Shown here piece by piece: positions 1 through 53,077 of a DNA stretch of 53,077 nt. The position numbers were made by a program, and so were the translations under genes. Source of the stretch: a virus; IMG/VR virus record IMGVR_UViG_3300038418_000044, positions 1-53,077 of that record. One strand, 5' to 3'. The notes below the pieces were generated by a model. The model had not been told where the DNA came from. It saw only the letters and a list, made by a program, of their open reading frames with translations, and did no database searches. Numbering within the stretch: the stretch's first letter is position 1; the number at the start of each line of letters is the position of its first letter.

Positions 1-163
1 ACAGTTAGCAGATGGCGTGGGCTGGGACAAGGCTAATGCGCTGGGGGCTAGATTCAAGACGCCGGAAGCGCTCTTACTGGCCAGTGAGAAGCAGCTCATG
101 GAAGTGGACGGCATTGGCAAAAAGCTAGCAAGAGGAATACTAGACGGAATACACAATGGATAA
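1..163 (+). CDS. Helix-hairpin-helix protein, C-terminal end (5' truncated)
   Basis: Only the last 53 codons are inside the window, in the frame starting at base 2. They contain two successive helix-hairpin-helix-like motifs: LADGVGWDKANALG and, more clearly, MEVDGIGKKLARGI. Such tandem HhH domains close ERCC4/XPF-type nucleases, UvrC and similar DNA-binding proteins and bind DNA backbone non-specifically. An ERCC4-type nuclease is the likeliest identity in a phage replication region, but the catalytic part lies outside the window, so this is inference. The stop codon overlaps the next gene by 8 bases, suggesting translational coupling. Confidence 0.65.
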   Translation, partial: QLADGVGWDKANALGARFKTPEALLLASEKQLMEVDGIGKKLARGILDGIHNG

Positions 164-830
164 CCCCTCATACGTAGGCGTAGGCTTGGTCGTTGCAATC
201 CCCTTTGGCTACAAAGTCGTGCATCGTTCATTCGCGCGCAGTCTCGCCTGCATGGCCTACCCGATTGGCACGTCACGGGCGTTTACGCACGTAGATGACC
301 AGCCCTTGGATATTGCCCGCGAGGTGCTAGCAGAGAAGGCCATCGCCAATGGAGCCAAGTACATGCTGTTTTGGGACGACGATATTGACGCTCCTTCCTA
401 TGGCTTGCGCTATCTACTAGCTACAATGGAGCAGTACTCAGACGTGCTGGCCTGCGCTGGCATATACTCTGCCCGCAGTGAGCCATGTGAGCCCTGCGTG
501 TTCCGCGGAGTAGGTCAAGGCCCATTCTGGAAGTGGAAGGTAGGCGAGATTTTCGAGGTTGACGCCATTGGCCCGGGCTTTATGCTGATTAACCTAGCCA
601 AGTTGCAATCCATGGTGCGGCCTTGGTTTCAATTTGTGGACGAATCCTCTGCCGATCCCAACGCGGAAGTGCAGCAAGTCACCACTACCGAGGATATGTA
701 CTTTGCTAGGAAAGCCAAAGCTGCTGGCCATCGCATATTGGCCCATGGCGGGGTGCTTTGTAAACACTGTGACCGGAAGAGTGGGAACGTATATGAGATT
801 CCAACGGATAGCTTCCCGTTCCTGCAATAG
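156..830 (+). CDS. GT-A fold glycosyltransferase-like protein
   Basis: A 224-residue protein resembling family 2 GT-A glycosyltransferases. An N-terminal beta strand (VVAIPFGYKVV) is followed by a metal/nucleotide-sugar binding acidic triplet in FWDDDIDAP (D74-D76). A second acidic pair sits in TTEDMYFARKAKAAG (E179-D180), the place where the catalytic base is usually found. The C-terminus has a Cys/His-rich stretch (LCKHCDR). It is soluble, with no membrane segment. It opens a run of five glycosyltransferase-like genes and one methyltransferase with overlapping or nearly touching ends, so it is probably co-translated with them. Donor and acceptor sugars cannot be read from the sequence. The start ATG lies inside the end of the preceding gene. 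Confidence 0.75.
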   Translation: MDNPSYVGVGLVVAIPFGYKVVHRSFARSLACMAYPIGTSRAFTHVDDQPLDIAREVLAEKAIANGAKYMLFWDDDIDAPSYGLRYLLATMEQYSDVLACAGIYSARSEPCEPCVFRGVGQGPFWKWKVGEIFEVDAIGPGFMLINLAKLQSMVRPWFQFVDESSADPNAEVQQVTTTEDMYFARKAKAAGHRILAHGGVLCKHCDRKSGNVYEIPTDSFPFLQ

Positions 831-838
831 GGGGCCGT

Positions 839-1069
839 ATGATAATACCCGATCCACTACAGCCTTGGGGCATAGATGAAGCGAAAGCCGACCAGCAGGA
901 TAGGGAATGCTTGGCGATATTGGCATTGGCTGAGTTGGATGAAGTGTTTCCCGAGAGCAAGGGTTTCACAATCTCACAGATAGCAGCAATGGTACGCGAG
1001 ATGGCTGAGCGTGGCGAACCGCTCAATGAGTATGCAGTGCGGTACCGGCAGAGGACGGTTGAGAATTGA
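839..1069 (+). CDS. Small hypothetical protein (76 aa)
   Basis: Acidic soluble protein with no recognisable domain. The first part has a helix rich in Asp, Glu and Ala (DEAKADQQDRECLAILAL), and the second half has an amphipathic helix ending in a basic YRQRTVEN tail. A G-rich stretch just upstream of the ATG can serve as ribosome binding site. Its stop codon overlaps the TTG start of the next glycosyltransferase gene by four bases, which argues that it is truly translated as part of the operon. Function unknown. Confidence 0.6.
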   Translation: MIIPDPLQPWGIDEAKADQQDRECLAILALAELDEVFPESKGFTISQIAAMVREMAERGEPLNEYAVRYRQRTVEN

Positions 1070-1965
1070 AAGTAAACATAATCAGCAATCGAGACGGCTG
1101 GGGGCTGGAACGCGATGCGGATATTCTCCTATCCCTGCTCACGGAATGGGGCCACACTACTGAATTCTGTAGCTGGAAGGAGCCTGTGCCTCTCCTGCCT
1201 CGCGCCCAAGTAGCCGTCTACTGTGAAGTTATAGTACCAGTCCTCTTCATGTTCGCCCGCTATCAATGGCTCTTCATTAATCCCGAGTGGTGCTTCAAGG
1301 ACTGGCAGGAGACGTTCGGCCAGTTCCAGTACCTGCTCTGCAAGACCCATGATGCGCAGCGCAGGATGCGGGAAGTCGTGGGTGAGAAGGCAGTATTCAC
1401 CAACTTTACCTGCCGTGATCTACTGGATACTTCCATCAAGCGCCAGCGTAAGTTCCTGCATGTTGCGGGTGACTCACGCGCCAAGAACACGGATGCGGTT
1501 ATCAAGGCGTGGCAGGCAAATCCCGACCTGCCACCGATGACTCTTGTGAGCCGCAACCACAAGTGCTTTGGCTATAAAAACATCATCTGGCGTGCGTGGG
1601 TGCCCAACTGGGAGATAACGCGACTATTCAATTCCCACATCTTCCACGTGTGCCCCTCGCAGTATGAGGGCTATGGCCACTACATTCATGAAGCACAGAC
1701 CACGAAGGCTGTCATCCTGACTACTGATGCGCCCCCCATGGATGAGTTTGGGACGCCAGCACCATTCCGCGTGCCAGTGAGCAAGATTGAGCCACGGGAG
1801 TTTGGGCAGTTGAATTACGTTGACAGTTGTAGTATCGTGGATAGTGTAAGGAAGATGATTGAGCTGTCCGATGCCGAGGTAGAGGCTTACGGGGAAGAGG
1901 CAAGACAGCGGTTCTTTGATGACCGTGAGGATTTCCACAAACGCTTTGGGGAGTTGCTGAGGTGA
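1066..1965 (+). CDS. GT-B fold glycosyltransferase, family 4 type
   Basis: A 299-residue protein with the two-domain GT-B layout. The acceptor-side N-terminal half is divergent. The C-terminal half carries the donor-binding signature: FLHVAGDSRAKNTDAVIKAW (130-149) opens the second Rossmann domain, and SQYEGYGHYIHEA contains an EX7E motif (E201, E209). Family 4 enzymes with this motif are retaining transferases using nucleotide-diphosphate sugars. It starts with TTG overlapping the previous stop codon, and its own stop overlaps the GTG of the next gene, so the three genes are coupled. It is short for the family (usually 350-400 residues), consistent with a compact phage version. Acceptor unknown. 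Confidence 0.8.
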   Translation: MKVNIISNRDGWGLERDADILLSLLTEWGHTTEFCSWKEPVPLLPRAQVAVYCEVIVPVLFMFARYQWLFINPEWCFKDWQETFGQFQYLLCKTHDAQRRMREVVGEKAVFTNFTCRDLLDTSIKRQRKFLHVAGDSRAKNTDAVIKAWQANPDLPPMTLVSRNHKCFGYKNIIWRAWVPNWEITRLFNSHIFHVCPSQYEGYGHYIHEAQTTKAVILTTDAPPMDEFGTPAPFRVPVSKIEPREFGQLNYVDSCSIVDSVRKMIELSDAEVEAYGEEARQRFFDDREDFHKRFGELLR

Positions 1966-2612
1966 GTTTCACTGTCCTAGATGTTGGCTGCCGCGGGGGG
2001 CCACCAGATGCATGGCTTCCAATCCCAGACTTGCGCATCATTGGCTTCGACGTGGATGGACGGGAGTGCAAGAGGCTGATTAGCCTCTATCCGCAGTTCA
2101 CCTTCGTAACCTGCGCGCTGGGGTCGAAAGCTGGTGAGGGCTGCTTCTACCTTGCCCAAGACACCAGTTCTTCCTCCTTCTACCCACCGCGCGAAGAGGT
2201 GCTATCCTCTTACAAAGTCGTGGATGCATGGGATAAGGTACCCATTCGCACGCTGGACTCTTTTGCGCAGGAATACTTCCCAACTGGCGCTGACTTCTTA
2301 AAGTTGGACGCGCAGGGCTATGAGTTGGAAATCCTATGGGGGTCGGTGGAGACTCTAAAGTCAGTTGTGCTGGTTCAGGCTGAGGTCGAGTTCAACCCGC
2401 TCTACCAAGGCCAGCCTCTCTTTGGCGAGGTGGACGCTTTCCTGCGCGCACAGGGATTCGAGTTGTGGGACTTCCGGCAGATAACACATTATGGTAGAGG
2501 TCAGTTGTACTGGGCGGACGCTTACTATGTGCCCAAGCCCCTGCGCGACTTTGACAAGACGCAGGTCATCATGCACGCTCTGGAGTTTAATAAGTTCTTT
2601 GAGGCGGCGTAA
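1962..2612 (+). CDS. FkbM-family SAM-dependent methyltransferase
   Basis: A 216-residue class I methyltransferase. Motif I is TVLDVGCRGGPPDAW (4-18), followed by the acidic end of strand 2 in GFDVDGREC. The FkbM hallmark DFLKLDAQGYELEIL lies at about 111-125. FkbM enzymes methylate hydroxyl groups, often on sugars of glycans or glycoproteins, which fits its place between two glycosyltransferase genes. It would be expected to cap or decorate the product of those transferases; this is inferred from context. GTG start overlaps the preceding stop codon; the next gene begins 3 bases after its stop. Confidence 0.85.
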   Translation: MSFTVLDVGCRGGPPDAWLPIPDLRIIGFDVDGRECKRLISLYPQFTFVTCALGSKAGEGCFYLAQDTSSSSFYPPREEVLSSYKVVDAWDKVPIRTLDSFAQEYFPTGADFLKLDAQGYELEILWGSVETLKSVVLVQAEVEFNPLYQGQPLFGEVDAFLRAQGFELWDFRQITHYGRGQLYWADAYYVPKPLRDFDKTQVIMHALEFNKFFEAA

Positions 2613-2614
2613 TC

Positions 2615-3436
2615 ATGAATATTGCTTGTTTGTTTCCATCTAACGTGGGCTGCGGATATTGCATGGCTGATGGCGTGCCCATCGTGCTTCGGCGCATGGG
2701 CCATAGAGTCATGGAATACCGCAATCCTAGGATAGCGGACGGGCCATGTGAGTTTCCCGGATTTGACCTCGTGCTAGTTCTAGTACCGGAGGCTATAGAC
2801 TCCAAGATTTACGCCAGCGCCAAACCGCCCATCGCTCTCTGGATATGCGAGACGACGGGGCGCGAAGACTTCGACTTTGGGCCGGGTTATGACTTCCTAA
2901 CCAAACTCACTCCCTATTGCTTTTTCCCATCCGCCAGTGATGCTGAGCACTACGGCTGCACCTTCCTGCCATTTGGAGTGGACACTGAAGTGTTCCAGCC
3001 CATGCCCGAAATCAAGCGGGATGTAGCAGTGGGATTCTTGGGACAACTCTATGCCAAGCGGCGTGTGTTCTTGGGTAAGCTGGAAGAGGCTGGAATCCAT
3101 GTTGAGGTACTGCCCCGTGTAGAGTGGGACTCTGACCCCAAAGTGTGGGGGGAGAACTTAGTTCTCGCCTATAATCGCATAGACCTGTTCGTCAGTCTGC
3201 CTTCGCTATCACTGCTAACGGTCTGCAAGGTATACGAAGCTATGGCCTGCGGGTGCGTGGTTGCTGAGATGCACGGGGAAGAGGACATTGAGGGGCTCAA
3301 GCGGATCATTGCGTGGGGCCGCGAGCACCGAGATGAGGCTGGGATGCAGGCTAGGATGTCGGCGGTGAAGTACTATAAGTTGGAATATCGCTTGCAGAAG
3401 ATTCTCGACACGGTAGCAGCGGGAGATAAAAAATGA
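2615..3436 (+). CDS. CgeB-like glycosyltransferase
   Basis: A 273-residue GT-B type protein. The C-terminal donor domain begins near FLGQLYAKRRVFL (141-153) and carries KVYEAMACGCVVAE (205-218), the usual end of the sugar-nucleotide pocket in CgeB/spore maturation-type glycosyltransferases. The mid-region PFGVDTEVFQPM (119-130) matches the inter-domain linker that these proteins share. The sequence is shorter than cellular relatives. It is co-oriented and tightly packed with the FkbM methyltransferase upstream and a hypothetical gene downstream. The reaction is presumably sugar transfer from an NDP-sugar; acceptor unknown. Confidence 0.78.
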   Translation: MNIACLFPSNVGCGYCMADGVPIVLRRMGHRVMEYRNPRIADGPCEFPGFDLVLVLVPEAIDSKIYASAKPPIALWICETTGREDFDFGPGYDFLTKLTPYCFFPSASDAEHYGCTFLPFGVDTEVFQPMPEIKRDVAVGFLGQLYAKRRVFLGKLEEAGIHVEVLPRVEWDSDPKVWGENLVLAYNRIDLFVSLPSLSLLTVCKVYEAMACGCVVAEMHGEEDIEGLKRIIAWGREHRDEAGMQARMSAVKYYKLEYRLQKILDTVAAGDKK

Positions 3437-3780
3437 AATGGACTAATCTTGAACCAGGATGGAGGCTAGTCATAGGCCCCTTCGAGGTACAGTTGGAGTG
3501 GGCGAAAGGAAGAAGGTATCTAACCGTATCCTTCCCTGTACAACATACTGTCCTCACGGGGGGATTTCGCTCGTTCTTACGGGTGGGTTCCTGCCCCAAT
3601 TGGTTCCCTGACACTAGCCTTTTCTGGGCTGGAGGTCATCTTCACCTATATGTAGGATTACTCAGGTTTCACGTTTGGCTTAACTTTGAATCGTCAGCCA
3701 ACAGAAACCGTCTAGCCTCAGACCTTGCGCAGGCTAGGGATTCTTGGTTACGGTCTAAGGCAGTAGTGGGGGCAAAGTGA
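3433..3780 (+). CDS. Hypothetical beta-rich protein (115 aa)
   Basis: No family recognised. The sequence is rich in Trp, Phe and alternating hydrophobic residues (MKWTNLEPGWRLVIGPFEV at the start, LFWAGGHLHLYVGLLRFHVW at about 69-88), which suggests a beta-sheet protein rather than a membrane protein. The last third is helical and charged. ATG overlaps the stop of the preceding gene and its own stop overlaps the GTG of the following glycosyltransferase, so it belongs to the sugar operon. It could be an accessory factor of a transferase; that is context-based only. Confidence 0.6.
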   Translation: MKWTNLEPGWRLVIGPFEVQLEWAKGRRYLTVSFPVQHTVLTGGFRSFLRVGSCPNWFPDTSLFWAGGHLHLYVGLLRFHVWLNFESSANRNRLASDLAQARDSWLRSKAVVGAK

Positions 3781-4628
3781 GAGACTTCATCATCGTTCCA
3801 TCGCATGTCCGCCCTGAAATGCTGCAACTATCTCTAGAGCACCTGTTCAAATGCCCCGAGGCCAAGGATGCTAAGGTGGTAGTCTATGCCGACAACCATC
3901 CCCACTGGCCTACCCACCCAGATATCTTCGCAGTAGCCCGCAGGTTTCCAGTCAAACTGGTGAAGCGCGAGGCTGATGCTGGCTTCTACGCCATCCGCAA
4001 CAAGCTAGAAGCTCTCAGGGACGCTTACAACGATGGGGCAGACCTCATCTATGACATCGAGGAAGATGTGCTCGTTGGTCAAGACCTCTTCCGGTGGCAC
4101 CGTGCGATATTCGCACAAGAGCCCGACATCTTCGCCAGCATTGGGCGCAAGCGCGCTGCCGCTCACTTCCCGAATCCCAAGCCGGAGGATTATGAACTGG
4201 TCAGGGGCTTCAACTGTGGAGGCTCAGCCTTCCCCCGTAGGAGTATACCGCTCCTGCTAGATCACGCCACAAGGAAGTATTATGATTCCCCCTATGATTA
4301 CTTGGCTGAAGCCTTCCCAGAGTTCGTGCCTGGGATGGGCAAGTCCAACTCTGGCTACGATGGCATGGTCTTGCGCGTTATCCTTCGCCAAGGCTCCTAC
4401 TGTGCTTGGCCTGTCATCTCCCGCGCTCAGCACATTGGCATCTACGGGATGCACCGCCGCTACTGGGAACTCAGGGGAGATATGAGCACGGAACACATGC
4501 TGGTAATCCTGCGGGAGCGTATCAGGGATGAGCTTTGGATGTGCCAACACTTCAAAGATTGCGAAGTATTCGACCTAGAGGATAAAGTCTGGGACAAACC
4601 AGTGAGGATCGCTACCGATGCCCCGTGA
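3777..4628 (+). CDS. GT-A fold glycosyltransferase-like protein, copy 1 of a tandem pair
   Basis: A 283-residue protein starting RDFIIVPSHVRPEMLQLSL, the typical first strand of GT-A glycosyltransferases. The acidic cluster DIEEDVLVG (about 92-100) stands where the DXD motif is expected, and NSGYDGMVLRVILRQG resembles the acceptor/catalytic loop. The next gene is a clear paralogue: both share EEDVL, FASIGR, a Phe-x-Cys-x-Gly-Ser/Cys segment, RAQHIGIYG and the C-terminal CEV-DL-DK-W pattern. Proteins of this shape include GNT-I-like transferases, so the pair probably transfers sugars to a common or related acceptor. GTG start; overlaps the next gene by 11 bases. Confidence 0.72.
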   Translation: MRDFIIVPSHVRPEMLQLSLEHLFKCPEAKDAKVVVYADNHPHWPTHPDIFAVARRFPVKLVKREADAGFYAIRNKLEALRDAYNDGADLIYDIEEDVLVGQDLFRWHRAIFAQEPDIFASIGRKRAAAHFPNPKPEDYELVRGFNCGGSAFPRRSIPLLLDHATRKYYDSPYDYLAEAFPEFVPGMGKSNSGYDGMVLRVILRQGSYCAWPVISRAQHIGIYGMHRRYWELRGDMSTEHMLVILRERIRDELWMCQHFKDCEVFDLEDKVWDKPVRIATDAP

Positions 4629-5457
4629 TTTCGTTATTGTACCAGCATTCAAGAGGCCGGAGATGCTAGAACTGTCTCTGCAACACCTTTTTCGCTGTCC
4701 AGAGGCAGACGATGCACAGGTCACTATCTACATAGACAAACACGTTGGCGAACTTCCAGACCCTGCTTGCTGGGAAGTGGCTAGGGGCTTTCCAGTGGAG
4801 CGGGTAGAACGTGAGTCCCACACTGGAAAGTTTGACATCAGGAACGTCATGGGGGCTTTTCAGGATGCTCAGGCTGCCGGAGCGGAATATACATTCCTAG
4901 TTGAGGAGGATGTGCTGGTAGCGGTGGACTACTTCCACTGGCACCATTTGGTCTTGGCCCAAGAGCCGGATGCTTTTGCTAGTATTGGACGCCACCCTAA
5001 CTTGATCCACTTTAAGAGTAGCGGCATAAGCACTGAGAACTACGCAATCCTGTCTGCTTTCAGTTGCGTGGGCTCCTGCTTCCCAAACCGAACCCTGCCT
5101 ATCATCACGCGGCACGCCACTCCAGAGTTCTACTCCGACCCACGATCCTATGTGCAGCGGACATTCGCTGAAACTTCCCCCGAGGGTTACTCCTACGATG
5201 GTATCCTGCAAAGAGAGATGCGGCGGCAAGGTCTGGGCTGCATCTGGCCTGCTGTGGCTCGCGCTCAACACATTGGCATTTATGGCCTACATCGTGGCTT
5301 CTGGCAGTTCATGGAAGGCAAGAGTTGGGAGCAAAAGAGGGACATCCTGCGGGAGCACCTGACTGACTCAGCTTGGATGAACCAACACTTTGGGGATTGT
5401 GAAGTAGCAGATTTGGGGGATAAGCAGTGGGAGAAGCCGAGGAGGGTTAATCCATGA
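4618..5457 (+). CDS. GT-A fold glycosyltransferase-like protein, copy 2 of a tandem pair
   Basis: A 279-residue paralogue of the preceding gene, by eye near half identical along its full length. It keeps the N-terminal strand RDFVIVPAFKRPEMLELSL, the acidic VEEDVLVAVD motif, FASIGRH and RAQHIGIYGLHRGFW. Differences concentrate between the acidic motif and the RAQHIG block, the region likely to contact the acceptor, so the copies may have different specificity (inference). It closes the glycosyltransferase operon; its stop overlaps the ATG of a 52-codon gene. Confidence 0.72.
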   Translation: MPRDFVIVPAFKRPEMLELSLQHLFRCPEADDAQVTIYIDKHVGELPDPACWEVARGFPVERVERESHTGKFDIRNVMGAFQDAQAAGAEYTFLVEEDVLVAVDYFHWHHLVLAQEPDAFASIGRHPNLIHFKSSGISTENYAILSAFSCVGSCFPNRTLPIITRHATPEFYSDPRSYVQRTFAETSPEGYSYDGILQREMRRQGLGCIWPAVARAQHIGIYGLHRGFWQFMEGKSWEQKRDILREHLTDSAWMNQHFGDCEVADLGDKQWEKPRRVNP

Positions 5458-5612
5458 GTGATGAGCTGATTGAAGAGTTAGTGCAGCGCCTAGACCAGCA
5501 ACACGCCGACATGCTGCGGCAGACTCTCGCCATGCAGCAACTATCCAAAGCCATTCTGCAACTCAGCGCGAATGTCATGCAACTGGACTCGACGATGGCT
5601 ACGCGAAGATAG
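5454..5612 (+). CDS. Small helical protein (52 aa)
   Basis: ATG overlaps the stop codon of the previous gene (ATGA). The product is 52 residues, rich in Gln, Leu and Met, and predicted from its heptad-like spacing to form a single amphipathic helix or coiled coil (ELIEELVQRLDQQHADMLRQ). No domain recognised. It is likely real because of the overlapping start and lack of other coding potential, but could be a chance extension of the operon. Function unknown. Confidence 0.5.
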   Translation: MSDELIEELVQRLDQQHADMLRQTLAMQQLSKAILQLSANVMQLDSTMATRR

Positions 5613-5615
5613 TTC

Positions 5616-5644
5616 TTGACTGTGCCCACGCTGGATGCTAGCAT
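5616..5644 (+). promoter_or_regulatory. Sigma-70-like promoter
   Basis: TTGACT (5616-5621), 17-base spacer, TAGCAT (5639-5644), with a TG one base upstream of the -10 box (extended -10). It lies just after the end of the sugar operon, in the longest gap of the plus-strand half, and would transcribe the genes from 5880 on. The same architecture recurs at 15033 and 41179. Confidence 0.6.
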
Positions 5645-5879
5645 GAGGATAGGAGCAAAGGCTGCGGCGGCATGGGCGCTCTTTCAGTGGGGCTAGAAGA
5701 CACCACGTCGAAATAGGGTGTAGGCCATAACGTGCATAACAGACATCTGGCCCGCAGCCTTCGCCCTCCAAGTTTATGAGCCAGCCCCGGTGGATGGAGT
5801 AGCGGGAGAAGCATGACGGCCCATTAAGCCCGCCTAGGGATGGCCCTCCAGAACGGCACAACGGCGCGAGGAGGAAGAG
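5645..5879 (+). other. Non-coding leader downstream of the promoter
   Basis: About 235 bases between the promoter and the first good start codon. No convincing tRNA or large ORF was found; only a 17-codon ATG reading frame (5648 on) is present. The end holds a strong ribosome binding site (AGGAGGAAG) for the gene at 5880. The length suggests an untranslated leader or a decayed gene. Confidence 0.4.
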
Positions 5880-6503
5880 ATGACACGAGAAACGAACGTA
5901 AATCTGAGAATCGAACTTGTTGATGCATTGCGTAAAAAGTTCTTACAGGAAAAGCTTTGCAATTTCGTAGCTGACTCGCTTCTTCCCCTAATAGAAAACA
6001 AATTGGATTTAGCCCGCAAGGGTGTCACCGCCGACCTCCAAGCCCAGCATGAGAAGGAGATTCAGGAGGCGCGGGTGGAGATGGTGGAGAGGTGCGCTAA
6101 AGCTGTTTGTCCTTTATGCAACCCAGATTGGCCAGGCGATGGAAGTGCTAGGGTTTATTCCAATGAACTTGCGTGTTTGAAAACGGACGAGTTCCCATAC
6201 AAATCTGGAGACTGGTGCCATCGCATCTTGTCGAGCATTCCATCCTGGAAACCAGGCCAAGAAAATCCTAGATGGAGTGAACCCTATCTTGGACTTTCTC
6301 GTTGCCGTGCGGACAGGATTCGCGCCCTCAACTCCGACCCTGGCTTCTTGGACCGCATCCGCAACAAGGCGAGGCTGGAAGAGGCGAAGTGGTGGTTAGA
6401 ATATTACGAAGCAAATGTTGGCTACCGCTCACTGCCTGCCGATCTTGGGCCGAAGCGCCTCGGCGAGCTTGAGGAGGCCCTTCGCCGGGAGGTGAAGACG
6501 TGA
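5880..6503 (+). CDS. Hypothetical protein with Cys/His cluster (207 aa)
   Basis: No family recognised with confidence. The first 75 residues are charged and helical (EIQEARVEMVERCAKA). A possible metal site follows: CPLCNP (about 77-82), a later single Cys and a WCHRIL segment. The C-terminal third is again helical with repeated Arg/Glu (FLDRIRNKARLEEAKWWLEY). Layouts with a coiled-coil start and a central Cys/His patch are common among small phage early proteins of unknown role. It has a near-perfect Shine-Dalgarno sequence and is the first gene after the promoter at 5616. Its stop overlaps the GTG of the next gene. Confidence 0.65.
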   Translation: MTRETNVNLRIELVDALRKKFLQEKLCNFVADSLLPLIENKLDLARKGVTADLQAQHEKEIQEARVEMVERCAKAVCPLCNPDWPGDGSARVYSNELACLKTDEFPYKSGDWCHRILSSIPSWKPGQENPRWSEPYLGLSRCRADRIRALNSDPGFLDRIRNKARLEEAKWWLEYYEANVGYRSLPADLGPKRLGELEEALRREVKT

Positions 6504-6676
6504 ATAAGTGCGCGAAAATACCGGAAGACATTTGTCAGTGCGGTCACAAGCGCAAGGAACATGACAGGCGGGGAAAAGGTTATTGCCTTGGTTGCTATCA
6601 TAGAAGTGCTGATGCAAAGCGCACCGATCAAAACGTGGGTTGTAGAAGATTCCGGGGAGAAATGCGATGGCAATGA
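6500..6676 (+). CDS. Small zinc-ribbon-like protein (58 aa)
   Basis: GTG start overlaps the preceding stop codon. The 58-residue product has four well spaced cysteines plus two histidines: CQCGHKRKEHD near residue 12-22, then YCLGCYH, and a final CRRFRGE. The pattern C-x-C-G-H-K-x3-H...C-x2-C...C-R-x-F is shared by many short actinobacterial and phage proteins of unknown function and is consistent with zinc binding. It ends 10 bases inside the next gene. Confidence 0.65.
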   Translation: MNKCAKIPEDICQCGHKRKEHDRRGKGYCLGCYHRSADAKRTDQNVGCRRFRGEMRWQ

Positions 6677-7239
6677 GTGAGCAACAAATGGCTGATTGCG
6701 AAGTGCAAGGATTTGCCGCCGAGGAAATCCGCGACCTCCGCGCCCGTCTGGAGAAGGCGGAGGAGACTCTTAGACAAGTCGAAAAGTCTGCCATCAAGGA
6801 GCTTTGGGACGACGATCCGAATATTCCCTACGTCGCAGGGGGAACTGGACTAGGGCTTGTCATTCAACATTTCAAGAAGCAAAGGGACTTGGCTCGGGAA
6901 AAGGGCGCGGAGATGCGCAAGAGAATCGTTAAACCGAGCAGAGACGGTAAAGGGTTTTTCTGCACTGTTTGTGGTGGACACGAGATGAAAAACCGCGAAG
7001 GTTTTGGCTTTCCTACAACGGACGGAACGGAAAAACATGGAAGTGACTGCCCAATGAAGGACAACCTTAGCCAGCCTCTCCTCGACGAAATGGAGACCGC
7101 GAGGCGGGTCGTAGAGGCGGCAAAAGAGGTGAAAAGGCAGATTCCATCTATAGGATATGGTCTACCAGAGGCCCTTTCCGACTACCGCGAGCTGGAGGGG
7201 AAAGCGGTTGCGCCCCCACCAAAGGAGCCCCATGGTTAA
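6667..7239 (+). CDS. Hypothetical protein with coiled coil and zinc-finger-like segment (190 aa)
   Basis: N-terminal coiled coil (about residues 15-45, EEIRDLRARLEKAEETLRQV). A middle segment holds a Cys/His cluster: FFCTVCGGHEMKN (about 98-110), then HGSDCPM about 20 residues on, a plausible zinc site. The C-terminal part is helical with MKR/EVKR repeats and a short proline-rich end. Two possible starts, ATG 6667 and ATG 6673; the first overlaps the preceding stop. It ends 8 bases inside the macro-domain gene. Function unknown. Confidence 0.6.
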   Translation: MAMSEQQMADCEVQGFAAEEIRDLRARLEKAEETLRQVEKSAIKELWDDDPNIPYVAGGTGLGLVIQHFKKQRDLAREKGAEMRKRIVKPSRDGKGFFCTVCGGHEMKNREGFGFPTTDGTEKHGSDCPMKDNLSQPLLDEMETARRVVEAAKEVKRQIPSIGYGLPEALSDYRELEGKAVAPPPKEPHG

Positions 7240-7738
7240 AGTCGAAGAGCACACTGGCAACATCTGGAGTATGCTGCCTCCCGTAACCGACCACTCCGAA
7301 AGTGGCTCATGGGCAGTCGTGCCCGTGAATCAGCTAGGCGTAATGGGCGCTGGCCTCGCCAAAGAAGCCTACTCGCGCTTTCCCAAACAGTGCCAAGATG
7401 ATATCGCCGCACGCAAAGAGCAATGTAGCAAGCCTCACACGCAACAGGTTCTAGTGCGCATGTATCCCCCTCTCATCTTCTTCCCCACTAAATGGGATTG
7501 GGCTAAGAACGCTGACCTACAGCTCATCGCGTGGTCGCTGGATGACCTAACGATGGAGTTAGTAAAGGAAGTGGAAGCGTTCAAGAAGCCCATTCGCGTA
7601 GCTATGCCCCACATCGGCTGTGGGCTGGGACACTTGCAGTGGGACGTGATACGGTATATGATTAGAGGGATGGTGTACCAGCTCAGCCTGTTTGAGTTGG
7701 CTACGGATATAACTATCACTCTAGTAAGCTGGCAATAG
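7232..7738 (+). CDS. Macro-domain protein (ADP-ribose-binding family)
   Basis: A 168-residue single-domain protein. PVNQLGVMGAGLA (31-43) is the first ADP-ribose-contacting loop of macro domains (canonical N-x-x-x-x-G-x-G-x-A), and MPHIGCGLGHLQW (125-137) is the second, phosphate-binding loop. Macro domains of this small type hydrolyse ADP-ribose-1''-phosphate or remove ADP-ribose from macromolecules. In a phage it could counter host ADP-ribosylation-based defence or recycle ADP-ribose products; this is inference. The start is set at ATG 7232 because AAAGGAG lies directly upstream; a longer in-frame ORF begins at 7157 inside the preceding gene. Its 3' end overlaps an oppositely oriented endonuclease gene by 23 bases. 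Confidence 0.8.
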   Translation: MVKVEEHTGNIWSMLPPVTDHSESGSWAVVPVNQLGVMGAGLAKEAYSRFPKQCQDDIAARKEQCSKPHTQQVLVRMYPPLIFFPTKWDWAKNADLQLIAWSLDDLTMELVKEVEAFKKPIRVAMPHIGCGLGHLQWDVIRYMIRGMVYQLSLFELATDITITLVSWQ

Positions 7739-8474
7739 GGAGGTACACACGCGGCATGATATCCGCTTCCCAAATGATTCGCAGCTTGAATCCAGACGCC
7801 TGTGCGAATGCTGCCTTCTTTCTATCATTATCCACATTGTGGGATTGCGCTGCACTAAGGTTCTCACATGAGTAGAATCTAGGGTCGGCGTGCCAGAAAG
7901 TGCCATTGGCTTCTACGAGTGTATTGATGGAGGGGATATAGAAATCAAAAACGAAGCGGCCAACACGGTATTGCGAAATAAATTCGTGACCCTCGGAAGC
8001 CAGAAGGGTAGAAACCTGCTTTTCAAGCCTATTGTTTCTTATCCCAGTGCGCCCAGAAGCAATTTGCTTAGCCGCCAAGATCGCATGGCGCTCACGGGCA
8101 ACCGGATCACTAAATTGCTTGCGGTTGGCTTCTCTTATTTTTTCACGGGTGGCGGGAGAATGGGTGTGCCCAAACATACCATTGCTTTCACCAGGATGTG
8201 CTTTGGACAGAGCCACTCCATGAGCTTTCAGAACTTTTCTTATGAGTGTATCAGACACGTGGAATTGTGTCGCAATCAATGGCGTGGTTACTCCAGCTCC
8301 ATGAAGTGCGACGATCTCGTCCACCTGTCCACCTTTGATTTTGGCCCCAAATTTCCCACTGCATTGGCGAGAGCAGAACTTTCCTCGCCTTGCTTTAATA
8401 AAGGATGGAAAGGACGAGGTTACGAATTCCGCCTCGCAGTTCAGACAATTCCTACTTGTGTCAAATCTGGGCAT
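7716..8474 (-). CDS. NUMOD3-containing Vsr-like homing endonuclease
   Basis: A 252-residue protein read against all its neighbours. From the N-terminus: a zinc ribbon (C10, C13, C34, C38), a helix-turn-helix-like segment (about 52-88, IATQFHVSDTLIRKVLKAHG), a NUMOD3 DNA-binding motif (GESNGMFGHTHSPATREKIR, 95-114), and a Vsr/PD-(D/E)XK-type nuclease (about 145-252) with FDFYIP, a central E in LVEANGTFWHADP and FKLRIIWEADI. Free-standing homing endonucleases of this family cut an intergenic or conserved target and copy themselves in. Here it separates the macro-domain gene from the methyltransferase gene without obviously truncating either. Confidence 0.85.
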   Translation of the reverse strand: MPRFDTSRNCLNCEAEFVTSSFPSFIKARRGKFCSRQCSGKFGAKIKGGQVDEIVALHGAGVTTPLIATQFHVSDTLIRKVLKAHGVALSKAHPGESNGMFGHTHSPATREKIREANRKQFSDPVARERHAILAAKQIASGRTGIRNNRLEKQVSTLLASEGHEFISQYRVGRFVFDFYIPSINTLVEANGTFWHADPRFYSCENLSAAQSHNVDNDRKKAAFAQASGFKLRIIWEADIMPRVYLPIASLLE

Positions 8475-8509
8475 ATCTCAGAGCACGGCATGGGACTGGA
8501 GCCAACAGC

Positions 8510-9991
8510 ATGAGTAAGTACCATATCTTTGATGCGGATATCCTAGCCTGGGCTGCCTCGTATACTGGGCCAAAATTCCACGCAGCCCTTATGGATGCGC
8601 CCTATAATTTCGCGTTCATGGGCAAAGCCTTCGATACCTTCGATTCTCCCATGGCTTTCCAAAAATGGTGCCAAGAATGGGCTATGGCCTTACTTCCTTT
8701 GCTGTATCCAGGCGCTCTGGTGATGTGCTTCGGTGGCCCTCGCACCCACCACAGACTCATGTGTGGGCTGGAGGATGCAGGCTTCGAGTTGATTGACTGC
8801 TTATGCTATTTATTCGGGCAGGGCTTTCCAAAAAGTCAGGATTTGTCAAAGCTCATCGACAAGGCGAATGGGGATAAAAGGAAGGTTGTAGGCTCTAAGA
8901 TTGGTCTGCCTGGGTACTCACTTTCACCCATGCAGAGTGGAGTGAGCCTTGAACTATCAAAGCACCGGGATGCTGAATCGGAATGCGCTATTACCGCACC
9001 TGCTTCCGAACAGTCTGCCCCATGGGCGGGACACAAGACTCCGCAACTTAAGCCAGCGGTTGAGTATATCGTGTTCGCACAAGCGCCGAGGCAGGGCAAG
9101 ACGTATGCGGAGTTGGCGCTGGAGTATGGTAGTGGGGCGCTGAATGTGGATGGGGGGAGGATTGGCACTGAGGAGATATGCGCTCACGGTGGGGGCATAA
9201 ACCAAGAGGGCCGAAAGTATGGTGGCGGGACTGGAGTGCCAGCAATCACAGCGGGAAGCTATCAGCATACAGGCCGCTACCCCGCCAATCTCGCGCTGGA
9301 ATGCACTTGCGATGAAGTGGAATTGGTGGATGCGCCTGTATACGGTGATGTGAAGAAGCCAACCCCGAAGCGGTCAGTAGTGGCAATTGGCGAGTTCAAA
9401 GAAGCTACGTGGGAAGCCTATCGCGACAAAGCTATCCGCCACACCAACCCCGATTGCCCCGCTGCGATGCTGGATGAGCAGGCAGGAATCTTACGCTCTG
9501 GTAAAGATGTGAATCCAACAAAGGGTGCAGTCCAAGGCTACTTCGGTTCAGGCATGGAGAAGTATAATCCCAATGGGAATGCCAATTATGGTGACTCCGG
9601 TGGGCCGAGCAGGTTTTTTTATCAAAGTAAGGCTTCCCGAAGTGAGCGCGAAGAGGGCTTGCTTGGCACTATCTGCTGCTCCAACGTAGACTGCTTGGGC
9701 GTGGATACTCTCACCCACAAGAATGAGAAAGGCCAGGATGTTCCCTGCATACGCAACCCGCATCCAACGGTGAAAGCCATCAACCTGTGCAAGTGGCTAT
9801 CTACCCTGCTCCTGCCTCCAGAGTCCGTGAAGCCTAGGCGAATCTTAGTGCCCTTCGCTGGCGTGGGGAGCGAAATGATAGGCTGCTTGCAAGCTGGATG
9901 GGATGAAATTATGGGCGTGGAGCAGGATGCCAGCTACTGTGAGATTGCGGAAGCTAGGCTCGCGCATTGGGCTAAGAAGCTAGATGAGTAG
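8510..9991 (+). CDS. DNA (adenine/cytosine-N4) methyltransferase, beta class
   Basis: A 493-residue protein. Catalytic motif IV is DAPY (29-32), a variant of the DPPY of N6-adenine and N4-cytosine methyltransferases. The SAM-binding motif I FAGVGSE is near the C-terminus (about 449-455), followed by GVEQDASYCEIAEARL. This order (catalytic first, SAM site last) defines the beta class. The long middle region would hold the target recognition domain. It begins at ATG 8510, behind GGAG; the in-frame extension upstream to 8405 runs into the opposing endonuclease gene and is rejected. Likely role: protection of phage DNA from host restriction. It overlaps the UDG-exonuclease gene by 8 bases. Confidence 0.85.
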   Translation: MSKYHIFDADILAWAASYTGPKFHAALMDAPYNFAFMGKAFDTFDSPMAFQKWCQEWAMALLPLLYPGALVMCFGGPRTHHRLMCGLEDAGFELIDCLCYLFGQGFPKSQDLSKLIDKANGDKRKVVGSKIGLPGYSLSPMQSGVSLELSKHRDAESECAITAPASEQSAPWAGHKTPQLKPAVEYIVFAQAPRQGKTYAELALEYGSGALNVDGGRIGTEEICAHGGGINQEGRKYGGGTGVPAITAGSYQHTGRYPANLALECTCDEVELVDAPVYGDVKKPTPKRSVVAIGEFKEATWEAYRDKAIRHTNPDCPAAMLDEQAGILRSGKDVNPTKGAVQGYFGSGMEKYNPNGNANYGDSGGPSRFFYQSKASRSEREEGLLGTICCSNVDCLGVDTLTHKNEKGQDVPCIRNPHPTVKAINLCKWLSTLLLPPESVKPRRILVPFAGVGSEMIGCLQAGWDEIMGVEQDASYCEIAEARLAHWAKKLDE

Positions 9992-11432
9992 CAACTTCGA
10001 CCGCGGTAAATTCGTAATCGGCATTGGCCCCACACCAGCGCAAGTGTTTGAGGCTGGGAGGAATCCGGGTGAGCAAGAGTCCCGAATTGGTCTACCCTTT
10101 GTCGGTAAGGCAGGTGCGGAACGTGCAATGTATCATCTCAGGGCGGATTTGCAGTTAGCCGATTACTATACGACCAATTTATTCAAGTATTGGACTTTCG
10201 ACGATGCCCCCCCGGATGAGGCAAATTACGACAGCCATTGGCCAGTTTTCGTCAGGGAACTGGCAGTAGTTCAACCTAGCATTCTCGTCACCTTCGGAGC
10301 GGATTGCTCAGAATACATATTCAAGAAATGTGGCTTGCCCTGGTTAGACCTTGAGCGCCAGCATGGAATCCCCTTCGCCGCCACTCTTGACATCCAAGAG
10401 GGCCTCTCTGCCGACTGCGACCGTGAGCTACCAGAGGACGATACTGGGCTTGATTGGCTAATGAACTTAATGTCCATAGCTCCAGAGACTAGCGAACCGC
10501 TTGAGCTTACCCTGTTTCCCTGCCTCCACCCTGCGGCTGGAATCCATTCACCCTCCAGTATGAGTTTAATCTACACTGACTTCCTAGCGCTCTCCAAGCT
10601 ACTTAGGGGCCAACTACCGCTCCGCGACGATTCTAGGGCTGTTGTAGCCCCAGCAATTGGCATTCTGAGCGATGTTTCGGATGTTGAGTCCAGCTTCCAG
10701 GCGGATAGCTTAGTCATGGGTCTAGACACTGAGGGCCAAAGTTCTAGGCCGTGGGGGCTAACCTATTCTTTTCAACCACATACGGGCTACTGCATTCTCT
10801 CCCACAGCAGGGAAGCGCTAGTTGCGTTTACATGCTGCTTAGAATCATTCGCCGCGCGTGGCGGCACCATCGTAGTTCACAACATGCTGTGGGATTTGGA
10901 TGTCCTCGCGGCGATGGGTATCCACCTGCCGGAGAGAAGTTGCCTTGATAGCATGATAGGATTGTATTTATTGGGTAGGGAGCCGCAAGGTCTAAAGGCT
11001 GCATCATATAGGCACTTAGGGGTAATGATGAAAGCCTACAGTGATGTAATCCAACCCTACTCCGATAAATACGCCAAATTGTACCTTGAAGCTGCCGCAT
11101 CCATAGATTGGGGAGTTTGCCCAAAATGTGGAGCAGCCTCAGCGGTGAATACCGAACATCCGTTAGGCGGAGTAGAAAACTTGCCCAAAGAGTGGCTCAG
11201 GAAAGATGGGCAAACGCTACGTTCTAAATTCTCTGGCATGGTTGAGATATGCGATGGCGGATTGGCGGAGCATGGCGAAATGGTCCTAGATAAAAAAGGC
11301 AATGCTAGGTGGAAACGGGTACTTTCGATCAATCAGCGCATACAGCGCGCCCTTAAGAATTTCTATAGTAAAGAGGGAGCGTCTGATGCCGCAGAAGCGA
11401 TTGATGTTGAAACCGGGGGAGAGGTATGGTAG
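9984..11432 (+). CDS. Split DNA polymerase I, first half: UDG-like domain plus 3'-5' exonuclease Exo I/II
   Basis: A 482-residue protein. Residues 10-215 resemble family 4 uracil-DNA glycosylases: [19 protein letters not shown] (26-44) corresponds to the G-x-x-P-G...G-x-P-F-V-G motif and FPCLHPAAG (178-186) to the HPxxG loop. Residues 240-355 are a DNA polymerase I-type 3'-5' exonuclease with Exo I D248/E250 and Exo II N300/D304. Exo III is missing here and occurs in the gene at 13539. Phage SPO1 polymerase is known to have the order UDG-like, exonuclease, polymerase, so this looks like its N-terminal half. The last about 18 codons overlap an HNH endonuclease gene in another frame; a displaced native tail seems to follow that gene at 11971-12049. 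Confidence 0.85.
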
Positions 11433-11970
11433 ACTGACAATAATTGGAGATGCACCACAAGGCCGTCACCACGCATCAAGAGTTAGGTGTATGTGCGATT
11501 GCGGAACAGAGACAATCGTATTCGCAACTAATCTTGTCAGGCAGAGGCCAACAAAAAGCTGTGGCTGCTTATCTAGGGAAATGGTCAGCCTTCGGGGCTG
11601 GAAGCACGGTCAATCGAGTGGTCACATTAGGACTAAGGATTATGTTACTTGGTGTAACATGAAAAGTAGGTGCTACAATCCAGCAAATCGACAGTACAAA
11701 TACTATGGAGGGCGTGGGATAAAGGTGTGTGCTGAATGGATGCACGATTTCATAGCCTTTATGAAGTATATGGGACTACGGCCCACACCAAAGCACACCT
11801 TAGACCGCATAGATGTGAACGGCAATTATGAGCCGGGAAATGTGAGATGGGCTACCCCACGAGAACAACTGTACAACCGCAGGAAATTCCAAGTTATTGA
11901 GAATTTTGATACTGACGTTCTGCTATCTGAACTTAAGCGCAGGGGCCTACGTACTACTACAGAAACCTAG
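11386..11970 (+). CDS. HNH homing endonuclease
   Basis: A 194-residue protein. The N-terminus [11 protein letters not shown] and the zinc-like CMCDCG...KSCGCLSRE form the module usual in phage HNH endonucleases. The HNH core comprises [45 protein letters not shown] (136-155: H137, D140, N152) and a closing N-rich helix. It starts at ATG 11386 behind GAGGGAG, inside the 3' end of the UDG-exonuclease gene (47-base overlap). Such endonucleases cut an uninvaded allele and spread by repair. Its position beside the split of the polymerase gene suggests that polymerase genes are its target. Confidence 0.88.
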
Positions 11971-12049
11971 CCTGCCCCGCCAGAGGACTTGACAGAGGAT
12001 GCAATTGATGCTAACCTAGAGATGGAGTTGCCAGTCCTGCCTGCAGCGT
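11971..12049 (+). pseudogene. Probable displaced 3' end of the UDG-exonuclease gene
   Basis: Immediately after the HNH stop codon an open stretch of 26 codons without a start codon encodes an acidic tail (PAPPEDLTEDAIDANLEMEL and six further residues) ending in TAA. Composition is protein-like and it contains DAIDANLE, which loosely resembles EAIDVET in the present C-terminus of the UDG-exonuclease protein. This is read as the original C-terminus cut off by the HNH insertion. Without a homologue for comparison this remains an inference. Confidence 0.4.
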
Positions 12050-12098
12050 AAGCGCAGGATGCCCCACTAAGCATCCAAAGAGTGGAGGTACCATCACT

Positions 12099-12389
12099 AT
12101 GAGCGAAGAAAGCTTTGATCCTGTAGCCCTCATCCATCAGTATTTCCCCGATGCCGATGATGCGACGGTTCAGTATATACTTTGGAACAAGACTGGCTGG
12201 CCCTGTTTCTTCCAAAGCGGCATTCTGTCCCTTGAAGGCCAGTTAGAGGCATACAAAGCGGCCCTAGACATGGGCATGGATGTCTGCGAATACTGCTCTA
12301 ACAAGGTCAATCCTACTGAGAGCACCATCTGCTCAGCCTGCAAAGCGTCACTGGATAGCGCTAGGGCTGCGCGAAGACGGCCAGTTTAG
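12099..12389 (+). CDS. Hypothetical protein with C-terminal zinc ribbon (96 aa)
   Basis: Two parts. The first 60 residues (YFPDADDATVQYILWNKTGW near 15-34) follow a pattern common in small phage proteins: an acidic region, a conserved LW-x-x-TG-W-P-x-F/W and a helix. The second is a zinc ribbon, VCEYCSNK then ICSACKAS (C-x2-C pairs about 12 residues apart), followed by a basic end ARAARRRPV. A good ribosome binding site (GTGGAGGT) precedes the ATG. It lies between the two halves of the split polymerase. Function unknown. Confidence 0.65.
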   Translation: MSEESFDPVALIHQYFPDADDATVQYILWNKTGWPCFFQSGILSLEGQLEAYKAALDMGMDVCEYCSNKVNPTESTICSACKASLDSARAARRRPV

Positions 12390-12394
12390 TGGAT

Positions 12395-12523
12395 ATGAAC
12401 CCAGACCTAAAGTTCTTGCTCCAAACTCTAGGCGTCATCAGCGGCATCGCGCTGCTGTGGTCGCTGCTGATGTGGGCCACAGTCAAGCTGGTGGAGTGGG
12501 CTGAGCACAAGAGGCGTGGATGA
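12395..12523 (+). CDS. Small single-pass membrane protein (42 aa)
   Basis: Short ORF with one hydrophobic helix (about 12-33: VISGIALLWSLLMWATVKLV) between a short polar N-terminus and a basic C-terminus (EHKRRG), a layout that places the C-terminus in the cytoplasm. The stop overlaps the next ATG (ATGA), a sign of translation. The product could be a small inner-membrane effector of the host or a minimal holin-like peptide, but it sits far from the endolysin gene. Function unknown. Confidence 0.5.
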   Translation: MNPDLKFLLQTLGVISGIALLWSLLMWATVKLVEWAEHKRRG

Positions 12524-12678
12524 CATTTCGGCTAGACAGAAACCAGCAGCTAGTAATCCAGTTGCCCTACGACGTTGCGCCTGCCAAGGGAGAGCCAGAC
12601 ACGCTGGTGCTAAGCGTCGAACAAACAGAGGAGTTGTCAGAGTTGCTGCGTGATTATGGCAAGAATCCAAGGAAGTAG
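12520..12678 (+). CDS. Hypothetical protein (52 aa)
   Basis: ATG overlaps the preceding stop codon. The product has a beta-hairpin-like start (MTFRLDRNQQLVIQLPYDV) and a helix at the end (SVEQTEELSELLRDYG). No family recognised. Tight overlaps on both sides with other small ORFs support translation; the role is unknown. Confidence 0.45.
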   Translation: MTFRLDRNQQLVIQLPYDVAPAKGEPDTLVLSVEQTEELSELLRDYGKNPRK

Positions 12679-12856
12679 AAGCTACCGACCAACCACCAGC
12701 CGTCTCACTGCCGCTGGTGCGCTCATCGAGGCCCACGCCGCCATATGCAGAGTGTGCCAGAGCTTCAAGAAGTTCAGGGATGCACTGTGGAGTTGTCCGC
12801 GCTTGCGTGAACTGGTGGAGCAGTACCGCAAGGAAGTCTGTAGAAACAAGAGGTGA
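12656..12856 (+). CDS. Small basic Cys-containing protein (66 aa)
   Basis: Very basic product with an ALIEAHAAICRVCQSFKKFR segment (C-x2-C) and two further cysteines (SCPRL, VCRNKR), which could bind zinc. ATG 12656 is chosen; an in-frame GTG two codons earlier (12650) is possible. It overlaps the preceding small gene by 23 bases and its stop overlaps the GTG of the methyltransferase gene. Function unknown; a nucleic-acid-binding role is suggested only by charge. Confidence 0.5.
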   Translation: MARIQGSRSYRPTTSRLTAAGALIEAHAAICRVCQSFKKFRDALWSCPRLRELVEQYRKEVCRNKR

Positions 12857-13539
12857 TGGTTTTGCAGTATATGGGTGGGAAATTTAGGATAGTCAAACCC
12901 CTAACTTCCTTTCTGGAGGAGCAGCGTGCTGGACGCCCATTCGTAGAGCCATTCGTTGGGGCTGCGTGGGTGACAGCCTCCATGAGTGGCATACGCATAT
13001 CCTCTGACATCCACCCTGACCTAATTCTGATGTGGCAAGCCATTCAAGCAGGGTGGATTCCACCTAGCACAGTTACAGAAGAGGAATACAATCAGTTAAG
13101 AACTGCCGAACCATCAGCCCTACGCGGCTTCGTTGGCTTTGGCTGTTCATTCGCAGGGAAATGGTTTGGTGGATATGCTCGGTCCGGTAAGCGCAACTAT
13201 GCTCTGAATGCCAAGAATTCCTGCATCAAACTAGCCCCCTCCATACAGAGTGTGCAGTTCCTCTGCCGAGATTACCAAGACGTGTACGTGGATGGTAGTT
13301 TAATTTATTGTGACCCACCCTATGAGGATACTACTGGCTACTTTCAAGCCTTTGATTGGGTATGCTTCTGGAATACCATGCGGGAGTGGACTAGGGAGAA
13401 TTTAGTGTACGTCTCTTCTTACAAAGCTCCACCAGACTTCGCTTGCGTGGCTGAGTTCCCAACCAAGACCGATATGCGCACCAACAGAAACGGTAAAGAA
13501 GCTAGAGTCGAACGGCTGTTCTCATTGAGGCAGGCCTGA
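12853..13539 (+). CDS. Dam-like (D12 class) adenine-N6 DNA methyltransferase
   Basis: A 227/228-residue protein matching the D12 class in order and length (a little shorter than the 260-280 usual). SAM motif I is FVEPFVGAAWV (29-39), preceded by QYMGGKFRIVKPL, the typical N-terminal Q-Y-x-G-x-K block. Catalytic motif IV is CDPPYEDT (about 152-159). It would methylate adenine in a short recognition sequence, giving protection from restriction or marking DNA. The start is GTG 12853 or ATG 12856, overlapping the previous gene; its TGA overlaps the ATG of the polymerase half (TGATG), implying coupled translation. It lies between the two halves of the split polymerase. Confidence 0.9.
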   Translation: MMVLQYMGGKFRIVKPLTSFLEEQRAGRPFVEPFVGAAWVTASMSGIRISSDIHPDLILMWQAIQAGWIPPSTVTEEEYNQLRTAEPSALRGFVGFGCSFAGKWFGGYARSGKRNYALNAKNSCIKLAPSIQSVQFLCRDYQDVYVDGSLIYCDPPYEDTTGYFQAFDWVCFWNTMREWTRENLVYVSSYKAPPDFACVAEFPTKTDMRTNRNGKEARVERLFSLRQA

Positions 13540-15029
13540 TGGCGCAGAGCACGCCTAGAGAGCGCTGGGAGGGTTGGCCACATTCTCTCACTGCAAAAGT
13601 TGAGGAAATTATAGGACCCTTTCCTCAAGTTTCCATTTTTGATTGTCCAGAGTCCGAAAGCGTACCCTACGCAACTGGCGATGCCTGCGCGACTAACGCC
13701 CTCTACTCCAATTATCTCCTGCCTGAAATCCGATCCCGCAAACTAATGGACTTGTGGAAGATGGACATGGGCGTGGTTCCTATGGCCGCGCGCATGCAGA
13801 AAATAGGCATGCTCCTAGATTTGCCCCATTTTGCGTGGTTCTCTGGCTACCTGCAAGAGGAGATGGACGCTGTACTGGCGAAGATTAAGCCGCTGGCAGG
13901 CGACATCAATCCAGAGTCCTCGGATGAAGTGGCTGAGCTGCTGTTTGAGAAATGGGAGATTCAGCGCGGCAGCGGCATCAGGCTCAAACGCACGCCAAAG
14001 CTGGGGCGGTATAAGTGTGATGATACCACGCTGCAAGCTGTGCGCAAGCTGCATCCTGTGGTGCCGCTCATAAGTGAGCACCGCTCACTGGATAAATTGA
14101 AGGGCACATTCATTGACAAGCTACCCTTCATGGTGGATGCGAATGGGCGCATCCATACGCAGCTACGCTTGACAAGAGTACCATCAGGAAGATTCAGCTC
14201 CCATTCACCGAACCTTCAGCAGATACCCACTGAGACATTACTGGGGAGCCTAGTACGGTCAGGCTTCATCGCTAAGCCGGGATGCGTCTATGGCTCATTC
14301 GACCTCGCGGGGATCGAATTAAGGACCGCCGCGCATCTATCTGGCGATGCGTTCTTGCGTAAACTGTTTACCACCCTTGACCCCGAGACTGGTGAGGAGT
14401 GGGACCCGCACACGCAAACTGCTAGCCGCTTATTCGGCAAGCCTGCTAGTCAGATAGACCGTAAGACTGAACGCTACCCAACCAAATCGGCTGGATACTT
14501 GATTCTCTTTGGCGGGACCTCGGCTGGGCTATCTGAGTATCTCACTATCTACGGGCTGGACGGCTGGACGGAGGATAGGTGTGAGGAATTCATAAAGGAG
14601 TGGTTCAGGGTCTACTCAGGTATTGCTCAGTGGGTGAAGGGCATCCATTCCCACGTACTGCTCTACGGTTGGGTGGAGGACCTCTTCAAGCGCCGACTGT
14701 GGTGCGCCCAAGCTTGGAGCACAATTCCGAAGGTGCGCGAAGAGGGTCTACGGTTGGCCCAAAACATGCCCATCCAAGGCACAGCGGCTGGCATCCTCAA
14801 ACTAGCAACCGCACGCGCATGGGAGGTCATAAAGGATTTCTGGAAGCGGGGTGTGGATATGGAACCCCTGCTCAGCTTACATGATGAACTATTATTCGAG
14901 TTCCCCGATGGATTGCAGCAGGAAGTCGAATCGGCTATCAAGCCCTGTTTTGAGAACTGCATTCAGCTAAGCGTTCCCATCCGCGCTGGCTTTGGCTGCG
15001 CCTCTGATTGGGGCAGCATACCAAAATAG
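13539..15029 (+). CDS. Split DNA polymerase I, second half: Exo III plus polymerase domain
   Basis: A 496-residue family A polymerase without most of its exonuclease domain. The N-terminus (to about residue 65) is the end of a 3'-5' exonuclease domain with Exo III Y44/D48 in PYATGDACATN. The polymerase motifs are complete: motif A DLAGIELR (D255, E260, R262), motif B R312-K316-Y320-F324-G325 and motif C HDE (H448-E450). Tyr at the position of E. coli Phe762 is as in T7 polymerase. It would extend the primer strand in phage replication and must pair with the product of the gene at 9984 to rebuild a proofreading domain. Start ATG is coupled to the preceding methyltransferase gene. Confidence 0.92.
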   Translation: MAQSTPRERWEGWPHSLTAKVEEIIGPFPQVSIFDCPESESVPYATGDACATNALYSNYLLPEIRSRKLMDLWKMDMGVVPMAARMQKIGMLLDLPHFAWFSGYLQEEMDAVLAKIKPLAGDINPESSDEVAELLFEKWEIQRGSGIRLKRTPKLGRYKCDDTTLQAVRKLHPVVPLISEHRSLDKLKGTFIDKLPFMVDANGRIHTQLRLTRVPSGRFSSHSPNLQQIPTETLLGSLVRSGFIAKPGCVYGSFDLAGIELRTAAHLSGDAFLRKLFTTLDPETGEEWDPHTQTASRLFGKPASQIDRKTERYPTKSAGYLILFGGTSAGLSEYLTIYGLDGWTEDRCEEFIKEWFRVYSGIAQWVKGIHSHVLLYGWVEDLFKRRLWCAQAWSTIPKVREEGLRLAQNMPIQGTAAGILKLATARAWEVIKDFWKRGVDMEPLLSLHDELLFEFPDGLQQEVESAIKPCFENCIQLSVPIRAGFGCASDWGSIPK

Positions 15030-15032
15030 TGC

Positions 15033-15061
15033 TTGACATCCACCCCAGCCAATGCTACACT
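15033..15061 (+). promoter_or_regulatory. Sigma-70-like promoter
   Basis: TTGACA (15033-15038), 17-base spacer, TACACT (15056-15061), with TG one base before the -10 box. Located four bases after the polymerase stop codon. The predicted transcription start is near 15068, which is the ATG of the next small ORF, so the transcript may be leaderless. Confidence 0.7.
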
Positions 15062-15067
15062 TAGATT

Positions 15068-15178
15068 ATGCCCTTCTTGGGGAAAATCCTACTGGCGCTT
15101 GGCGGCCTGCTGATTCTAGTGGCAGTAGCAGGCGCGCTGATGGCAGCTATTGAGGAGAGATTCTATGGCGACGGATAA
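15068..15178 (+). CDS. Small single-pass membrane peptide (36 aa), possibly leaderless
   Basis: Starts at the predicted transcription start of the promoter at 15033 and has no ribosome binding site. The product is one hydrophobic helix (ILLALGGLLILVAVAGALM) followed by a short acidic end. The 3' end overlaps the next gene by 14 bases and contains that gene's Shine-Dalgarno sequence. It may be a true membrane microprotein or a leader whose translation aids the following gene. Confidence 0.45.
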   Translation: MPFLGKILLALGGLLILVAVAGALMAAIEERFYGDG

Positions 15179-15572
15179 GCGCGAGGAATCCTTCTTCAAC
15201 CACGATCTAGACCCCATACTGCGCAGTTGTAGGAGATGCGGTAGAACCTCGGAGTCTATAGCAGTAGATTATCCTTGGTTTGATGGTCGAGACCCTGGTA
15301 CAGTCTACTGGGTTGTAGTCCCAAAGCGCAGAGACGGCGGTGTACCAGACCTCGGCAAAAAGTATGAGGAAAGTCTTGGATTCCTAGATAAGCATGGTCA
15401 GCTTTTGGTTGAGACGAGAGTTTCAGAGGGCGGCTTCTTCTCCATACGGGAAGAGGCCCAAGCATTTATGGATTCACTGGATGCCTACACTAAGCCCCTT
15501 GTTGAGGTGCGCGAGGTGGTAGCAATCTTTATCTGTGGAGTTGGAGGAGAGAATGGCGACCGAAAAGGTTGA
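15165..15572 (+). CDS. Hypothetical protein (135 aa)
   Basis: No family recognised. The sequence has a short Cys pair (SCRRCGRT, about 21-28), a beta-rich middle (GTVYWVVVPKRR) and a helical C-terminus. Start at ATG 15165 behind GAGGAGAG; upstream in-frame TTG 15150 is less likely. It is the second gene after the promoter at 15033 and overlaps the next gene by 20 bases. Function unknown. Confidence 0.6.
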   Translation: MATDKREESFFNHDLDPILRSCRRCGRTSESIAVDYPWFDGRDPGTVYWVVVPKRRDGGVPDLGKKYEESLGFLDKHGQLLVETRVSEGGFFSIREEAQAFMDSLDAYTKPLVEVREVVAIFICGVGGENGDRKG

Positions 15573-15939
15573 ACTGATTAGCAACGAGTTCCGCGATAGG
15601 ATAGAGTCCATTGATATGGATGTCTATCCTACTCTTGAAGCCATTGGTCTGGATGAGGACTTCGCCCTGCTGGTTAGCCGTCGCGTGAAGGTGACAGCTA
15701 CCATAAAGGCGCTGGAAGAGGAGAAAGCTGGGCTGGATGCTTCCATTGCGGCAGCTATGGAATGCGTAAACTCTCCCTCCTGCACCGCTTCCGGCTACAA
15801 GGTTTCGCTCAGCGTGGGCTCGCGCTCAACACTGGACAAGGTGGCGCTCATCGAGCATGGCGTGAAGAAGTCCATCATCGAGGCTTGCACTAAGGTATCT
15901 AAGTTTGTGAGCCTGCGAATGTATGAGGTGAAGAAGTGA
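15553..15939 (+). CDS. Hypothetical helical protein (128 aa)
   Basis: ATG 15553 is preceded by GGAGGAGAG, an excellent ribosome binding site. The protein has a helical first half (VSRRVKVTATIKALEEEKAG, about 42-61) and a second half with a STLDKVALIEHGVKKSIIEA block (about 95-114) ending in a short strand (VSLRMYEVKK). Proteins with this helix-then-LIEHGV layout are frequent small phage proteins without known role. Its stop overlaps the GTG of the next gene. Confidence 0.6.
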   Translation: MATEKVELISNEFRDRIESIDMDVYPTLEAIGLDEDFALLVSRRVKVTATIKALEEEKAGLDASIAAAMECVNSPSCTASGYKVSLSVGSRSTLDKVALIEHGVKKSIIEACTKVSKFVSLRMYEVKK

Positions 15940-16091
15940 GTGACGCCCATCGTTGGCGGCACGGAAATGTCCCGGGCTGCGAGTTTTGCAAGAAATATAT
16001 AAAGGGGGCGTACCGCAAAGGCCACCACCGTTGTCCTCACTCAAAACGTGCTAAGAAGAATAGGCAGTCAATCGTGCTTGGCCCACAGTGA
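15936..16091 (+). CDS. Small zinc-binding-like protein with an element-supplied C-terminus (51 aa)
   Basis: GTG start overlaps the preceding stop. The product has a Cys/His pattern (GCEFCKKY, then HHRCPHSK) that could bind zinc, and a basic tail. Its last 12 codons (16053-16091 with stop, KKNRQSIVLGPQ) recur almost unchanged as protein after the following HNH gene (16585-16623, KKDRQSIVVGMQ) but with different synonymous codons. The simplest reading is that the HNH element inserted here and brought its own copy of this gene's 3' end. Confidence 0.65.
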   Translation: MSDAHRWRHGNVPGCEFCKKYIKGAYRKGHHRCPHSKRAKKNRQSIVLGPQ

Positions 16092-16623
16092 ACGAGAATG
16101 CCATATAAGAATCCAGAGGATAAGCTGAGAAACACTAGGAGATATGCTAGGGAGTGCAGAGAGAAAAAATTAGCCTCTCAAGGTGCCTTCAGTCGTTCGC
16201 CAAAAGGAAAAGCAGTGAGTGCCAAGTACTACCGAGTTAACAGCCCAGAAATAAAGGCTAAGCGTGCCACAGAACGGCGCACTCCCAAAGGCCGTTTCTC
16301 GATTGCTAGAGGTGCTGCTAAGCACCGAGGATTGGACTGGGTGCTAAGTTTCGATGAGCACATGGAATTGCTTGCACATCCGTGCTATTACTGCCAAGGA
16401 CCCTTGAACGAAACTAGCATAGGCTTGGATAGGCTAGATCATCGTTTAGGCTATGTACACGGGAATGTAGTTCCTTGCTGTGGGAAATGCAATACTAGAA
16501 AGGGACATCTTGAAGCCGTAGGGTTCTTTTATCCAAGGACTGTAGAATTGATGCGCGAACTGTTTGCGGGAGAGTCAGCAGACCAAGAAGGATAGGCAAT
16601 CCATCGTGGTGGGGATGCAATAG
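16053..16623 (+). mobile_element. Homing element bounded by a duplicated, recoded gene end
   Basis: The unit runs from the recoded gene end (16053-16091) through the HNH gene to the displaced native gene end (16585-16623). Both ends are 39 bases long including the stop codon; 27 of 39 bases and 9 of 12 residues match. Several mismatches are synonymous third-position changes, which fits a copy maintained for its protein and altered at DNA level. Confidence 0.65.
16098..16595 (+). CDS. HNH homing endonuclease
   Basis: A 165-residue protein. The N-terminal 75 residues are very basic and probably bind DNA (LRNTRRYARECREKKL). The HNH/treble-clef core runs from PCYYCQGPL (C96, C99) through GLDRLDHRLGYVHGN to VVPCCGKCNTRKGH (C128, C131). 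It starts 6 bases after the end of the 51-residue gene. Its last 11 bases overlap the start of a displaced copy of that gene's 3' end. Together with the duplication on its flanks it looks like an intact mobile endonuclease gene. Confidence 0.9.
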   Translation: MPYKNPEDKLRNTRRYARECREKKLASQGAFSRSPKGKAVSAKYYRVNSPEIKAKRATERRTPKGRFSIARGAAKHRGLDWVLSFDEHMELLAHPCYYCQGPLNETSIGLDRLDHRLGYVHGNVVPCCGKCNTRKGHLEAVGFFYPRTVELMRELFAGESADQEG

Positions 16624-16624
16624 C

Positions 16625-16882
16625 GTGGAAACCATAACCAGCCTAGTCCAAACCTGCGAAGCGTGCCCCTCTCAGTGGGAAGGTCTAACCGAGACTGGCA
16701 GGCACGTCTACATCCGCTATCGCGGCGGCGTTCTATGCTGGGGATTGGGCAGCAGCATGCGAGGGGCTGTAGAGAATTCCCGCAGCAACGCTCTGTGCCT
16801 CGGAGACTTTCTAGATGGCTATATACCCCAGCAAGAAATGCAGGATTGTTTGATGCGGTGCGGCCTTAGATTCGCACTGTAA
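16625..16882 (+). CDS. Hypothetical protein (85 aa)
   Basis: GTG start one base after the stop of the displaced gene end. The N-terminal half has a Cys pair (TCEACPSQWEG) and a beta hairpin typical of short phage proteins (GRHVYIRYRGGVLCWG, about 25-40); the C-terminal half is helical with further cysteines. No function can be assigned. It is followed by 93 bases without a gene containing a weak promoter-like sequence. Confidence 0.55.
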   Translation: METITSLVQTCEACPSQWEGLTETGRHVYIRYRGGVLCWGLGSSMRGAVENSRSNALCLGDFLDGYIPQQEMQDCLMRCGLRFAL

Positions 16883-16891
16883 AGCCAGCCT

Positions 16892-16920
16892 TGATAGGCA
16901 GGAAGGCCATCTCACTAATG
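16892..16920 (+). promoter_or_regulatory. Weak promoter-like sequence
   Basis: TTGATA, 17-base spacer, ACTAAT upstream of the LamG-domain gene. It matches the spacing of the stronger promoters of this phage, but the -10 box is poor, so it is only a candidate. Confidence 0.3.
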
Positions 16921-16975
16921 GCTGAGCTGATTGTTTTCTGGGCTCAGCACGATGAATAGATGGAGAGATGAGCAA

Positions 16976-19396
16976 ATGGCAATTCTTACACCAGCTAGGG
17001 TAAGCGTAGGTTTCGGATCGCCCGCGATACAGTCAACAGGCACTTACAAGGTTGTTGGGGGATATCAAGTGCCGGTGATGGTAACCGTGAACGCTTCATA
17101 CCGCACCCCAGGGGGGTACATATTCCCTATATCTGGATTATGTCCCGTCACCCTGCAAAGTTCCAACGGTCTATTTCCAGTCCCAGCAAGCATCAATGTC
17201 TCATTCGCCAAGCCCATTACGGATTCATCCGGGAATGGCAACAACGGCACTTGGTTTGGGACACTCGTAGGAACGAATATGGGCTACTATTCCCAGGACA
17301 GGCTGAGCGGGTTAGCTGGGACGTTCGACGGGAGCACCGATTATGTGACCGTTCCCAATGTGACGAGTCTTCAACTCAGGGCTGGAACCATATCCTGTTG
17401 GATAAAGTGCAGCAACGTGGGAGCAGGCTACCGTGGCATTGTGACAAAGGCGCTGGCGTATGGTATCTTTCTGAACTCTGGCGTTTTCGGTTTATATGAC
17501 TGGGGAAGTTCTGCTTGGAGGTCATCGGGTAGATCGGTCGCTGATGGGAGTTGGCATCATGTAGTTGCAGTCTTTTGTAGCGGCATGGCTAGTGGGACGC
17601 TTCTGTTCGTTGATGGAAAACTCTATGCCACTACCATGATGACGATACCATCCACCAATGCCTACTTCAGGTTGGACAGCCAGTCACAACCTTTAACGAT
17701 TGGAACGAACGGCCTCCCAGTTACACTGGGAAATCCCCAGCAGGACTTTGTTGGCTGCATAGATGATGTCCGCTTATACAGCCGGACGCTTTCCGCAGCA
17801 GAGGTAGCCAGAATATATAACGGAAGTGGCCCCACGGACTCCATGGCGGGCTGGTGGAAGTTTGACGAGGGAATGTTGACCTCCAGCAGCGCCACCTTCA
17901 TGATGAACACTCCCGTCCTGAGCAGCGACTCTGCCGCAACTACGATCACGGCTACCTATCTAGCTGCCACAAATTCGGCTGGTATAACGGCTTATCCAAT
18001 GGTCAGCAGTTTGGCTATCAGCGTGCCAGCTGTATTGAACGATCTGCCACCTCTGGGCACATACAACACGGGCGTTCCTGTTCCTCCTAACACCCCCCAT
18101 CCTTCCATGGTGGGAGGTGTAGCGACGGTAAAGATCACTCCATCCCCTTACGTGAATAGCAGCATTACGCAGCCAATCTCCCTTAGCTATTCTCCCAACG
18201 TAAAGCAAGTCCTTTCTACCCCCGTCTATCAGGGCTCCGGTGTATGGGGCGGGCCAGCGGTTAGCCTCAATGCTAATGTGCCGAGCAGTGTTGATCTGAG
18301 GAGTGGAGCCCCTGTCTCCTTCCCTATTACGACTTGGCTTCCTGCATCAACAGACTATCAGCAGATGCCGTACACGATAACGGTTTCGGCCACGTTAAAG
18401 ACCATCACGATTAGCTCCGCCCTGTCTGTTGCCAGCTTGAGCCAGACACTTGCCGGGATTGCTACGCTGAACGATACTACCCTAGCATCCAGCATTCCCC
18501 TAAAGGGTTTAGGGCTCATCCAGTTAGCAACTACCAGTCCCTTCAATCAAATACCTACTACGCCAGCAGTGATTATACCATCGAATGTGTCACAGGCCAT
18601 TACTGATTTTGGTGAGATGGTTTGCGGGCTGCTCGGCATTGAGCCCATCAAGATACCTGGGCTCCCAAACCCCTTTCCCCCGCAGAAGGTTCTATGGCAG
18701 GAACTTTCCATGAACCCGATATACGCCGCTCTGGACTGGGCAAACTTCTGGAAGTCGGAGCGTGCCCTCGAATGCATAAGCGCCGCCCTGTGGTTGATAT
18801 GCGCTCTCCTTCTTCTCGTTGATCCCGTAGTGTGGTGCTTCGTGTTGGCTGCGATTATCCTGGCCATCACGCGGCTTCTGATGATATTTACCGGCATCAA
18901 CTCAATGGTCGCTTCCAACGTGGTGGAAGACAGCGCTAATCCCGGATACATCAAGGTCGTGTCCTCCATATACACGATGGAACAACTGATGCGGTGGCTG
19001 GAACTCGTAGAAGCTGACGAACCTCTCCTGGGGGAATTGGTTACTGACATCCAGCAGCTTGAGGGAATAGTGACTGACCCGAATGCCTTGGTCTTCGCTC
19101 AGAAGATCGGCGATGAGATGCAACTGGTTATTCGGAACCAATATCCGCTTACCAATAGATTCTATAACACTGGGGCTCTAAAGCAGGGCTTTGAAACGCT
19201 GCTGGAAACCGTCAATCCCAGTACCGGGTTAACGTATACCCAACCGCAGATTCTCACAAACCTGAACAACTGCTATCTTGCTGAACTCCAGCTACTCCAG
19301 GTTGCTGCCGCTACGGTCGGAGACACTACCAGGGCTGGGGCCATAGGGCTGCTAATCACGGAAATGCAGTATATATGGAGCCATACCAGTCCTTGA
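16976..19396 (+). CDS. LamG/concanavalin-like domain protein with C-terminal membrane segments (806 aa)
   Basis: ATG 16976 is chosen because GGAGAG lies eight bases upstream. Residues about 80-290 form a LamG-type lectin/glucanase fold: DSSGNGNNGTW, the GTFDGSTDYVTVPN strand, SWHHVVAVF, LFVDGKLY and the closing IDDVRLYSRTLSAAEVARIY. A long Ser/Thr/Pro-rich beta region follows. At about 600-640 two hydrophobic stretches (AALWLICALLLLVDPVVWCF and VLAAIILAITRLLMIF) look like membrane helices, then a helical C-terminus. LamG domains bind glycans and are common in phage fibres, but the membrane segments and the plus-strand position away from the tail genes are odd. It may act at the host envelope. 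Confidence 0.7.
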   Translation: MAILTPARVSVGFGSPAIQSTGTYKVVGGYQVPVMVTVNASYRTPGGYIFPISGLCPVTLQSSNGLFPVPASINVSFAKPITDSSGNGNNGTWFGTLVGTNMGYYSQDRLSGLAGTFDGSTDYVTVPNVTSLQLRAGTISCWIKCSNVGAGYRGIVTKALAYGIFLNSGVFGLYDWGSSAWRSSGRSVADGSWHHVVAVFCSGMASGTLLFVDGKLYATTMMTIPSTNAYFRLDSQSQPLTIGTNGLPVTLGNPQQDFVGCIDDVRLYSRTLSAAEVARIYNGSGPTDSMAGWWKFDEGMLTSSSATFMMNTPVLSSDSAATTITATYLAATNSAGITAYPMVSSLAISVPAVLNDLPPLGTYNTGVPVPPNTPHPSMVGGVATVKITPSPYVNSSITQPISLSYSPNVKQVLSTPVYQGSGVWGGPAVSLNANVPSSVDLRSGAPVSFPITTWLPASTDYQQMPYTITVSATLKTITISSALSVASLSQTLAGIATLNDTTLASSIPLKGLGLIQLATTSPFNQIPTTPAVIIPSNVSQAITDFGEMVCGLLGIEPIKIPGLPNPFPPQKVLWQELSMNPIYAALDWANFWKSERALECISAALWLICALLLLVDPVVWCFVLAAIILAITRLLMIFTGINSMVASNVVEDSANPGYIKVVSSIYTMEQLMRWLELVEADEPLLGELVTDIQQLEGIVTDPNALVFAQKIGDEMQLVIRNQYPLTNRFYNTGALKQGFETLLETVNPSTGLTYTQPQILTNLNNCYLAELQLLQVAAATVGDTTRAGAIGLLITEMQYIWSHTSP

Positions 19397-19412
19397 TAGT
19401 GGAATACAAACA

Positions 19413-19685
19413 GTGAAGGCAACCGTTGAAATCAAGAAGTCAGTCATCGTGGATTTGATGCTTGCGCTGACTTACTTCCTAGACCAGCATGATGCGCTAC
19501 TGCGGCAGCCATCCAGCTATGAACGTGGAAAGAAGATTGCTCAACTATCCAGCATGCTGGAAATGGCCAAGGACAGCTTTCGCTTCAACGCGCTCCATGA
19601 GGATTTCCGAAAGCCTGATCGCTGGCGGAAGAAACTGGGGCTGTCACCTCCAGCGTTCTTTATTCCCAACAGCAGAGAGCTATGA
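19413..19685 (+). CDS. Hypothetical protein (90 aa)
   Basis: GTG start 16 bases after the LamG gene. The product is helical and basic (KKSVIVDLMLALTYFLDQHD, then RGKKIAQLSSMLEMAKDSF). No family recognised. Its stop overlaps the ATG of the next gene, supporting translation. Function unknown. Confidence 0.55.
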   Translation: MKATVEIKKSVIVDLMLALTYFLDQHDALLRQPSSYERGKKIAQLSSMLEMAKDSFRFNALHEDFRKPDRWRKKLGLSPPAFFIPNSREL

Positions 19686-20074
19686 AACTCCTTCTCCAGC
19701 GCGTTCGACCGGATGAGCCATTTCAACAGCCCATCCGAACCTTCGAGCACTATACCCTCCACCTATCCCGCCCCATCATACTACGGCCAGGGTGTGTCGG
19801 CCAAGCTGTAACCAACGTGGCCCTGGCCGTCCCGCCTCAAACCCTAGCCATTGTCCGCCCTGCTATAGAGCTGGTGCATAAGCACGGACTCTATATCCCC
19901 AGCCAGACGCTGGGCTACTTTGACACTGATGAAGTGACCACACCAGTGCGCAACCTCACGGGTAAGTCAATTACGTTGAAGTCTGGGGTCGCGCTGCTGG
20001 AGATGGAACTGGTCAGCGGCGCTCAGGTTGGCCCTGCGGAGATGGAGCTGGTTCGTTGCCTGCCAAGCCGCTGA
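19682..20074 (+). CDS. dUTPase-fold-like protein, probably inactive (130 aa)
   Basis: The central part follows the strand order of trimeric dUTPase/dCTP deaminase-like proteins: VPPQTLAIVRPAIELVHKHG (about 50-69), GLYIPSQTLGYFDTDEVT, PVRNLTGKSITLKSG and a final hydrophobic LLEMELV. In true dUTPases these correspond to IPPGT...R-S-G, G-V-I-D-x-D-Y-x-G and the G-D-R-I-A-Q block. The catalytic Asp-Tyr-x-Gly and Arg-Ser-Gly signatures are not preserved, so if the fold is right the enzyme is probably inactive or has a binding/regulatory role. Last plus-strand gene before the convergent minus-strand block; overlaps the regulator gene at 20013. Confidence 0.45.
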   Translation: MKLLLQRVRPDEPFQQPIRTFEHYTLHLSRPIILRPGCVGQAVTNVALAVPPQTLAIVRPAIELVHKHGLYIPSQTLGYFDTDEVTTPVRNLTGKSITLKSGVALLEMELVSGAQVGPAEMELVRCLPSR

Positions 20075-20264
20075 TCTTGGAGTCCAATTCAGAAATGCTT
20101 ATGCCCAGATAAGCTGCCAGCCGTATGGTTGTTTCCATGGACGGCCTGCGCCTGCCACACCTAATGTCGCTCAGGAAGCTAGCAGAGATGCCAGTCGCTC
20201 GGCTGACTTCTGTTAGGGGGATACCGCAGTAAAGACTTTTGTAGAGAGGGTCATTCTTAGCCAT
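20013..20264 (-). CDS. Small helix-turn-helix regulator (Xre/Cro type)
   Basis: An 83-residue protein with an Xre-type HTH at about 16-62: PLTEVSRATGISASFLSDIR is the recognition core and RRPSMETTIRLAAYLGIS closes the domain. A polar tail follows. Proteins of this size act as phage repressors or Cro-like switches. It lies at the very end of the minus-strand block, just after the methyltransferase gene, and overlaps the end of the plus-strand gene 19682-20074 by 62 bases. The start at 20264 gives a typical length; an in-frame extension to 20306 exists. Whether it controls lysogeny cannot be judged since no integrase is present here. Confidence 0.75.
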   Translation of the reverse strand: MAKNDPLYKSLYCGIPLTEVSRATGISASFLSDIRCGRRRPSMETTIRLAAYLGISISELDSKISGLAGNEPAPSPQGQPERR

Positions 20265-20306
20265 ACTTGCATTATGGCACATGCTTGGCCAAATTACAAG
20301 GCTCAA

Positions 20307-21017
20307 TTAGTGTCCCCGCAGATTATGGCCAGATGCATGAAAGGTTGCTCTAGTTCCGCCCGACTCAAACTGTTTTGGCGCACGCCCAACCATCTCTATA
20401 CTGGTAAAGGCTGCCCGACGCAGCCAAGCTTCTACACAGAGTGCATTAGGACCCCAGCGCGTGGTTGGATCATTGTAAGCCTCAGCGTGTTCATAGAAAG
20501 CGCAGGCTGGACGTTCAACCTCTAACATGTCAAGGTGTGTTTCAAGAATGAGTTTACCCGCACAGACTGAAAAAATCCGCTCTAGAGCCACCAATGGGCT
20601 CTTGAAGTGATGTAGTGCTCCAAGGCATAGCACCAGGTCAAAATCGCCCAGCTTTTGCTGCGTGATGCGGTGAACATCCAGATTGGCTGCGATGACGTTG
20701 GAACGTAGGGTCTTGCGGGCCAAATCGAAACCTCTGCGTCCAGTATCAAAGCCCCAAGTATCCAGGGCTACAACCTCCCTAGCCCCTCGGTGCTCGCATA
20801 AGAAACTCCACCAGCCATCCCATGCACCGATGTCCAGCACGCGAAGATTGTCCATCCTATCCGGCAAATGGCTATAGGCTAGCTTCGCCTTGCAGTCAGT
20901 CACCCCGGGTGTAATGATGCCCTTGCCGAGGTCTATACGGTGCCACCATTTGATTTGCTTTACTTCTCCTAGAAGTCCCACCAGTGTTTTACCTTGACTC
21001 CAAGAAATACCTGCCAC
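20307..21017 (-). CDS. CmoB-like SAM-dependent methyltransferase (236 aa)
   Basis: N-terminal WWHRIDLGKGIITPG (24-38) matches the W-x-H-x-I-D-L-G-x-x-x-x-T-P-G block of CmoB/DUF1698-type methyltransferases. Motif I is LDIGAWDGWW (61-70) and the acidic end of strand 2 is VVALDTW. LVLCLGALHHF is the typical post-motif. CmoB itself uses carboxy-SAM on tRNA; relatives with this start are often found beside glycosyltransferases and may modify sugars. The upstream glycosyltransferase gene overlaps it by 49 bases, so the two are co-expressed. Confidence 0.8.
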   Translation of the reverse strand: MAGISWSQGKTLVGLLGEVKQIKWWHRIDLGKGIITPGVTDCKAKLAYSHLPDRMDNLRVLDIGAWDGWWSFLCEHRGAREVVALDTWGFDTGRRGFDLARKTLRSNVIAANLDVHRITQQKLGDFDLVLCLGALHHFKSPLVALERIFSVCAGKLILETHLDMLEVERPACAFYEHAEAYNDPTTRWGPNALCVEAWLRRAAFTSIEMVGRAPKQFESGGTRATFHASGHNLRGH

Positions 21018-22048
21018 AGCTTCAATCCCCGCTCATTATGGTCTATAAGCACCCTGCGGCCTTCCCACCTTTCCTCGGGATTAGCCAGCAGCTTAAGGCC
21101 TACCTCTGCAATGTCATTGGGGTCATCGGAATCTGCCTTCCAAGAGCCGGGTGCCCACCTGATGGCTTCTGATACGACCGTTGGCACTCCGCACGCAATA
21201 CCATCCGCAGTTACGAGATTGAAGGATTCCGTGTAGGATGGCTGGATGAGCAAATCCATGCCTTGTACGAGCTTGATGAACTGCTTCCAATCAGTCCATC
21301 TGTGCTTGAATACATCAAAGCCTGGTATGCCCTGTGACATCTGATCTATGGTAGCCAAGATGTTGCCGCCCTTGCGCTCCCCACCTTGGTTCATGTGAAA
21401 GCGGACTTGCACATTCAAACGCCGTTGCATAATTAGAGCCGCAGCGGTCGCCGATGGTAGATTCTTTTCCGAGCGCAGAGCCCCAAAAGCACCAACGTTG
21501 AGCACCCTTGGATGTTTCCATGGCTTGCGGTGTTCCATCGGCCCAATTGAATATAGGTCCGGCAGCAGCAGCATTTTTACATCGTAAGCCTCTGAGAACC
21601 AATCTACGAAAGATGCTGAGTTGCCAGCTACATGGAGGTTGGGGAAGTCATTTGTCAGGTCAGCATAGTTGCGGAAGTTGCCGATGCCCCTAAAGTCCCC
21701 GTGGAGAGCCCCCACATTGCAATGGGATTGGACTGCAAACTTAATCCCAGGGAAGTAGCGCACAAGAGCGCTCAGATCGAGTGGCGTGATCCACGGGGCC
21801 ATGATGACGCAGTGTGTCAGTGGCTTCCGATTGGCAGCCTTCCGCTTAGCGTTAATCATGCAGAGGGCATGAACCAAATCCACATTGCTTCTTGCTGGCA
21901 CCACATCTATGCAGATGCAGTGCTGGCGTAGCTCAGCCGCTGTAGCCAATGCGGCTACATGCAGACCCACGGAGCTATAACCAGACCAGAAGGCAAAGTC
22001 CTTATAGCACAGAGCAAGTGCGATATCTTCTCTTCGTGCGGTGGGCAT
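20969..22048 (-). CDS. Family 4 glycosyltransferase (359 aa)
   Basis: GT-B fold protein of usual family length. The donor domain starts near RVLNVGAFGALRSEKNL and ends with QPSYTESFNLVTADGIACG, where the EX7E motif is present as EX7D (ESFNLVTAD). LVHALCMINAKRK and HCVIMAPWITP lie in the acceptor domain. It is translated just before the CmoB-like methyltransferase, at the end of the late operon, separate from the plus-strand sugar operon. Possible roles are glycosylation of a virion protein or of the host surface; the acceptor is not visible in the sequence. Confidence 0.85.
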   Translation of the reverse strand: MPTARREDIALALCYKDFAFWSGYSSVGLHVAALATAAELRQHCICIDVVPARSNVDLVHALCMINAKRKAANRKPLTHCVIMAPWITPLDLSALVRYFPGIKFAVQSHCNVGALHGDFRGIGNFRNYADLTNDFPNLHVAGNSASFVDWFSEAYDVKMLLLPDLYSIGPMEHRKPWKHPRVLNVGAFGALRSEKNLPSATAAALIMQRRLNVQVRFHMNQGGERKGGNILATIDQMSQGIPGFDVFKHRWTDWKQFIKLVQGMDLLIQPSYTESFNLVTADGIACGVPTVVSEAIRWAPGSWKADSDDPNDIAEVGLKLLANPEERWEGRRVLIDHNERGLKLWQVFLGVKVKHWWDF

Positions 22049-22122
22049 CTGACACTCCGACGCTAAACGCTCTTACACTCTTCTGATGCTAGAAAGTCAG
22101 TGTGAAGCTAATCAGCAGAGGA

Positions 22123-22341
22123 TTAGGGCTTCGGCGGGATGATTGGGGTTGTACCATTGCCATTCCCGTTTGGCGCTGATGTTTTGGTCATCTTCAAACC
22201 TACCAGCCCAGCCGCAACCAGATCATGGCCAAGCTGCACCTGCGCTGTCCACACCGAAAGCGCGATGCCAGCGGTAATCAGTGTCAAGGCGCAAATATCT
22301 CCCCACTTTTGGTGAACGAAATCCTGCAGAAAGGCTGCCAC
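22123..22341 (-). CDS. Small single-pass membrane protein, holin candidate (72 aa)
   Basis: GTG start behind AGGAG, which itself lies at the stop of the endolysin gene. One hydrophobic helix (about 17-34: ICALTLITAGIALSVWTA), a charged N-terminus with Trp/His, and a Pro/Asn/Gly-rich hydrophilic tail ending in IIPPKP. Its place directly after the SleB-like endolysin gene and after a second membrane protein suggests a role in lysis such as holin or pinholin. This rests on context and topology only. Confidence 0.55.
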   Translation of the reverse strand: MAAFLQDFVHQKWGDICALTLITAGIALSVWTAQVQLGHDLVAAGLVGLKMTKTSAPNGNGNGTTPIIPPKP

Positions 22342-22350
22342 GTTTGCTCC

Positions 22351-22797
22351 TTATGCTATCCTGTAGAAGTGAAGTTTGCCAACATCCACGGTATGTACCA
22401 TCGAGCCGTCCAGCGCCCATTTCGGTCGGCGGTCAGGCTTCCCGTTCATGGGGTCTAGGCTGGTATCGAAATAGTTGACCGCTCCGCCTGTTGGGTCTGG
22501 GACTAGCTCCAAATACGCATCCATGGCAGCACGCAGCGCGTTTGGCCATGCGGAATCACCAGCCTTTGGCTCCTTCTGCGAATTCGGGTCTGTCCAGTTG
22601 AAGCTGCTATACTGGTAGTGCTTGAGAATTACGGAAGGGTAAGAATCCCCAGCCCAAGATGGATGCTCCACTCTATTGCGGATAGACCACGCTACCGCGA
22701 GCATACCAGCGTACCCTTGGTTCTGCGCCTCGCGCCATGCTACAAGAGGTAGGAGGCCAAATTCGTAGGCTTGTTGGGGGGTGAACTCCGTATCCAT
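22351..22797 (-). CDS. SleB-like cell wall hydrolase (endolysin)
   Basis: A 148-residue single-domain protein of the Hydrolase_2/SleB family, lytic transglycosylase-like enzymes that cut peptidoglycan. The signature LVAWREAQNQGYAGMLAVAW (18-37) contains the catalytic glutamate E23, followed by IRNRVEHPSW and the tail-half GAVNYFDTS. No signal peptide, so export would depend on a holin. Flanked by two small membrane-protein genes, which together form the lysis cassette. Confidence 0.85.
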   Translation of the reverse strand: MDTEFTPQQAYEFGLLPLVAWREAQNQGYAGMLAVAWSIRNRVEHPSWAGDSYPSVILKHYQYSSFNWTDPNSQKEPKAGDSAWPNALRAAMDAYLELVPDPTGGAVNYFDTSLDPMNGKPDRRPKWALDGSMVHTVDVGKLHFYRIA

Positions 22798-23379
22798 CTA
22801 ATGCTTCCAGACTAAGGTAATGATCTGCGTTATAGTTGCTATCAGCCCCAACCCGATGGCCACGGCAAGCCCAATGCCCCAGTTGGCTAGGTTTATGGTC
22901 TGATCCCTGCCCAACTGCTTACCATTCCAGTTGCTTACGGCTTGATTTAGCGTACCAAGCTGCTTCCTGTCCTCATCAATCTTTTCCTGTAGCTGTGCCT
23001 TTATTGACTCGATCCTCTCCGCAGCCGCTGTCCAGTGCGACTCAGATTCCAATCTAGGCATCATGTGGCTGCTGAGATCATTCATCGCCCCGCGAATCTC
23101 GTTGCTTTGCGTCTTGTATTCTTTTAGGGCTGCGTCTGCTGCTATCTTGGCGTCCCTAGCAGCTTGGAATGATTGCGCTGTCATATCCTTGACGGACTGA
23201 ATATGGGTAAGGAGTAATTCCTTGAGGGATTTGATGGATTCCTCAAAGCGCCGTTCCCTCTCGTCGTGCTCAAAGCGCGTAACGTAATCACTTCCGACTA
23301 TCTGTTCGTCAGCCACGGCTGACCTCCCACGATAGGACTGTTCCAGTGCTGCCGAGGGTGTTACGCTTTCCTCTTGCAT
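22798..23379 (-). CDS. Coiled-coil protein with C-terminal membrane helix (193 aa)
   Basis: Residues about 20-150 are charged and heptad-like (ERERRFEESIKSLKELLLTH; MTAQSFQAARDAKIAADAAL). A single membrane helix closes the protein (NWGIGLAVAIGLGLIATITQ onward, about 165-187) with a short basic end. The start at 23379 is preferred because AGGGG stands just before it; an in-frame start at 23409 exists. Such tail-anchored coiled-coil proteins often sit next to phage endolysins and may act as holin or spanin-like partner. Function inferred from position. Confidence 0.55.
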   Translation of the reverse strand: MQEESVTPSAALEQSYRGRSAVADEQIVGSDYVTRFEHDERERRFEESIKSLKELLLTHIQSVKDMTAQSFQAARDAKIAADAALKEYKTQSNEIRGAMNDLSSHMMPRLESESHWTAAAERIESIKAQLQEKIDEDRKQLGTLNQAVSNWNGKQLGRDQTINLANWGIGLAVAIGLGLIATITQIITLVWKH

Positions 23380-23428
23380 ACTAACCCCTAAGTTTGATGC
23401 TATCAGCAAGATATGGGGCTAAATCGCT

Positions 23429-24934
23429 CTACTGGGTCACTCTTACATTGTAGGCAGCGCTAACTGGAGTGCCCGTCACCGCCGCGCACACTTTTACAGT
23501 CACCGTATCGGCCCCGCTGACGTACCCTTCCCACCAGAATCCATCACCAGGGTATGTCTGTGGGCTTACATTCGGAACCATTAGCGTTGTCACACCCGGC
23601 ACAGAGAGTGTCCCGGAGGCACATGCTCCGGCCAAGAGAGGGGAGCCCCCAATTGCCGCGGTCACTCCGTCCAGAGGCACTGATCCCGGAGGAAGCGCGG
23701 ATGAAAGAAGTGGCCTGAACGCCGGTTTCCCATTTACCGCTCCGCCCGATGGCTTGAAGGCTGCCAGGAACACAGTGTCCCCGCTGCTGCCAGAGCCCCC
23801 CTGTACGCTGAAGCAATAAATCCCGGTCGTCGGTGCTATCTTCTCCGCGATGAGATACTGCCCCAGAAAGCCCGCAGCAGTGTAACGGAGATCGTAGCGG
23901 ATTGTCCATGAAGGATCAGAAATGGTGCCTATGTTGAGATTCAACTCGGTAAAGCCCCCGATCAAAATGTCATTGGCTACCGAAGTTGTAACGCATGCGG
24001 AGTCGGGAGGTGAGCCCGCCGAACCGTAAGTGGCAGTGAGTTGATCCAGGGGGGATGCTGCTGCTACACCTGAGTACTCCAGAACGGGCATTGCGAAATC
24101 GTATTGGTTTGAACCCGGGCCTGCAATGGTGGCGGTGAGAGTATTAGACCCAGAATTGACATTCAGGGCGTAATTAAGCTGGAAAGCATTGCCTATCCCG
24201 GTCGTGTAGCTCCCCTGAGTCCAGCTATTGCCGTTGGTGTCCGAAGTGTCGAGCGATGTTGGCATTCCTGTCCCAGCCCGCGCTAGCATGACCGGGGTTA
24301 TGAGGATATTTCCAGATGCATTGCTAATCGTCCCCGAAACCGTGGTTGCTCCATAAGTATCATTATGCGGCATGGGGAAGAGAACTTGGGAGAACAAGAT
24401 GCTGCCCCCGGCATAGGGCGGCCCCATGTAGACATAGTTTGGCTGCTGATCTATCTCAGTGATCGTGTCAGTCCCGCCACCGATGCTGTGGTTTAGAAGG
24501 TCAGTGGGGCCGGTGATATTGCTTATTCCGCTAGGGCCGCCAGTAGCCGTGGAGAACATCGTTCTAGAATCGCTGATGGTAGTGATCGCTCCACCTGAGG
24601 TTACTACCACCGCGATGGGGATGGTTGTGTCCAAGAATCCGCTGGTATTTGTCCCTGGCGCGCAACTTGCAGTGGTATCCAGGTAGACATAGTTGGTAGC
24701 CCCGGTCATCGTCAGCGTCCCACCAGCATAAGTGGCGATGGTGGTGGAGCAATAAGCAGTCCCAGCAGAGAGATTGAGCGTCATCCCGCTGCCCTTGGTT
24801 GGCCAATAACCAGGCGCAACGCCATTCACATACTTCGCGTTCACCGATGATACGCCAACCTGCGTCTGCGGCTGCTGTGCTCCAAGTACCTCGATCACAA
24901 GCAAGATCATTGCCAGCACTTTGAGTAGCCTCAT
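23429..24934 (-). CDS. Secreted beta-rich protein with signal peptide (501 aa)
   Basis: N-terminal signal peptide (MRLLKVLAMILLVIEVLGAQ, cleavage likely after GAQ). The rest is Gly/Ser/Thr-rich, beta-strand-like and contains several cysteines, as expected of an exported protein. The C-terminal 75 residues (PGDGFWWEGYVSGADTVTVK and following) form a compact beta domain that recurs in phage and bacterial surface proteins. The ATG overlaps the native stop codon of the upstream gene (ATGA). Signal peptides are unusual for virion components, so it may be exported to the host surface or be a fibre with a hydrophobic start. Confidence 0.6.
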   Translation of the reverse strand: MRLLKVLAMILLVIEVLGAQQPQTQVGVSSVNAKYVNGVAPGYWPTKGSGMTLNLSAGTAYCSTTIATYAGGTLTMTGATNYVYLDTTASCAPGTNTSGFLDTTIPIAVVVTSGGAITTISDSRTMFSTATGGPSGISNITGPTDLLNHSIGGGTDTITEIDQQPNYVYMGPPYAGGSILFSQVLFPMPHNDTYGATTVSGTISNASGNILITPVMLARAGTGMPTSLDTSDTNGNSWTQGSYTTGIGNAFQLNYALNVNSGSNTLTATIAGPGSNQYDFAMPVLEYSGVAAASPLDQLTATYGSAGSPPDSACVTTSVANDILIGGFTELNLNIGTISDPSWTIRYDLRYTAAGFLGQYLIAEKIAPTTGIYCFSVQGGSGSSGDTVFLAAFKPSGGAVNGKPAFRPLLSSALPPGSVPLDGVTAAIGGSPLLAGACASGTLSVPGVTTLMVPNVSPQTYPGDGFWWEGYVSGADTVTVKVCAAVTGTPVSAAYNVRVTQ

Positions 24935-25254
24935 GCGTACACCTCTGCGTTCCGCCTCTTGGTGGCTGATATTTTCGCCCTTGTTTCTGGGGAGACTTGA
25001 TGCCCCATCTTGGCAACTTTCATTTTTGCTATGCTTTCTGGAGAGTGATGACGGCCGAGATTATATTTGTGTCCCTTGTTTGCTGCGCCAATCCTTACTC
25101 TCGCCTCTGCGGAGACGGCATGACCTCTAAGTTTGGTAATTCTTTTAGCTATGCTTTCTGGGGAACATTTCCTGCCCTTCAAGGAAGCGCTTATCTTCAT
25201 CCTGACTTCTAGCGGCTTACTTCTACCTTGCCTTAAATAATATCCCTTACGCAT
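24931..25254 (-). CDS. NUMOD3-repeat protein without nuclease domain (107 aa)
   Basis: Built almost entirely from NUMOD3-type DNA-binding repeats: KISASLKGRKCSPESIAKRI, then ARVRIGAANKGHKYNLGRHH with SPESIAKMK, and SPETRAKISATKRRN. No GIY-YIG, HNH or Vsr catalytic motif is present, so it is either a decayed endonuclease or a binding-only derivative. The ATG at 25254 overlaps the stop codon of the preceding gene. It ends in EVYA plus stop, the same four residues that end the gene before it, but with different codons. Confidence 0.7.
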   Translation of the reverse strand: MRKGYYLRQGRSKPLEVRMKISASLKGRKCSPESIAKRITKLRGHAVSAEARVRIGAANKGHKYNLGRHHSPESIAKMKVAKMGHQVSPETRAKISATKRRNAEVYA

Positions 25255-25261
25255 AAACTTC
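24931..25261 (-). mobile_element. NUMOD3 element bounded by a duplicated, recoded gene end
   Basis: The last five codons of the 111-residue gene (EVYA-stop, 25247-25261) occur again at 24931-24945 at the end of the NUMOD3 gene. All four sense codons differ only in the third base (GAA/GAG, GTT/GTG, TAT/TAC, GCG/GCA) and the stops are TAA/TGA. The downstream copy overlaps the next gene's ATG as ATGA, so it looks like the original end, and the upstream copy like one supplied by the element. Confidence 0.55.
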
Positions 25262-25582
25262 ACAATATCCAAGGAGGCCGTCGTCGCTGCCCTGGAGATA
25301 AATATAAGTCCCGTCATACCGTGTAGCGTTTTGCAGGGCAATGATGCCCAGCGAGGTCATCTGGATCAGCGCCAGCGTTGGCGTACCTGAGAGGCCGTGG
25401 GCAATCTTGAAATTACCAGCGGTCGTACCAGTATCCGCATGGGCATTATCCACCTGAAGCTCAGCACTGGGAACTCCGGGGCCGACCTTAGCCTTCCACT
25501 TGCTATCGGCCACAACGTAGGTCAGGACATCCCCTTCATTACCATCCGGTAGAATCGACCCGCGAATCTCAAGAATCGGCAT
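25247..25582 (-). CDS. Tail-associated hypothetical protein with an element-supplied C-terminus (111 aa)
   Basis: Small beta-rich protein. It starts with MPILEIRGSILPDGNEGDVL, a pattern like fibre attachment regions, and contains FKIAHGLSGTPTLALI, similar to the GLSGTP-type turns of phage fibre proteins. It lies between two tail-tip genes and the secreted 501-residue protein, so a minor fibre or fibre-adaptor role is likely. Its final EVYA-stop appears to come from the inserted NUMOD3 element. Confidence 0.55.
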   Translation of the reverse strand: MPILEIRGSILPDGNEGDVLTYVVADSKWKAKVGPGVPSAELQVDNAHADTGTTAGNFKIAHGLSGTPTLALIQMTSLGIIALQNATRYDGTYIYLQGSDDGLLGYCEVYA

Positions 25583-25588
25583 GGTTCC

Positions 25589-26074
25589 TCAGTTGGCAGC
25601 GCTCACACTTGACCGCTGGGCAAAACAGTACACCTTTATGATGCCATCCGTGGTGACGGTCTCCGTGCCACTCGACCAATAGGTTGTTCGCAGGTTCACC
25701 ACGCCTGTGAGATCGTTGATGTCCCAATCACCGGGGAAATTATAGAGAACCCCAGGCTGGCTGTTTGACTGTGGGGGCGGGTATTGCTGGCCCGGCGTGT
25801 AGGGCATAACCCGTGAACGGTTTGAATAGATAGACCAGACAAACCCGCACTCAGCGCGTGCGAACGGATACCCATCCACAGGGCTGGTTGGAGTGGGAAT
25901 CGTATCCCCGTGTCCGTAGAAGCCCATGAAGATGATTTCGCAGCGCACAGCGCCAAACTTCGCATCGTGCGAAATCTTCTGGATGGAGTCATCCGTCAGT
26001 GGCACACCGCCAGCAATGGCCGCGTCCGGTATATCGTTGAATCCCGGTATAGAACTAAAGACGAGTTGACTCAT
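25589..26074 (-). CDS. Tail-associated hypothetical protein (161 aa)
   Basis: No family recognised. Beta-rich sequence with Trp/Tyr and Pro-rich loops (MPYTPGQQYPPPQSNSQPGV, then YNFPGDWDINDLTGVVNLRT). It follows the tail hub gene with a 9-base gap and precedes the 111-residue fibre-like gene, so it is probably part of the distal tail. A Shine-Dalgarno-like GAGGTG precedes the ATG. Confidence 0.55.
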   Translation of the reverse strand: MSQLVFSSIPGFNDIPDAAIAGGVPLTDDSIQKISHDAKFGAVRCEIIFMGFYGHGDTIPTPTSPVDGYPFARAECGFVWSIYSNRSRVMPYTPGQQYPPPQSNSQPGVLYNFPGDWDINDLTGVVNLRTTYWSSGTETVTTDGIIKVYCFAQRSSVSAAN

Positions 26075-26083
26075 TGAGCACCT

Positions 26084-29000
26084 CTACACAACTGGCGTAA
26101 CACTGATTTGCGTGCAATCTGCACCTTCTCCGGCGCTATTGACTCCGCTGACCACGTAGAAGTAGGTCACCCCATTCGTGAGGCCAGTGTCCGTGTAAAA
26201 TGGGTTGGTTGCCGACCCCACCGTGGTGTATGGGCCGCCAGAGGCTGTAGCGCGCTTGACGTTGTAGCTCGCAGCTCTCAGACTCTCTGACCAGTACAGG
26301 AATGCCCGCGTATTGCCCGGCATTCCCTGTAAGCCGCTGGGGGCTGATGGCACGGTGAGAACCACTGGCACAAGAGGCCCGGAAGCATCGGTAGCGATGA
26401 CGTTGCCCGGTGTTCCGTCAGAGTAGTAGCCCGGCCAAAAGCTGATGAACATGTACTGTGCCTTCTCCGCTGCGGTGGCAGAGCCCCAGTCGGGGATGGC
26501 ATCGGTCAGCGCGGCCATGTCATAAACATTGGACAACTGCATGAACCGCGTGTCCCAGACTTTGAGGTCTACAGTTCCAGTAGCGTAGTCCGGCGTCTTG
26601 TCTATGATCTCACAGAGCACGTTGGTGATCCCCAACTTGCCTGTCGAACTCTCATAGTCCATCATCAGGGGGTGAGATAGCAGGATGAAGTCCCCAATTT
26701 CAAGACGTATCTGTGATAGGAACAGCTTCAACTGATACTCCGGTGTCCCAAATCCATGGCGGCGGAAGATGCGGTCAGAAGTCAAGTAGCCTATTCCATA
26801 AGAGTCCCAAGCCTCCCGCAGCCCGTTGGATTCTGCTGACTGGCTGAACTGCTGGAGGTAGGTAGCAATCGACCTCTGTTGCGCGAAAGTTAACTCAGCA
26901 TCGTACACACGCGCTGCGGAATACGCACCCTGGTCATCCACATCGCCACGAATGGTCACCACGTTGACAACTGCCAAGCGGCCCTGATCGGGAGTTCCGA
27001 GAATGCTGTGTTCGTCAATCGGCGTGGGATCGGCGGGCGGCGGAACTCCCATGCTCTTCAGGTCTATAGTTCCATCATTGTGAACGAACATGTAGAGGCC
27101 CAAAGGCTTCAGAATCTCGTCCTGAATCCACTGTTTGGCCGTAACGGGCCGCTTGATGACCCATTCACACTTTCTCCCTGCTACTTGATAGTCCCGGATG
27201 GCAAGAATGTTGTCAAGATTGATGAATGGGTTGGGGTTGATGAGCGTCGAGTCATCCCCGGGAACATACTGCTGCCATGCCGGGTTGGGGGCAAAGACGA
27301 GAGCATTGCTGGGATTGTTGGGATCAGTCGTCACGATGGGAGGCAGGAGAGGGTCTTGGCCTATCCCTAACTCATTCTGGAAAGCCACAAGCAGCACATC
27401 AATGGGGTTGCCATAGATGTACCGAGGATTAGAGTCCAGTGTGGGATACTGGTTGGATGTAAAAGAGTAAGAAGCTGGTGGCTGGGGCGTCTTCTTCTCG
27501 CCTTCGCTCTCATAGAGCACATATAGATAAAATGCTTGACTACCACCAAAGGCTCCCTTAGATGGCATAGCAACGAGTTCCCAAGTTACCGTCCCATCAG
27601 CCACAGTCTGCCCCAGCTCATTGATAGCAACAAGTGTCCAGGTGATAGGGCCGTCAGAGTGGCCACCTGCGCTGTCAACCGTGGTACCGCCCAAGGTAGT
27701 GCTCCAAGTGGGCGCGCTTGTGCCACTCTCCCCGTCCGTCCTTCCACCAGGGACGGTCGTGACTTGCTGGAGATTGCTATTACCATCCAACGCCCAAGAG
27801 CCTATAGTGTAGTAAGTGTTCTCCACCCAGCCAGGCTCATAAGTGCCCGGCCATATCGGGGCGAGCCTAGCATCCGTGATTCCAGCGACGATGCACTGCT
27901 GGATGTTGCCATTGGAGTCCTGCGCGTATTGCCCCACAGTATAGGCTTGGTCGTATAGCCATGGCAACGCTACTGGCTGGGGGCCTCCACAGAACCACAG
28001 CGCGCGGTCAAGGAGCGCTAAGCTGTCCCGGCAACCGAACTTCATCCATCCGTCCGCGCTCCTTCCTACATCCGAAATCTGCACTGCATGCATAGGAACA
28101 AAATCGGAGAGATTCATTCCCTCAAAGCCCATCTTGAGAATTGCGGTCTTGCCTACGACTTCCGGTTTCGTGGCTAGGTATTTCAGCTCCTCACTGGGGT
28201 CAATGGCTTCCACATCCAGGCCTGCGATGGAGGATTCACCATCCAGTTCATTAACGCTCTGCCCCTGGCCGGTGGGAATTTTTAGATAGGGAAGCAGCCG
28301 GATGGGCAGAGTGGGAATTGGGGGCGGCAGTACCCAAACCGAGCAGGTAGCTTGGCCCCCAGAACCTGTCACGGAAAGGTCATAGCGGGTAACTTCTGCT
28401 GGATGGACGAAGAGCGAGCCATTCACGGCCACAGCTATAGGAGCGCCACCAAAAGGAATAAGGTAAGCAGAGTTTGCATTTTCAGAAGTCCAAGTCAGGA
28501 GTGCTGCTCCCATAACTGGGTAACTTATGCTGAGATCGCAGGTCGGTGCGGGGCCTGGGAATTCTGGCTGGAATGGCATCTCTAATGCTACCCATGCGCC
28601 AGCGAAATCTACTACCATGAAACCACAGGATTCCGATTTGGCTGATACCCATTGAATCCCTTCTCCAATACAACAGGGGTCTAAGGGATCACAGGGTTCA
28701 ATGTCAGCCGTACTCCCCAATGAAAGCCAGAAATCATATCCGGCAGGATGGGCCAAGAAGGGTACAAGTTCAACAGCGGGCAAGCGCCCGCTGGAATTAA
28801 CACTGCCCGGCCCCAACGTTTTACCGGCCCATCGCACGTTGGTATCCAATCCCATGGCGGGGCAGTATTTTGCGGCGTGGTGCAAGACACCAGACCAGTT
28901 CAGCGTTGCCGCTAGGATTCCCGCAGCCTGCCATACGACCGTGCTCCCGCCGCCTTCGGGGATCAAACTCCCGTTTACTGCTGATGAACCGAAGACGGTA

Positions 29001-30010
29001 GGCTGAGAAAGCCCCGATGTGCCCGGCTGAATACAGATTGCAATCCCTATTCCATTAGAGTTTCCAAGCAGATCGTTAACCGGATCGCCGAGATTATAGT
29101 AGTGTCCGGGCTCCCAAGTTGGAGATGGTCGGCAATTATTTGGAATTACAGCATCGCTGAAGGCAAAGCCCACAAGAGCATCGCCTCCGATAGCGCCACC
29201 CTTTAGGGGGCCGCACGCCCCCTCACCCAACACCGCTCCGTATGCCGCTCCGAGATTCTGCCATTTCAGACCTGTAGATTCTGTCGTAACGTCGTCTACG
29301 CCACGCCAAAGGGGAGGAGTTGGCCCAGACACCCCACTATTCTGCGAGAATTCCAAGTCCGTATTTGAATCGTTGACTGGCCATCCCTCACTATAATATG
29401 TGTTCGGCTGCCAAGGTTCTACGCGAACCTCTTGGGGCAAGGTGGGCATAGCAAGGCTGTAACCGTCGTCGGCCAGTGCGGAGTTTACCGGCGCGAAGGA
29501 GAAGACAACGAAACGCCAGAAGCCATAGAAGACATAGAATATGGCGCTGCATGTCGCAGTACCTCCGGGGCCGGTTACGGTCAGTGTAAACTTGCCCTGA
29601 CACCAAGAACTTCTCCAGTCGCCGCCATTGTATCCAAGGATGGCAGTTGTAACTACCGCATTCACGGAGCCATTGATTGGCACGGAGCCTACGCCACCAT
29701 CTATACTGGCTGATGTAGCGTCGGTGGAAGTCCAAGTCAAGAGGATTTCTGAGCCCAGCACCGCAGAGTTCAGCGGTCCCCAGTTCACAAAGGTCGCGCT
29801 GCCGCTCGCTGTATGGCCTCCAAGGATAGTATTCCAGGTCGGTTCTACCGCACCAGTTCGACCGCCGCCTTCAGCTACCTGCATGTTACCATTGGGGTCT
29901 AAGCAGGTGTCAACCGTCAAGTCCATGCTGTAGTCGGAATTTGGGAACCAATGGTTAAGTCCGCCAGTTCCGAAACCGCTGGCCGAGAATGAGCAGGTTG
30001 GTGCGGGCAA
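26084..30010 (-). CDS. Tail hub/tip protein with carbohydrate-binding-like modules and fibronectin III domain (1308 aa)
   Basis: Long tail-tip protein. The first 400 residues and the region about 690-820 contain repeated modules with the pattern Y-x2-G...D-x-N-G-N-x-Q...G-x-T-G...P-x-W...G...W (e.g. YTVGQYAQDSNGNIQQC; YYTIGSWALDGNSNLQQV), resembling small carbohydrate-binding modules of phage fibres. The centre (about 590-680) and the stretch about 960-1200 (RPVTAKQWIQDEILKPLGLY; GFGTPEYQLKLFLSQIRLEI) look like tail hub domains. The C-terminal 90 residues are a fibronectin type III domain (PSAPSGLQGMPG...NGVTYFYVVSGVNSAG). TTG start preceded by GGAG. Confidence 0.7.
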   Translation of the reverse strand: MPAPTCSFSASGFGTGGLNHWFPNSDYSMDLTVDTCLDPNGNMQVAEGGGRTGAVEPTWNTILGGHTASGSATFVNWGPLNSAVLGSEILLTWTSTDATSASIDGGVGSVPINGSVNAVVTTAILGYNGGDWRSSWCQGKFTLTVTGPGGTATCSAIFYVFYGFWRFVVFSFAPVNSALADDGYSLAMPTLPQEVRVEPWQPNTYYSEGWPVNDSNTDLEFSQNSGVSGPTPPLWRGVDDVTTESTGLKWQNLGAAYGAVLGEGACGPLKGGAIGGDALVGFAFSDAVIPNNCRPSPTWEPGHYYNLGDPVNDLLGNSNGIGIAICIQPGTSGLSQPTVFGSSAVNGSLIPEGGGSTVVWQAAGILAATLNWSGVLHHAAKYCPAMGLDTNVRWAGKTLGPGSVNSSGRLPAVELVPFLAHPAGYDFWLSLGSTADIEPCDPLDPCCIGEGIQWVSAKSESCGFMVVDFAGAWVALEMPFQPEFPGPAPTCDLSISYPVMGAALLTWTSENANSAYLIPFGGAPIAVAVNGSLFVHPAEVTRYDLSVTGSGGQATCSVWVLPPPIPTLPIRLLPYLKIPTGQGQSVNELDGESSIAGLDVEAIDPSEELKYLATKPEVVGKTAILKMGFEGMNLSDFVPMHAVQISDVGRSADGWMKFGCRDSLALLDRALWFCGGPQPVALPWLYDQAYTVGQYAQDSNGNIQQCIVAGITDARLAPIWPGTYEPGWVENTYYTIGSWALDGNSNLQQVTTVPGGRTDGESGTSAPTWSTTLGGTTVDSAGGHSDGPITWTLVAINELGQTVADGTVTWELVAMPSKGAFGGSQAFYLYVLYESEGEKKTPQPPASYSFTSNQYPTLDSNPRYIYGNPIDVLLVAFQNELGIGQDPLLPPIVTTDPNNPSNALVFAPNPAWQQYVPGDDSTLINPNPFINLDNILAIRDYQVAGRKCEWVIKRPVTAKQWIQDEILKPLGLYMFVHNDGTIDLKSMGVPPPADPTPIDEHSILGTPDQGRLAVVNVVTIRGDVDDQGAYSAARVYDAELTFAQQRSIATYLQQFSQSAESNGLREAWDSYGIGYLTSDRIFRRHGFGTPEYQLKLFLSQIRLEIGDFILLSHPLMMDYESSTGKLGITNVLCEIIDKTPDYATGTVDLKVWDTRFMQLSNVYDMAALTDAIPDWGSATAAEKAQYMFISFWPGYYSDGTPGNVIATDASGPLVPVVLTVPSAPSGLQGMPGNTRAFLYWSESLRAASYNVKRATASGGPYTTVGSATNPFYTDTGLTNGVTYFYVVSGVNSAGEGADCTQISVTPVV

Positions 30011-30199
30011 TTATTTACTCCTATATGGAAACATCTCGTTAAGCTTGGCCTGCCGCTTTTTGCAGCCGCCGCAGGGCTGGACTCCCATGATGCGCGTGAA
30101 CTTAGCAACGGTGTCCCCAAGCCCCTTGCTGGGAGTGGACACATAGCCAAGCCGCGCCTTGAACTTTTCGTGGAGCTGTACGATGCTAAGCAAAAGCAA
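30011..30199 (-). CDS. Small CxxC tail-operon protein (62 aa)
   Basis: Contains the compact motif GLGDTVAKFTRIMGVQPCGG then CKKRQAKLNEMFPY. This GLGD...PCGGCKKR-x-x-x-x-N block is recognised from many phage and prophage tail regions as a short uncharacterised family; the two cysteines could bind a metal or form a disulphide. TTG is the probable start, overlapping the preceding gene by 14 bases. It stops immediately before the TTG of the tail hub gene. Confidence 0.65.
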   Translation of the reverse strand: MLLLSIVQLHEKFKARLGYVSTPSKGLGDTVAKFTRIMGVQPCGGCKKRQAKLNEMFPYRSK

Positions 30200-30902
30200 C
30201 CTCTAGGAGCGCGGTCACGCTGAAAGTTATCCCAGCAGGTTCCGAACCGCTGCTAGAGCCAACCTGCGCGACTCGCACTTCTATCCTGTTCAGGTCGGGG
30301 AAGGCTGACCCTACATCAGGATTGCCCGGCCACAGCGGCACGGTGGTCACGAGATTGATCCATCCAGCCGTATTGTCATACAGAGCCTGATACCACCCAG
30401 TAGGCACCGCAGCACCCAAGTATGGAGTCGAGCCCAAGACCGAATAGTCTATTTCTCCATAGGGCACATACCCACCCGTGCCCATAGTACTTACGAGATG
30501 GAGAGTCAGGCTGATCGCATCACTCAAGTCCGGTGAACCCGGGGGTAGATGGACTCCCCACCAGCCTAGATACGCGGTGCAACTGTTAATCCCACCGCCA
30601 TAGGAGAACCTCGTGACGCTTGCATTGGGGGGCTGCGTGAAGGTCGTGCCATCATCCCCTGCTTGTATGAATCCCTGCGTAGGAACCAAGTTAGCAGTCT
30701 TGAGCCCAGCATTGAAAGCCGCAGCTTTAGCCCACAGTGGTTGAAGCAGAAGCGTACTAAAGTCCAAGGTCACACCTGCCTCTACTGGATCGAAGGACGT
30801 GATGATGAGGCCCTCATCTGGTATCTCAAAAGTATAGAGCGGACGGGAGCGGGCGGTCATAGCCGCTACCTGCCGATTCCAAGTTGGATTGCCTGCTATC
30901 AA
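30186..30902 (-). CDS. Tail-tip structural protein (238 aa)
   Basis: Start TTG 30902 is chosen because GGAGGGG lies directly upstream and it overlaps the preceding stop (TTGA). The sequence is beta-rich with a jelly-roll feel: DEGLIITSFDPVEAGVTLDF, INSCTAYLGWWGVHLPPG and a C-terminal ITFSVTALLEVAFA. It lies between two tail genes and ahead of the small CxxC gene, the usual place of distal tail components. No exact family is assigned. Confidence 0.6.
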   Translation of the reverse strand: MIAGNPTWNRQVAAMTARSRPLYTFEIPDEGLIITSFDPVEAGVTLDFSTLLLQPLWAKAAAFNAGLKTANLVPTQGFIQAGDDGTTFTQPPNASVTRFSYGGGINSCTAYLGWWGVHLPPGSPDLSDAISLTLHLVSTMGTGGYVPYGEIDYSVLGSTPYLGAAVPTGWYQALYDNTAGWINLVTTVPLWPGNPDVGSAFPDLNRIEVRVAQVGSSSGSEPAGITFSVTALLEVAFA

Positions 30903-31636
30903 ATCACCCCTCCCCCGCTGCTCCCAGCCTCTCTCCACTTCATCTTGAAGTTGTAGAGCCCCACAGACCTATAGGCAGCAGTCCATTGTGCATCCCATAG
31001 TGTGTAATCTGTGAAGGGATTGGCAGTGCTATCAGGATAGAAGGAGAAGATGCCGCCGCGCTCAGCGAAGATTACGAATGTGTTCCAATTGTCCACATCC
31101 GCGCCAATCTGGACTGCTTCGACGGTGATATCGGTGTAGTGGTCTGTATGCTCATAGATTGTCTCAAGCAGTCCACTCGCTGCCACGTTGCTATGTCGGA
31201 TGGCGGCTCTGTCATAAGCTGGCACCTTAGTGGGAAAGGTGAAGCGGCCAAAGGTTAGAGTCGTCGTGCTCCATGCTACAGGCGGGGTAGCGCTTCCAGT
31301 TACCAGCCCAGTAGCTGGCTCCGTCCATGCTTGCCCAGCAAGCACGGGGCTGGTATTTTGCAATACTTCTGCGGATGATGTGCTCGCGCCATAAACGTTG
31401 TATCCATAAATGGGAAACGGGTAGGGATAGTCTGGGGGAGCTACCTGCACGACATTGCTAGCGTCTACCACGATGCTTCTTTCGTCCCCAGCCAGCGTCT
31501 CCCCATCTGGCGTCACGTAGGTCAGTACATAATACTCCGTGCGTCCTGCTAGCGCACCAGCCACTATCTCAGATAACGCTGGCGCATCTGGCACCATGGG
31601 AACTGCGGGATAGACGATCTTTGCTACTAGACTCAT
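30899..31636 (-). CDS. Tail-tip protein with Ig/Fn3-like segment (245 aa)
   Basis: First gene after the tape measure. Residues about 20-85 resemble a fibronectin or Ig-like domain (AGRTEYYVLTYVTPDGETLA and FPIYGYNVYGAS). The second half (LLETIYEHTDHYTDITVEAV, then FVIFAERGGIFSFYPD) is beta-rich and likely forms the distal tail structure. Position directly behind the tape measure gene suggests a distal-tail protein. It overlaps the next gene by 4 bases. Confidence 0.6.
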   Translation of the reverse strand: MSLVAKIVYPAVPMVPDAPALSEIVAGALAGRTEYYVLTYVTPDGETLAGDERSIVVDASNVVQVAPPDYPYPFPIYGYNVYGASTSSAEVLQNTSPVLAGQAWTEPATGLVTGSATPPVAWSTTTLTFGRFTFPTKVPAYDRAAIRHSNVAASGLLETIYEHTDHYTDITVEAVQIGADVDNWNTFVIFAERGGIFSFYPDSTANPFTDYTLWDAQWTAAYRSVGLYNFKMKWREAGSSGGGVI

Positions 31637-31643
31637 TTAGCTC

Positions 31644-34600
31644 CTACCTCCCAGCTCTGGGTGGTGTGATAGCGCGGGAAGCTACCAGTTGCCCACCTTG
31701 CCGCTGCGTGTAGTTGTTGAGAAGGCCCGCGACATACTTTGCGCCTGCTGACTCACCCATCACCATAACGTGGATGTTGCCAGAGGGTGTCGCCGGGCCA
31801 CCGCCGATGGAAGTAAGCAATGGGGTCATTGGAATCTGGCTGCCCGTGGCTCCGGGGGCTAGAGGCCCAGTTGAGCCGCCAGCTACTCCGCCTGATGCGC
31901 CCGCACCGCCACCGCCTCTGCTACCTCCACCACCCACACCTCCAGCTACTAGACCCATCTCCACCGCAGCAGCCGTGTATTTAACTGCTGCGGCTAGATA
32001 GGCACCATCTAAGTAATGGTTCTCGGCATATTTCGCATAATTCTCAATCGCTTTGGCGGTATCGTAAACAGCGTCCACTGCTGCCATTGCACGCTTGCCA
32101 GCGATAAGCCCAACTATACCTGCAGTAGTCGCCTCAATGGTGTCTATCTCGGCTTCCTTCACCATTTTATGGGCTTTGGCCTCACGGTCAGCGTTCTCCG
32201 TGAGCACCTTATTGAGGTGCTCTAAGGCCGCTGCATGTGCATAAGTGCCTCGGGTTGCCGCCTCTTGGTCGCGGGCTAACTGCTCCAGCCCTCGGTCAGA
32301 GGCCATGATTGCCTTTTCTTGGTTGTGGAGAGCCGAAACTGTGTCTATCAGTTTAGCAATATAACCAGCAGCTCGGGCCTGTTGGCGGGCGAAAGCGGTC
32401 TGCTCCCTAGCTTCCAATTCACGGAGCCGTTCCCACTCCTTATTGGCGCGCTCTTGGGCCTTCGCCTCTACTAGGTTATCTACGGCCAGTATCCTCTGAC
32501 CACTATTCCATGCAACCGTTGCTTGGTTCTGCATGGCCTGCCCAGTTAAGTTAATAGCTGTAGTCTGGCGGCGCTCTGCATCTTCTATAGCCAGTGTCAA
32601 ATTAGCGATACTTGCTTGCAGCGCGGTGATCTTAGCTGGGTCTGTCTCGACACTTAATTGAGTCTGTGCAGCACCACGCGCTGACTCTAACCGCTGTCTC
32701 TCGGCAGTAGCAACTATGAGATTAGAGTTTGCCGCTGTTTCCGCCCAAGAAGCATAGGCTGCTTCTTCAGCCCCCTTGGCTTCCACTGTTCTAAGCTGGC
32801 TATCCCTCTGTGTACGCACGAGGTCTACTTCTGCCGCTATCATCTTGTCTACGTTGCCCTTCTCAGCAGCAGCGGTATAGGCGGCTATGTCAGCGGCTTC
32901 TCTAGCTTTCTCCTCCGTCGCTTTCATCTCTGCGGTGGAAGCCTTCACTATCTCATCGGACTTCTCTACCACAACCCGCGCCAGCTTCTCACGGGCATCT
33001 GCCTGCTTAGCAAGCTCATTCTGCAGCTTGATGGTTAGCTTCTCACTCTCTTCTTCCTCCTTGGCGCGTATTTCCTTTAAGCGAGCAGCCCGATTAGCTT
33101 CATTCTGAACAGCCGCATCGGCCAGCTTCTTGAATAGCTCAGGAGTCAGCTTCCCAAGATCACTGAGCTTGTATATCTCCCGGTTGATGGCATCGCGTAC
33201 CGCATCATGCGCCCGAATTGCGTTGCGCATCGGGCCAGCTTCTGCTGCTGCTATGGCGTCAGCCTCTTCCTTGACTTTATCCGTCAACCGCTGTACGGCT
33301 TCTGCAGCTGAATCAGCAGCAGGCGCGATTCTAGCCAGTTCATTCAGATAGTGCTGCTTCGCCAGAGCCTGAGCCTCAGTTACTTCCTTGTCTACCACTG
33401 CAGCATCAATGTTCTTCTTTAACTCCGCATCACGGAATTTGCTGATCTCACGCAGCGTGGCATTGTACTGGTTTAGGGCAGCGCGCTTCTTGTTGTTGCC
33501 TTCCTCGTCTGCGGTCACTTCGTCGCGCAGTTTGGCAATGAGCCCCTCTAAGCTTGCGGCAGCATCCTTGTTGTCCCCCATGAACCGCAGAAATCTAGCA
33601 TGTGTAGCGTCCAGACCCTTAACTACCATGTTGAGGGCATCAGTTAGAGAGATATGCTGCTCCGTAGCTATTTTTTCAGCCTTTTCAATAGTTGCTTGGG
33701 TTGCGGCGTAGTTGAGGGTAGCAGCACCAGCCTTATTCAGTAGATCAGTCTGGTGCTGAATCTCAGCGTTGGTGCGAATGAGTCTGTCATACAAGTCGCC
33801 CAAGCCTGCCGTGAAATCCCGGAGGTACTTCAAGGGACCTGTTAAATTCCATAGGGAGAAGAGCCGCAGAGATTCTGCCAGTGCTGGATTCAGCTTGGCT
33901 AGCGCCTCTTCTGTACTGTTGTACGCATTAGCAAGAGCCTGGACGGCGGCCATAGCAATATTTATCCCAGGCAGGTTGCTCATTAAGTCTGCTAAGTCAC
34001 GAACATGTTTCTCAACATTCGTTATTGCTTCGCCAAGCAGTTGTAGGTTAAAACTCCAGTCCTGAAATGTCTTGATGGCACCGACGCCAGCATCTACCAG
34101 CCAGCCCTTGATGGACAGCTTGAAATCTTGCCATGCAACATCAAGTTTGTGGAGTTGCACAAGCTGTGCATCAGTTAGGAGGAGGTGCTCTTTCTGTGCT
34201 TTGTTAATGCCATTCTCATAGCCATTCTCAGCCACATCTTTCAGAATGGTGGATATCTCTGTCCAGCCACGGCCAAACACAGCCTGCGAGGCAACATCAC
34301 GGTCGCCTGCATTACTCAGATCGCGGATATGCTGCGCCAGCCATTGCACCTGCTGATCTGCGGACATTAGCCCCAACTGAGCCAAGTCCTGTGCATCTTT
34401 ACTGAGGCCTCTTAGAACTTTACCAGCTTCAGAGGCTGGCCGGACTAGACCCTCGTCCACATTTCTGCCAGCACGGGCGAACATCTTGGCCAGAGAATCG
34501 AGTTCCTCGCCATTTTCCCTAGCTATAACATTTAGGCCAGATAGAGTTCGCGCAGAGAGGCCAGTTGCCTCATGTACTTTGTACAGTTCCTGTCCAAACT

Positions 34601-36764
34601 GGATAGCTTTCGATGCGGCATAGGCCTCATAGCCAGCATAGGCTAGGGTCGCAACAGCCAGTCCACCCACGGCAGATGCCAGACCAATGCCAGCAGTCTT
34701 TGTCGCGTTGATGGCTACAGTGGCAGCCTTGGAGGCGTCAGCTACCTTAACCTGTGCAGCAGCCAATGCCGTACTGCTTTCAGCCGCAGTTATGTCTACG
34801 GCATTAAGAGCAGCAACGGCTTCCTTGAGGGCTACTATCGCGGCCTGCGCCGTAGCAGCTTTTTTGGCAACGGTTGCCGTAGCTGCGGCGGTGCTCCCCA
34901 ACCCCGCATTAGCGCCAAAGAGTATGACCACCATGCGGCCCAGACCATTCAGCCAGTTTAAGGTTACAGCAGCAGCGCGGGATATTCCGTTGGAAAGAGT
35001 ACGCAGGGCTGACGTGGTACGGTTGACCAGCCCCAGATGGATAGCTTGCGCTGCGCTCAATTCCTTGACAGCGCCTGAGGCCAGAAGCTGTGTGCGGATG
35101 ACTTCTGTGTAAGCTAGGGCCGCCGCCTTCTGGCTAGCCAAGATTATGCGTAGACTCTCGGCAGCGGCGGCTCGGTCAAGGGCCAATTTGCGCTCATCCT
35201 CATCTGCCCTGATGACTACCCGCACGTCAGCAGCAGCACGCTCTAGCTGAGTCTGGGCGTTCTGCACTTCCTCGATGATAGCGGTGCGGCCCTTCTCTAT
35301 ATTCTCTTCAGTGAGGGCAGCCCCCTTGCGTGCAATAAGGATGGAGGTTATTGCCTTTATGCGTATCTCTACCTCAGCTATAGCGTTCTTGGCTACAGCA
35401 GCAAGCCTAGCTTGGTCAGCAGATATTGCAGCCTCATTGACAGCGATCTGCCTCTCAGCGCCCGCTTCTAGCACTTTCATCCGAGCTGCTGCGCCAGCCA
35501 CTTCCTGTTCGGTAGTCTGGGTGATGCGCTCCTTGTAGGAGTTCAGCATGCCCGCATTGATCTCTTCGGCGGTGAAACTCTCGCGGATAAGAGCTTGGCG
35601 AACCTCCTCTATGGCTAAGCCTTCGCTCCTCAGGATTGCTATTTGAGCCTCTATGCTGGGAACAAACTGACCAGTAGCAGCAACAGCGGCTTCGCCCACA
35701 GCCCTTACAGAGGCGGCTTCGGCACCATAGACTTCTGTGAGCGCTGCTGCCACCGACTTTGCGGAGATTCCAGAAGCGGTGAGCTTGGCTGCAACTTCTT
35801 CAGCGGTAGCGCCCTGCAACTTGAGAGCTACTATATTGCCAAGTACTGCGCGAGTGAAGTCTTCATCTGATAGAGCAGCGTTCTCAAAAGCAGCAACGAT
35901 TCGGCCATAGATGGAGGCCTCCGAGGCTACTTCGGCTCCAGCCACTTCGGTTCGTTTGGCTGCTCCCGCTACGACGGATTCTGTAGCAGACGCTTGGCCA
36001 GCCCGCACGTCTGCTGCTTGTTTGACCTGCCCTTCCTTTACAACTGTATCCTGTGCAACCTGGCCAGCCTGCTGCTCAGCAGTTTGGGCTGCCAGTGACT
36101 CCCGTAGCGTCGCCGCTTGAGCAGCTTGGAAAGCTCTGAACTCTTCTAGCTTCTTAGCTTGGAAGGCACGTAGCGACTCCGCCTGCTCCGCCTGCGCGAC
36201 ACGTACCGCCTCTACCTGCTGTAGCTGGGCCGCACGCACCTCTGCCAGTTGAGCGGCCTGCGCGGATGCTTGTTCAGCAGTCTGTGCTGCGCTACCCGCT
36301 TGGACAACACCAGCCTGTTCGACTTGGAAAGCTTCTAGATCAGCCAGTTGCTTGGCATGGAAGGTGCGGAGTTGTTCTTGTTGGAGGGCTATTGCGGATT
36401 GGATGGTTGCTACTTGCTTGGCCTGTGCAGATTCTACCACTGCTACCAGAGAGGCACCAGCGGCTTCCTGCGTAGCAACAGCCTTTACAGCGTCTGTCTC
36501 AATAGCAGTAGAGATAGGAGTGCCAGCAAAGGCTATCTTAATAGCGGCAGCAGTCTGCTCCGCACTCATGCCAACTGAGCGCAGGGCTGTGGCGACTGCT
36601 TCGGAGTTGGTGCCTATGCTCGCAGCAGCAGTAGCGTAGCTGGTAGCTATAGCCTGCTGCTGAGTTTCTATCTCCGCAGCAATAGCTTGGAGCTTGGCGT
36701 TTACCTGCTCGTCGCCAGTAGCACTGAGTAAGAATTGTACTCCAACTTCTGGACCTGCACCCAT
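31644..36764 (-). CDS. Tape measure protein (1706 aa)
   Basis: The longest gene of the window. The N-terminal 300 residues are Ala/Gln/Glu-rich coiled coil with tandem short repeats (VRAAQLQQVEAVRVAQAEQA; similar AEQA blocks). Two hydrophobic stretches lie near 610-640 and 690-720 (GLASAVGGLAVATLAYAGYE), as in tape measures that insert into the membrane. A further long coiled coil ends in a Gly/Ala-rich segment near the C-terminus. Tape measures set tail length; 1706 residues would correspond to a tail of very roughly 250 nm by the usual 1.5 angstrom per residue. It follows the overlapping tail chaperone genes. Confidence 0.92.
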   Translation of the reverse strand: MGAGPEVGVQFLLSATGDEQVNAKLQAIAAEIETQQQAIATSYATAAASIGTNSEAVATALRSVGMSAEQTAAAIKIAFAGTPISTAIETDAVKAVATQEAAGASLVAVVESAQAKQVATIQSAIALQQEQLRTFHAKQLADLEAFQVEQAGVVQAGSAAQTAEQASAQAAQLAEVRAAQLQQVEAVRVAQAEQAESLRAFQAKKLEEFRAFQAAQAATLRESLAAQTAEQQAGQVAQDTVVKEGQVKQAADVRAGQASATESVVAGAAKRTEVAGAEVASEASIYGRIVAAFENAALSDEDFTRAVLGNIVALKLQGATAEEVAAKLTASGISAKSVAAALTEVYGAEAASVRAVGEAAVAATGQFVPSIEAQIAILRSEGLAIEEVRQALIRESFTAEEINAGMLNSYKERITQTTEQEVAGAAARMKVLEAGAERQIAVNEAAISADQARLAAVAKNAIAEVEIRIKAITSILIARKGAALTEENIEKGRTAIIEEVQNAQTQLERAAADVRVVIRADEDERKLALDRAAAAESLRIILASQKAAALAYTEVIRTQLLASGAVKELSAAQAIHLGLVNRTTSALRTLSNGISRAAAVTLNWLNGLGRMVVILFGANAGLGSTAAATATVAKKAATAQAAIVALKEAVAALNAVDITAAESSTALAAAQVKVADASKAATVAINATKTAGIGLASAVGGLAVATLAYAGYEAYAASKAIQFGQELYKVHEATGLSARTLSGLNVIARENGEELDSLAKMFARAGRNVDEGLVRPASEAGKVLRGLSKDAQDLAQLGLMSADQQVQWLAQHIRDLSNAGDRDVASQAVFGRGWTEISTILKDVAENGYENGINKAQKEHLLLTDAQLVQLHKLDVAWQDFKLSIKGWLVDAGVGAIKTFQDWSFNLQLLGEAITNVEKHVRDLADLMSNLPGINIAMAAVQALANAYNSTEEALAKLNPALAESLRLFSLWNLTGPLKYLRDFTAGLGDLYDRLIRTNAEIQHQTDLLNKAGAATLNYAATQATIEKAEKIATEQHISLTDALNMVVKGLDATHARFLRFMGDNKDAAASLEGLIAKLRDEVTADEEGNNKKRAALNQYNATLREISKFRDAELKKNIDAAVVDKEVTEAQALAKQHYLNELARIAPAADSAAEAVQRLTDKVKEEADAIAAAEAGPMRNAIRAHDAVRDAINREIYKLSDLGKLTPELFKKLADAAVQNEANRAARLKEIRAKEEEESEKLTIKLQNELAKQADAREKLARVVVEKSDEIVKASTAEMKATEEKAREAADIAAYTAAAEKGNVDKMIAAEVDLVRTQRDSQLRTVEAKGAEEAAYASWAETAANSNLIVATAERQRLESARGAAQTQLSVETDPAKITALQASIANLTLAIEDAERRQTTAINLTGQAMQNQATVAWNSGQRILAVDNLVEAKAQERANKEWERLRELEAREQTAFARQQARAAGYIAKLIDTVSALHNQEKAIMASDRGLEQLARDQEAATRGTYAHAAALEHLNKVLTENADREAKAHKMVKEAEIDTIEATTAGIVGLIAGKRAMAAVDAVYDTAKAIENYAKYAENHYLDGAYLAAAVKYTAAAVEMGLVAGGVGGGGSRGGGGAGASGGVAGGSTGPLAPGATGSQIPMTPLLTSIGGGPATPSGNIHVMVMGESAGAKYVAGLLNNYTQRQGGQLVASRAITPPRAGR

Positions 36765-36770
36765 ATTATC

Positions 36771-36938
36771 CTATCCCGACTTTGCTTCCTCTTCGGCTAT
36801 GCGGCGCATCTCATTCTTCCACTCCCACAATTGCCGCGCAGCCTCAAAATTTACCCTAGTCATAGCGGCATCCTTCTCCAGCACATCGCTTGGGAGGACG
36901 TGAAAGCATTCTGCGAGTTGTGCAACAGCCAAGGGCAT
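36771..36938 (-). CDS. Tail assembly chaperone, second frame (55 aa or frameshift extension)
   Basis: Open frame from ATG 36938 with a helical charged product (FEAARQLWEWKNEMRRIAEE). It lies between the first chaperone gene and the tape measure gene, where the frameshifted part of G/GT-type chaperones lies. Relative to the upstream gene it is in the +1 frame, and that frame stays open upstream over the last codons of the chaperone gene. It could be made as a fused +1 product, with the CCC-G or TTT-C steps near the end as candidate sites, or by re-initiation after the stop codon. Confidence 0.6.
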   Translation of the reverse strand: MPLAVAQLAECFHVLPSDVLEKDAAMTRVNFEAARQLWEWKNEMRRIAEEEAKSG

Positions 36939-36942
36939 TTCA

Positions 36943-37338
36943 CTATTTAGGAAACGTATCGACGGGCTGTCCTTGCCCGTCTTTAATGCCCATCAAGTAG
37001 TCAATAAGGAACCGCGCATCCCCAGGCAGCAGGTCATCGAACCCTATCTCGCCAGCTTCATAGTTGGGAATGTCCCTAATCTTGGGATCAAGCACATGGT
37101 CGCAGATGAGCTTGCGCGTGAGCTGGAGGTTGCGAGTGATCTCCTCTGGCGTGGCTTGGCGGACAGCATCCGCAGCGGCGTCATGAGCCTCAGCCCCAGT
37201 GCCGATGGGGAGCGCTGAGATGTTCTGTGTGAACCAGAACGCATTTGCCTTGCGTACCTTGAACTCGACGCCTGATTCGGGCAGCGTGATGTTTTGGAAC
37301 TTTGCGATTACAGCTAGATATTCTTGACTCTTATTCAT
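36943..37338 (-). CDS. Tail assembly chaperone, first frame (131 aa)
   Basis: Directly upstream of the overlapping second frame and the tape measure gene. Acidic-basic soluble protein: beta-rich start (FQNITLPESGVEFKVRKAN), a middle helix, and a C-terminal LLPGDARFLIDYLMGIKDG. In size and place it matches phage gpG-like chaperones that bind the tape measure before tail assembly. ATG start with AGAGG at a usable distance. Confidence 0.7.
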   Translation of the reverse strand: MNKSQEYLAVIAKFQNITLPESGVEFKVRKANAFWFTQNISALPIGTGAEAHDAAADAVRQATPEEITRNLQLTRKLICDHVLDPKIRDIPNYEAGEIGFDDLLPGDARFLIDYLMGIKDGQGQPVDTFPK

Positions 37339-37460
37339 ATTGGTAGGACCTCTTTGAACGTGGATTTTTACTATGTACTACTGGAAGGATTGCGGAGCTG
37401 CCACGCTAGAACAGCGTAGGCAGAGGCTCCAATATTATGATGCGAAAAACTTATCTGGGG

Positions 37461-38624
37461 CTACTTGGAAACTTTCGTAGCTGCATAAGAAATCAATTCA
37501 TGCTCCCAGATGCGTTGAGGCTTATACCCAGCAGCAGCGGCATCAACAACAGCCCTAGCATCGCGTTCCTGCTGATCGGGCTTTCCACAACCCGGACGGT
37601 GGATTGGGCATCCATGCCAAAAGCAGCCATCCACGTCTACTACAGTATTGGGCGGTATAAAGAAATCCCATATGTGCCCTGCTGCGGAGAACTGCCATTT
37701 ATATGGCGTACCAGCAGCCTCCAACTCCTGTGCAAAGGCACGCTCAGGAGCAGTAAATCTAAAGAATTTCTTTTTCGCCTCTGGTGTCTGCATCCATGTG
37801 CGGCGTCCAGCACCCACAGCCAGCCTAGACTCCTCTGGCATCCTGTGGCCAGTCTGCTCAAACCGTTCATCATTGGCGCGGCGCGCAGCAGCGTGGGCAT
37901 CATCCATGTAGGCAGATTTTTCTTCTGGGGTGAGGTTAGCGAACCACGTCCTGCGCCTGGCACTAATCTTCGCCTTGGTTTCCTCTGTATGCTTCCAACC
38001 ATAACGTATCTCATTTGTGGTGCCAGCAGCAATACGCTCTTTCGTGGCTATTGACATCTGTGCACTTCTCCGTGCTTTCTCTTCAGGACTCATAGATGCG
38101 TGATATTCCACCATGGCCATACTCTGCTTTGCTATAGTTTCAGGAGTGGGGCGTATACCGCGTTGGCGCAGAGACATAGCTTCTCGAATCTCTGGAGACC
38201 TCTTTTTGCCACTATTAGCCAAGCTAATCTTTGCCTTCGTTTCGTCAGACATAGGACCATGTGGCTTACCCTTCTTAGCTGCGCTTATTTTATGCCTCGT
38301 CTCTTCCGATGGACTGTGGGGATGGCGGGTTTTTAGGGCTGCCATATGTTTAGCCCTGCGCTCAGGAGTAGACCATGAGCGCTTGCCAGCTTCCCTGAGG
38401 ATTTGGTGTATTTCCTCTGGGGCGGATGCGTAGAAGTCTTGTGATATCTTCCGCAGCTTTTCACGCGTCTCAGAAGTAGGATGATGGCCCAAGTGGCTAG
38501 TGGATAGCTTCTCTATAGTTTCAGGTGATCTCCTCTTGCCGCGATTGGCAAGTCCAATTTTGCGCTTGGTTTCCTCTGAGTGCTTACGACCCCGCCGATG
38601 GAGTTTTGGACGGTATTCTTCCAT
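37461..38624 (-). CDS. NUMOD3/Vsr-like homing endonuclease (387 aa)
   Basis: Residues 1-240 consist of several NUMOD3-type repeats (HSEETKRKIGLANRGKRRSP; MSDETKAKISLANSGKKRSP; TPETIAKQ), a DNA-binding array. The C-terminal about 90 residues are a Vsr-like PD-(D/E)XK nuclease: GHIWDFFIPPNTVVDVDGCF (catalytic acidic region), WHGCPIH and a closing YKPQRIWEHEL. It sits between a tail tube gene and the tail chaperone gene and appears to be an autonomous insertion in an intergenic region. The nuclease part shares its layout with the product of 7716-8474. Confidence 0.88.
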   Translation of the reverse strand: MEEYRPKLHRRGRKHSEETKRKIGLANRGKRRSPETIEKLSTSHLGHHPTSETREKLRKISQDFYASAPEEIHQILREAGKRSWSTPERRAKHMAALKTRHPHSPSEETRHKISAAKKGKPHGPMSDETKAKISLANSGKKRSPEIREAMSLRQRGIRPTPETIAKQSMAMVEYHASMSPEEKARRSAQMSIATKERIAAGTTNEIRYGWKHTEETKAKISARRRTWFANLTPEEKSAYMDDAHAAARRANDERFEQTGHRMPEESRLAVGAGRRTWMQTPEAKKKFFRFTAPERAFAQELEAAGTPYKWQFSAAGHIWDFFIPPNTVVDVDGCFWHGCPIHRPGCGKPDQQERDARAVVDAAAAGYKPQRIWEHELISYAATKVSK

Positions 38625-38633
38625 AGACTTGGA

Positions 38634-38662
38634 AGGGTACCAAGGAAGATCGCTTCTGTCAA
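38634..38662 (-). promoter_or_regulatory. Candidate promoter of the endonuclease gene
   Basis: On the minus strand: TTGACA (38662-38657), 17-base spacer, TACCCT (38639-38634), 10 bases before the ATG. The -35 box is perfect but the -10 box is poor. It may provide expression independent of the late operon. Confidence 0.35.
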
Positions 38663-38700
38663 GAAGTAATTTGTAGGATTCTAAACGCAGAGTATGTAGG

Positions 38701-39561
38701 CTAGACGCTGGTCGTCCTCACCATTTCGCAAAGTTCATCGCCGAACTCGCGCGAGCTATCTCCCAGTACTCCGAACTTGAGAGAATACTTACTGTGCGCA
38801 GTCCGATGAAATTGCAATTGAATTGCACTTTTGAGGTAAACTCGCGGCGCATACACGTAAATCCACTGCCCAATGTTTCCGCGGTCGGCGGACACTAGCA
38901 TGAGCGAGCGGATGTTGTCGTTGCAGGATAGCTGCCCGCCCATCGTGAATACATCCACGTTGGCCAGTTTCTGCGCGTTGGTGCCGTAATCGTCCGAGAA
39001 GTAACGCTGCATCCTCAGCGCGTCAAACTCCATCATCACGATATCCAACTCAGCTTCGACCTTAGTGAGGGCTGCATCAATCGCGGCCTCATACTGGTCA
39101 GCACGAATCTCCACAGCGGTCTGCGTAACGGAGAACTGTGTGGGACCCTCTGTAAGGCCAAGGTGCTGCCCCCATTTGGCGATTGCGCTGGAAGCGGTAT
39201 AGACCCCATTGCCCTTGGAACCCAAGAGCGTGGCTGTGGTGACTGAACCACCCACGGTGACAGATTCCAGTGTCCATGTGCCATTGACGCTTGTGTTGAC
39301 CAATCCACCAGACACAACGATGATATCACCATTATAGGGAGTGTAGCCCACAAGGTTGGTGAACGTCACCACAATTGGGGTAGCGTTCGTAGCTGTCAGC
39401 AGGGCAGCAGTCTGCGTGGCAGGCTGGCCGCTGGTATCAATAGCGATCTCGTCCGCAGCAGTAGGCGGCACGTGGCTGGTTGGCGGTGGAACGCCCAGAA
39501 ACACGTCAGCAGGACTCTGGAGCACATTCCGGCTGGAATAGACTTTAGTAACAGTTGCCAT
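38701..39561 (-). CDS. Major tail (tube) protein paralogue with inserted Ig-like domain (286 aa)
   Basis: Paralogue of the next gene upstream. Shared blocks are SPADVFLGV, SGQPA, HLGLTEGP, the YFSDDYGT region and LVSADRGNIGQWIYVYAP. Compared with the paralogue it carries an extra segment of about 75-80 residues (about 50-128) between GQPA and HLGL, with strands PIVVTFTNLVGYTPYNGDII and NTSVNGTWTLESV plus the closing GSKGNGVYTAS. That segment has the look of a compact beta-sandwich decoration domain found on other phage tail and capsid proteins. The core would form the tail tube. Confidence 0.78.
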   Translation of the reverse strand: MATVTKVYSSRNVLQSPADVFLGVPPPTSHVPPTAADEIAIDTSGQPATQTAALLTATNATPIVVTFTNLVGYTPYNGDIIVVSGGLVNTSVNGTWTLESVTVGGSVTTATLLGSKGNGVYTASSAIAKWGQHLGLTEGPTQFSVTQTAVEIRADQYEAAIDAALTKVEAELDIVMMEFDALRMQRYFSDDYGTNAQKLANVDVFTMGGQLSCNDNIRSLMLVSADRGNIGQWIYVYAPRVYLKSAIQLQFHRTAHSKYSLKFGVLGDSSREFGDELCEMVRTTSV

Positions 39562-39578
39562 TGCATTACCTCACTAGG

Positions 39579-40250
39579 TTATGACGTGATCTTGACGATC
39601 TGAGCAACCCCATCCTTCAATACGCGGGTTACATCACAGATACATTTGAACTTGAGCTTCCAGCTAGTCTGCGTTGTGCGGTGGAACGTGGTCTGGACTG
39701 CGCTGGACAAGAACGCCTTGTACGCCTGCACCGCGTAAAACTTGCCTACGTTTGAGCGGTCTGGAGATACTAGCATCAATGTCTGAAACGTAATAGCGCA
39801 GGAGTTCACGTTGCCAAACTGTAGGATGTCAGCCGCAGGGTTGCCGCCCGCAGCAGCTACGTGAGTGTATGTGCCCAGCGTGGATGAGAAGTACTTCTGC
39901 AGGTTCTGGAAGACTGCTTCCTTGGCCACGAAGTCGATCTCAAACTCTGAGGACACGAAGGCAGCATCCAAGGGGGAAGCAAACTGGTCGCCGCCGATCT
40001 CTGCGAACTTGGGAGTGATGGTCAGAGTCAAGGGGCCTTCCACGAGTCCCAGATGCACCCCGTCAGTGCCGTTGTCTGCGGGCTGGCCGGTAGCATCAAG
40101 AATGTAAGTGCCTCCACCAGTAGCGGAACCCCAGACGTTAGTTCCTTGGACAGGAGGGATTGCGGAGATAGGCGCTTGGACCCCAAGGTAAACGTCAGCC
40201 GGACCCTGAATTATAAGAGCATTATTGTAACTCTTGAGGATGTTGCTCAT
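39579..40250 (-). CDS. Major tail (tube) protein paralogue, undecorated (223 aa)
   Basis: Tail-tube-like protein with beta-rich core: QGPADVYLGVQAPIS, HLGLVEGPLTLTITPKFAEI, LMLVSPDRSNVGKFYAVQAY and a C-terminal helix-strand. It is the same fold as the downstream 286-residue protein but lacks the inserted domain. In siphoviruses one tube protein is usual; two adjacent copies, one decorated, suggest a mixed tube or a switch between two versions. It is located between the 77-residue gene and its paralogue. Confidence 0.78.
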   Translation of the reverse strand: MSNILKSYNNALIIQGPADVYLGVQAPISAIPPVQGTNVWGSATGGGTYILDATGQPADNGTDGVHLGLVEGPLTLTITPKFAEIGGDQFASPLDAAFVSSEFEIDFVAKEAVFQNLQKYFSSTLGTYTHVAAAGGNPAADILQFGNVNSCAITFQTLMLVSPDRSNVGKFYAVQAYKAFLSSAVQTTFHRTTQTSWKLKFKCICDVTRVLKDGVAQIVKITS

Positions 40251-40251
40251 G

Positions 40252-40485
40252 CTATTTTTTCACCTCTTCCGCATACTTGTGCTTGACTATTCCGGCCAAC
40301 AGACTCTCCACTTTAGGTCCGCTGCCGCGCAACAGGCTACCCTTGAGCGCCATGAATTTCTGCCCGCCCCAGGAAGTGAAACTCTTATCCGCGGGCGCAA
40401 ATTGCACCTCGAAGTCCCAGCCTGCGGGGATGGCAGCAGTCCACGACTCTAAAACCAGTCTGATAGTATGCTTGCCAGCAGCCAT
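40252..40485 (-). CDS. Hypothetical tail-region protein (77 aa)
   Basis: Short basic protein lying between the tail terminator and the tail tube genes. It has a beta-strand start (HTIRLVLESWTAAIPAGWDF), an alternating middle and a C-terminal helix (LRGSGPKVESLLAGIVKHKY). No family recognised. The position suggests a small tail-assembly component. The stop is one base before the next ATG region. Confidence 0.55.
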   Translation of the reverse strand: MAAGKHTIRLVLESWTAAIPAGWDFEVQFAPADKSFTSWGGQKFMALKGSLLRGSGPKVESLLAGIVKHKYAEEVKK

Positions 40486-40542
40486 ACTGATGCCTCAAAA
40501 GTTTGATGCCGTAGCTGGGCAAGGGGCTGATGAGGTCCACGC

Positions 40543-41130
40543 TCAGACCTCCTCCACAACTACATCGAACTCCATCTGTGCGATCATCTCCAAATTCGTG
40601 CTTGGGCGCTGTAAGTCGCTGTACCTAGTTCGCGTTGGCCAGCAGCCCAACACCGAGCCAGCCTGCATTGGCGTGGTGGCAGTTAGGTTGATGATGCTCT
40701 GCGATGGAGATTGCGGGAAAGGAACCACCAATGGCAACGGCGTGTAAAAGTCCGCAAAGCTGGGGCTGATGGCGGGATTCACCTGCGCTCCAAGGCTGGA
40801 TATGATCTGGTCCAGCGCCAGCACATACCGCCAAGCTTGCTGGGCTAACAGGTTGCGGTCTTGACTAGCAAGCGCAATGGTAGCCTCGAAATTCACCAGT
40901 TGGGGGCGCGCCTGGACTGTATCTGGGTGCGTGAAAGTGACCAGCCGCGGTACTAGCAGGAGAGCGGGCCATTGCGTAGGTGGGTAGAAGGAGAATCCAT
41001 ACTCTGCGAACACTGGCAGTGTGGCGTCTACAGTGGCAAGAGAAGCCGCTATGTCACGCTGGATGATCGCTAGAACCTGCTTCGCTAGCGGCTCCGTGAG
41101 CTTAGAAGAGAAGAATGGCGCGAAAGACAT
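40543..41130 (-). CDS. Probable tail terminator/completion protein (195 aa)
   Basis: Located where siphoviruses place the tail terminator, between head-tail connectors and the tube protein. It has an N-terminal helix (LAKQVLAIIQRDIAASLATV), a mixed alpha/beta core with FEATIALASQDRNLLAQQ, and a C-terminal EMIAQMEFDVVVEEV strand, an arrangement seen in gpU-like and related terminators. Identification is by position and general composition only. Confidence 0.55.
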   Translation of the reverse strand: MSFAPFFSSKLTEPLAKQVLAIIQRDIAASLATVDATLPVFAEYGFSFYPPTQWPALLLVPRLVTFTHPDTVQARPQLVNFEATIALASQDRNLLAQQAWRYVLALDQIISSLGAQVNPAISPSFADFYTPLPLVVPFPQSPSQSIINLTATTPMQAGSVLGCWPTRTRYSDLQRPSTNLEMIAQMEFDVVVEEV

Positions 41131-41178
41131 CTAGTTAGCTGCTCCCCATAAGTGAGATTCCCACGCCCAAATAATAGC

Positions 41179-41207
41179 TTGACAGGCTCCAGCATCCAGT
41201 GTAGAAT
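41179..41207 (+). promoter_or_regulatory. Strong sigma-70-like promoter of the moron gene
   Basis: TTGACA (41179-41184), 17-base spacer, TAGAAT (41202-41207); the -10 box has five of six consensus bases. The predicted start is about ten bases before the ATG 41225, with GAGGTGA as ribosome binding site. This is the best promoter seen in the window. Confidence 0.8.
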
Positions 41208-41224
41208 GGGGATTGAGGTGAAAC

Positions 41225-41464
41225 ATGGCAAAACGCATTAAGAAATCCGATACCGCACTCGTGGACAGCCTTGAAAAGTGCTTCTACTGGGCGTCCGACG
41301 ATGGTAAGGGCGGCCTAAGTCTGGTGGACGCTCTTATGACTGTGGCAGATAGCATGGACAACCTGACGAAAGCCCTCAACAACTTCTATTGTGAGGAGCA
41401 TCTTGAGGCTGTGAATGAGGCAGTAGCAGAATCGCTTAAAGAGTCTAGTCCTAAGCCCCGCTAG
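41225..41464 (+). CDS. Moron gene: hypothetical protein on the opposite strand of the late operon (79 aa)
   Basis: The only plus-strand gene within the minus-strand virion block, with its own strong promoter and ribosome binding site upstream. The product is acidic-basic and helical, with a central ALMTVADSMDNLTKALNNFY helix; no domain recognised. Its position between tail terminator and tail completion genes, opposite orientation and independent promoter are the defining features of a moron. Such genes often serve host fitness or superinfection exclusion; no specific role can be read here. It overlaps the end of the convergent gene by 14 bases, where a strong hairpin lies. Confidence 0.75.
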   Translation: MAKRIKKSDTALVDSLEKCFYWASDDGKGGLSLVDALMTVADSMDNLTKALNNFYCEEHLEAVNEAVAESLKESSPKPR

Positions 41465-41990
41465 ATGGATATGATGTCCATCCGGGGCCATGCATGAATA
41501 TACCATCTGCCATTTCTGCTGCCCATCTTATGAACTCAGCCTCGGTTAGAGCCTGTAAGCGCTCATTCCAATAGAATATTTCTCGCTTGGGCAGGTTCTT
41601 GCCTGTCCAATGGTTATACGCTCCAACTTGGTGCGCGTAGCCTCTTGCCAAGCTGGTGCCCCATTCGCCGCTTTCGGGCAGGAATTCCTCGATATGCCCC
41701 TCGCCACCCTCATCGAACGAGCCTTCCAGCAAGCCACTATCATGCAGGATAGGATGCGCTGAGCCACGCTTCTTGACCGTGGATTCGGCTAACTGCTCCC
41801 ACCCACCAGTCTCAGCGCCCTCGCTGGCAAACTGCTCATGCTTAGCAGGCCAGAGCACATTGCGCGAGATAGCACGCCACAATGGAGTCTTATCACGCAG
41901 GCGGTTGATGAAGTCACTAGCTGCACTCTGGAAGACTTCTGCGCCTCCGGTTCTACCGCCATATGACCACTGCATGCTAATGGTTATCAT
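41451..41990 (-). CDS. Virion morphogenesis/tail completion protein (179 aa)
   Basis: Resembles the Mu gpG/P2 gpS tail-completion family: an N-terminal GGRTGGAEVFQSAASDFINR, a central WEQLAESTVKKRG (the W-x-x-L-x-x-x-T-x-x-x-K motif) and ILHDSGLLEGSFDEGG. These proteins act at the head-tail joint. Its gene lies after the connector gene and before the tail terminator, which fits. The stop codon region overlaps the moron gene on the other strand. Confidence 0.75.
   Translation of the reverse strand: MITISMQWSYGGRTGGAEVFQSAASDFINRLRDKTPLWRAISRNVLWPAKHEQFASEGAETGGWEQLAESTVKKRGSAHPILHDSGLLEGSFDEGGEGHIEEFLPESGEWGTSLARGYAHQVGAYNHWTGKNLPKREIFYWNERLQALTEAEFIRWAAEMADGIFMHGPGWTSYPSSGA
41455..41488. terminator. 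Hairpin at the end of the moron gene (possible bidirectional terminator)
   Basis: GCCCCG (41455-41460), CTA bulge, GATGGA (41464-41469), 7-base loop, TCCATC (41477-41482), CGGGGC (41483-41488). A 12-pair imperfect stem where the moron gene and the minus-strand tail-completion gene converge. No T-run follows, so it may pause or block rather than fully terminate. Confidence 0.5.
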
Positions 41991-42003
41991 GCTTGTAAGT
42001 ATC

Positions 42004-42513
42004 TCAGAACACCTGGGTTAACCAAAACGGCTTATTGTCACTGTTGGGCTCATCCACGGTTGGCGTGCTGTCTGTCTCGCCCCCAGCAATTCCTGAGAAG
42101 GCTGGTTCAATGTCCGTAGTGCGCGAATAGAGCCAGAAGAGGCTATCATACAGGCCAGCGGAGATACCCTTCAGGTTGGTTTCCCATCTTTGGTAGGCCC
42201 CACGAGCCATGGACTGTTCAGTAACACTGAGGGTTGCCCAGATGGCGCTCGCTAGCCGCCAGATGCCGTAGTTGCGCACGAACTCGCGCAGGATGTCCGC
42301 TTGGTTGGTGACGGGAGTAGCCTGCGTAGGATCGGACACCTTCGGGTGGCTGAGGTTATCCGTGTTCAGGCCCCTGTTGTAGAAAGCCGCATGGACAGTC
42401 CCAGAAGCATCATTCAGCCAGCCTTGGATGGAAGCGTCAGTGATCGAGCCAGGCTGGTTGCGCATGAAGCGCGGGAACATATTGGCGACATCCTCTACCG
42501 TGCAGTAGCTCAT
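42004..42513 (-). CDS. Head-tail connector/adaptor protein (169 aa)
   Basis: N-terminal MSYCTVEDVANMFPRF and a helical core (ADILREFVRNYGIWRLASAI) match the general form of HK97 gp6/DUF1320-like adaptor proteins that sit below the portal. It lies directly after the capsid and decoration genes. Specific residues for partner binding are not visible. The Thr/Glu/Pro-rich tail is unusual. Confidence 0.65.
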   Translation of the reverse strand: MSYCTVEDVANMFPRFMRNQPGSITDASIQGWLNDASGTVHAAFYNRGLNTDNLSHPKVSDPTQATPVTNQADILREFVRNYGIWRLASAIWATLSVTEQSMARGAYQRWETNLKGISAGLYDSLFWLYSRTTDIEPAFSGIAGGETDSTPTVDEPNSDNKPFWLTQVF

Positions 42514-42533
42514 TTAATCCCCTAAAACAACAA

Positions 42534-42564
42534 TGGCCAAGCAGCCATGACAGCCACTTGGCCA
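42534..42564. other. Inverted repeat between connector and capsid-associated genes
   Basis: TGGCCAAG (42534-42541) and CTTGGCCA (42557-42564) form an 8-pair stem with a 15-base loop; a second small hairpin GCGGC/GCCGC follows at 42574-42588. In the longest gene-free gap (42514-42609) of this part of the late operon; possible RNA processing or attenuation site. Confidence 0.4.
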
Positions 42565-42609
42565 GTTCTCACAGCGGCTATCTGCCGCCTGCAATCATAC
42601 CGTACTACC

Positions 42610-42939
42610 TCAATAGAGCACCAAGAACACACCCGCAGTCACGCCCGTGTCGGTTATCACATAAATGTTCGTGTCATCAAACCCCGGCTCGCCGCTGAGG
42701 GGAATAAACCCCCCGTAGGTTCCATCGGAGCCATCCAGCGTAGGAGGTACAGCAACCGCGGAGCCGTCAGCCGAGTAGGCTATTGGTACCACCGCGACTG
42801 GTGTATTGGGCAGCCCATGCGGAATGGTATTCAAGGAAGCGCCGGTCAGGCCGGTAACCACCAGATTGGCGGCCCGCAAACTATGCTGCTCAGCAAGTTG
42901 GGCGATGTCCCTGTAGCTTGGTACAACTGAGATTCCCAT
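42610..42939 (-). CDS. Hypothetical capsid/tail-associated protein (109 aa)
   Basis: Beta-rich with repeated Thr/Val/Gly (LVVTGLTGASLNTIPHGLPN). The GLPNTPVAVVPIAYS segment resembles a strand-turn-strand used in fibre or decoration proteins. Lies between the connector gene and the 100-residue gene downstream of the capsid gene. Function unknown. Confidence 0.5.
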   Translation of the reverse strand: MGISVVPSYRDIAQLAEQHSLRAANLVVTGLTGASLNTIPHGLPNTPVAVVPIAYSADGSAVAVPPTLDGSDGTYGGFIPLSGEPGFDDTNIYVITDTGVTAGVFLVLY

Positions 42940-42943
42940 GGTA

Positions 42944-43246
42944 TTACTCCTCTGCTGATGCCAGCGGTATGGCAGCTTTCGCTTGCGCCTTCACAGCCGC
43001 TTCTGCTTCCATTGCTGCTTTTGCTCCAACCGTCATGCCTACGGGAGCCGGAATTACTCTCGCGGCTGCTACTTTGATAGTACCAGGAACCACAGCAGCA
43101 TCCGGTGTATAGAGCCTAGCGTAACGGGGCAGCTTCTTGAGGAAGTGTTGGGCGAGGTCTTCACCCAAATCCCTGCCAATTTCATACAGCCCTCGCCCAT
43201 ACTCAAAGCCATCATGTGCGATAGGATGAAGCAGTTGAATTACCAT
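42944..43246 (-). CDS. Hypothetical protein after the capsid gene (100 aa)
   Basis: N-terminal DGFEYGRGLYEIGRDLGED and a long Ala-rich C-terminal helix (KAAMEAEAAVKAQAKAAIPL). Short proteins of this kind often follow the major capsid gene. The Ala-rich helix may be an attachment or scaffolding segment. No family assigned. Confidence 0.55.
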   Translation of the reverse strand: MVIQLLHPIAHDGFEYGRGLYEIGRDLGEDLAQHFLKKLPRYARLYTPDAAVVPGTIKVAAARVIPAPVGMTVGAKAAMEAEAAVKAQAKAAIPLASAEE

Positions 43247-43270
43247 TTAGTTCGCTAGCTCCTGGTGCTT

Positions 43271-44209
43271 CTAAATCACGTTCGTCCAGAGAAACGCAGC
43301 GGTCTCAGCGACCAGTTTCTGATCGTAATATTTTTTTACTTTCAAATAGTCGCTATCCCGAGTCTCCAGCCTGAACCGTTTGACCAAGTAACTGATGCCG
43401 TTGCCGACCCACAGGAAGTGGTAGGCAAACGCTGGCACGCGCAATCCAGGTCGCCGTGGACGGTAGAACAGGAGCGCATTGTCGCCCCAGATGTATTCCA
43501 GAGAGTCCACTTCGCCTTCCACGTTCGCCTGCATCAACGGGGCGGGAACAATGATCTCTTCCACGTCGAAGTATTCTGCCATCTGCTCCGCGGTAATCAT
43601 ACTGCGAGCGCCGTTTTGAGTATACTTCATGGCATCGAGGACAAGTGGATGGTTGCGCAGAGTGCGGAATATCGGACGAGGCAGCAACAGGATGTTGGGG
43701 AACTCGCCGATGGACTGCTGCACAGTTTCCTTCGCAGCATCCACAGCCAAGCGGGGGTTGGAGTTGGTATAATCCGACCACATGTTGGTGCCAGACAGTG
43801 CTTGGTTGTGCGTGATGTTGCTTGGATCAGTGACCAAGCTCGCAAACGCTACTTCCTGATTGAGCAACAACTGGGAAGTGATCTTCTCAGTGTACTCAAT
43901 GTCAATCTGCGCGCCAGGGTCAGCATTCGTGCGCAGCTCATCAGGAATGGGCAGTCCCAAACCGTGGCCATCGCAACGATACGACCCGCGGGTGTCCAGG
44001 TCAACTTCGATCTCGTTGGCCTCATCACCGGGGCGCAGTTGGTCAGGGATAGCGCGGAAGTGCTGCTTGGAGAATTGGAAGTATAGGTCGTTCTGCTTCT
44101 GGACTGGAACGACGGGTGCCACTCGCTCGGCGACAAACGCAGCGTTACGGTATGCCACGCTGACGTTGCCAAGGGCTTGGTCTATGTGTACTTGGGTCAT
44201 GCCTGCCAT
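43271..44209 (-). CDS. Major capsid protein (312 aa)
   Basis: HK97-fold major capsid candidate. N-terminal LGNVSVAYRNAAFVAERVAP is a conserved opening in a common family of phage coat proteins, followed by the spine-helix region (IDIEYTEKITSQLLLNQEVA), ILLLPRPIFRTLRNHP and the C-terminal P-domain strands (GNGISYLVKRFRLETRDSDY). It directly follows the decoration protein and protease genes. No propeptide is evident, so scaffolding is presumably provided by the large polyprotein upstream. Confidence 0.85.
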   Translation of the reverse strand: MAGMTQVHIDQALGNVSVAYRNAAFVAERVAPVVPVQKQNDLYFQFSKQHFRAIPDQLRPGDEANEIEVDLDTRGSYRCDGHGLGLPIPDELRTNADPGAQIDIEYTEKITSQLLLNQEVAFASLVTDPSNITHNQALSGTNMWSDYTNSNPRLAVDAAKETVQQSIGEFPNILLLPRPIFRTLRNHPLVLDAMKYTQNGARSMITAEQMAEYFDVEEIIVPAPLMQANVEGEVDSLEYIWGDNALLFYRPRRPGLRVPAFAYHFLWVGNGISYLVKRFRLETRDSDYLKVKKYYDQKLVAETAAFLWTNVI

Positions 44210-44341
44210 AAGTTTTCCCTCTTCGTACTGGGTGTCCTATGAGGTGCGTTGGCGGGTATCTAACGGGCCTCAAAGTTTGCAGCAAGCGTACCCACGAATG
44301 CTCTAGCCCGTTTCTAGGGGGAGCTAGTGCCCTGATACTGT

Positions 44342-44863
44342 TTACACAGCAGGGTTGGAAGCTGGCCGCAACACCTGCGTCAATCTAACTCGGATGACAT
44401 CGCCAGGATTAGTGGCCGCTCGCAGCGCCTCACCAACTTCGTACACGTTGCCGCTGGTTTCAGACACGGCTTTGACTGAGCCCATAACGTTGACGCTGTT
44501 GATAACGGTCGTCGCTTTGATGTTTACACGCTGCCCGATGGCAATAGACGCGCCCGCGATGACCCGGATAATGCTGGGAGCCACGGCAAAGGACACAGCC
44601 TTCCCGTTTATGGAACTGGGAATGGAGCCCACGGGCCAAGCGGCACCACTGGGGATGATATACTTGCCCCCGCTGTAGTCCTGTGTGGCATCTGGAATCA
44701 AGGATTCGGTAGCCACGCCTGCGATGGGGCCTGCGTTCGCAGAGGCCGACATGGCAAATTGGCCCTCATTGGAGGTATCAAGAATCGCCACGGTGAACTT
44801 GCCCACCTGGACATCATCGCGGCTCTTGTAGCTCTTGCGCAAAACCTGGTCAGTGTTCGACAT
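44342..44863 (-). CDS. Capsid decoration/cement protein (173 aa)
   Basis: Beta-sandwich protein similar in shape to DUF2190 and related capsid decoration proteins: conserved GPIAGVATESL, VIAGASIAIGQRVNIKAT and a closing GDVIRVRLTQVL. The gene lies between the protease/scaffold and the major capsid gene, the usual place for cement proteins. ATG start. Confidence 0.75.
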   Translation of the reverse strand: MSNTDQVLRKSYKSRDDVQVGKFTVAILDTSNEGQFAMSASANAGPIAGVATESLIPDATQDYSGGKYIIPSGAAWPVGSIPSSINGKAVSFAVAPSIIRVIAGASIAIGQRVNIKATTVINSVNVMGSVKAVSETSGNVYEVGEALRAATNPGDVIRVRLTQVLRPASNPAV

Positions 44864-44903
44864 GTCAGTTCCTCATCACTATACTGTTTGACGTTCTACT
44901 GTC

Positions 44904-47900
44904 TTACTGATCGAGCATTTCCCGCGCTGGGGCGATAGTGGCATCACGGTAGTCTTCCCACAGCTTAGGCTGCTTCCTCGTTGCATCAGCCAGCGCATCG
45001 GAATACGTGTACTTCGGGTCTTCCTTGTGCTCGGTCAACTCTTTTCGCGCTGCCTTATCAACTTCCACCACAGGGTCAGGGCCTTCGCTCTCAGAGCCCA
45101 ATCCTATCACCGAACTCAATGCAACCTGCTTTGGCGTGCTGGCCACGAACTCACCAAAGCCTGCGAGGTCAGTCATGGCCTGCCGCATCAGGTGAGGTCG
45201 CTGTTTGGGCAGGAACTTTCCACCTTGGATAGCCTCGTCCACAGCCTGCTCAGCCGCCTGCGCCTTGAACACAACGGAGGGCTCGATTCGGCCCTCATCG
45301 ACCAATCGTGGAACCTCACTCAGGTTGATACGCCCAGCTTTCTTGCTGCCTTCAGGGTAGCTGATGAGCCGCAGGATTTCGGTTGGACTCAACTCTTGGT
45401 CTGACGCCTTTACCTTCTTGGGCGGCTCCGGCTCATCGGGAGTCTCAGTCGGAGGATCAGTCTTATCCTGCAAGAACGCGCCAGCGGGCTCTTGCTCAGC
45501 AGGGTCTTTCACGGGATGCGTCGGGCCAGCCTGTGCATTCCCAGCAACAGGGTCGGCATCATCAAGCTCAGCGCAGAACTCCGCCATCGCCTGATCGCTC
45601 ATGCCCTTTGGCATGACGCACAACATCTCACCCAACTCATCGAATCGGCCAAAACGGCCCTTGAATTTCCCGTCTTCGATCTTTTTCACTTGGCTCTTCA
45701 TTGGTATCTCCGAAGCTGCCTGCGCTGATGGCGGGCCACTTTTGTCAATCTTGGATTTCCAAGCCGAAACGATGCGGCTTCTAATCTGACTTACCTGATC
45801 GCCACTATACTTCGCCGCGTTCTTACTCTTGTGGATGTAATTCCAAGCAGCCCTTATGTGCTCTTCAGTATCAACTGGATATCGCTTCTGTTTGTCCTTC
45901 TGGTAACCTGGATCAGCGTATGCGACATCCCCATAGGGCTTCTTATCCGCAAGTACAGCCATACACTCTTCTGATGCGTTAGCACTTACAGCGGCTTGTG
46001 GGGCAACAGGCGGTTGCTCGCCCTGTGGGCCAGCAGGTGGCTGAGAGGGGTCACAGAACTCCGGCTTCTTAACTGGCGGCTGGCTTTTGTCGAGAGTTTC
46101 CGCAGCTGACACCACTGGATTCGCGCCATCGGCAACAGGCACAGCAGTATCCAGAGGAGGATCGCTAGTGTCCGCAGTTTTCAACGCGGGAGCTGCTTCA
46201 GGTGGAGTTGTGCCCAGCGGCGTAGAATCAGCAGTCACACTCTGCGGCGCACCCTTGCCCAATGCCGCAGGAATATGCGCAGTACCCACGCTGATTAGCT
46301 CTTCCTCGGAAAGCAGAATGGGCGGCAGCTCTTCCAGGAATGGGTGGTTCGTGAGCGCCCCACTCGTCAACGTCGCACCTTGCGGTTCGCCAGAACCCTT
46401 ATCTTTCACGCCCCAGTCAATTGCGGGTGAGAAGAAGCGATACTGGCCAGTCCGCACCATGTCGGATGCCTGTGGAGTCCACTCAACACGCCCAATAAGC
46501 TGGTTGCCGCGTGTGTAAACATCGTGAATCCATCCTGCCGCGGGAATGGGCTGCCCTTTCGCAAGAACAGGGTGCTCAGAAGCATGTTCGTAGTCAATCA
46601 CTACTTGTTCGTTCTTACGTTTCTTGAAATTGTCTACAATGCTTTGCAAGTCTTGTTCAGTGATCGAGAATGGCTCGCCTTTTACCCAGCTACCCGTGCA
46701 GGCTAGCGGGATGTCCTGCACATCCTTGCCATTCCATGCGGTAGTGGGAGCCGCCATGCTGAGTAAAACAGTGAAAGGCATACCTAATACACCTGCGGAG
46801 AGCTTAACTTGCTTCTCACCTTTTTTGATGGGAGCGGTAATGCCTTTGGCTTTGTTAGCACGCAGGTTGTCCAACGCCGACTGCAACAGTGAAGCGTGCT
46901 TCGTCTCATCCTTCAGCGCGTTCTGGAAGGACTGCGCAGCTTGCTCGTTCTTCTCCTCGCGCGCGGCGGCGATGAATGCTGGGTAGGTGACATCGCGCTC
47001 TTTCGTCTCGCCCTTGTCCAACGCGGCTAGGAGGTTGGCTTCGGTCGTACCCACTTCAGGAGCTTTTGTACCCACTTTGGGCTTAGCCCCTAGTGCTCTA
47101 ATTGCGCCTGCGTGGTTGTCACGATGGGATGCTTCCTCTGTAGCAATAGAAGCTAGAGTGCCAGCAATATCAGTGTGGCCCTCTTCCTTAGCCTTCTGAG
47201 CGAAGGCTAGATATTTCGCATGCGCGTTGCACTCATCCTCGTGGGCATGCTGGAGATTGTCTAGGGTGGAGCCGACAGAATCCAGCGTAGCTTTCTTGTC
47301 GGCTTTCAGGGCCGTTACGAATTTACACTCACCACATCTGAATTCATCAGCCTTCGCAGCGGCCTCATATAAGTTACAACAACCGCGCTTCGAGGATATG
47401 CCACCCTCGACTCTCACGATGACACAATCAGCATCCTTGTGGGCTCCCACAAGCTCCAAATAGCCAGCAGTAGCAGCGTCAACCCTAAACTCATCCCCGG
47501 CTATTTCTATCGGGTCTTTGGGAGCATCAGCCTCGGGGTTGGAATCTTGCGGGATTGCGGGACGCGCAGGCTCATCGCGCTTACGGTCGTTTGTAGTCGC
47601 GTTCGACGGCAGGCTGTTGCCACTTAACATTTCAGTGGTAAAACCTGGGCGATCTGGGTTTGAGTTCATCGGCGGATGAGCTATGGGGTCAAATACAGAT
47701 TCGTAAGAAACCTTCACCCCATCAGAACGCCCAATCGTAGCTTCACCGTCTGCGACTTTTTCCCTTTCTTTCTGGATAGTCTTGTTGGCAACACCGAAAG
47801 CAAGTTCTTCAGCAGCATCCTTGTCCTTGCCTTCTGCTATAGATTTAGCATATACTGCGTTCCATTGAGCCGCCCAAGAAGCACGGATGCTTTCTGGGAC

Positions 47901-47933
47901 ATACGCAGGAGTCGAGTTTGCACTATATGGCAT
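44904..47933 (-). CDS. Capsid protease/scaffold polyprotein with ChaB, rubrerythrin, Mu gpI-like and DUF6582 parts (1009 aa)
   Basis: Domains in order. (1) ChaB-like start, PYSANSTPAYVPESIRASW to about residue 55. (2) A cysteine cluster: C170, C185-C186, C200, C203. (3) Rubrerythrin-like di-iron four-helix domain, about 215-360: E234, E267, H270, E312, E343, H346 in the E, ExxH, E, ExxH arrangement. (4) Mu gpI-like prohead protease, about 400-550: VVIDYEHASEHP, PAAGWIHDVY, GRVEWTPQA, RFFSPAIDW, GALTNHP. (5) Pro-rich linker. (6) DUF6582-like segment, about 663-730 (YGDVAYADPGYQKDKQKRYP). (7) A long acidic C-terminal helical region typical of a scaffold. It precedes the decoration and capsid genes. 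The ATG lies in the end of the GIY-YIG gene, whose AAGGA acts as ribosome binding site. Confidence 0.85.
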   Translation of the reverse strand: MPYSANSTPAYVPESIRASWAAQWNAVYAKSIAEGKDKDAAEELAFGVANKTIQKEREKVADGEATIGRSDGVKVSYESVFDPIAHPPMNSNPDRPGFTTEMLSGNSLPSNATTNDRKRDEPARPAIPQDSNPEADAPKDPIEIAGDEFRVDAATAGYLELVGAHKDADCVIVRVEGGISSKRGCCNLYEAAAKADEFRCGECKFVTALKADKKATLDSVGSTLDNLQHAHEDECNAHAKYLAFAQKAKEEGHTDIAGTLASIATEEASHRDNHAGAIRALGAKPKVGTKAPEVGTTEANLLAALDKGETKERDVTYPAFIAAAREEKNEQAAQSFQNALKDETKHASLLQSALDNLRANKAKGITAPIKKGEKQVKLSAGVLGMPFTVLLSMAAPTTAWNGKDVQDIPLACTGSWVKGEPFSITEQDLQSIVDNFKKRKNEQVVIDYEHASEHPVLAKGQPIPAAGWIHDVYTRGNQLIGRVEWTPQASDMVRTGQYRFFSPAIDWGVKDKGSGEPQGATLTSGALTNHPFLEELPPILLSEEELISVGTAHIPAALGKGAPQSVTADSTPLGTTPPEAAPALKTADTSDPPLDTAVPVADGANPVVSAAETLDKSQPPVKKPEFCDPSQPPAGPQGEQPPVAPQAAVSANASEECMAVLADKKPYGDVAYADPGYQKDKQKRYPVDTEEHIRAAWNYIHKSKNAAKYSGDQVSQIRSRIVSAWKSKIDKSGPPSAQAASEIPMKSQVKKIEDGKFKGRFGRFDELGEMLCVMPKGMSDQAMAEFCAELDDADPVAGNAQAGPTHPVKDPAEQEPAGAFLQDKTDPPTETPDEPEPPKKVKASDQELSPTEILRLISYPEGSKKAGRINLSEVPRLVDEGRIEPSVVFKAQAAEQAVDEAIQGGKFLPKQRPHLMRQAMTDLAGFGEFVASTPKQVALSSVIGLGSESEGPDPVVEVDKAARKELTEHKEDPKYTYSDALADATRKQPKLWEDYRDATIAPAREMLDQ

Positions 47934-48699
47934 TGCTGATCTTCCTTAACGCAGCCCGCCGTCTCCTAGCCTCTGTGTATCTTTTTCGACCGGCTATTAT
48001 ACATTTTTTACAAACCCTACATCTCTTCTTCACACTGTATGCGGTATTTTCTGTAGTATATGGATGACCATTCCGACAACATTCTTTCGGTTTACGGTTA
48101 CGGCTAGCCGCACCAATCTTCGCTCTGTGCACAGGAGTAAGCTTATGGCCAAGGGTGTGTGTATTGCCCTTGAGCCTAGCACTTATGTCCGGCCTCTTCA
48201 CTCCTCTGCTCTTTCTTGGTTTGGTCTCAGGTGTTCGTTTCTTGCATTTAGCTAGTTTCCTGCCCTTCCTCTGGGCACTCCATTTGGCTCGTGTCTCAGC
48301 CGAGAACCTACGACCCTTCGCAACCTTACTCAGGAGGGCACATGTTTCTGGAGACCGTTTCCTGCCAGTGTTAGCCAGCCGCAGCTTCTCCTTGGTCTCT
48401 GCATGACAAGTATGATTACTGCCACCAGGTTTCACATTGTAGCCATTTGGTGCCACAGTGTTCTGCACCTTTATATGGTATTCCTCAAGCGCGTTCAATT
48501 CGTCTAACGTGTTGGCTTCCATGAGGATGCAAGATTCAAAATTCTCCGCCCCATATTTACGTATGGCAGCATGGAGGGGAAATATACTTCCATGTCTAGC
48601 CGCTGAAAGATGCTCTGCCCACCTATGTTTGAATGTATTGATCGTCTGCCCGACGTAAGCCTTATCACTGACGCGGCAGCGAATTAAATATACAATCAT
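47923..48699 (-). CDS. GIY-YIG homing endonuclease with NUMOD3 repeats (258 aa)
   Basis: N-terminal GIY-YIG nuclease: MIVYLIRCRVSDKAYVGQT contains the VYLI and YVG strands, with catalytic R26 and E72 (LEEYHIKVQ). NUMOD3-type repeats follow (HAETKEKLRLANTGRKRSPE; SAETRAKWSAQRKGRK; TPVHRAKIGAASRNRK). A C-terminal treble-clef-like zinc site is KECCRNGHPY...CRVCKKC. It lies between the secreted Ig-like gene and the protease/scaffold gene, and its 3' end overlaps the start of the latter by 11 bases. This is a canonical free-standing homing endonuclease inserted in the late operon. Confidence 0.92.
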   Translation of the reverse strand: MIVYLIRCRVSDKAYVGQTINTFKHRWAEHLSAARHGSIFPLHAAIRKYGAENFESCILMEANTLDELNALEEYHIKVQNTVAPNGYNVKPGGSNHTCHAETKEKLRLANTGRKRSPETCALLSKVAKGRRFSAETRAKWSAQRKGRKLAKCKKRTPETKPRKSRGVKRPDISARLKGNTHTLGHKLTPVHRAKIGAASRNRKPKECCRNGHPYTTENTAYSVKKRCRVCKKCIIAGRKRYTEARRRRAALRKISNAI

Positions 48700-48759
48700 G
48701 CCAATCCAAGAGCGTAGGAATAGCCTCCATCAATTCGATGGGCCATAAGAGAACTTAGC

Positions 48760-50052
48760 TTATGGACGGTGTGTCGTCGCGTGGCACATAGCGTCCCACG
48801 CTCCCCCCGCCGGGTCAACGTAAATCCAGCAATATTCATTCTGCGCAACCGTTAACTGCGGCGGTGTGGAAACTCCGTTTACATGCCAAGTTGATGTAGT
48901 CACCGTCACGGCGGTAGAGCTTCCTGTAGTAGCATTCAATATAGCAAATCCACACTTGGGATTATTCAGCGTGGTCGCGTCTGGCAAGGATTCGGTTGCT
49001 GCATTGGCACCCAAGAACTGAACCTGAACTCCAGAACAGTCATTGTAGCCAACCGTATCAGCATCACCAATCACGTTCCTCACAGCGAATCCTATCTGAA
49101 ATTCCTGCGGGGCGGAGGATGCACTTGTGGTATTCCAACGGCCAAAGAAAAACTGGCCTCGCGTGGACGATGGCGTGGTACTCCCCAAAGTCGAAGTTGT
49201 GAGGTAGTAAGCTATGCCATACTGAATCCCGCTCGGTGTATAACCTACTAAAGGAGCGCATCCCGTAGCATTCCCACTCGCTGCAATCCCAGTGGGAGCA
49301 TAGCCGGTTTGACAGAGAGTCGGAGTGCCAGCGAGAGCTGAAGCGGTGCCCGTGTAGGTGCCACTGACTTCAAATCTCTCTATACCATCAGAAGGGTTGA
49401 GTGGCGTGATAACCAGACCAACCGCATTAGTGCTACTCGTGACAAAGTTCAGCCCATCCTGCGCAGTATTAGGCGAGCTATTAGTCTCCAGCGATATGCT
49501 CCCTCCGCCCCCACCGCCCAGAAAGGTACAATCAGTGCGGCTGTGAAGGGGGTTATCTGCGCAACTCACGCCAGTACCAATCAGATTGAGGATTTCCTCT
49601 GCTGATAGAACTATTCCACTCGCTTCAACAGTGCGATAGCCAACGCTCACAAATGGAGCGGGTGGGAAAGCCCCCAAAGGCGTATGTTGCCCGAGATTGT
49701 ACGTGGAGCCAGTGATGCTGTAGTTGGCTGTGTAGACCAAGTTGGATTGGCGCAAGTAGCGGACAGCGTAGAACGTCCCAGAAGGTGTGATAGCGTCATT
49801 GCCTGTCACGCTCACTGAGAAGCTGCCATTAGCAGCAGCCCTAGTGGATACCACTAGAGTTAGAACGACCGCCCCAGAGCTTGTAACCGTGCATACGTTG
49901 CCAGTGCCACAGTTCTGGAGTTGGAGCTGGACGGCAGCCCCGCCAAGCGCATATCCCTGCGAATCCACCACCGTGCCAGTGACCGTGGTAGCACGCGCGC
50001 TTATGGGCAGGAGGAGCAACAGGAACGCAAACCAGAATAAGCGAAATCGCAT
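48760..50052 (-). CDS. Secreted Ig-like/beta protein with signal peptide (430 aa)
   Basis: Clear signal peptide (MRFRLFWFAFLLLLLPISAR, then AT). The first domain (TTVTGTVVDSQGYALGGAAV) resembles carboxypeptidase-regulatory/Ig-like folds common in surface proteins. A poly-Gly hinge (LGGGGGGS, about 178-186) precedes a second beta domain that contains several cysteines. The second domain is Ser/Thr-rich. It lies between the small adaptor-like gene and the GIY-YIG gene. Like the 501-residue protein it has a signal peptide, unusual for a virion protein; host-surface deposition or export through the envelope during assembly are both possible. Confidence 0.6.
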   Translation of the reverse strand: MRFRLFWFAFLLLLLPISARATTVTGTVVDSQGYALGGAAVQLQLQNCGTGNVCTVTSSGAVVLTLVVSTRAAANGSFSVSVTGNDAITPSGTFYAVRYLRQSNLVYTANYSITGSTYNLGQHTPLGAFPPAPFVSVGYRTVEASGIVLSAEEILNLIGTGVSCADNPLHSRTDCTFLGGGGGGSISLETNSSPNTAQDGLNFVTSSTNAVGLVITPLNPSDGIERFEVSGTYTGTASALAGTPTLCQTGYAPTGIAASGNATGCAPLVGYTPSGIQYGIAYYLTTSTLGSTTPSSTRGQFFFGRWNTTSASSAPQEFQIGFAVRNVIGDADTVGYNDCSGVQVQFLGANAATESLPDATTLNNPKCGFAILNATTGSSTAVTVTTSTWHVNGVSTPPQLTVAQNEYCWIYVDPAGGAWDAMCHATTHRP

Positions 50053-50053
50053 C

Positions 50054-50359
50054 TCATATCTCCAAAATATCCAATACCAGCACGCCAGTATATTGGCGGC
50101 TTTGGTCTGTCGAGACCACTATCTCAACATTGTGCCGCTCGCCAGTGTTGCCACCCTGTAGCCACAGGATCACGAAGGGAGAATCCACATAGGGGGCGGG
50201 CGATGAACCGATGATGGCAGCGCTGGAGTCAACCCCTGTCGCTGCGTTCGTGGACGTGGCCGAGATGATACCAGTTACGACCTCGCCCGGCTGCAAATCC
50301 GGTGTGAAATCTAGCTGATAGTCGAATATGTCTCTCGGGTCTTTCCAAGTTGCTGGCAT
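50054..50359 (-). CDS. Small fibre-tail adaptor-like protein (101 aa)
   Basis: The start MPATWKDPRDIFDYQLDFTP and the core LQPGEVVTGIISATS resemble the small beta-sandwich adaptor proteins that phages use to join fibres to tails (K-D-P...Y-x-x-D-F/W...G-x-x-I/V). It lies directly downstream of the long repeat protein. Confidence rests on pattern recognition only. Confidence 0.55.
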   Translation of the reverse strand: MPATWKDPRDIFDYQLDFTPDLQPGEVVTGIISATSTNAATGVDSSAAIIGSSPAPYVDSPFVILWLQGGNTGERHNVEIVVSTDQSRQYTGVLVLDILEI

Positions 50360-50370
50360 GATGACTCCGT

Positions 50371-53077
50371 TCAGTCCTGTTTAGAGCGTGGTACAACGCT
50401 CCCTTTGGAGTGGGACTCAACCGAGCCCACCCTATCTCTATTTTCCACGCTGCCGCCGCGGGGTTGGCTTACCGTACCACCAGTATGCAGCCTACTCGCC
50501 GATGTCCCACCCTGACTGCGAGATTCGGCGCTTCCGCCACGTGTGGGGAAGAACATTCTCTCGACAAGGCGGTCTAGCCAGACCCATCGGTCTCCAAGCC
50601 TAACTAACAGGCCAAGTTCAATATTTTGAGCGTCTAGCCAAGTGATTGGCTCACTGGCCAGAACTCGGCAGCCTAGTGTTGGGACAGCAGCATCCAGCCA
50701 ATTGGCAGCGGTGCTATCCTGCGCAGAGTAGTGCGCGCCAACAGCAAGCTGGACTCTATCATCCCAGTTTGCGGACGCATCGTCGGCCACTGAGAACGTA
50801 AGCGGGCCTGCACCCTGAACGATGAGAGCATCCTGCCAACTAATGCCATCACTAGCGGATGCCTGCTGATGCCCCTGCTGGCCAGTAGAGTCCTGCGGGA
50901 TTCTGGAGTCAGTGATAGCTTCCTGCTCACCTTCCAGCAAGCCGAGAGCTTCCATTCCCACCCAGCTTATGGTATCGGTTGCAGTTACCAATTGCAGAGC
51001 ATAAAGGGCCTTGCTGACATTATCTGACCAATTAGCAGCATCAGAATCCGTGAGAAGTAGTAGCTCACCAGACCCTATGGATACCGCATCAAACCAAGAC
51101 TGCAAATCGCTGGCAGAGCATTGGCCAGTCTGGATCGCATACTGAGCATCATTCCAAGCGAGTGAGTTGACTAGGCTTAGAGCTTCCCCGCCCAGCAATT
51201 GCAGACTGTCCACCCATCCTGCAACCGCGCTGTCCGTTGGTGATCCAAGCTGGCCTGTGGTAACTGCTTGGCTATCCAACCATGCAAAGGGATCAATGGG
51301 GGCGAGCCGCTCACCGCCTAAGATGATGGTCTCATCCAGCCACGAGATGGAGTCTGACGCAGCGCAGGTGATACCAGTGGTGGTCGCAACGACCACGGTA
51401 TCATTCCAAGTGAAGCTATCGGCTAAGATGATAGCCCCCGCTCCAGCAAAGCTCAGAGCGTCCTGCCAGTTGGCTGCTTCACTGTCAGAGGGCGCTGCTG
51501 TTATTCCAGCCGCTCCGCTGACGATGACCGAATCCTGCCAGTTGGGGGACTGGTCATCGGCGAAGGAAATCTGCCCGTACTCAAATGCTTGCTGAGAATC
51601 ATTCCACCCATAGAACGTATCGGATAACTGGACTATCCCAGCTAGTGACGATGCTATCACATCAGCCAGCCAAGAAGCCTCGGACTCTGCCCATGGGATC
51701 AGTTCTCCCACCAAGATGAGTAAGGAATCATCCCAAGCGGGCATGTAATCAGAGAAACTGGCGAGGGTTCCCGCGATGACGGCCACAGCATCCAGCCAAG
51801 CTTGCTCAGAGTCGCTGGGCTGGACAATCTCGCCAACTAGGACAGTCCCAGCATCAAGCCAGTTTGCCACTTCCGAATCGGATGGGGCGAAGGAGACTCC
51901 AAGCTGGACTATTGCAGCATCCTCCCACCAAGAGAATACATCGGCAAGCGCAAGGTTTCCCCTACCTGCGAAGGTTAAAGCATCTAACCAGTTAGTGGAC
52001 TCATCATCAGAGGGAAGTGCGGTTATGGTAGCCTGTCCGCTGACTACAACCGCATCAGCCCAATTCGGACTCTCATCATCAGCGAGAGCAATCCTACCGT
52101 ATTCGGATACCGCCTCCGAGTCGTTCCAAGTGAATGTATCTGATGGCTGGATCAGTTCGGCTAGAGAGGATATAGAAACCGCATCAGACCAGTAGCCAAC
52201 CTCTGAATCAGTCCACAGGATTAGTTCTCCGACCAGCATGGCCAGCGAATCGTTCCAATTGCCAACTTGGGAATCGGCTGAGGATAGAACCTCTCCAACT
52301 AGCAGGTCTAGGTCTTCATTCCAGTTGAAGCCCTCATTACCAGAAGGCACATCGCCGAGGCCAAAGACAGCAGCATCACTCCAGTTCCCACTCTCAGAGT
52401 CGCTGGGTTGCGCAGGAATGCCCACAACCAGAGCTAGAGCATCCGCCCAGTTACCGTAGCAAGAATCGCTTGGCTGAACTTGGACGCCCGCGGTTGGGGT
52501 CTCAGCATCAGACCATATACTTGTCTCGGAATCCGAAGGTGTAAGCTGCTCGCCAACCAAGACGCTGGCTGTGTCAGCCCAATAGCCACCCTGAGAATCG
52601 GAGGGCTGGGGCTGCTCCCACCCTATCGCGCTGGCAGCATCAGACCAGTTGGCAGTCTCAGAATCAGATGGAGATATCTGCTCGCCAAGGGTCAGACTCT
52701 CAGAATCCCCCCAATAGGCGGCTTCCGCATCACTGGGGGATACCTGCTCACCGCCGACTATGGCAATTGCATCAGACCAGTTTCCCGCTTGAGAATCACT
52801 AGGCTGCGGAGAAATCCCCGTGATCGGAGTTTGCGCCTCTGTCCAATTATCCGCTTCCGAATCTGAGGGTGATACAATCTCGCCAACAAGGATGGTAGTA
52901 GAGTCAGACCAATTTCCCGCCTGAGAGTCCGATGGCTGCGGCTGAGACCATAGAATCTGGCTGGTGCTATCCGACCAGTTGCCCGTTTCAGAGTCGCTAG
53001 GCGACACCTGCCCACCCAGAATCAAGCTTCCTGAGTCAGACCAGTTAGCAACATCAGAATCACTTGGAGCGACTCGC
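50371..53077 (-). CDS. Giant repeat fibre protein, 5' end beyond the window (at least 900 aa)
   Basis: The open frame enters at the right edge and runs to a stop at 50371. Almost all of it is a degenerate 18-23-residue repeat with the consensus PSDSExxNWxDAxxxxxGE; about 38 copies can be counted, from the conserved forms near the N-terminal side to very diverged ones near the C-terminus (ADDQSPNW; LADSFTWND). Each copy has an invariant Trp followed by Asp. The C-terminal about 60 residues switch to a low-complexity GGS/GSVE tail. Such repeats form long, solenoid-like fibres. The next gene encodes a fibre adaptor-like protein, which fits a tail or head fibre. Confidence 0.75.
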   Translation of the reverse strand, partial: RVAPSDSDVANWSDSGSLILGGQVSPSDSETGNWSDSTSQILWSQPQPSDSQAGNWSDSTTILVGEIVSPSDSEADNWTEAQTPITGISPQPSDSQAGNWSDAIAIVGGEQVSPSDAEAAYWGDSESLTLGEQISPSDSETANWSDAASAIGWEQPQPSDSQGGYWADTASVLVGEQLTPSDSETSIWSDAETPTAGVQVQPSDSCYGNWADALALVVGIPAQPSDSESGNWSDAAVFGLGDVPSGNEGFNWNEDLDLLVGEVLSSADSQVGNWNDSLAMLVGELILWTDSEVGYWSDAVSISSLAELIQPSDTFTWNDSEAVSEYGRIALADDESPNWADAVVVSGQATITALPSDDESTNWLDALTFAGRGNLALADVFSWWEDAAIVQLGVSFAPSDSEVANWLDAGTVLVGEIVQPSDSEQAWLDAVAVIAGTLASFSDYMPAWDDSLLILVGELIPWAESEASWLADVIASSLAGIVQLSDTFYGWNDSQQAFEYGQISFADDQSPNWQDSVIVSGAAGITAAPSDSEAANWQDALSFAGAGAIILADSFTWNDTVVVATTTGITCAASDSISWLDETIILGGERLAPIDPFAWLDSQAVTTGQLGSPTDSAVAGWVDSLQLLGGEALSLVNSLAWNDAQYAIQTGQCSASDLQSWFDAVSIGSGELLLLTDSDAANWSDNVSKALYALQLVTATDTISWVGMEALGLLEGEQEAITDSRIPQDSTGQQGHQQASASDGISWQDALIVQGAGPLTFSVADDASANWDDRVQLAVGAHYSAQDSTAANWLDAAVPTLGCRVLASEPITWLDAQNIELGLLVRLGDRWVWLDRLVERMFFPTRGGSAESRSQGGTSASRLHTGGTVSQPRGGSVENRDRVGSVESHSKGSVVPRSKQD
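50560..53077 (-). repeat. Array of about 38 diverged Ser-Asp-Ser/Trp-Asp repeats
   Basis: The unit is 54-69 bases long. Synonymous divergence among copies is high, so the array is old rather than freshly amplified. Conserved core: Ser-Asp-Ser, then Trp-x-Asp about seven residues later. Copies toward the window edge are more alike, with an alternation of units beginning SPSDSE and PSDSQ. Confidence 0.75.

Follow-up and report, generated by a model that had tools for sequence, protein, structure and literature searches.

Two diverged ends of one gene flank an HNH endonuclease gene in a viral operon, probably through homing with one-sided co-conversion

The window analysed here, an uncultured virus record of 53,077 bases taken at its full length, contains an HNH endonuclease gene that lies between two diverged versions of the 3' end of a single gene. 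We consider homing with one-sided co-conversion a likely origin of this arrangement: the first end (tail 1) and the HNH gene would derive from a diverged donor, and the second end (tail 2) would be the recipient's own, left behind. The boundary feature in the window is real, explainable and recurring, with the same anatomy at HNH loci in unrelated genes (endolysin, RusA-like, SMC-like ATPase and DUF551) and, in mirror image, at 5' ends.

Gene order around the HNH gene

The HNH gene belongs to a compact run on the + strand, in which genes for a 134-residue protein (p134; 15535-15939, with an alternative ATG at 15553), a 51-residue protein (15936-16091), the HNH endonuclease (16098-16595) and an 85-residue protein (16625-16882) follow one another. 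The C-terminal part of p134 resembles the RecE-like phrog_434, and its stop codon overlaps the start of the 51-residue gene (GTGA). The 51-residue protein, which is rich in Cys and His and matches no family, is the product of the host gene and carries the apparently replaced tail. Tail 1 comprises the last 12 codons and the TGA stop codon of this gene (16053-16091) and may have arrived together with the HNH gene. The latter, encoding 165 residues, starts 6 nt behind the new stop codon, and its own stop codon (16593-16595) falls within tail 2 (16585-16623). Tail 2 is the putative displaced native end of the 51-residue gene.

The 85-residue gene, assigned to phrog_16837, begins with GTG at 16625, 1 nt past tail 2. 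Its putative ribosome-binding site, GGUGGGG (-7.0 kcal/mol), is located within tail 2 and ranks in the strongest 10-25% of random sites. Deletion of tail 1 and the HNH gene in silico yields a 51-residue protein ending in KKDRQSIVVGMQ and native spacing in the operon.

Two diverged copies of one gene end

The end of the 51-residue gene reads AAGAAGAATAGGCAGTCAATCGTGCTTGGCCCACAGTGA and the stretch behind the HNH gene reads AAGAAGGATAGGCAATCCATCGTGGTGGGGATGCAATAG. Copy 1 (16053-16091) is KKNRQSIVLGPQ-TGA and copy 2 (16585-16623) is KKDRQSIVVGMQ-TAG; they agree at 27 of 39 nucleotides and 9 of 12 residues, with their stop codons in register. An earlier note on this DNA had given these coordinates, letters and matches, all of which were confirmed on recheck. 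Its description of copy 2 as having no start codon is too strong: the 23-codon stop-to-stop frame contains TTG, GTG and ATG, although none of these resembles a gene start.

Against copy 1, copy 2 has a BLOSUM62 score of 43, compared with a mean of -11, an SD of 7 and a maximum of 25 for a background of ~2,200 stop-anchored 12-mers of the window. On both strands of the window, every other 39-mer shares at most 22 bases with copy 1, and the two tails form the sole strong stop-anchored pair within 2.5 kb. The 12 differences are distributed 3/2/7 over codon positions 1, 2 and 3, and the probability of keeping at least 10 of the 13 codon meanings under 12 random substitutions is ~1e-4 to 4e-4. Because the differences favour silent positions to this degree, the two copies must have diverged as coding sequence and not as neutral or operator DNA.

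Homology sets in abruptly at the KK codons, and sequence comparison within the window revealed no further remnant of the 51-residue gene upstream of tail 2. The locus shares two hallmarks of the mobile ORFs (mORFs) of fungal mitochondria: a host gene is followed at its 3' end by an endonuclease ORF and then by a second gene end, and the upstream tail is in frame, diverged in DNA and conserved in protein.

The HNH protein

The core residues that are invariant or nearly so in the alignment are intact, within the zinc/HNH core CYYC..LDRLDHRLGY..N..CCGKCNTRK (16383-16502). The gene matches endonuclease-VII-like PHROGs (phrog_1035, E 8.5e-15), and its score against Pfam Endonuclease_7, 17.5 bits, lies under the cut-off of 23.6. 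In the predicted structure (pLDDT 80), the best match is the HNH restriction enzyme PacI, with a Z of 9.7 over 105 residues. By sequence and predicted fold, the catalytic and zinc motif of the HNH/endonuclease VII-like type is complete.

The composition of the gene points to a foreign origin, since its GC content, 0.48, falls within the bottom 1.1% for stretches of this length and its GC3 is 0.43, as against 0.56-0.65 in the neighbouring genes. An Rfam scan of 15400-17400 found no intron, and no group I intron core around the ORF, at any plausible score. The insert of ~530 nt is almost wholly ORF, with its own start and stop codons. By the scan and by this filling of the insert, the HNH gene is free-standing, outside any intron or intein.

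Other homing-type genes in the window

A second HNH gene of the phrog_374 type (11386-11970, GC 0.47) starts within the 3' end of the polymerase-N ORF. The start-less block behind it (region 11386-12051), which ends in ..TEDAIDANLEMELPVLPAA-stop, bears a faint likeness to the end of that ORF. We rejected this gene as a further two-end case: the resemblance of the block (..TEDAIDANLEMEL..) is weak and out of stop register.

A UDG-exonuclease-DNA polymerase A protein is split in the window (9984-11432 and 13539-15029), and an HNH gene, a 96-residue ORF and a Dam-like methyltransferase gene lie between its exonuclease and polymerase parts. This protein is encoded by one ORF in six related loci (L027, L028 and L030-L033) and is split elsewhere in other relatives. 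A third homing-type ORF, on the - strand (37461-38624), has repeats typical of the DNA-binding regions of homing endonucleases (phrog_314) and a C-terminal stretch, VDVDGCFWHGCP, which we take to have a Vsr-like look.

Loci with HNH-less relatives

IMG/VR, INPHARED and the fetched virus loci yielded no homologue of the 51-residue gene. Queries with this gene and with those for p134 and the polymerase, run against IMG/VR, INPHARED and GTDB genomes, likewise returned no relative of the host gene. The closest polymerase homologues, at 33-39% identity, come without the 51-residue gene. The anatomy of carboxy-terminal replacement in the window is that of other loci, and by this analogy we infer it for the window's own case. 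Two of these other loci have HNH-less relatives. The displaced tail matches that of the relatives lacking the ORF at L298, and does so less sharply at L375.

L298 is a prophage in a genome of the class Bacilli, and its host gene encodes an SMC/RecF-like ATPase. The upstream tail, AAGGCCGGGGAGTTTTGA, overlaps the HNH start, and the HNH gene reads into the downstream tail, AAAGCAGGTGAATTTTAATGCAAGTC, where the next gene starts. Four HNH-less relatives with 81-84% identity (L350, L352, L354 and L355) and phage Vegas have one tail each, identical to the downstream copy of L298 at 17-18 of 18 positions. In the four loci, this single tail continues straight into the same start of the next gene. The upstream copy is synonymous in 5 of 5 sense codons, 4 of them changed. 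No Rfam intron was found in L298. In two further loci, L351 and L353, PTWGTGSKTTWKAGEF takes the place of PTWKAGEF at the end of the SMC-like protein. This in-frame insertion of 8 residues, at the exact site of the L298 HNH element, is possibly the scar of a lost element.

The second locus is that of Ruminococcus phage phiRgIBDN1 (L375), in which gp50 (DUF551) ends in WQPLPEPMRKE-stop and the HNH protein gp51 in MPLPEPYKEE-stop. This phage, phiRg507T2_2 (L382), phiRg519T2 (L380) and phiRgPS_6 (L381) are phages of one host strain. Up to ~1049, phiRgIBDN1 is 100% identical to the HNH-less phiRg507T2_2; from ~1170 to 1510, it is ~99% identical to the HNH-less phiRg519T2, including tail 1 at 60 of 60 positions. 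Tail 2 matches the HNH-less phages phiRgPS_6 and phiRg507T2_2 at 29-30 of 33 positions and phiRg519T2 at 24 of 33. No Rfam intron was found in phiRgIBDN1. As read from these alignments, the locus is a co-conversion tract that ends at the nuclease, with a donor gene end and the HNH gene apparently imported and the recipient end left in place.

Survey of other HNH loci

We surveyed 161 distinct HNH loci of phages and prophages (IMG/VR and GTDB genomes), together with some annotated phages, by comparing the translated flanks within each locus, with 3,000 swapped pairs as a control. Four loci scored above all 3,000 swapped controls: the window itself (W1), L203, L213 and L167. Hits at or above the 99th percentile of the control numbered 16, against ~2 expected, a count that overstates the true number because the swapped control does not keep each locus's own composition. 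Most of the surveyed HNH loci, including all other relatives of the window's HNH type, are without the two-end pattern.

In L203 (Paenibacillus alkaliterrae), the host gene encodes an Amidase_2 endolysin and EFRRLGFLK-stop is present on both sides of the HNH gene. The two tails share 9 of 9 residues and the stop, with 7 of 10 codons changed. HNH-less homologues have a single such tail, which in 2 of 3 continues into terminator-like sequence; no Rfam intron was found in L203. In L213 (Ca. Scalindua), a RusA-like protein has a replaced C-terminus. L167 (Hymenobacter cavernae; 2370-3175) is a mirror case, where a remnant of the old 5' end of a glycosyl hydrolase 108 gene precedes the HNH gene, and the complete gene, now with a new and diverged 5' end, follows it. 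The same order is found for a RusA gene in L224 (2441-3160), with the old 5' end before the HNH gene and a full gene with a diverged end after it. L224 (5' type) and L179 and L171 (3' type) are probable further cases, though weaker, and no HNH-less alleles were found for them.

Other candidates were set aside. The apparent hit in L014 is a tandem HNH gene pair; these paralogues (2-847 and 1113-1649) have 45-base repeats in their N-terminal halves and an 84-residue ORF between them. The signals of L159, L146, L219, L199 and L201 are probably composition noise. L315 is probably not a gene-end case: in the region 1420-1855, a terminator-like stretch is seemingly duplicated and flanks an HNH fragment on both sides (20 of 30 nt). 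This may be the boundary footprint in an intergenic form.

Divergence of the tails

The earlier note regarded tail 1 as a recoded copy. Pooled over four cases, codons for the same residue agree in 13 of 29 instances, about the fraction (0.43-0.56) found for the body of the SMC gene compared with its relatives, and a test for recoding beyond normal divergence gave it no support. Furthermore, a co-circulating HNH-less phage has the upstream tail of phiRgIBDN1 as its normal gene end. Since the pooled codons resemble the SMC gene body and this tail 1 is another phage's normal allele, special recoding is not needed; the "recoded" end is probably ordinary allelic divergence, and we revise the claim to that extent.

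As a likely consequence, tail 1 would no longer be a good target for the HNH protein. The divergence of the two tails is also predicted as likely to hinder the tail-tail recombination that would delete the element. A wider idea, which we put forward tentatively and hold to be doubtful, is that such HNH elements are natural home-and-rescue drives, in which a rescue end of the target gene travels along and its divergence is under selection to resist both the nuclease and deletion by recombination, with 3' and 5' versions across bacterial phyla.

Proposed mechanism and alternatives

Homing nuclease genes are passed on through the repair of double-strand breaks, during which their flanks are co-converted, and intron homing in T4 can involve one-sided illegitimate repair at microhomology when one flank is without homology (PMC2988022). 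In the scheme that we favour, the HNH gene would be a free-standing homing element, and cut-and-repair would have placed it at the 3' end of the 51-residue gene. The repair would copy the gene end (tail 1) and the HNH gene of a diverged donor phage into the recipient and rejoin them to the recipient at the cut, so that the recipient's last 12 codons (tail 2) remain behind the insert; the right-hand junction would be illegitimate. We infer the cutting by the window's HNH protein, the direction of replacement and the donor. Nuclease genes sit at boundaries of genetic exchange (PMC10448857), and the scheme would account for this because the donor end and the nuclease are copied and the recipient end is rejoined behind them.

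The operon would still work after such an event: the host protein would have an equivalent C-terminus, and the next gene would retain its spacing and, within tail 2, its putative ribosome-binding site. Where donor and recipient differ in the gene end that is broken, the gene, the nuclease and the downstream gene would in this way all be kept. By analogy with L298 and phiRgIBDN1, which have HNH-less relatives, and with the same anatomy in the window, the proposal of the earlier note that the element entered at the 3' end, brought a protein-keeping replacement tail and displaced the native one is supported.

The roles of the two tails could be swapped, as the direction is not readable from the window alone. 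Tail 1 would then be native, with the HNH gene inserted behind its stop codon and tail 2 a piece of a donor gene end that hitch-hiked on the right. The gene body of phiRgIBDN1 with tail 1, ~99% identical to an HNH-less phage, fits this order, and the locus could also be seen as an A-type gene followed by the HNH gene and then a B-type right flank. We nevertheless regard the reverse direction as improbable: the distance from tail 2 to the next gene, 1 nt, is that of the native operon, L298 shares its downstream tail and junction with its HNH-less relatives, and the left outer flank of phiRgIBDN1 (to ~1049) is identical to L382, itself of the tail-2 type.

Tandem duplication has a slim chance of being correct; the 51-residue gene would once have been present twice, and the HNH gene would have overwritten all of the second copy but its final 12 codons. 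Two diverged coding ends in tandem would give the same local picture, and tandem paralogues are present in related loci (L037). Against it stand the sharp loss of homology at the KK codons, beyond which no remnant precedes tail 2, and the verified analogues, which are single-copy in HNH-less relatives.

Repression of its own gene is within the reach of a homing endonuclease, as with I-TevI (PMC2988022), and the repeated DNA might be a site or operator that the HNH protein binds, in place of gene ends. We find this very hard to reconcile with the preference of the differences for silent positions and with the different stop codons that end both copies in register; an operator would conserve DNA and not codons. 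HNH genes are often located in introns, but a spliced element, such as a group I intron, whose exon ends would be the tails is scarcely credible, given that no Rfam intron was found in 15400-17400, L298, L375 or L203, that the insert of ~530 nt is nearly all ORF and that splicing does not need two tails.

Relation to known systems and significance

The preferred reading, homing with one-sided co-conversion, has its nearest parallel in the fungal mitochondrial mORFs with carboxy-terminal replacement, known from atp6 of Allomyces and from atp6, atp9, cox2 and nad3 of Glomus (PMC3630166); the parallel to fungal mitochondrial atp6 that the earlier note had drawn is correct. As in the phage cases, an endonuclease ORF is located at the 3' end of the host gene with the native C-terminus behind it, and the in-frame replacement C-terminus is diverged in DNA (64-81% nucleotide identity in fungi) and similar in protein (PMC3630166). 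The fungal elements differ in being mitochondrial, in encoding LAGLIDADG or GIY-YIG enzymes and in having tails of ~50-240 nt (PMC3630166), whereas the phage cases have HNH enzymes, tails of ~20-70 nt and tight operons.

Like the window, T4 seg/mob, F-CphI and Skunavirus HNH have a stand-alone nuclease gene between phage genes (PMC2988022, PMC6083498, PMC12724721). Flank co-conversion is part of the known mechanism of free-standing phage homing endonucleases; among reports on them, we found none in which a gene end is replaced and the old one persists on the far side of the boundary. No published phage precedent was found in the open-licence literature, an absence that is weak evidence. The principle is already known in fungal mitochondria, and its apparent occurrence in phages, as suggested by these loci, is without a precedent that we found. 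The synthetic home-and-rescue drive HomeR works in a similar way, with a nuclease cassette that sits in the 3' end of a gene and is accompanied by a re-coded version of that end; it differs in being an engineered CRISPR/Cas9 system in Drosophila with a deliberately re-coded rescue tail, while the divergence in phages is natural (PMC7968924).

In this respect, the arrangement resembles engineered gene drives with their re-coded rescue ends. On the proposed reading, coding sequence, and not just intergenic gaps, is open to invasion by a stand-alone homing nuclease of a phage; the gene survives, and neither an intron nor an intein is needed. Its footprint, two diverged ends of one gene flanking a nuclease, would mark the donor, the recipient and the cut position. 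Recognition sites of uncharacterised HNH genes would therefore become predictable and testable, with the cultured Ruminococcus phages phiRgIBDN1 and phiRg519T2 as an example of test material.
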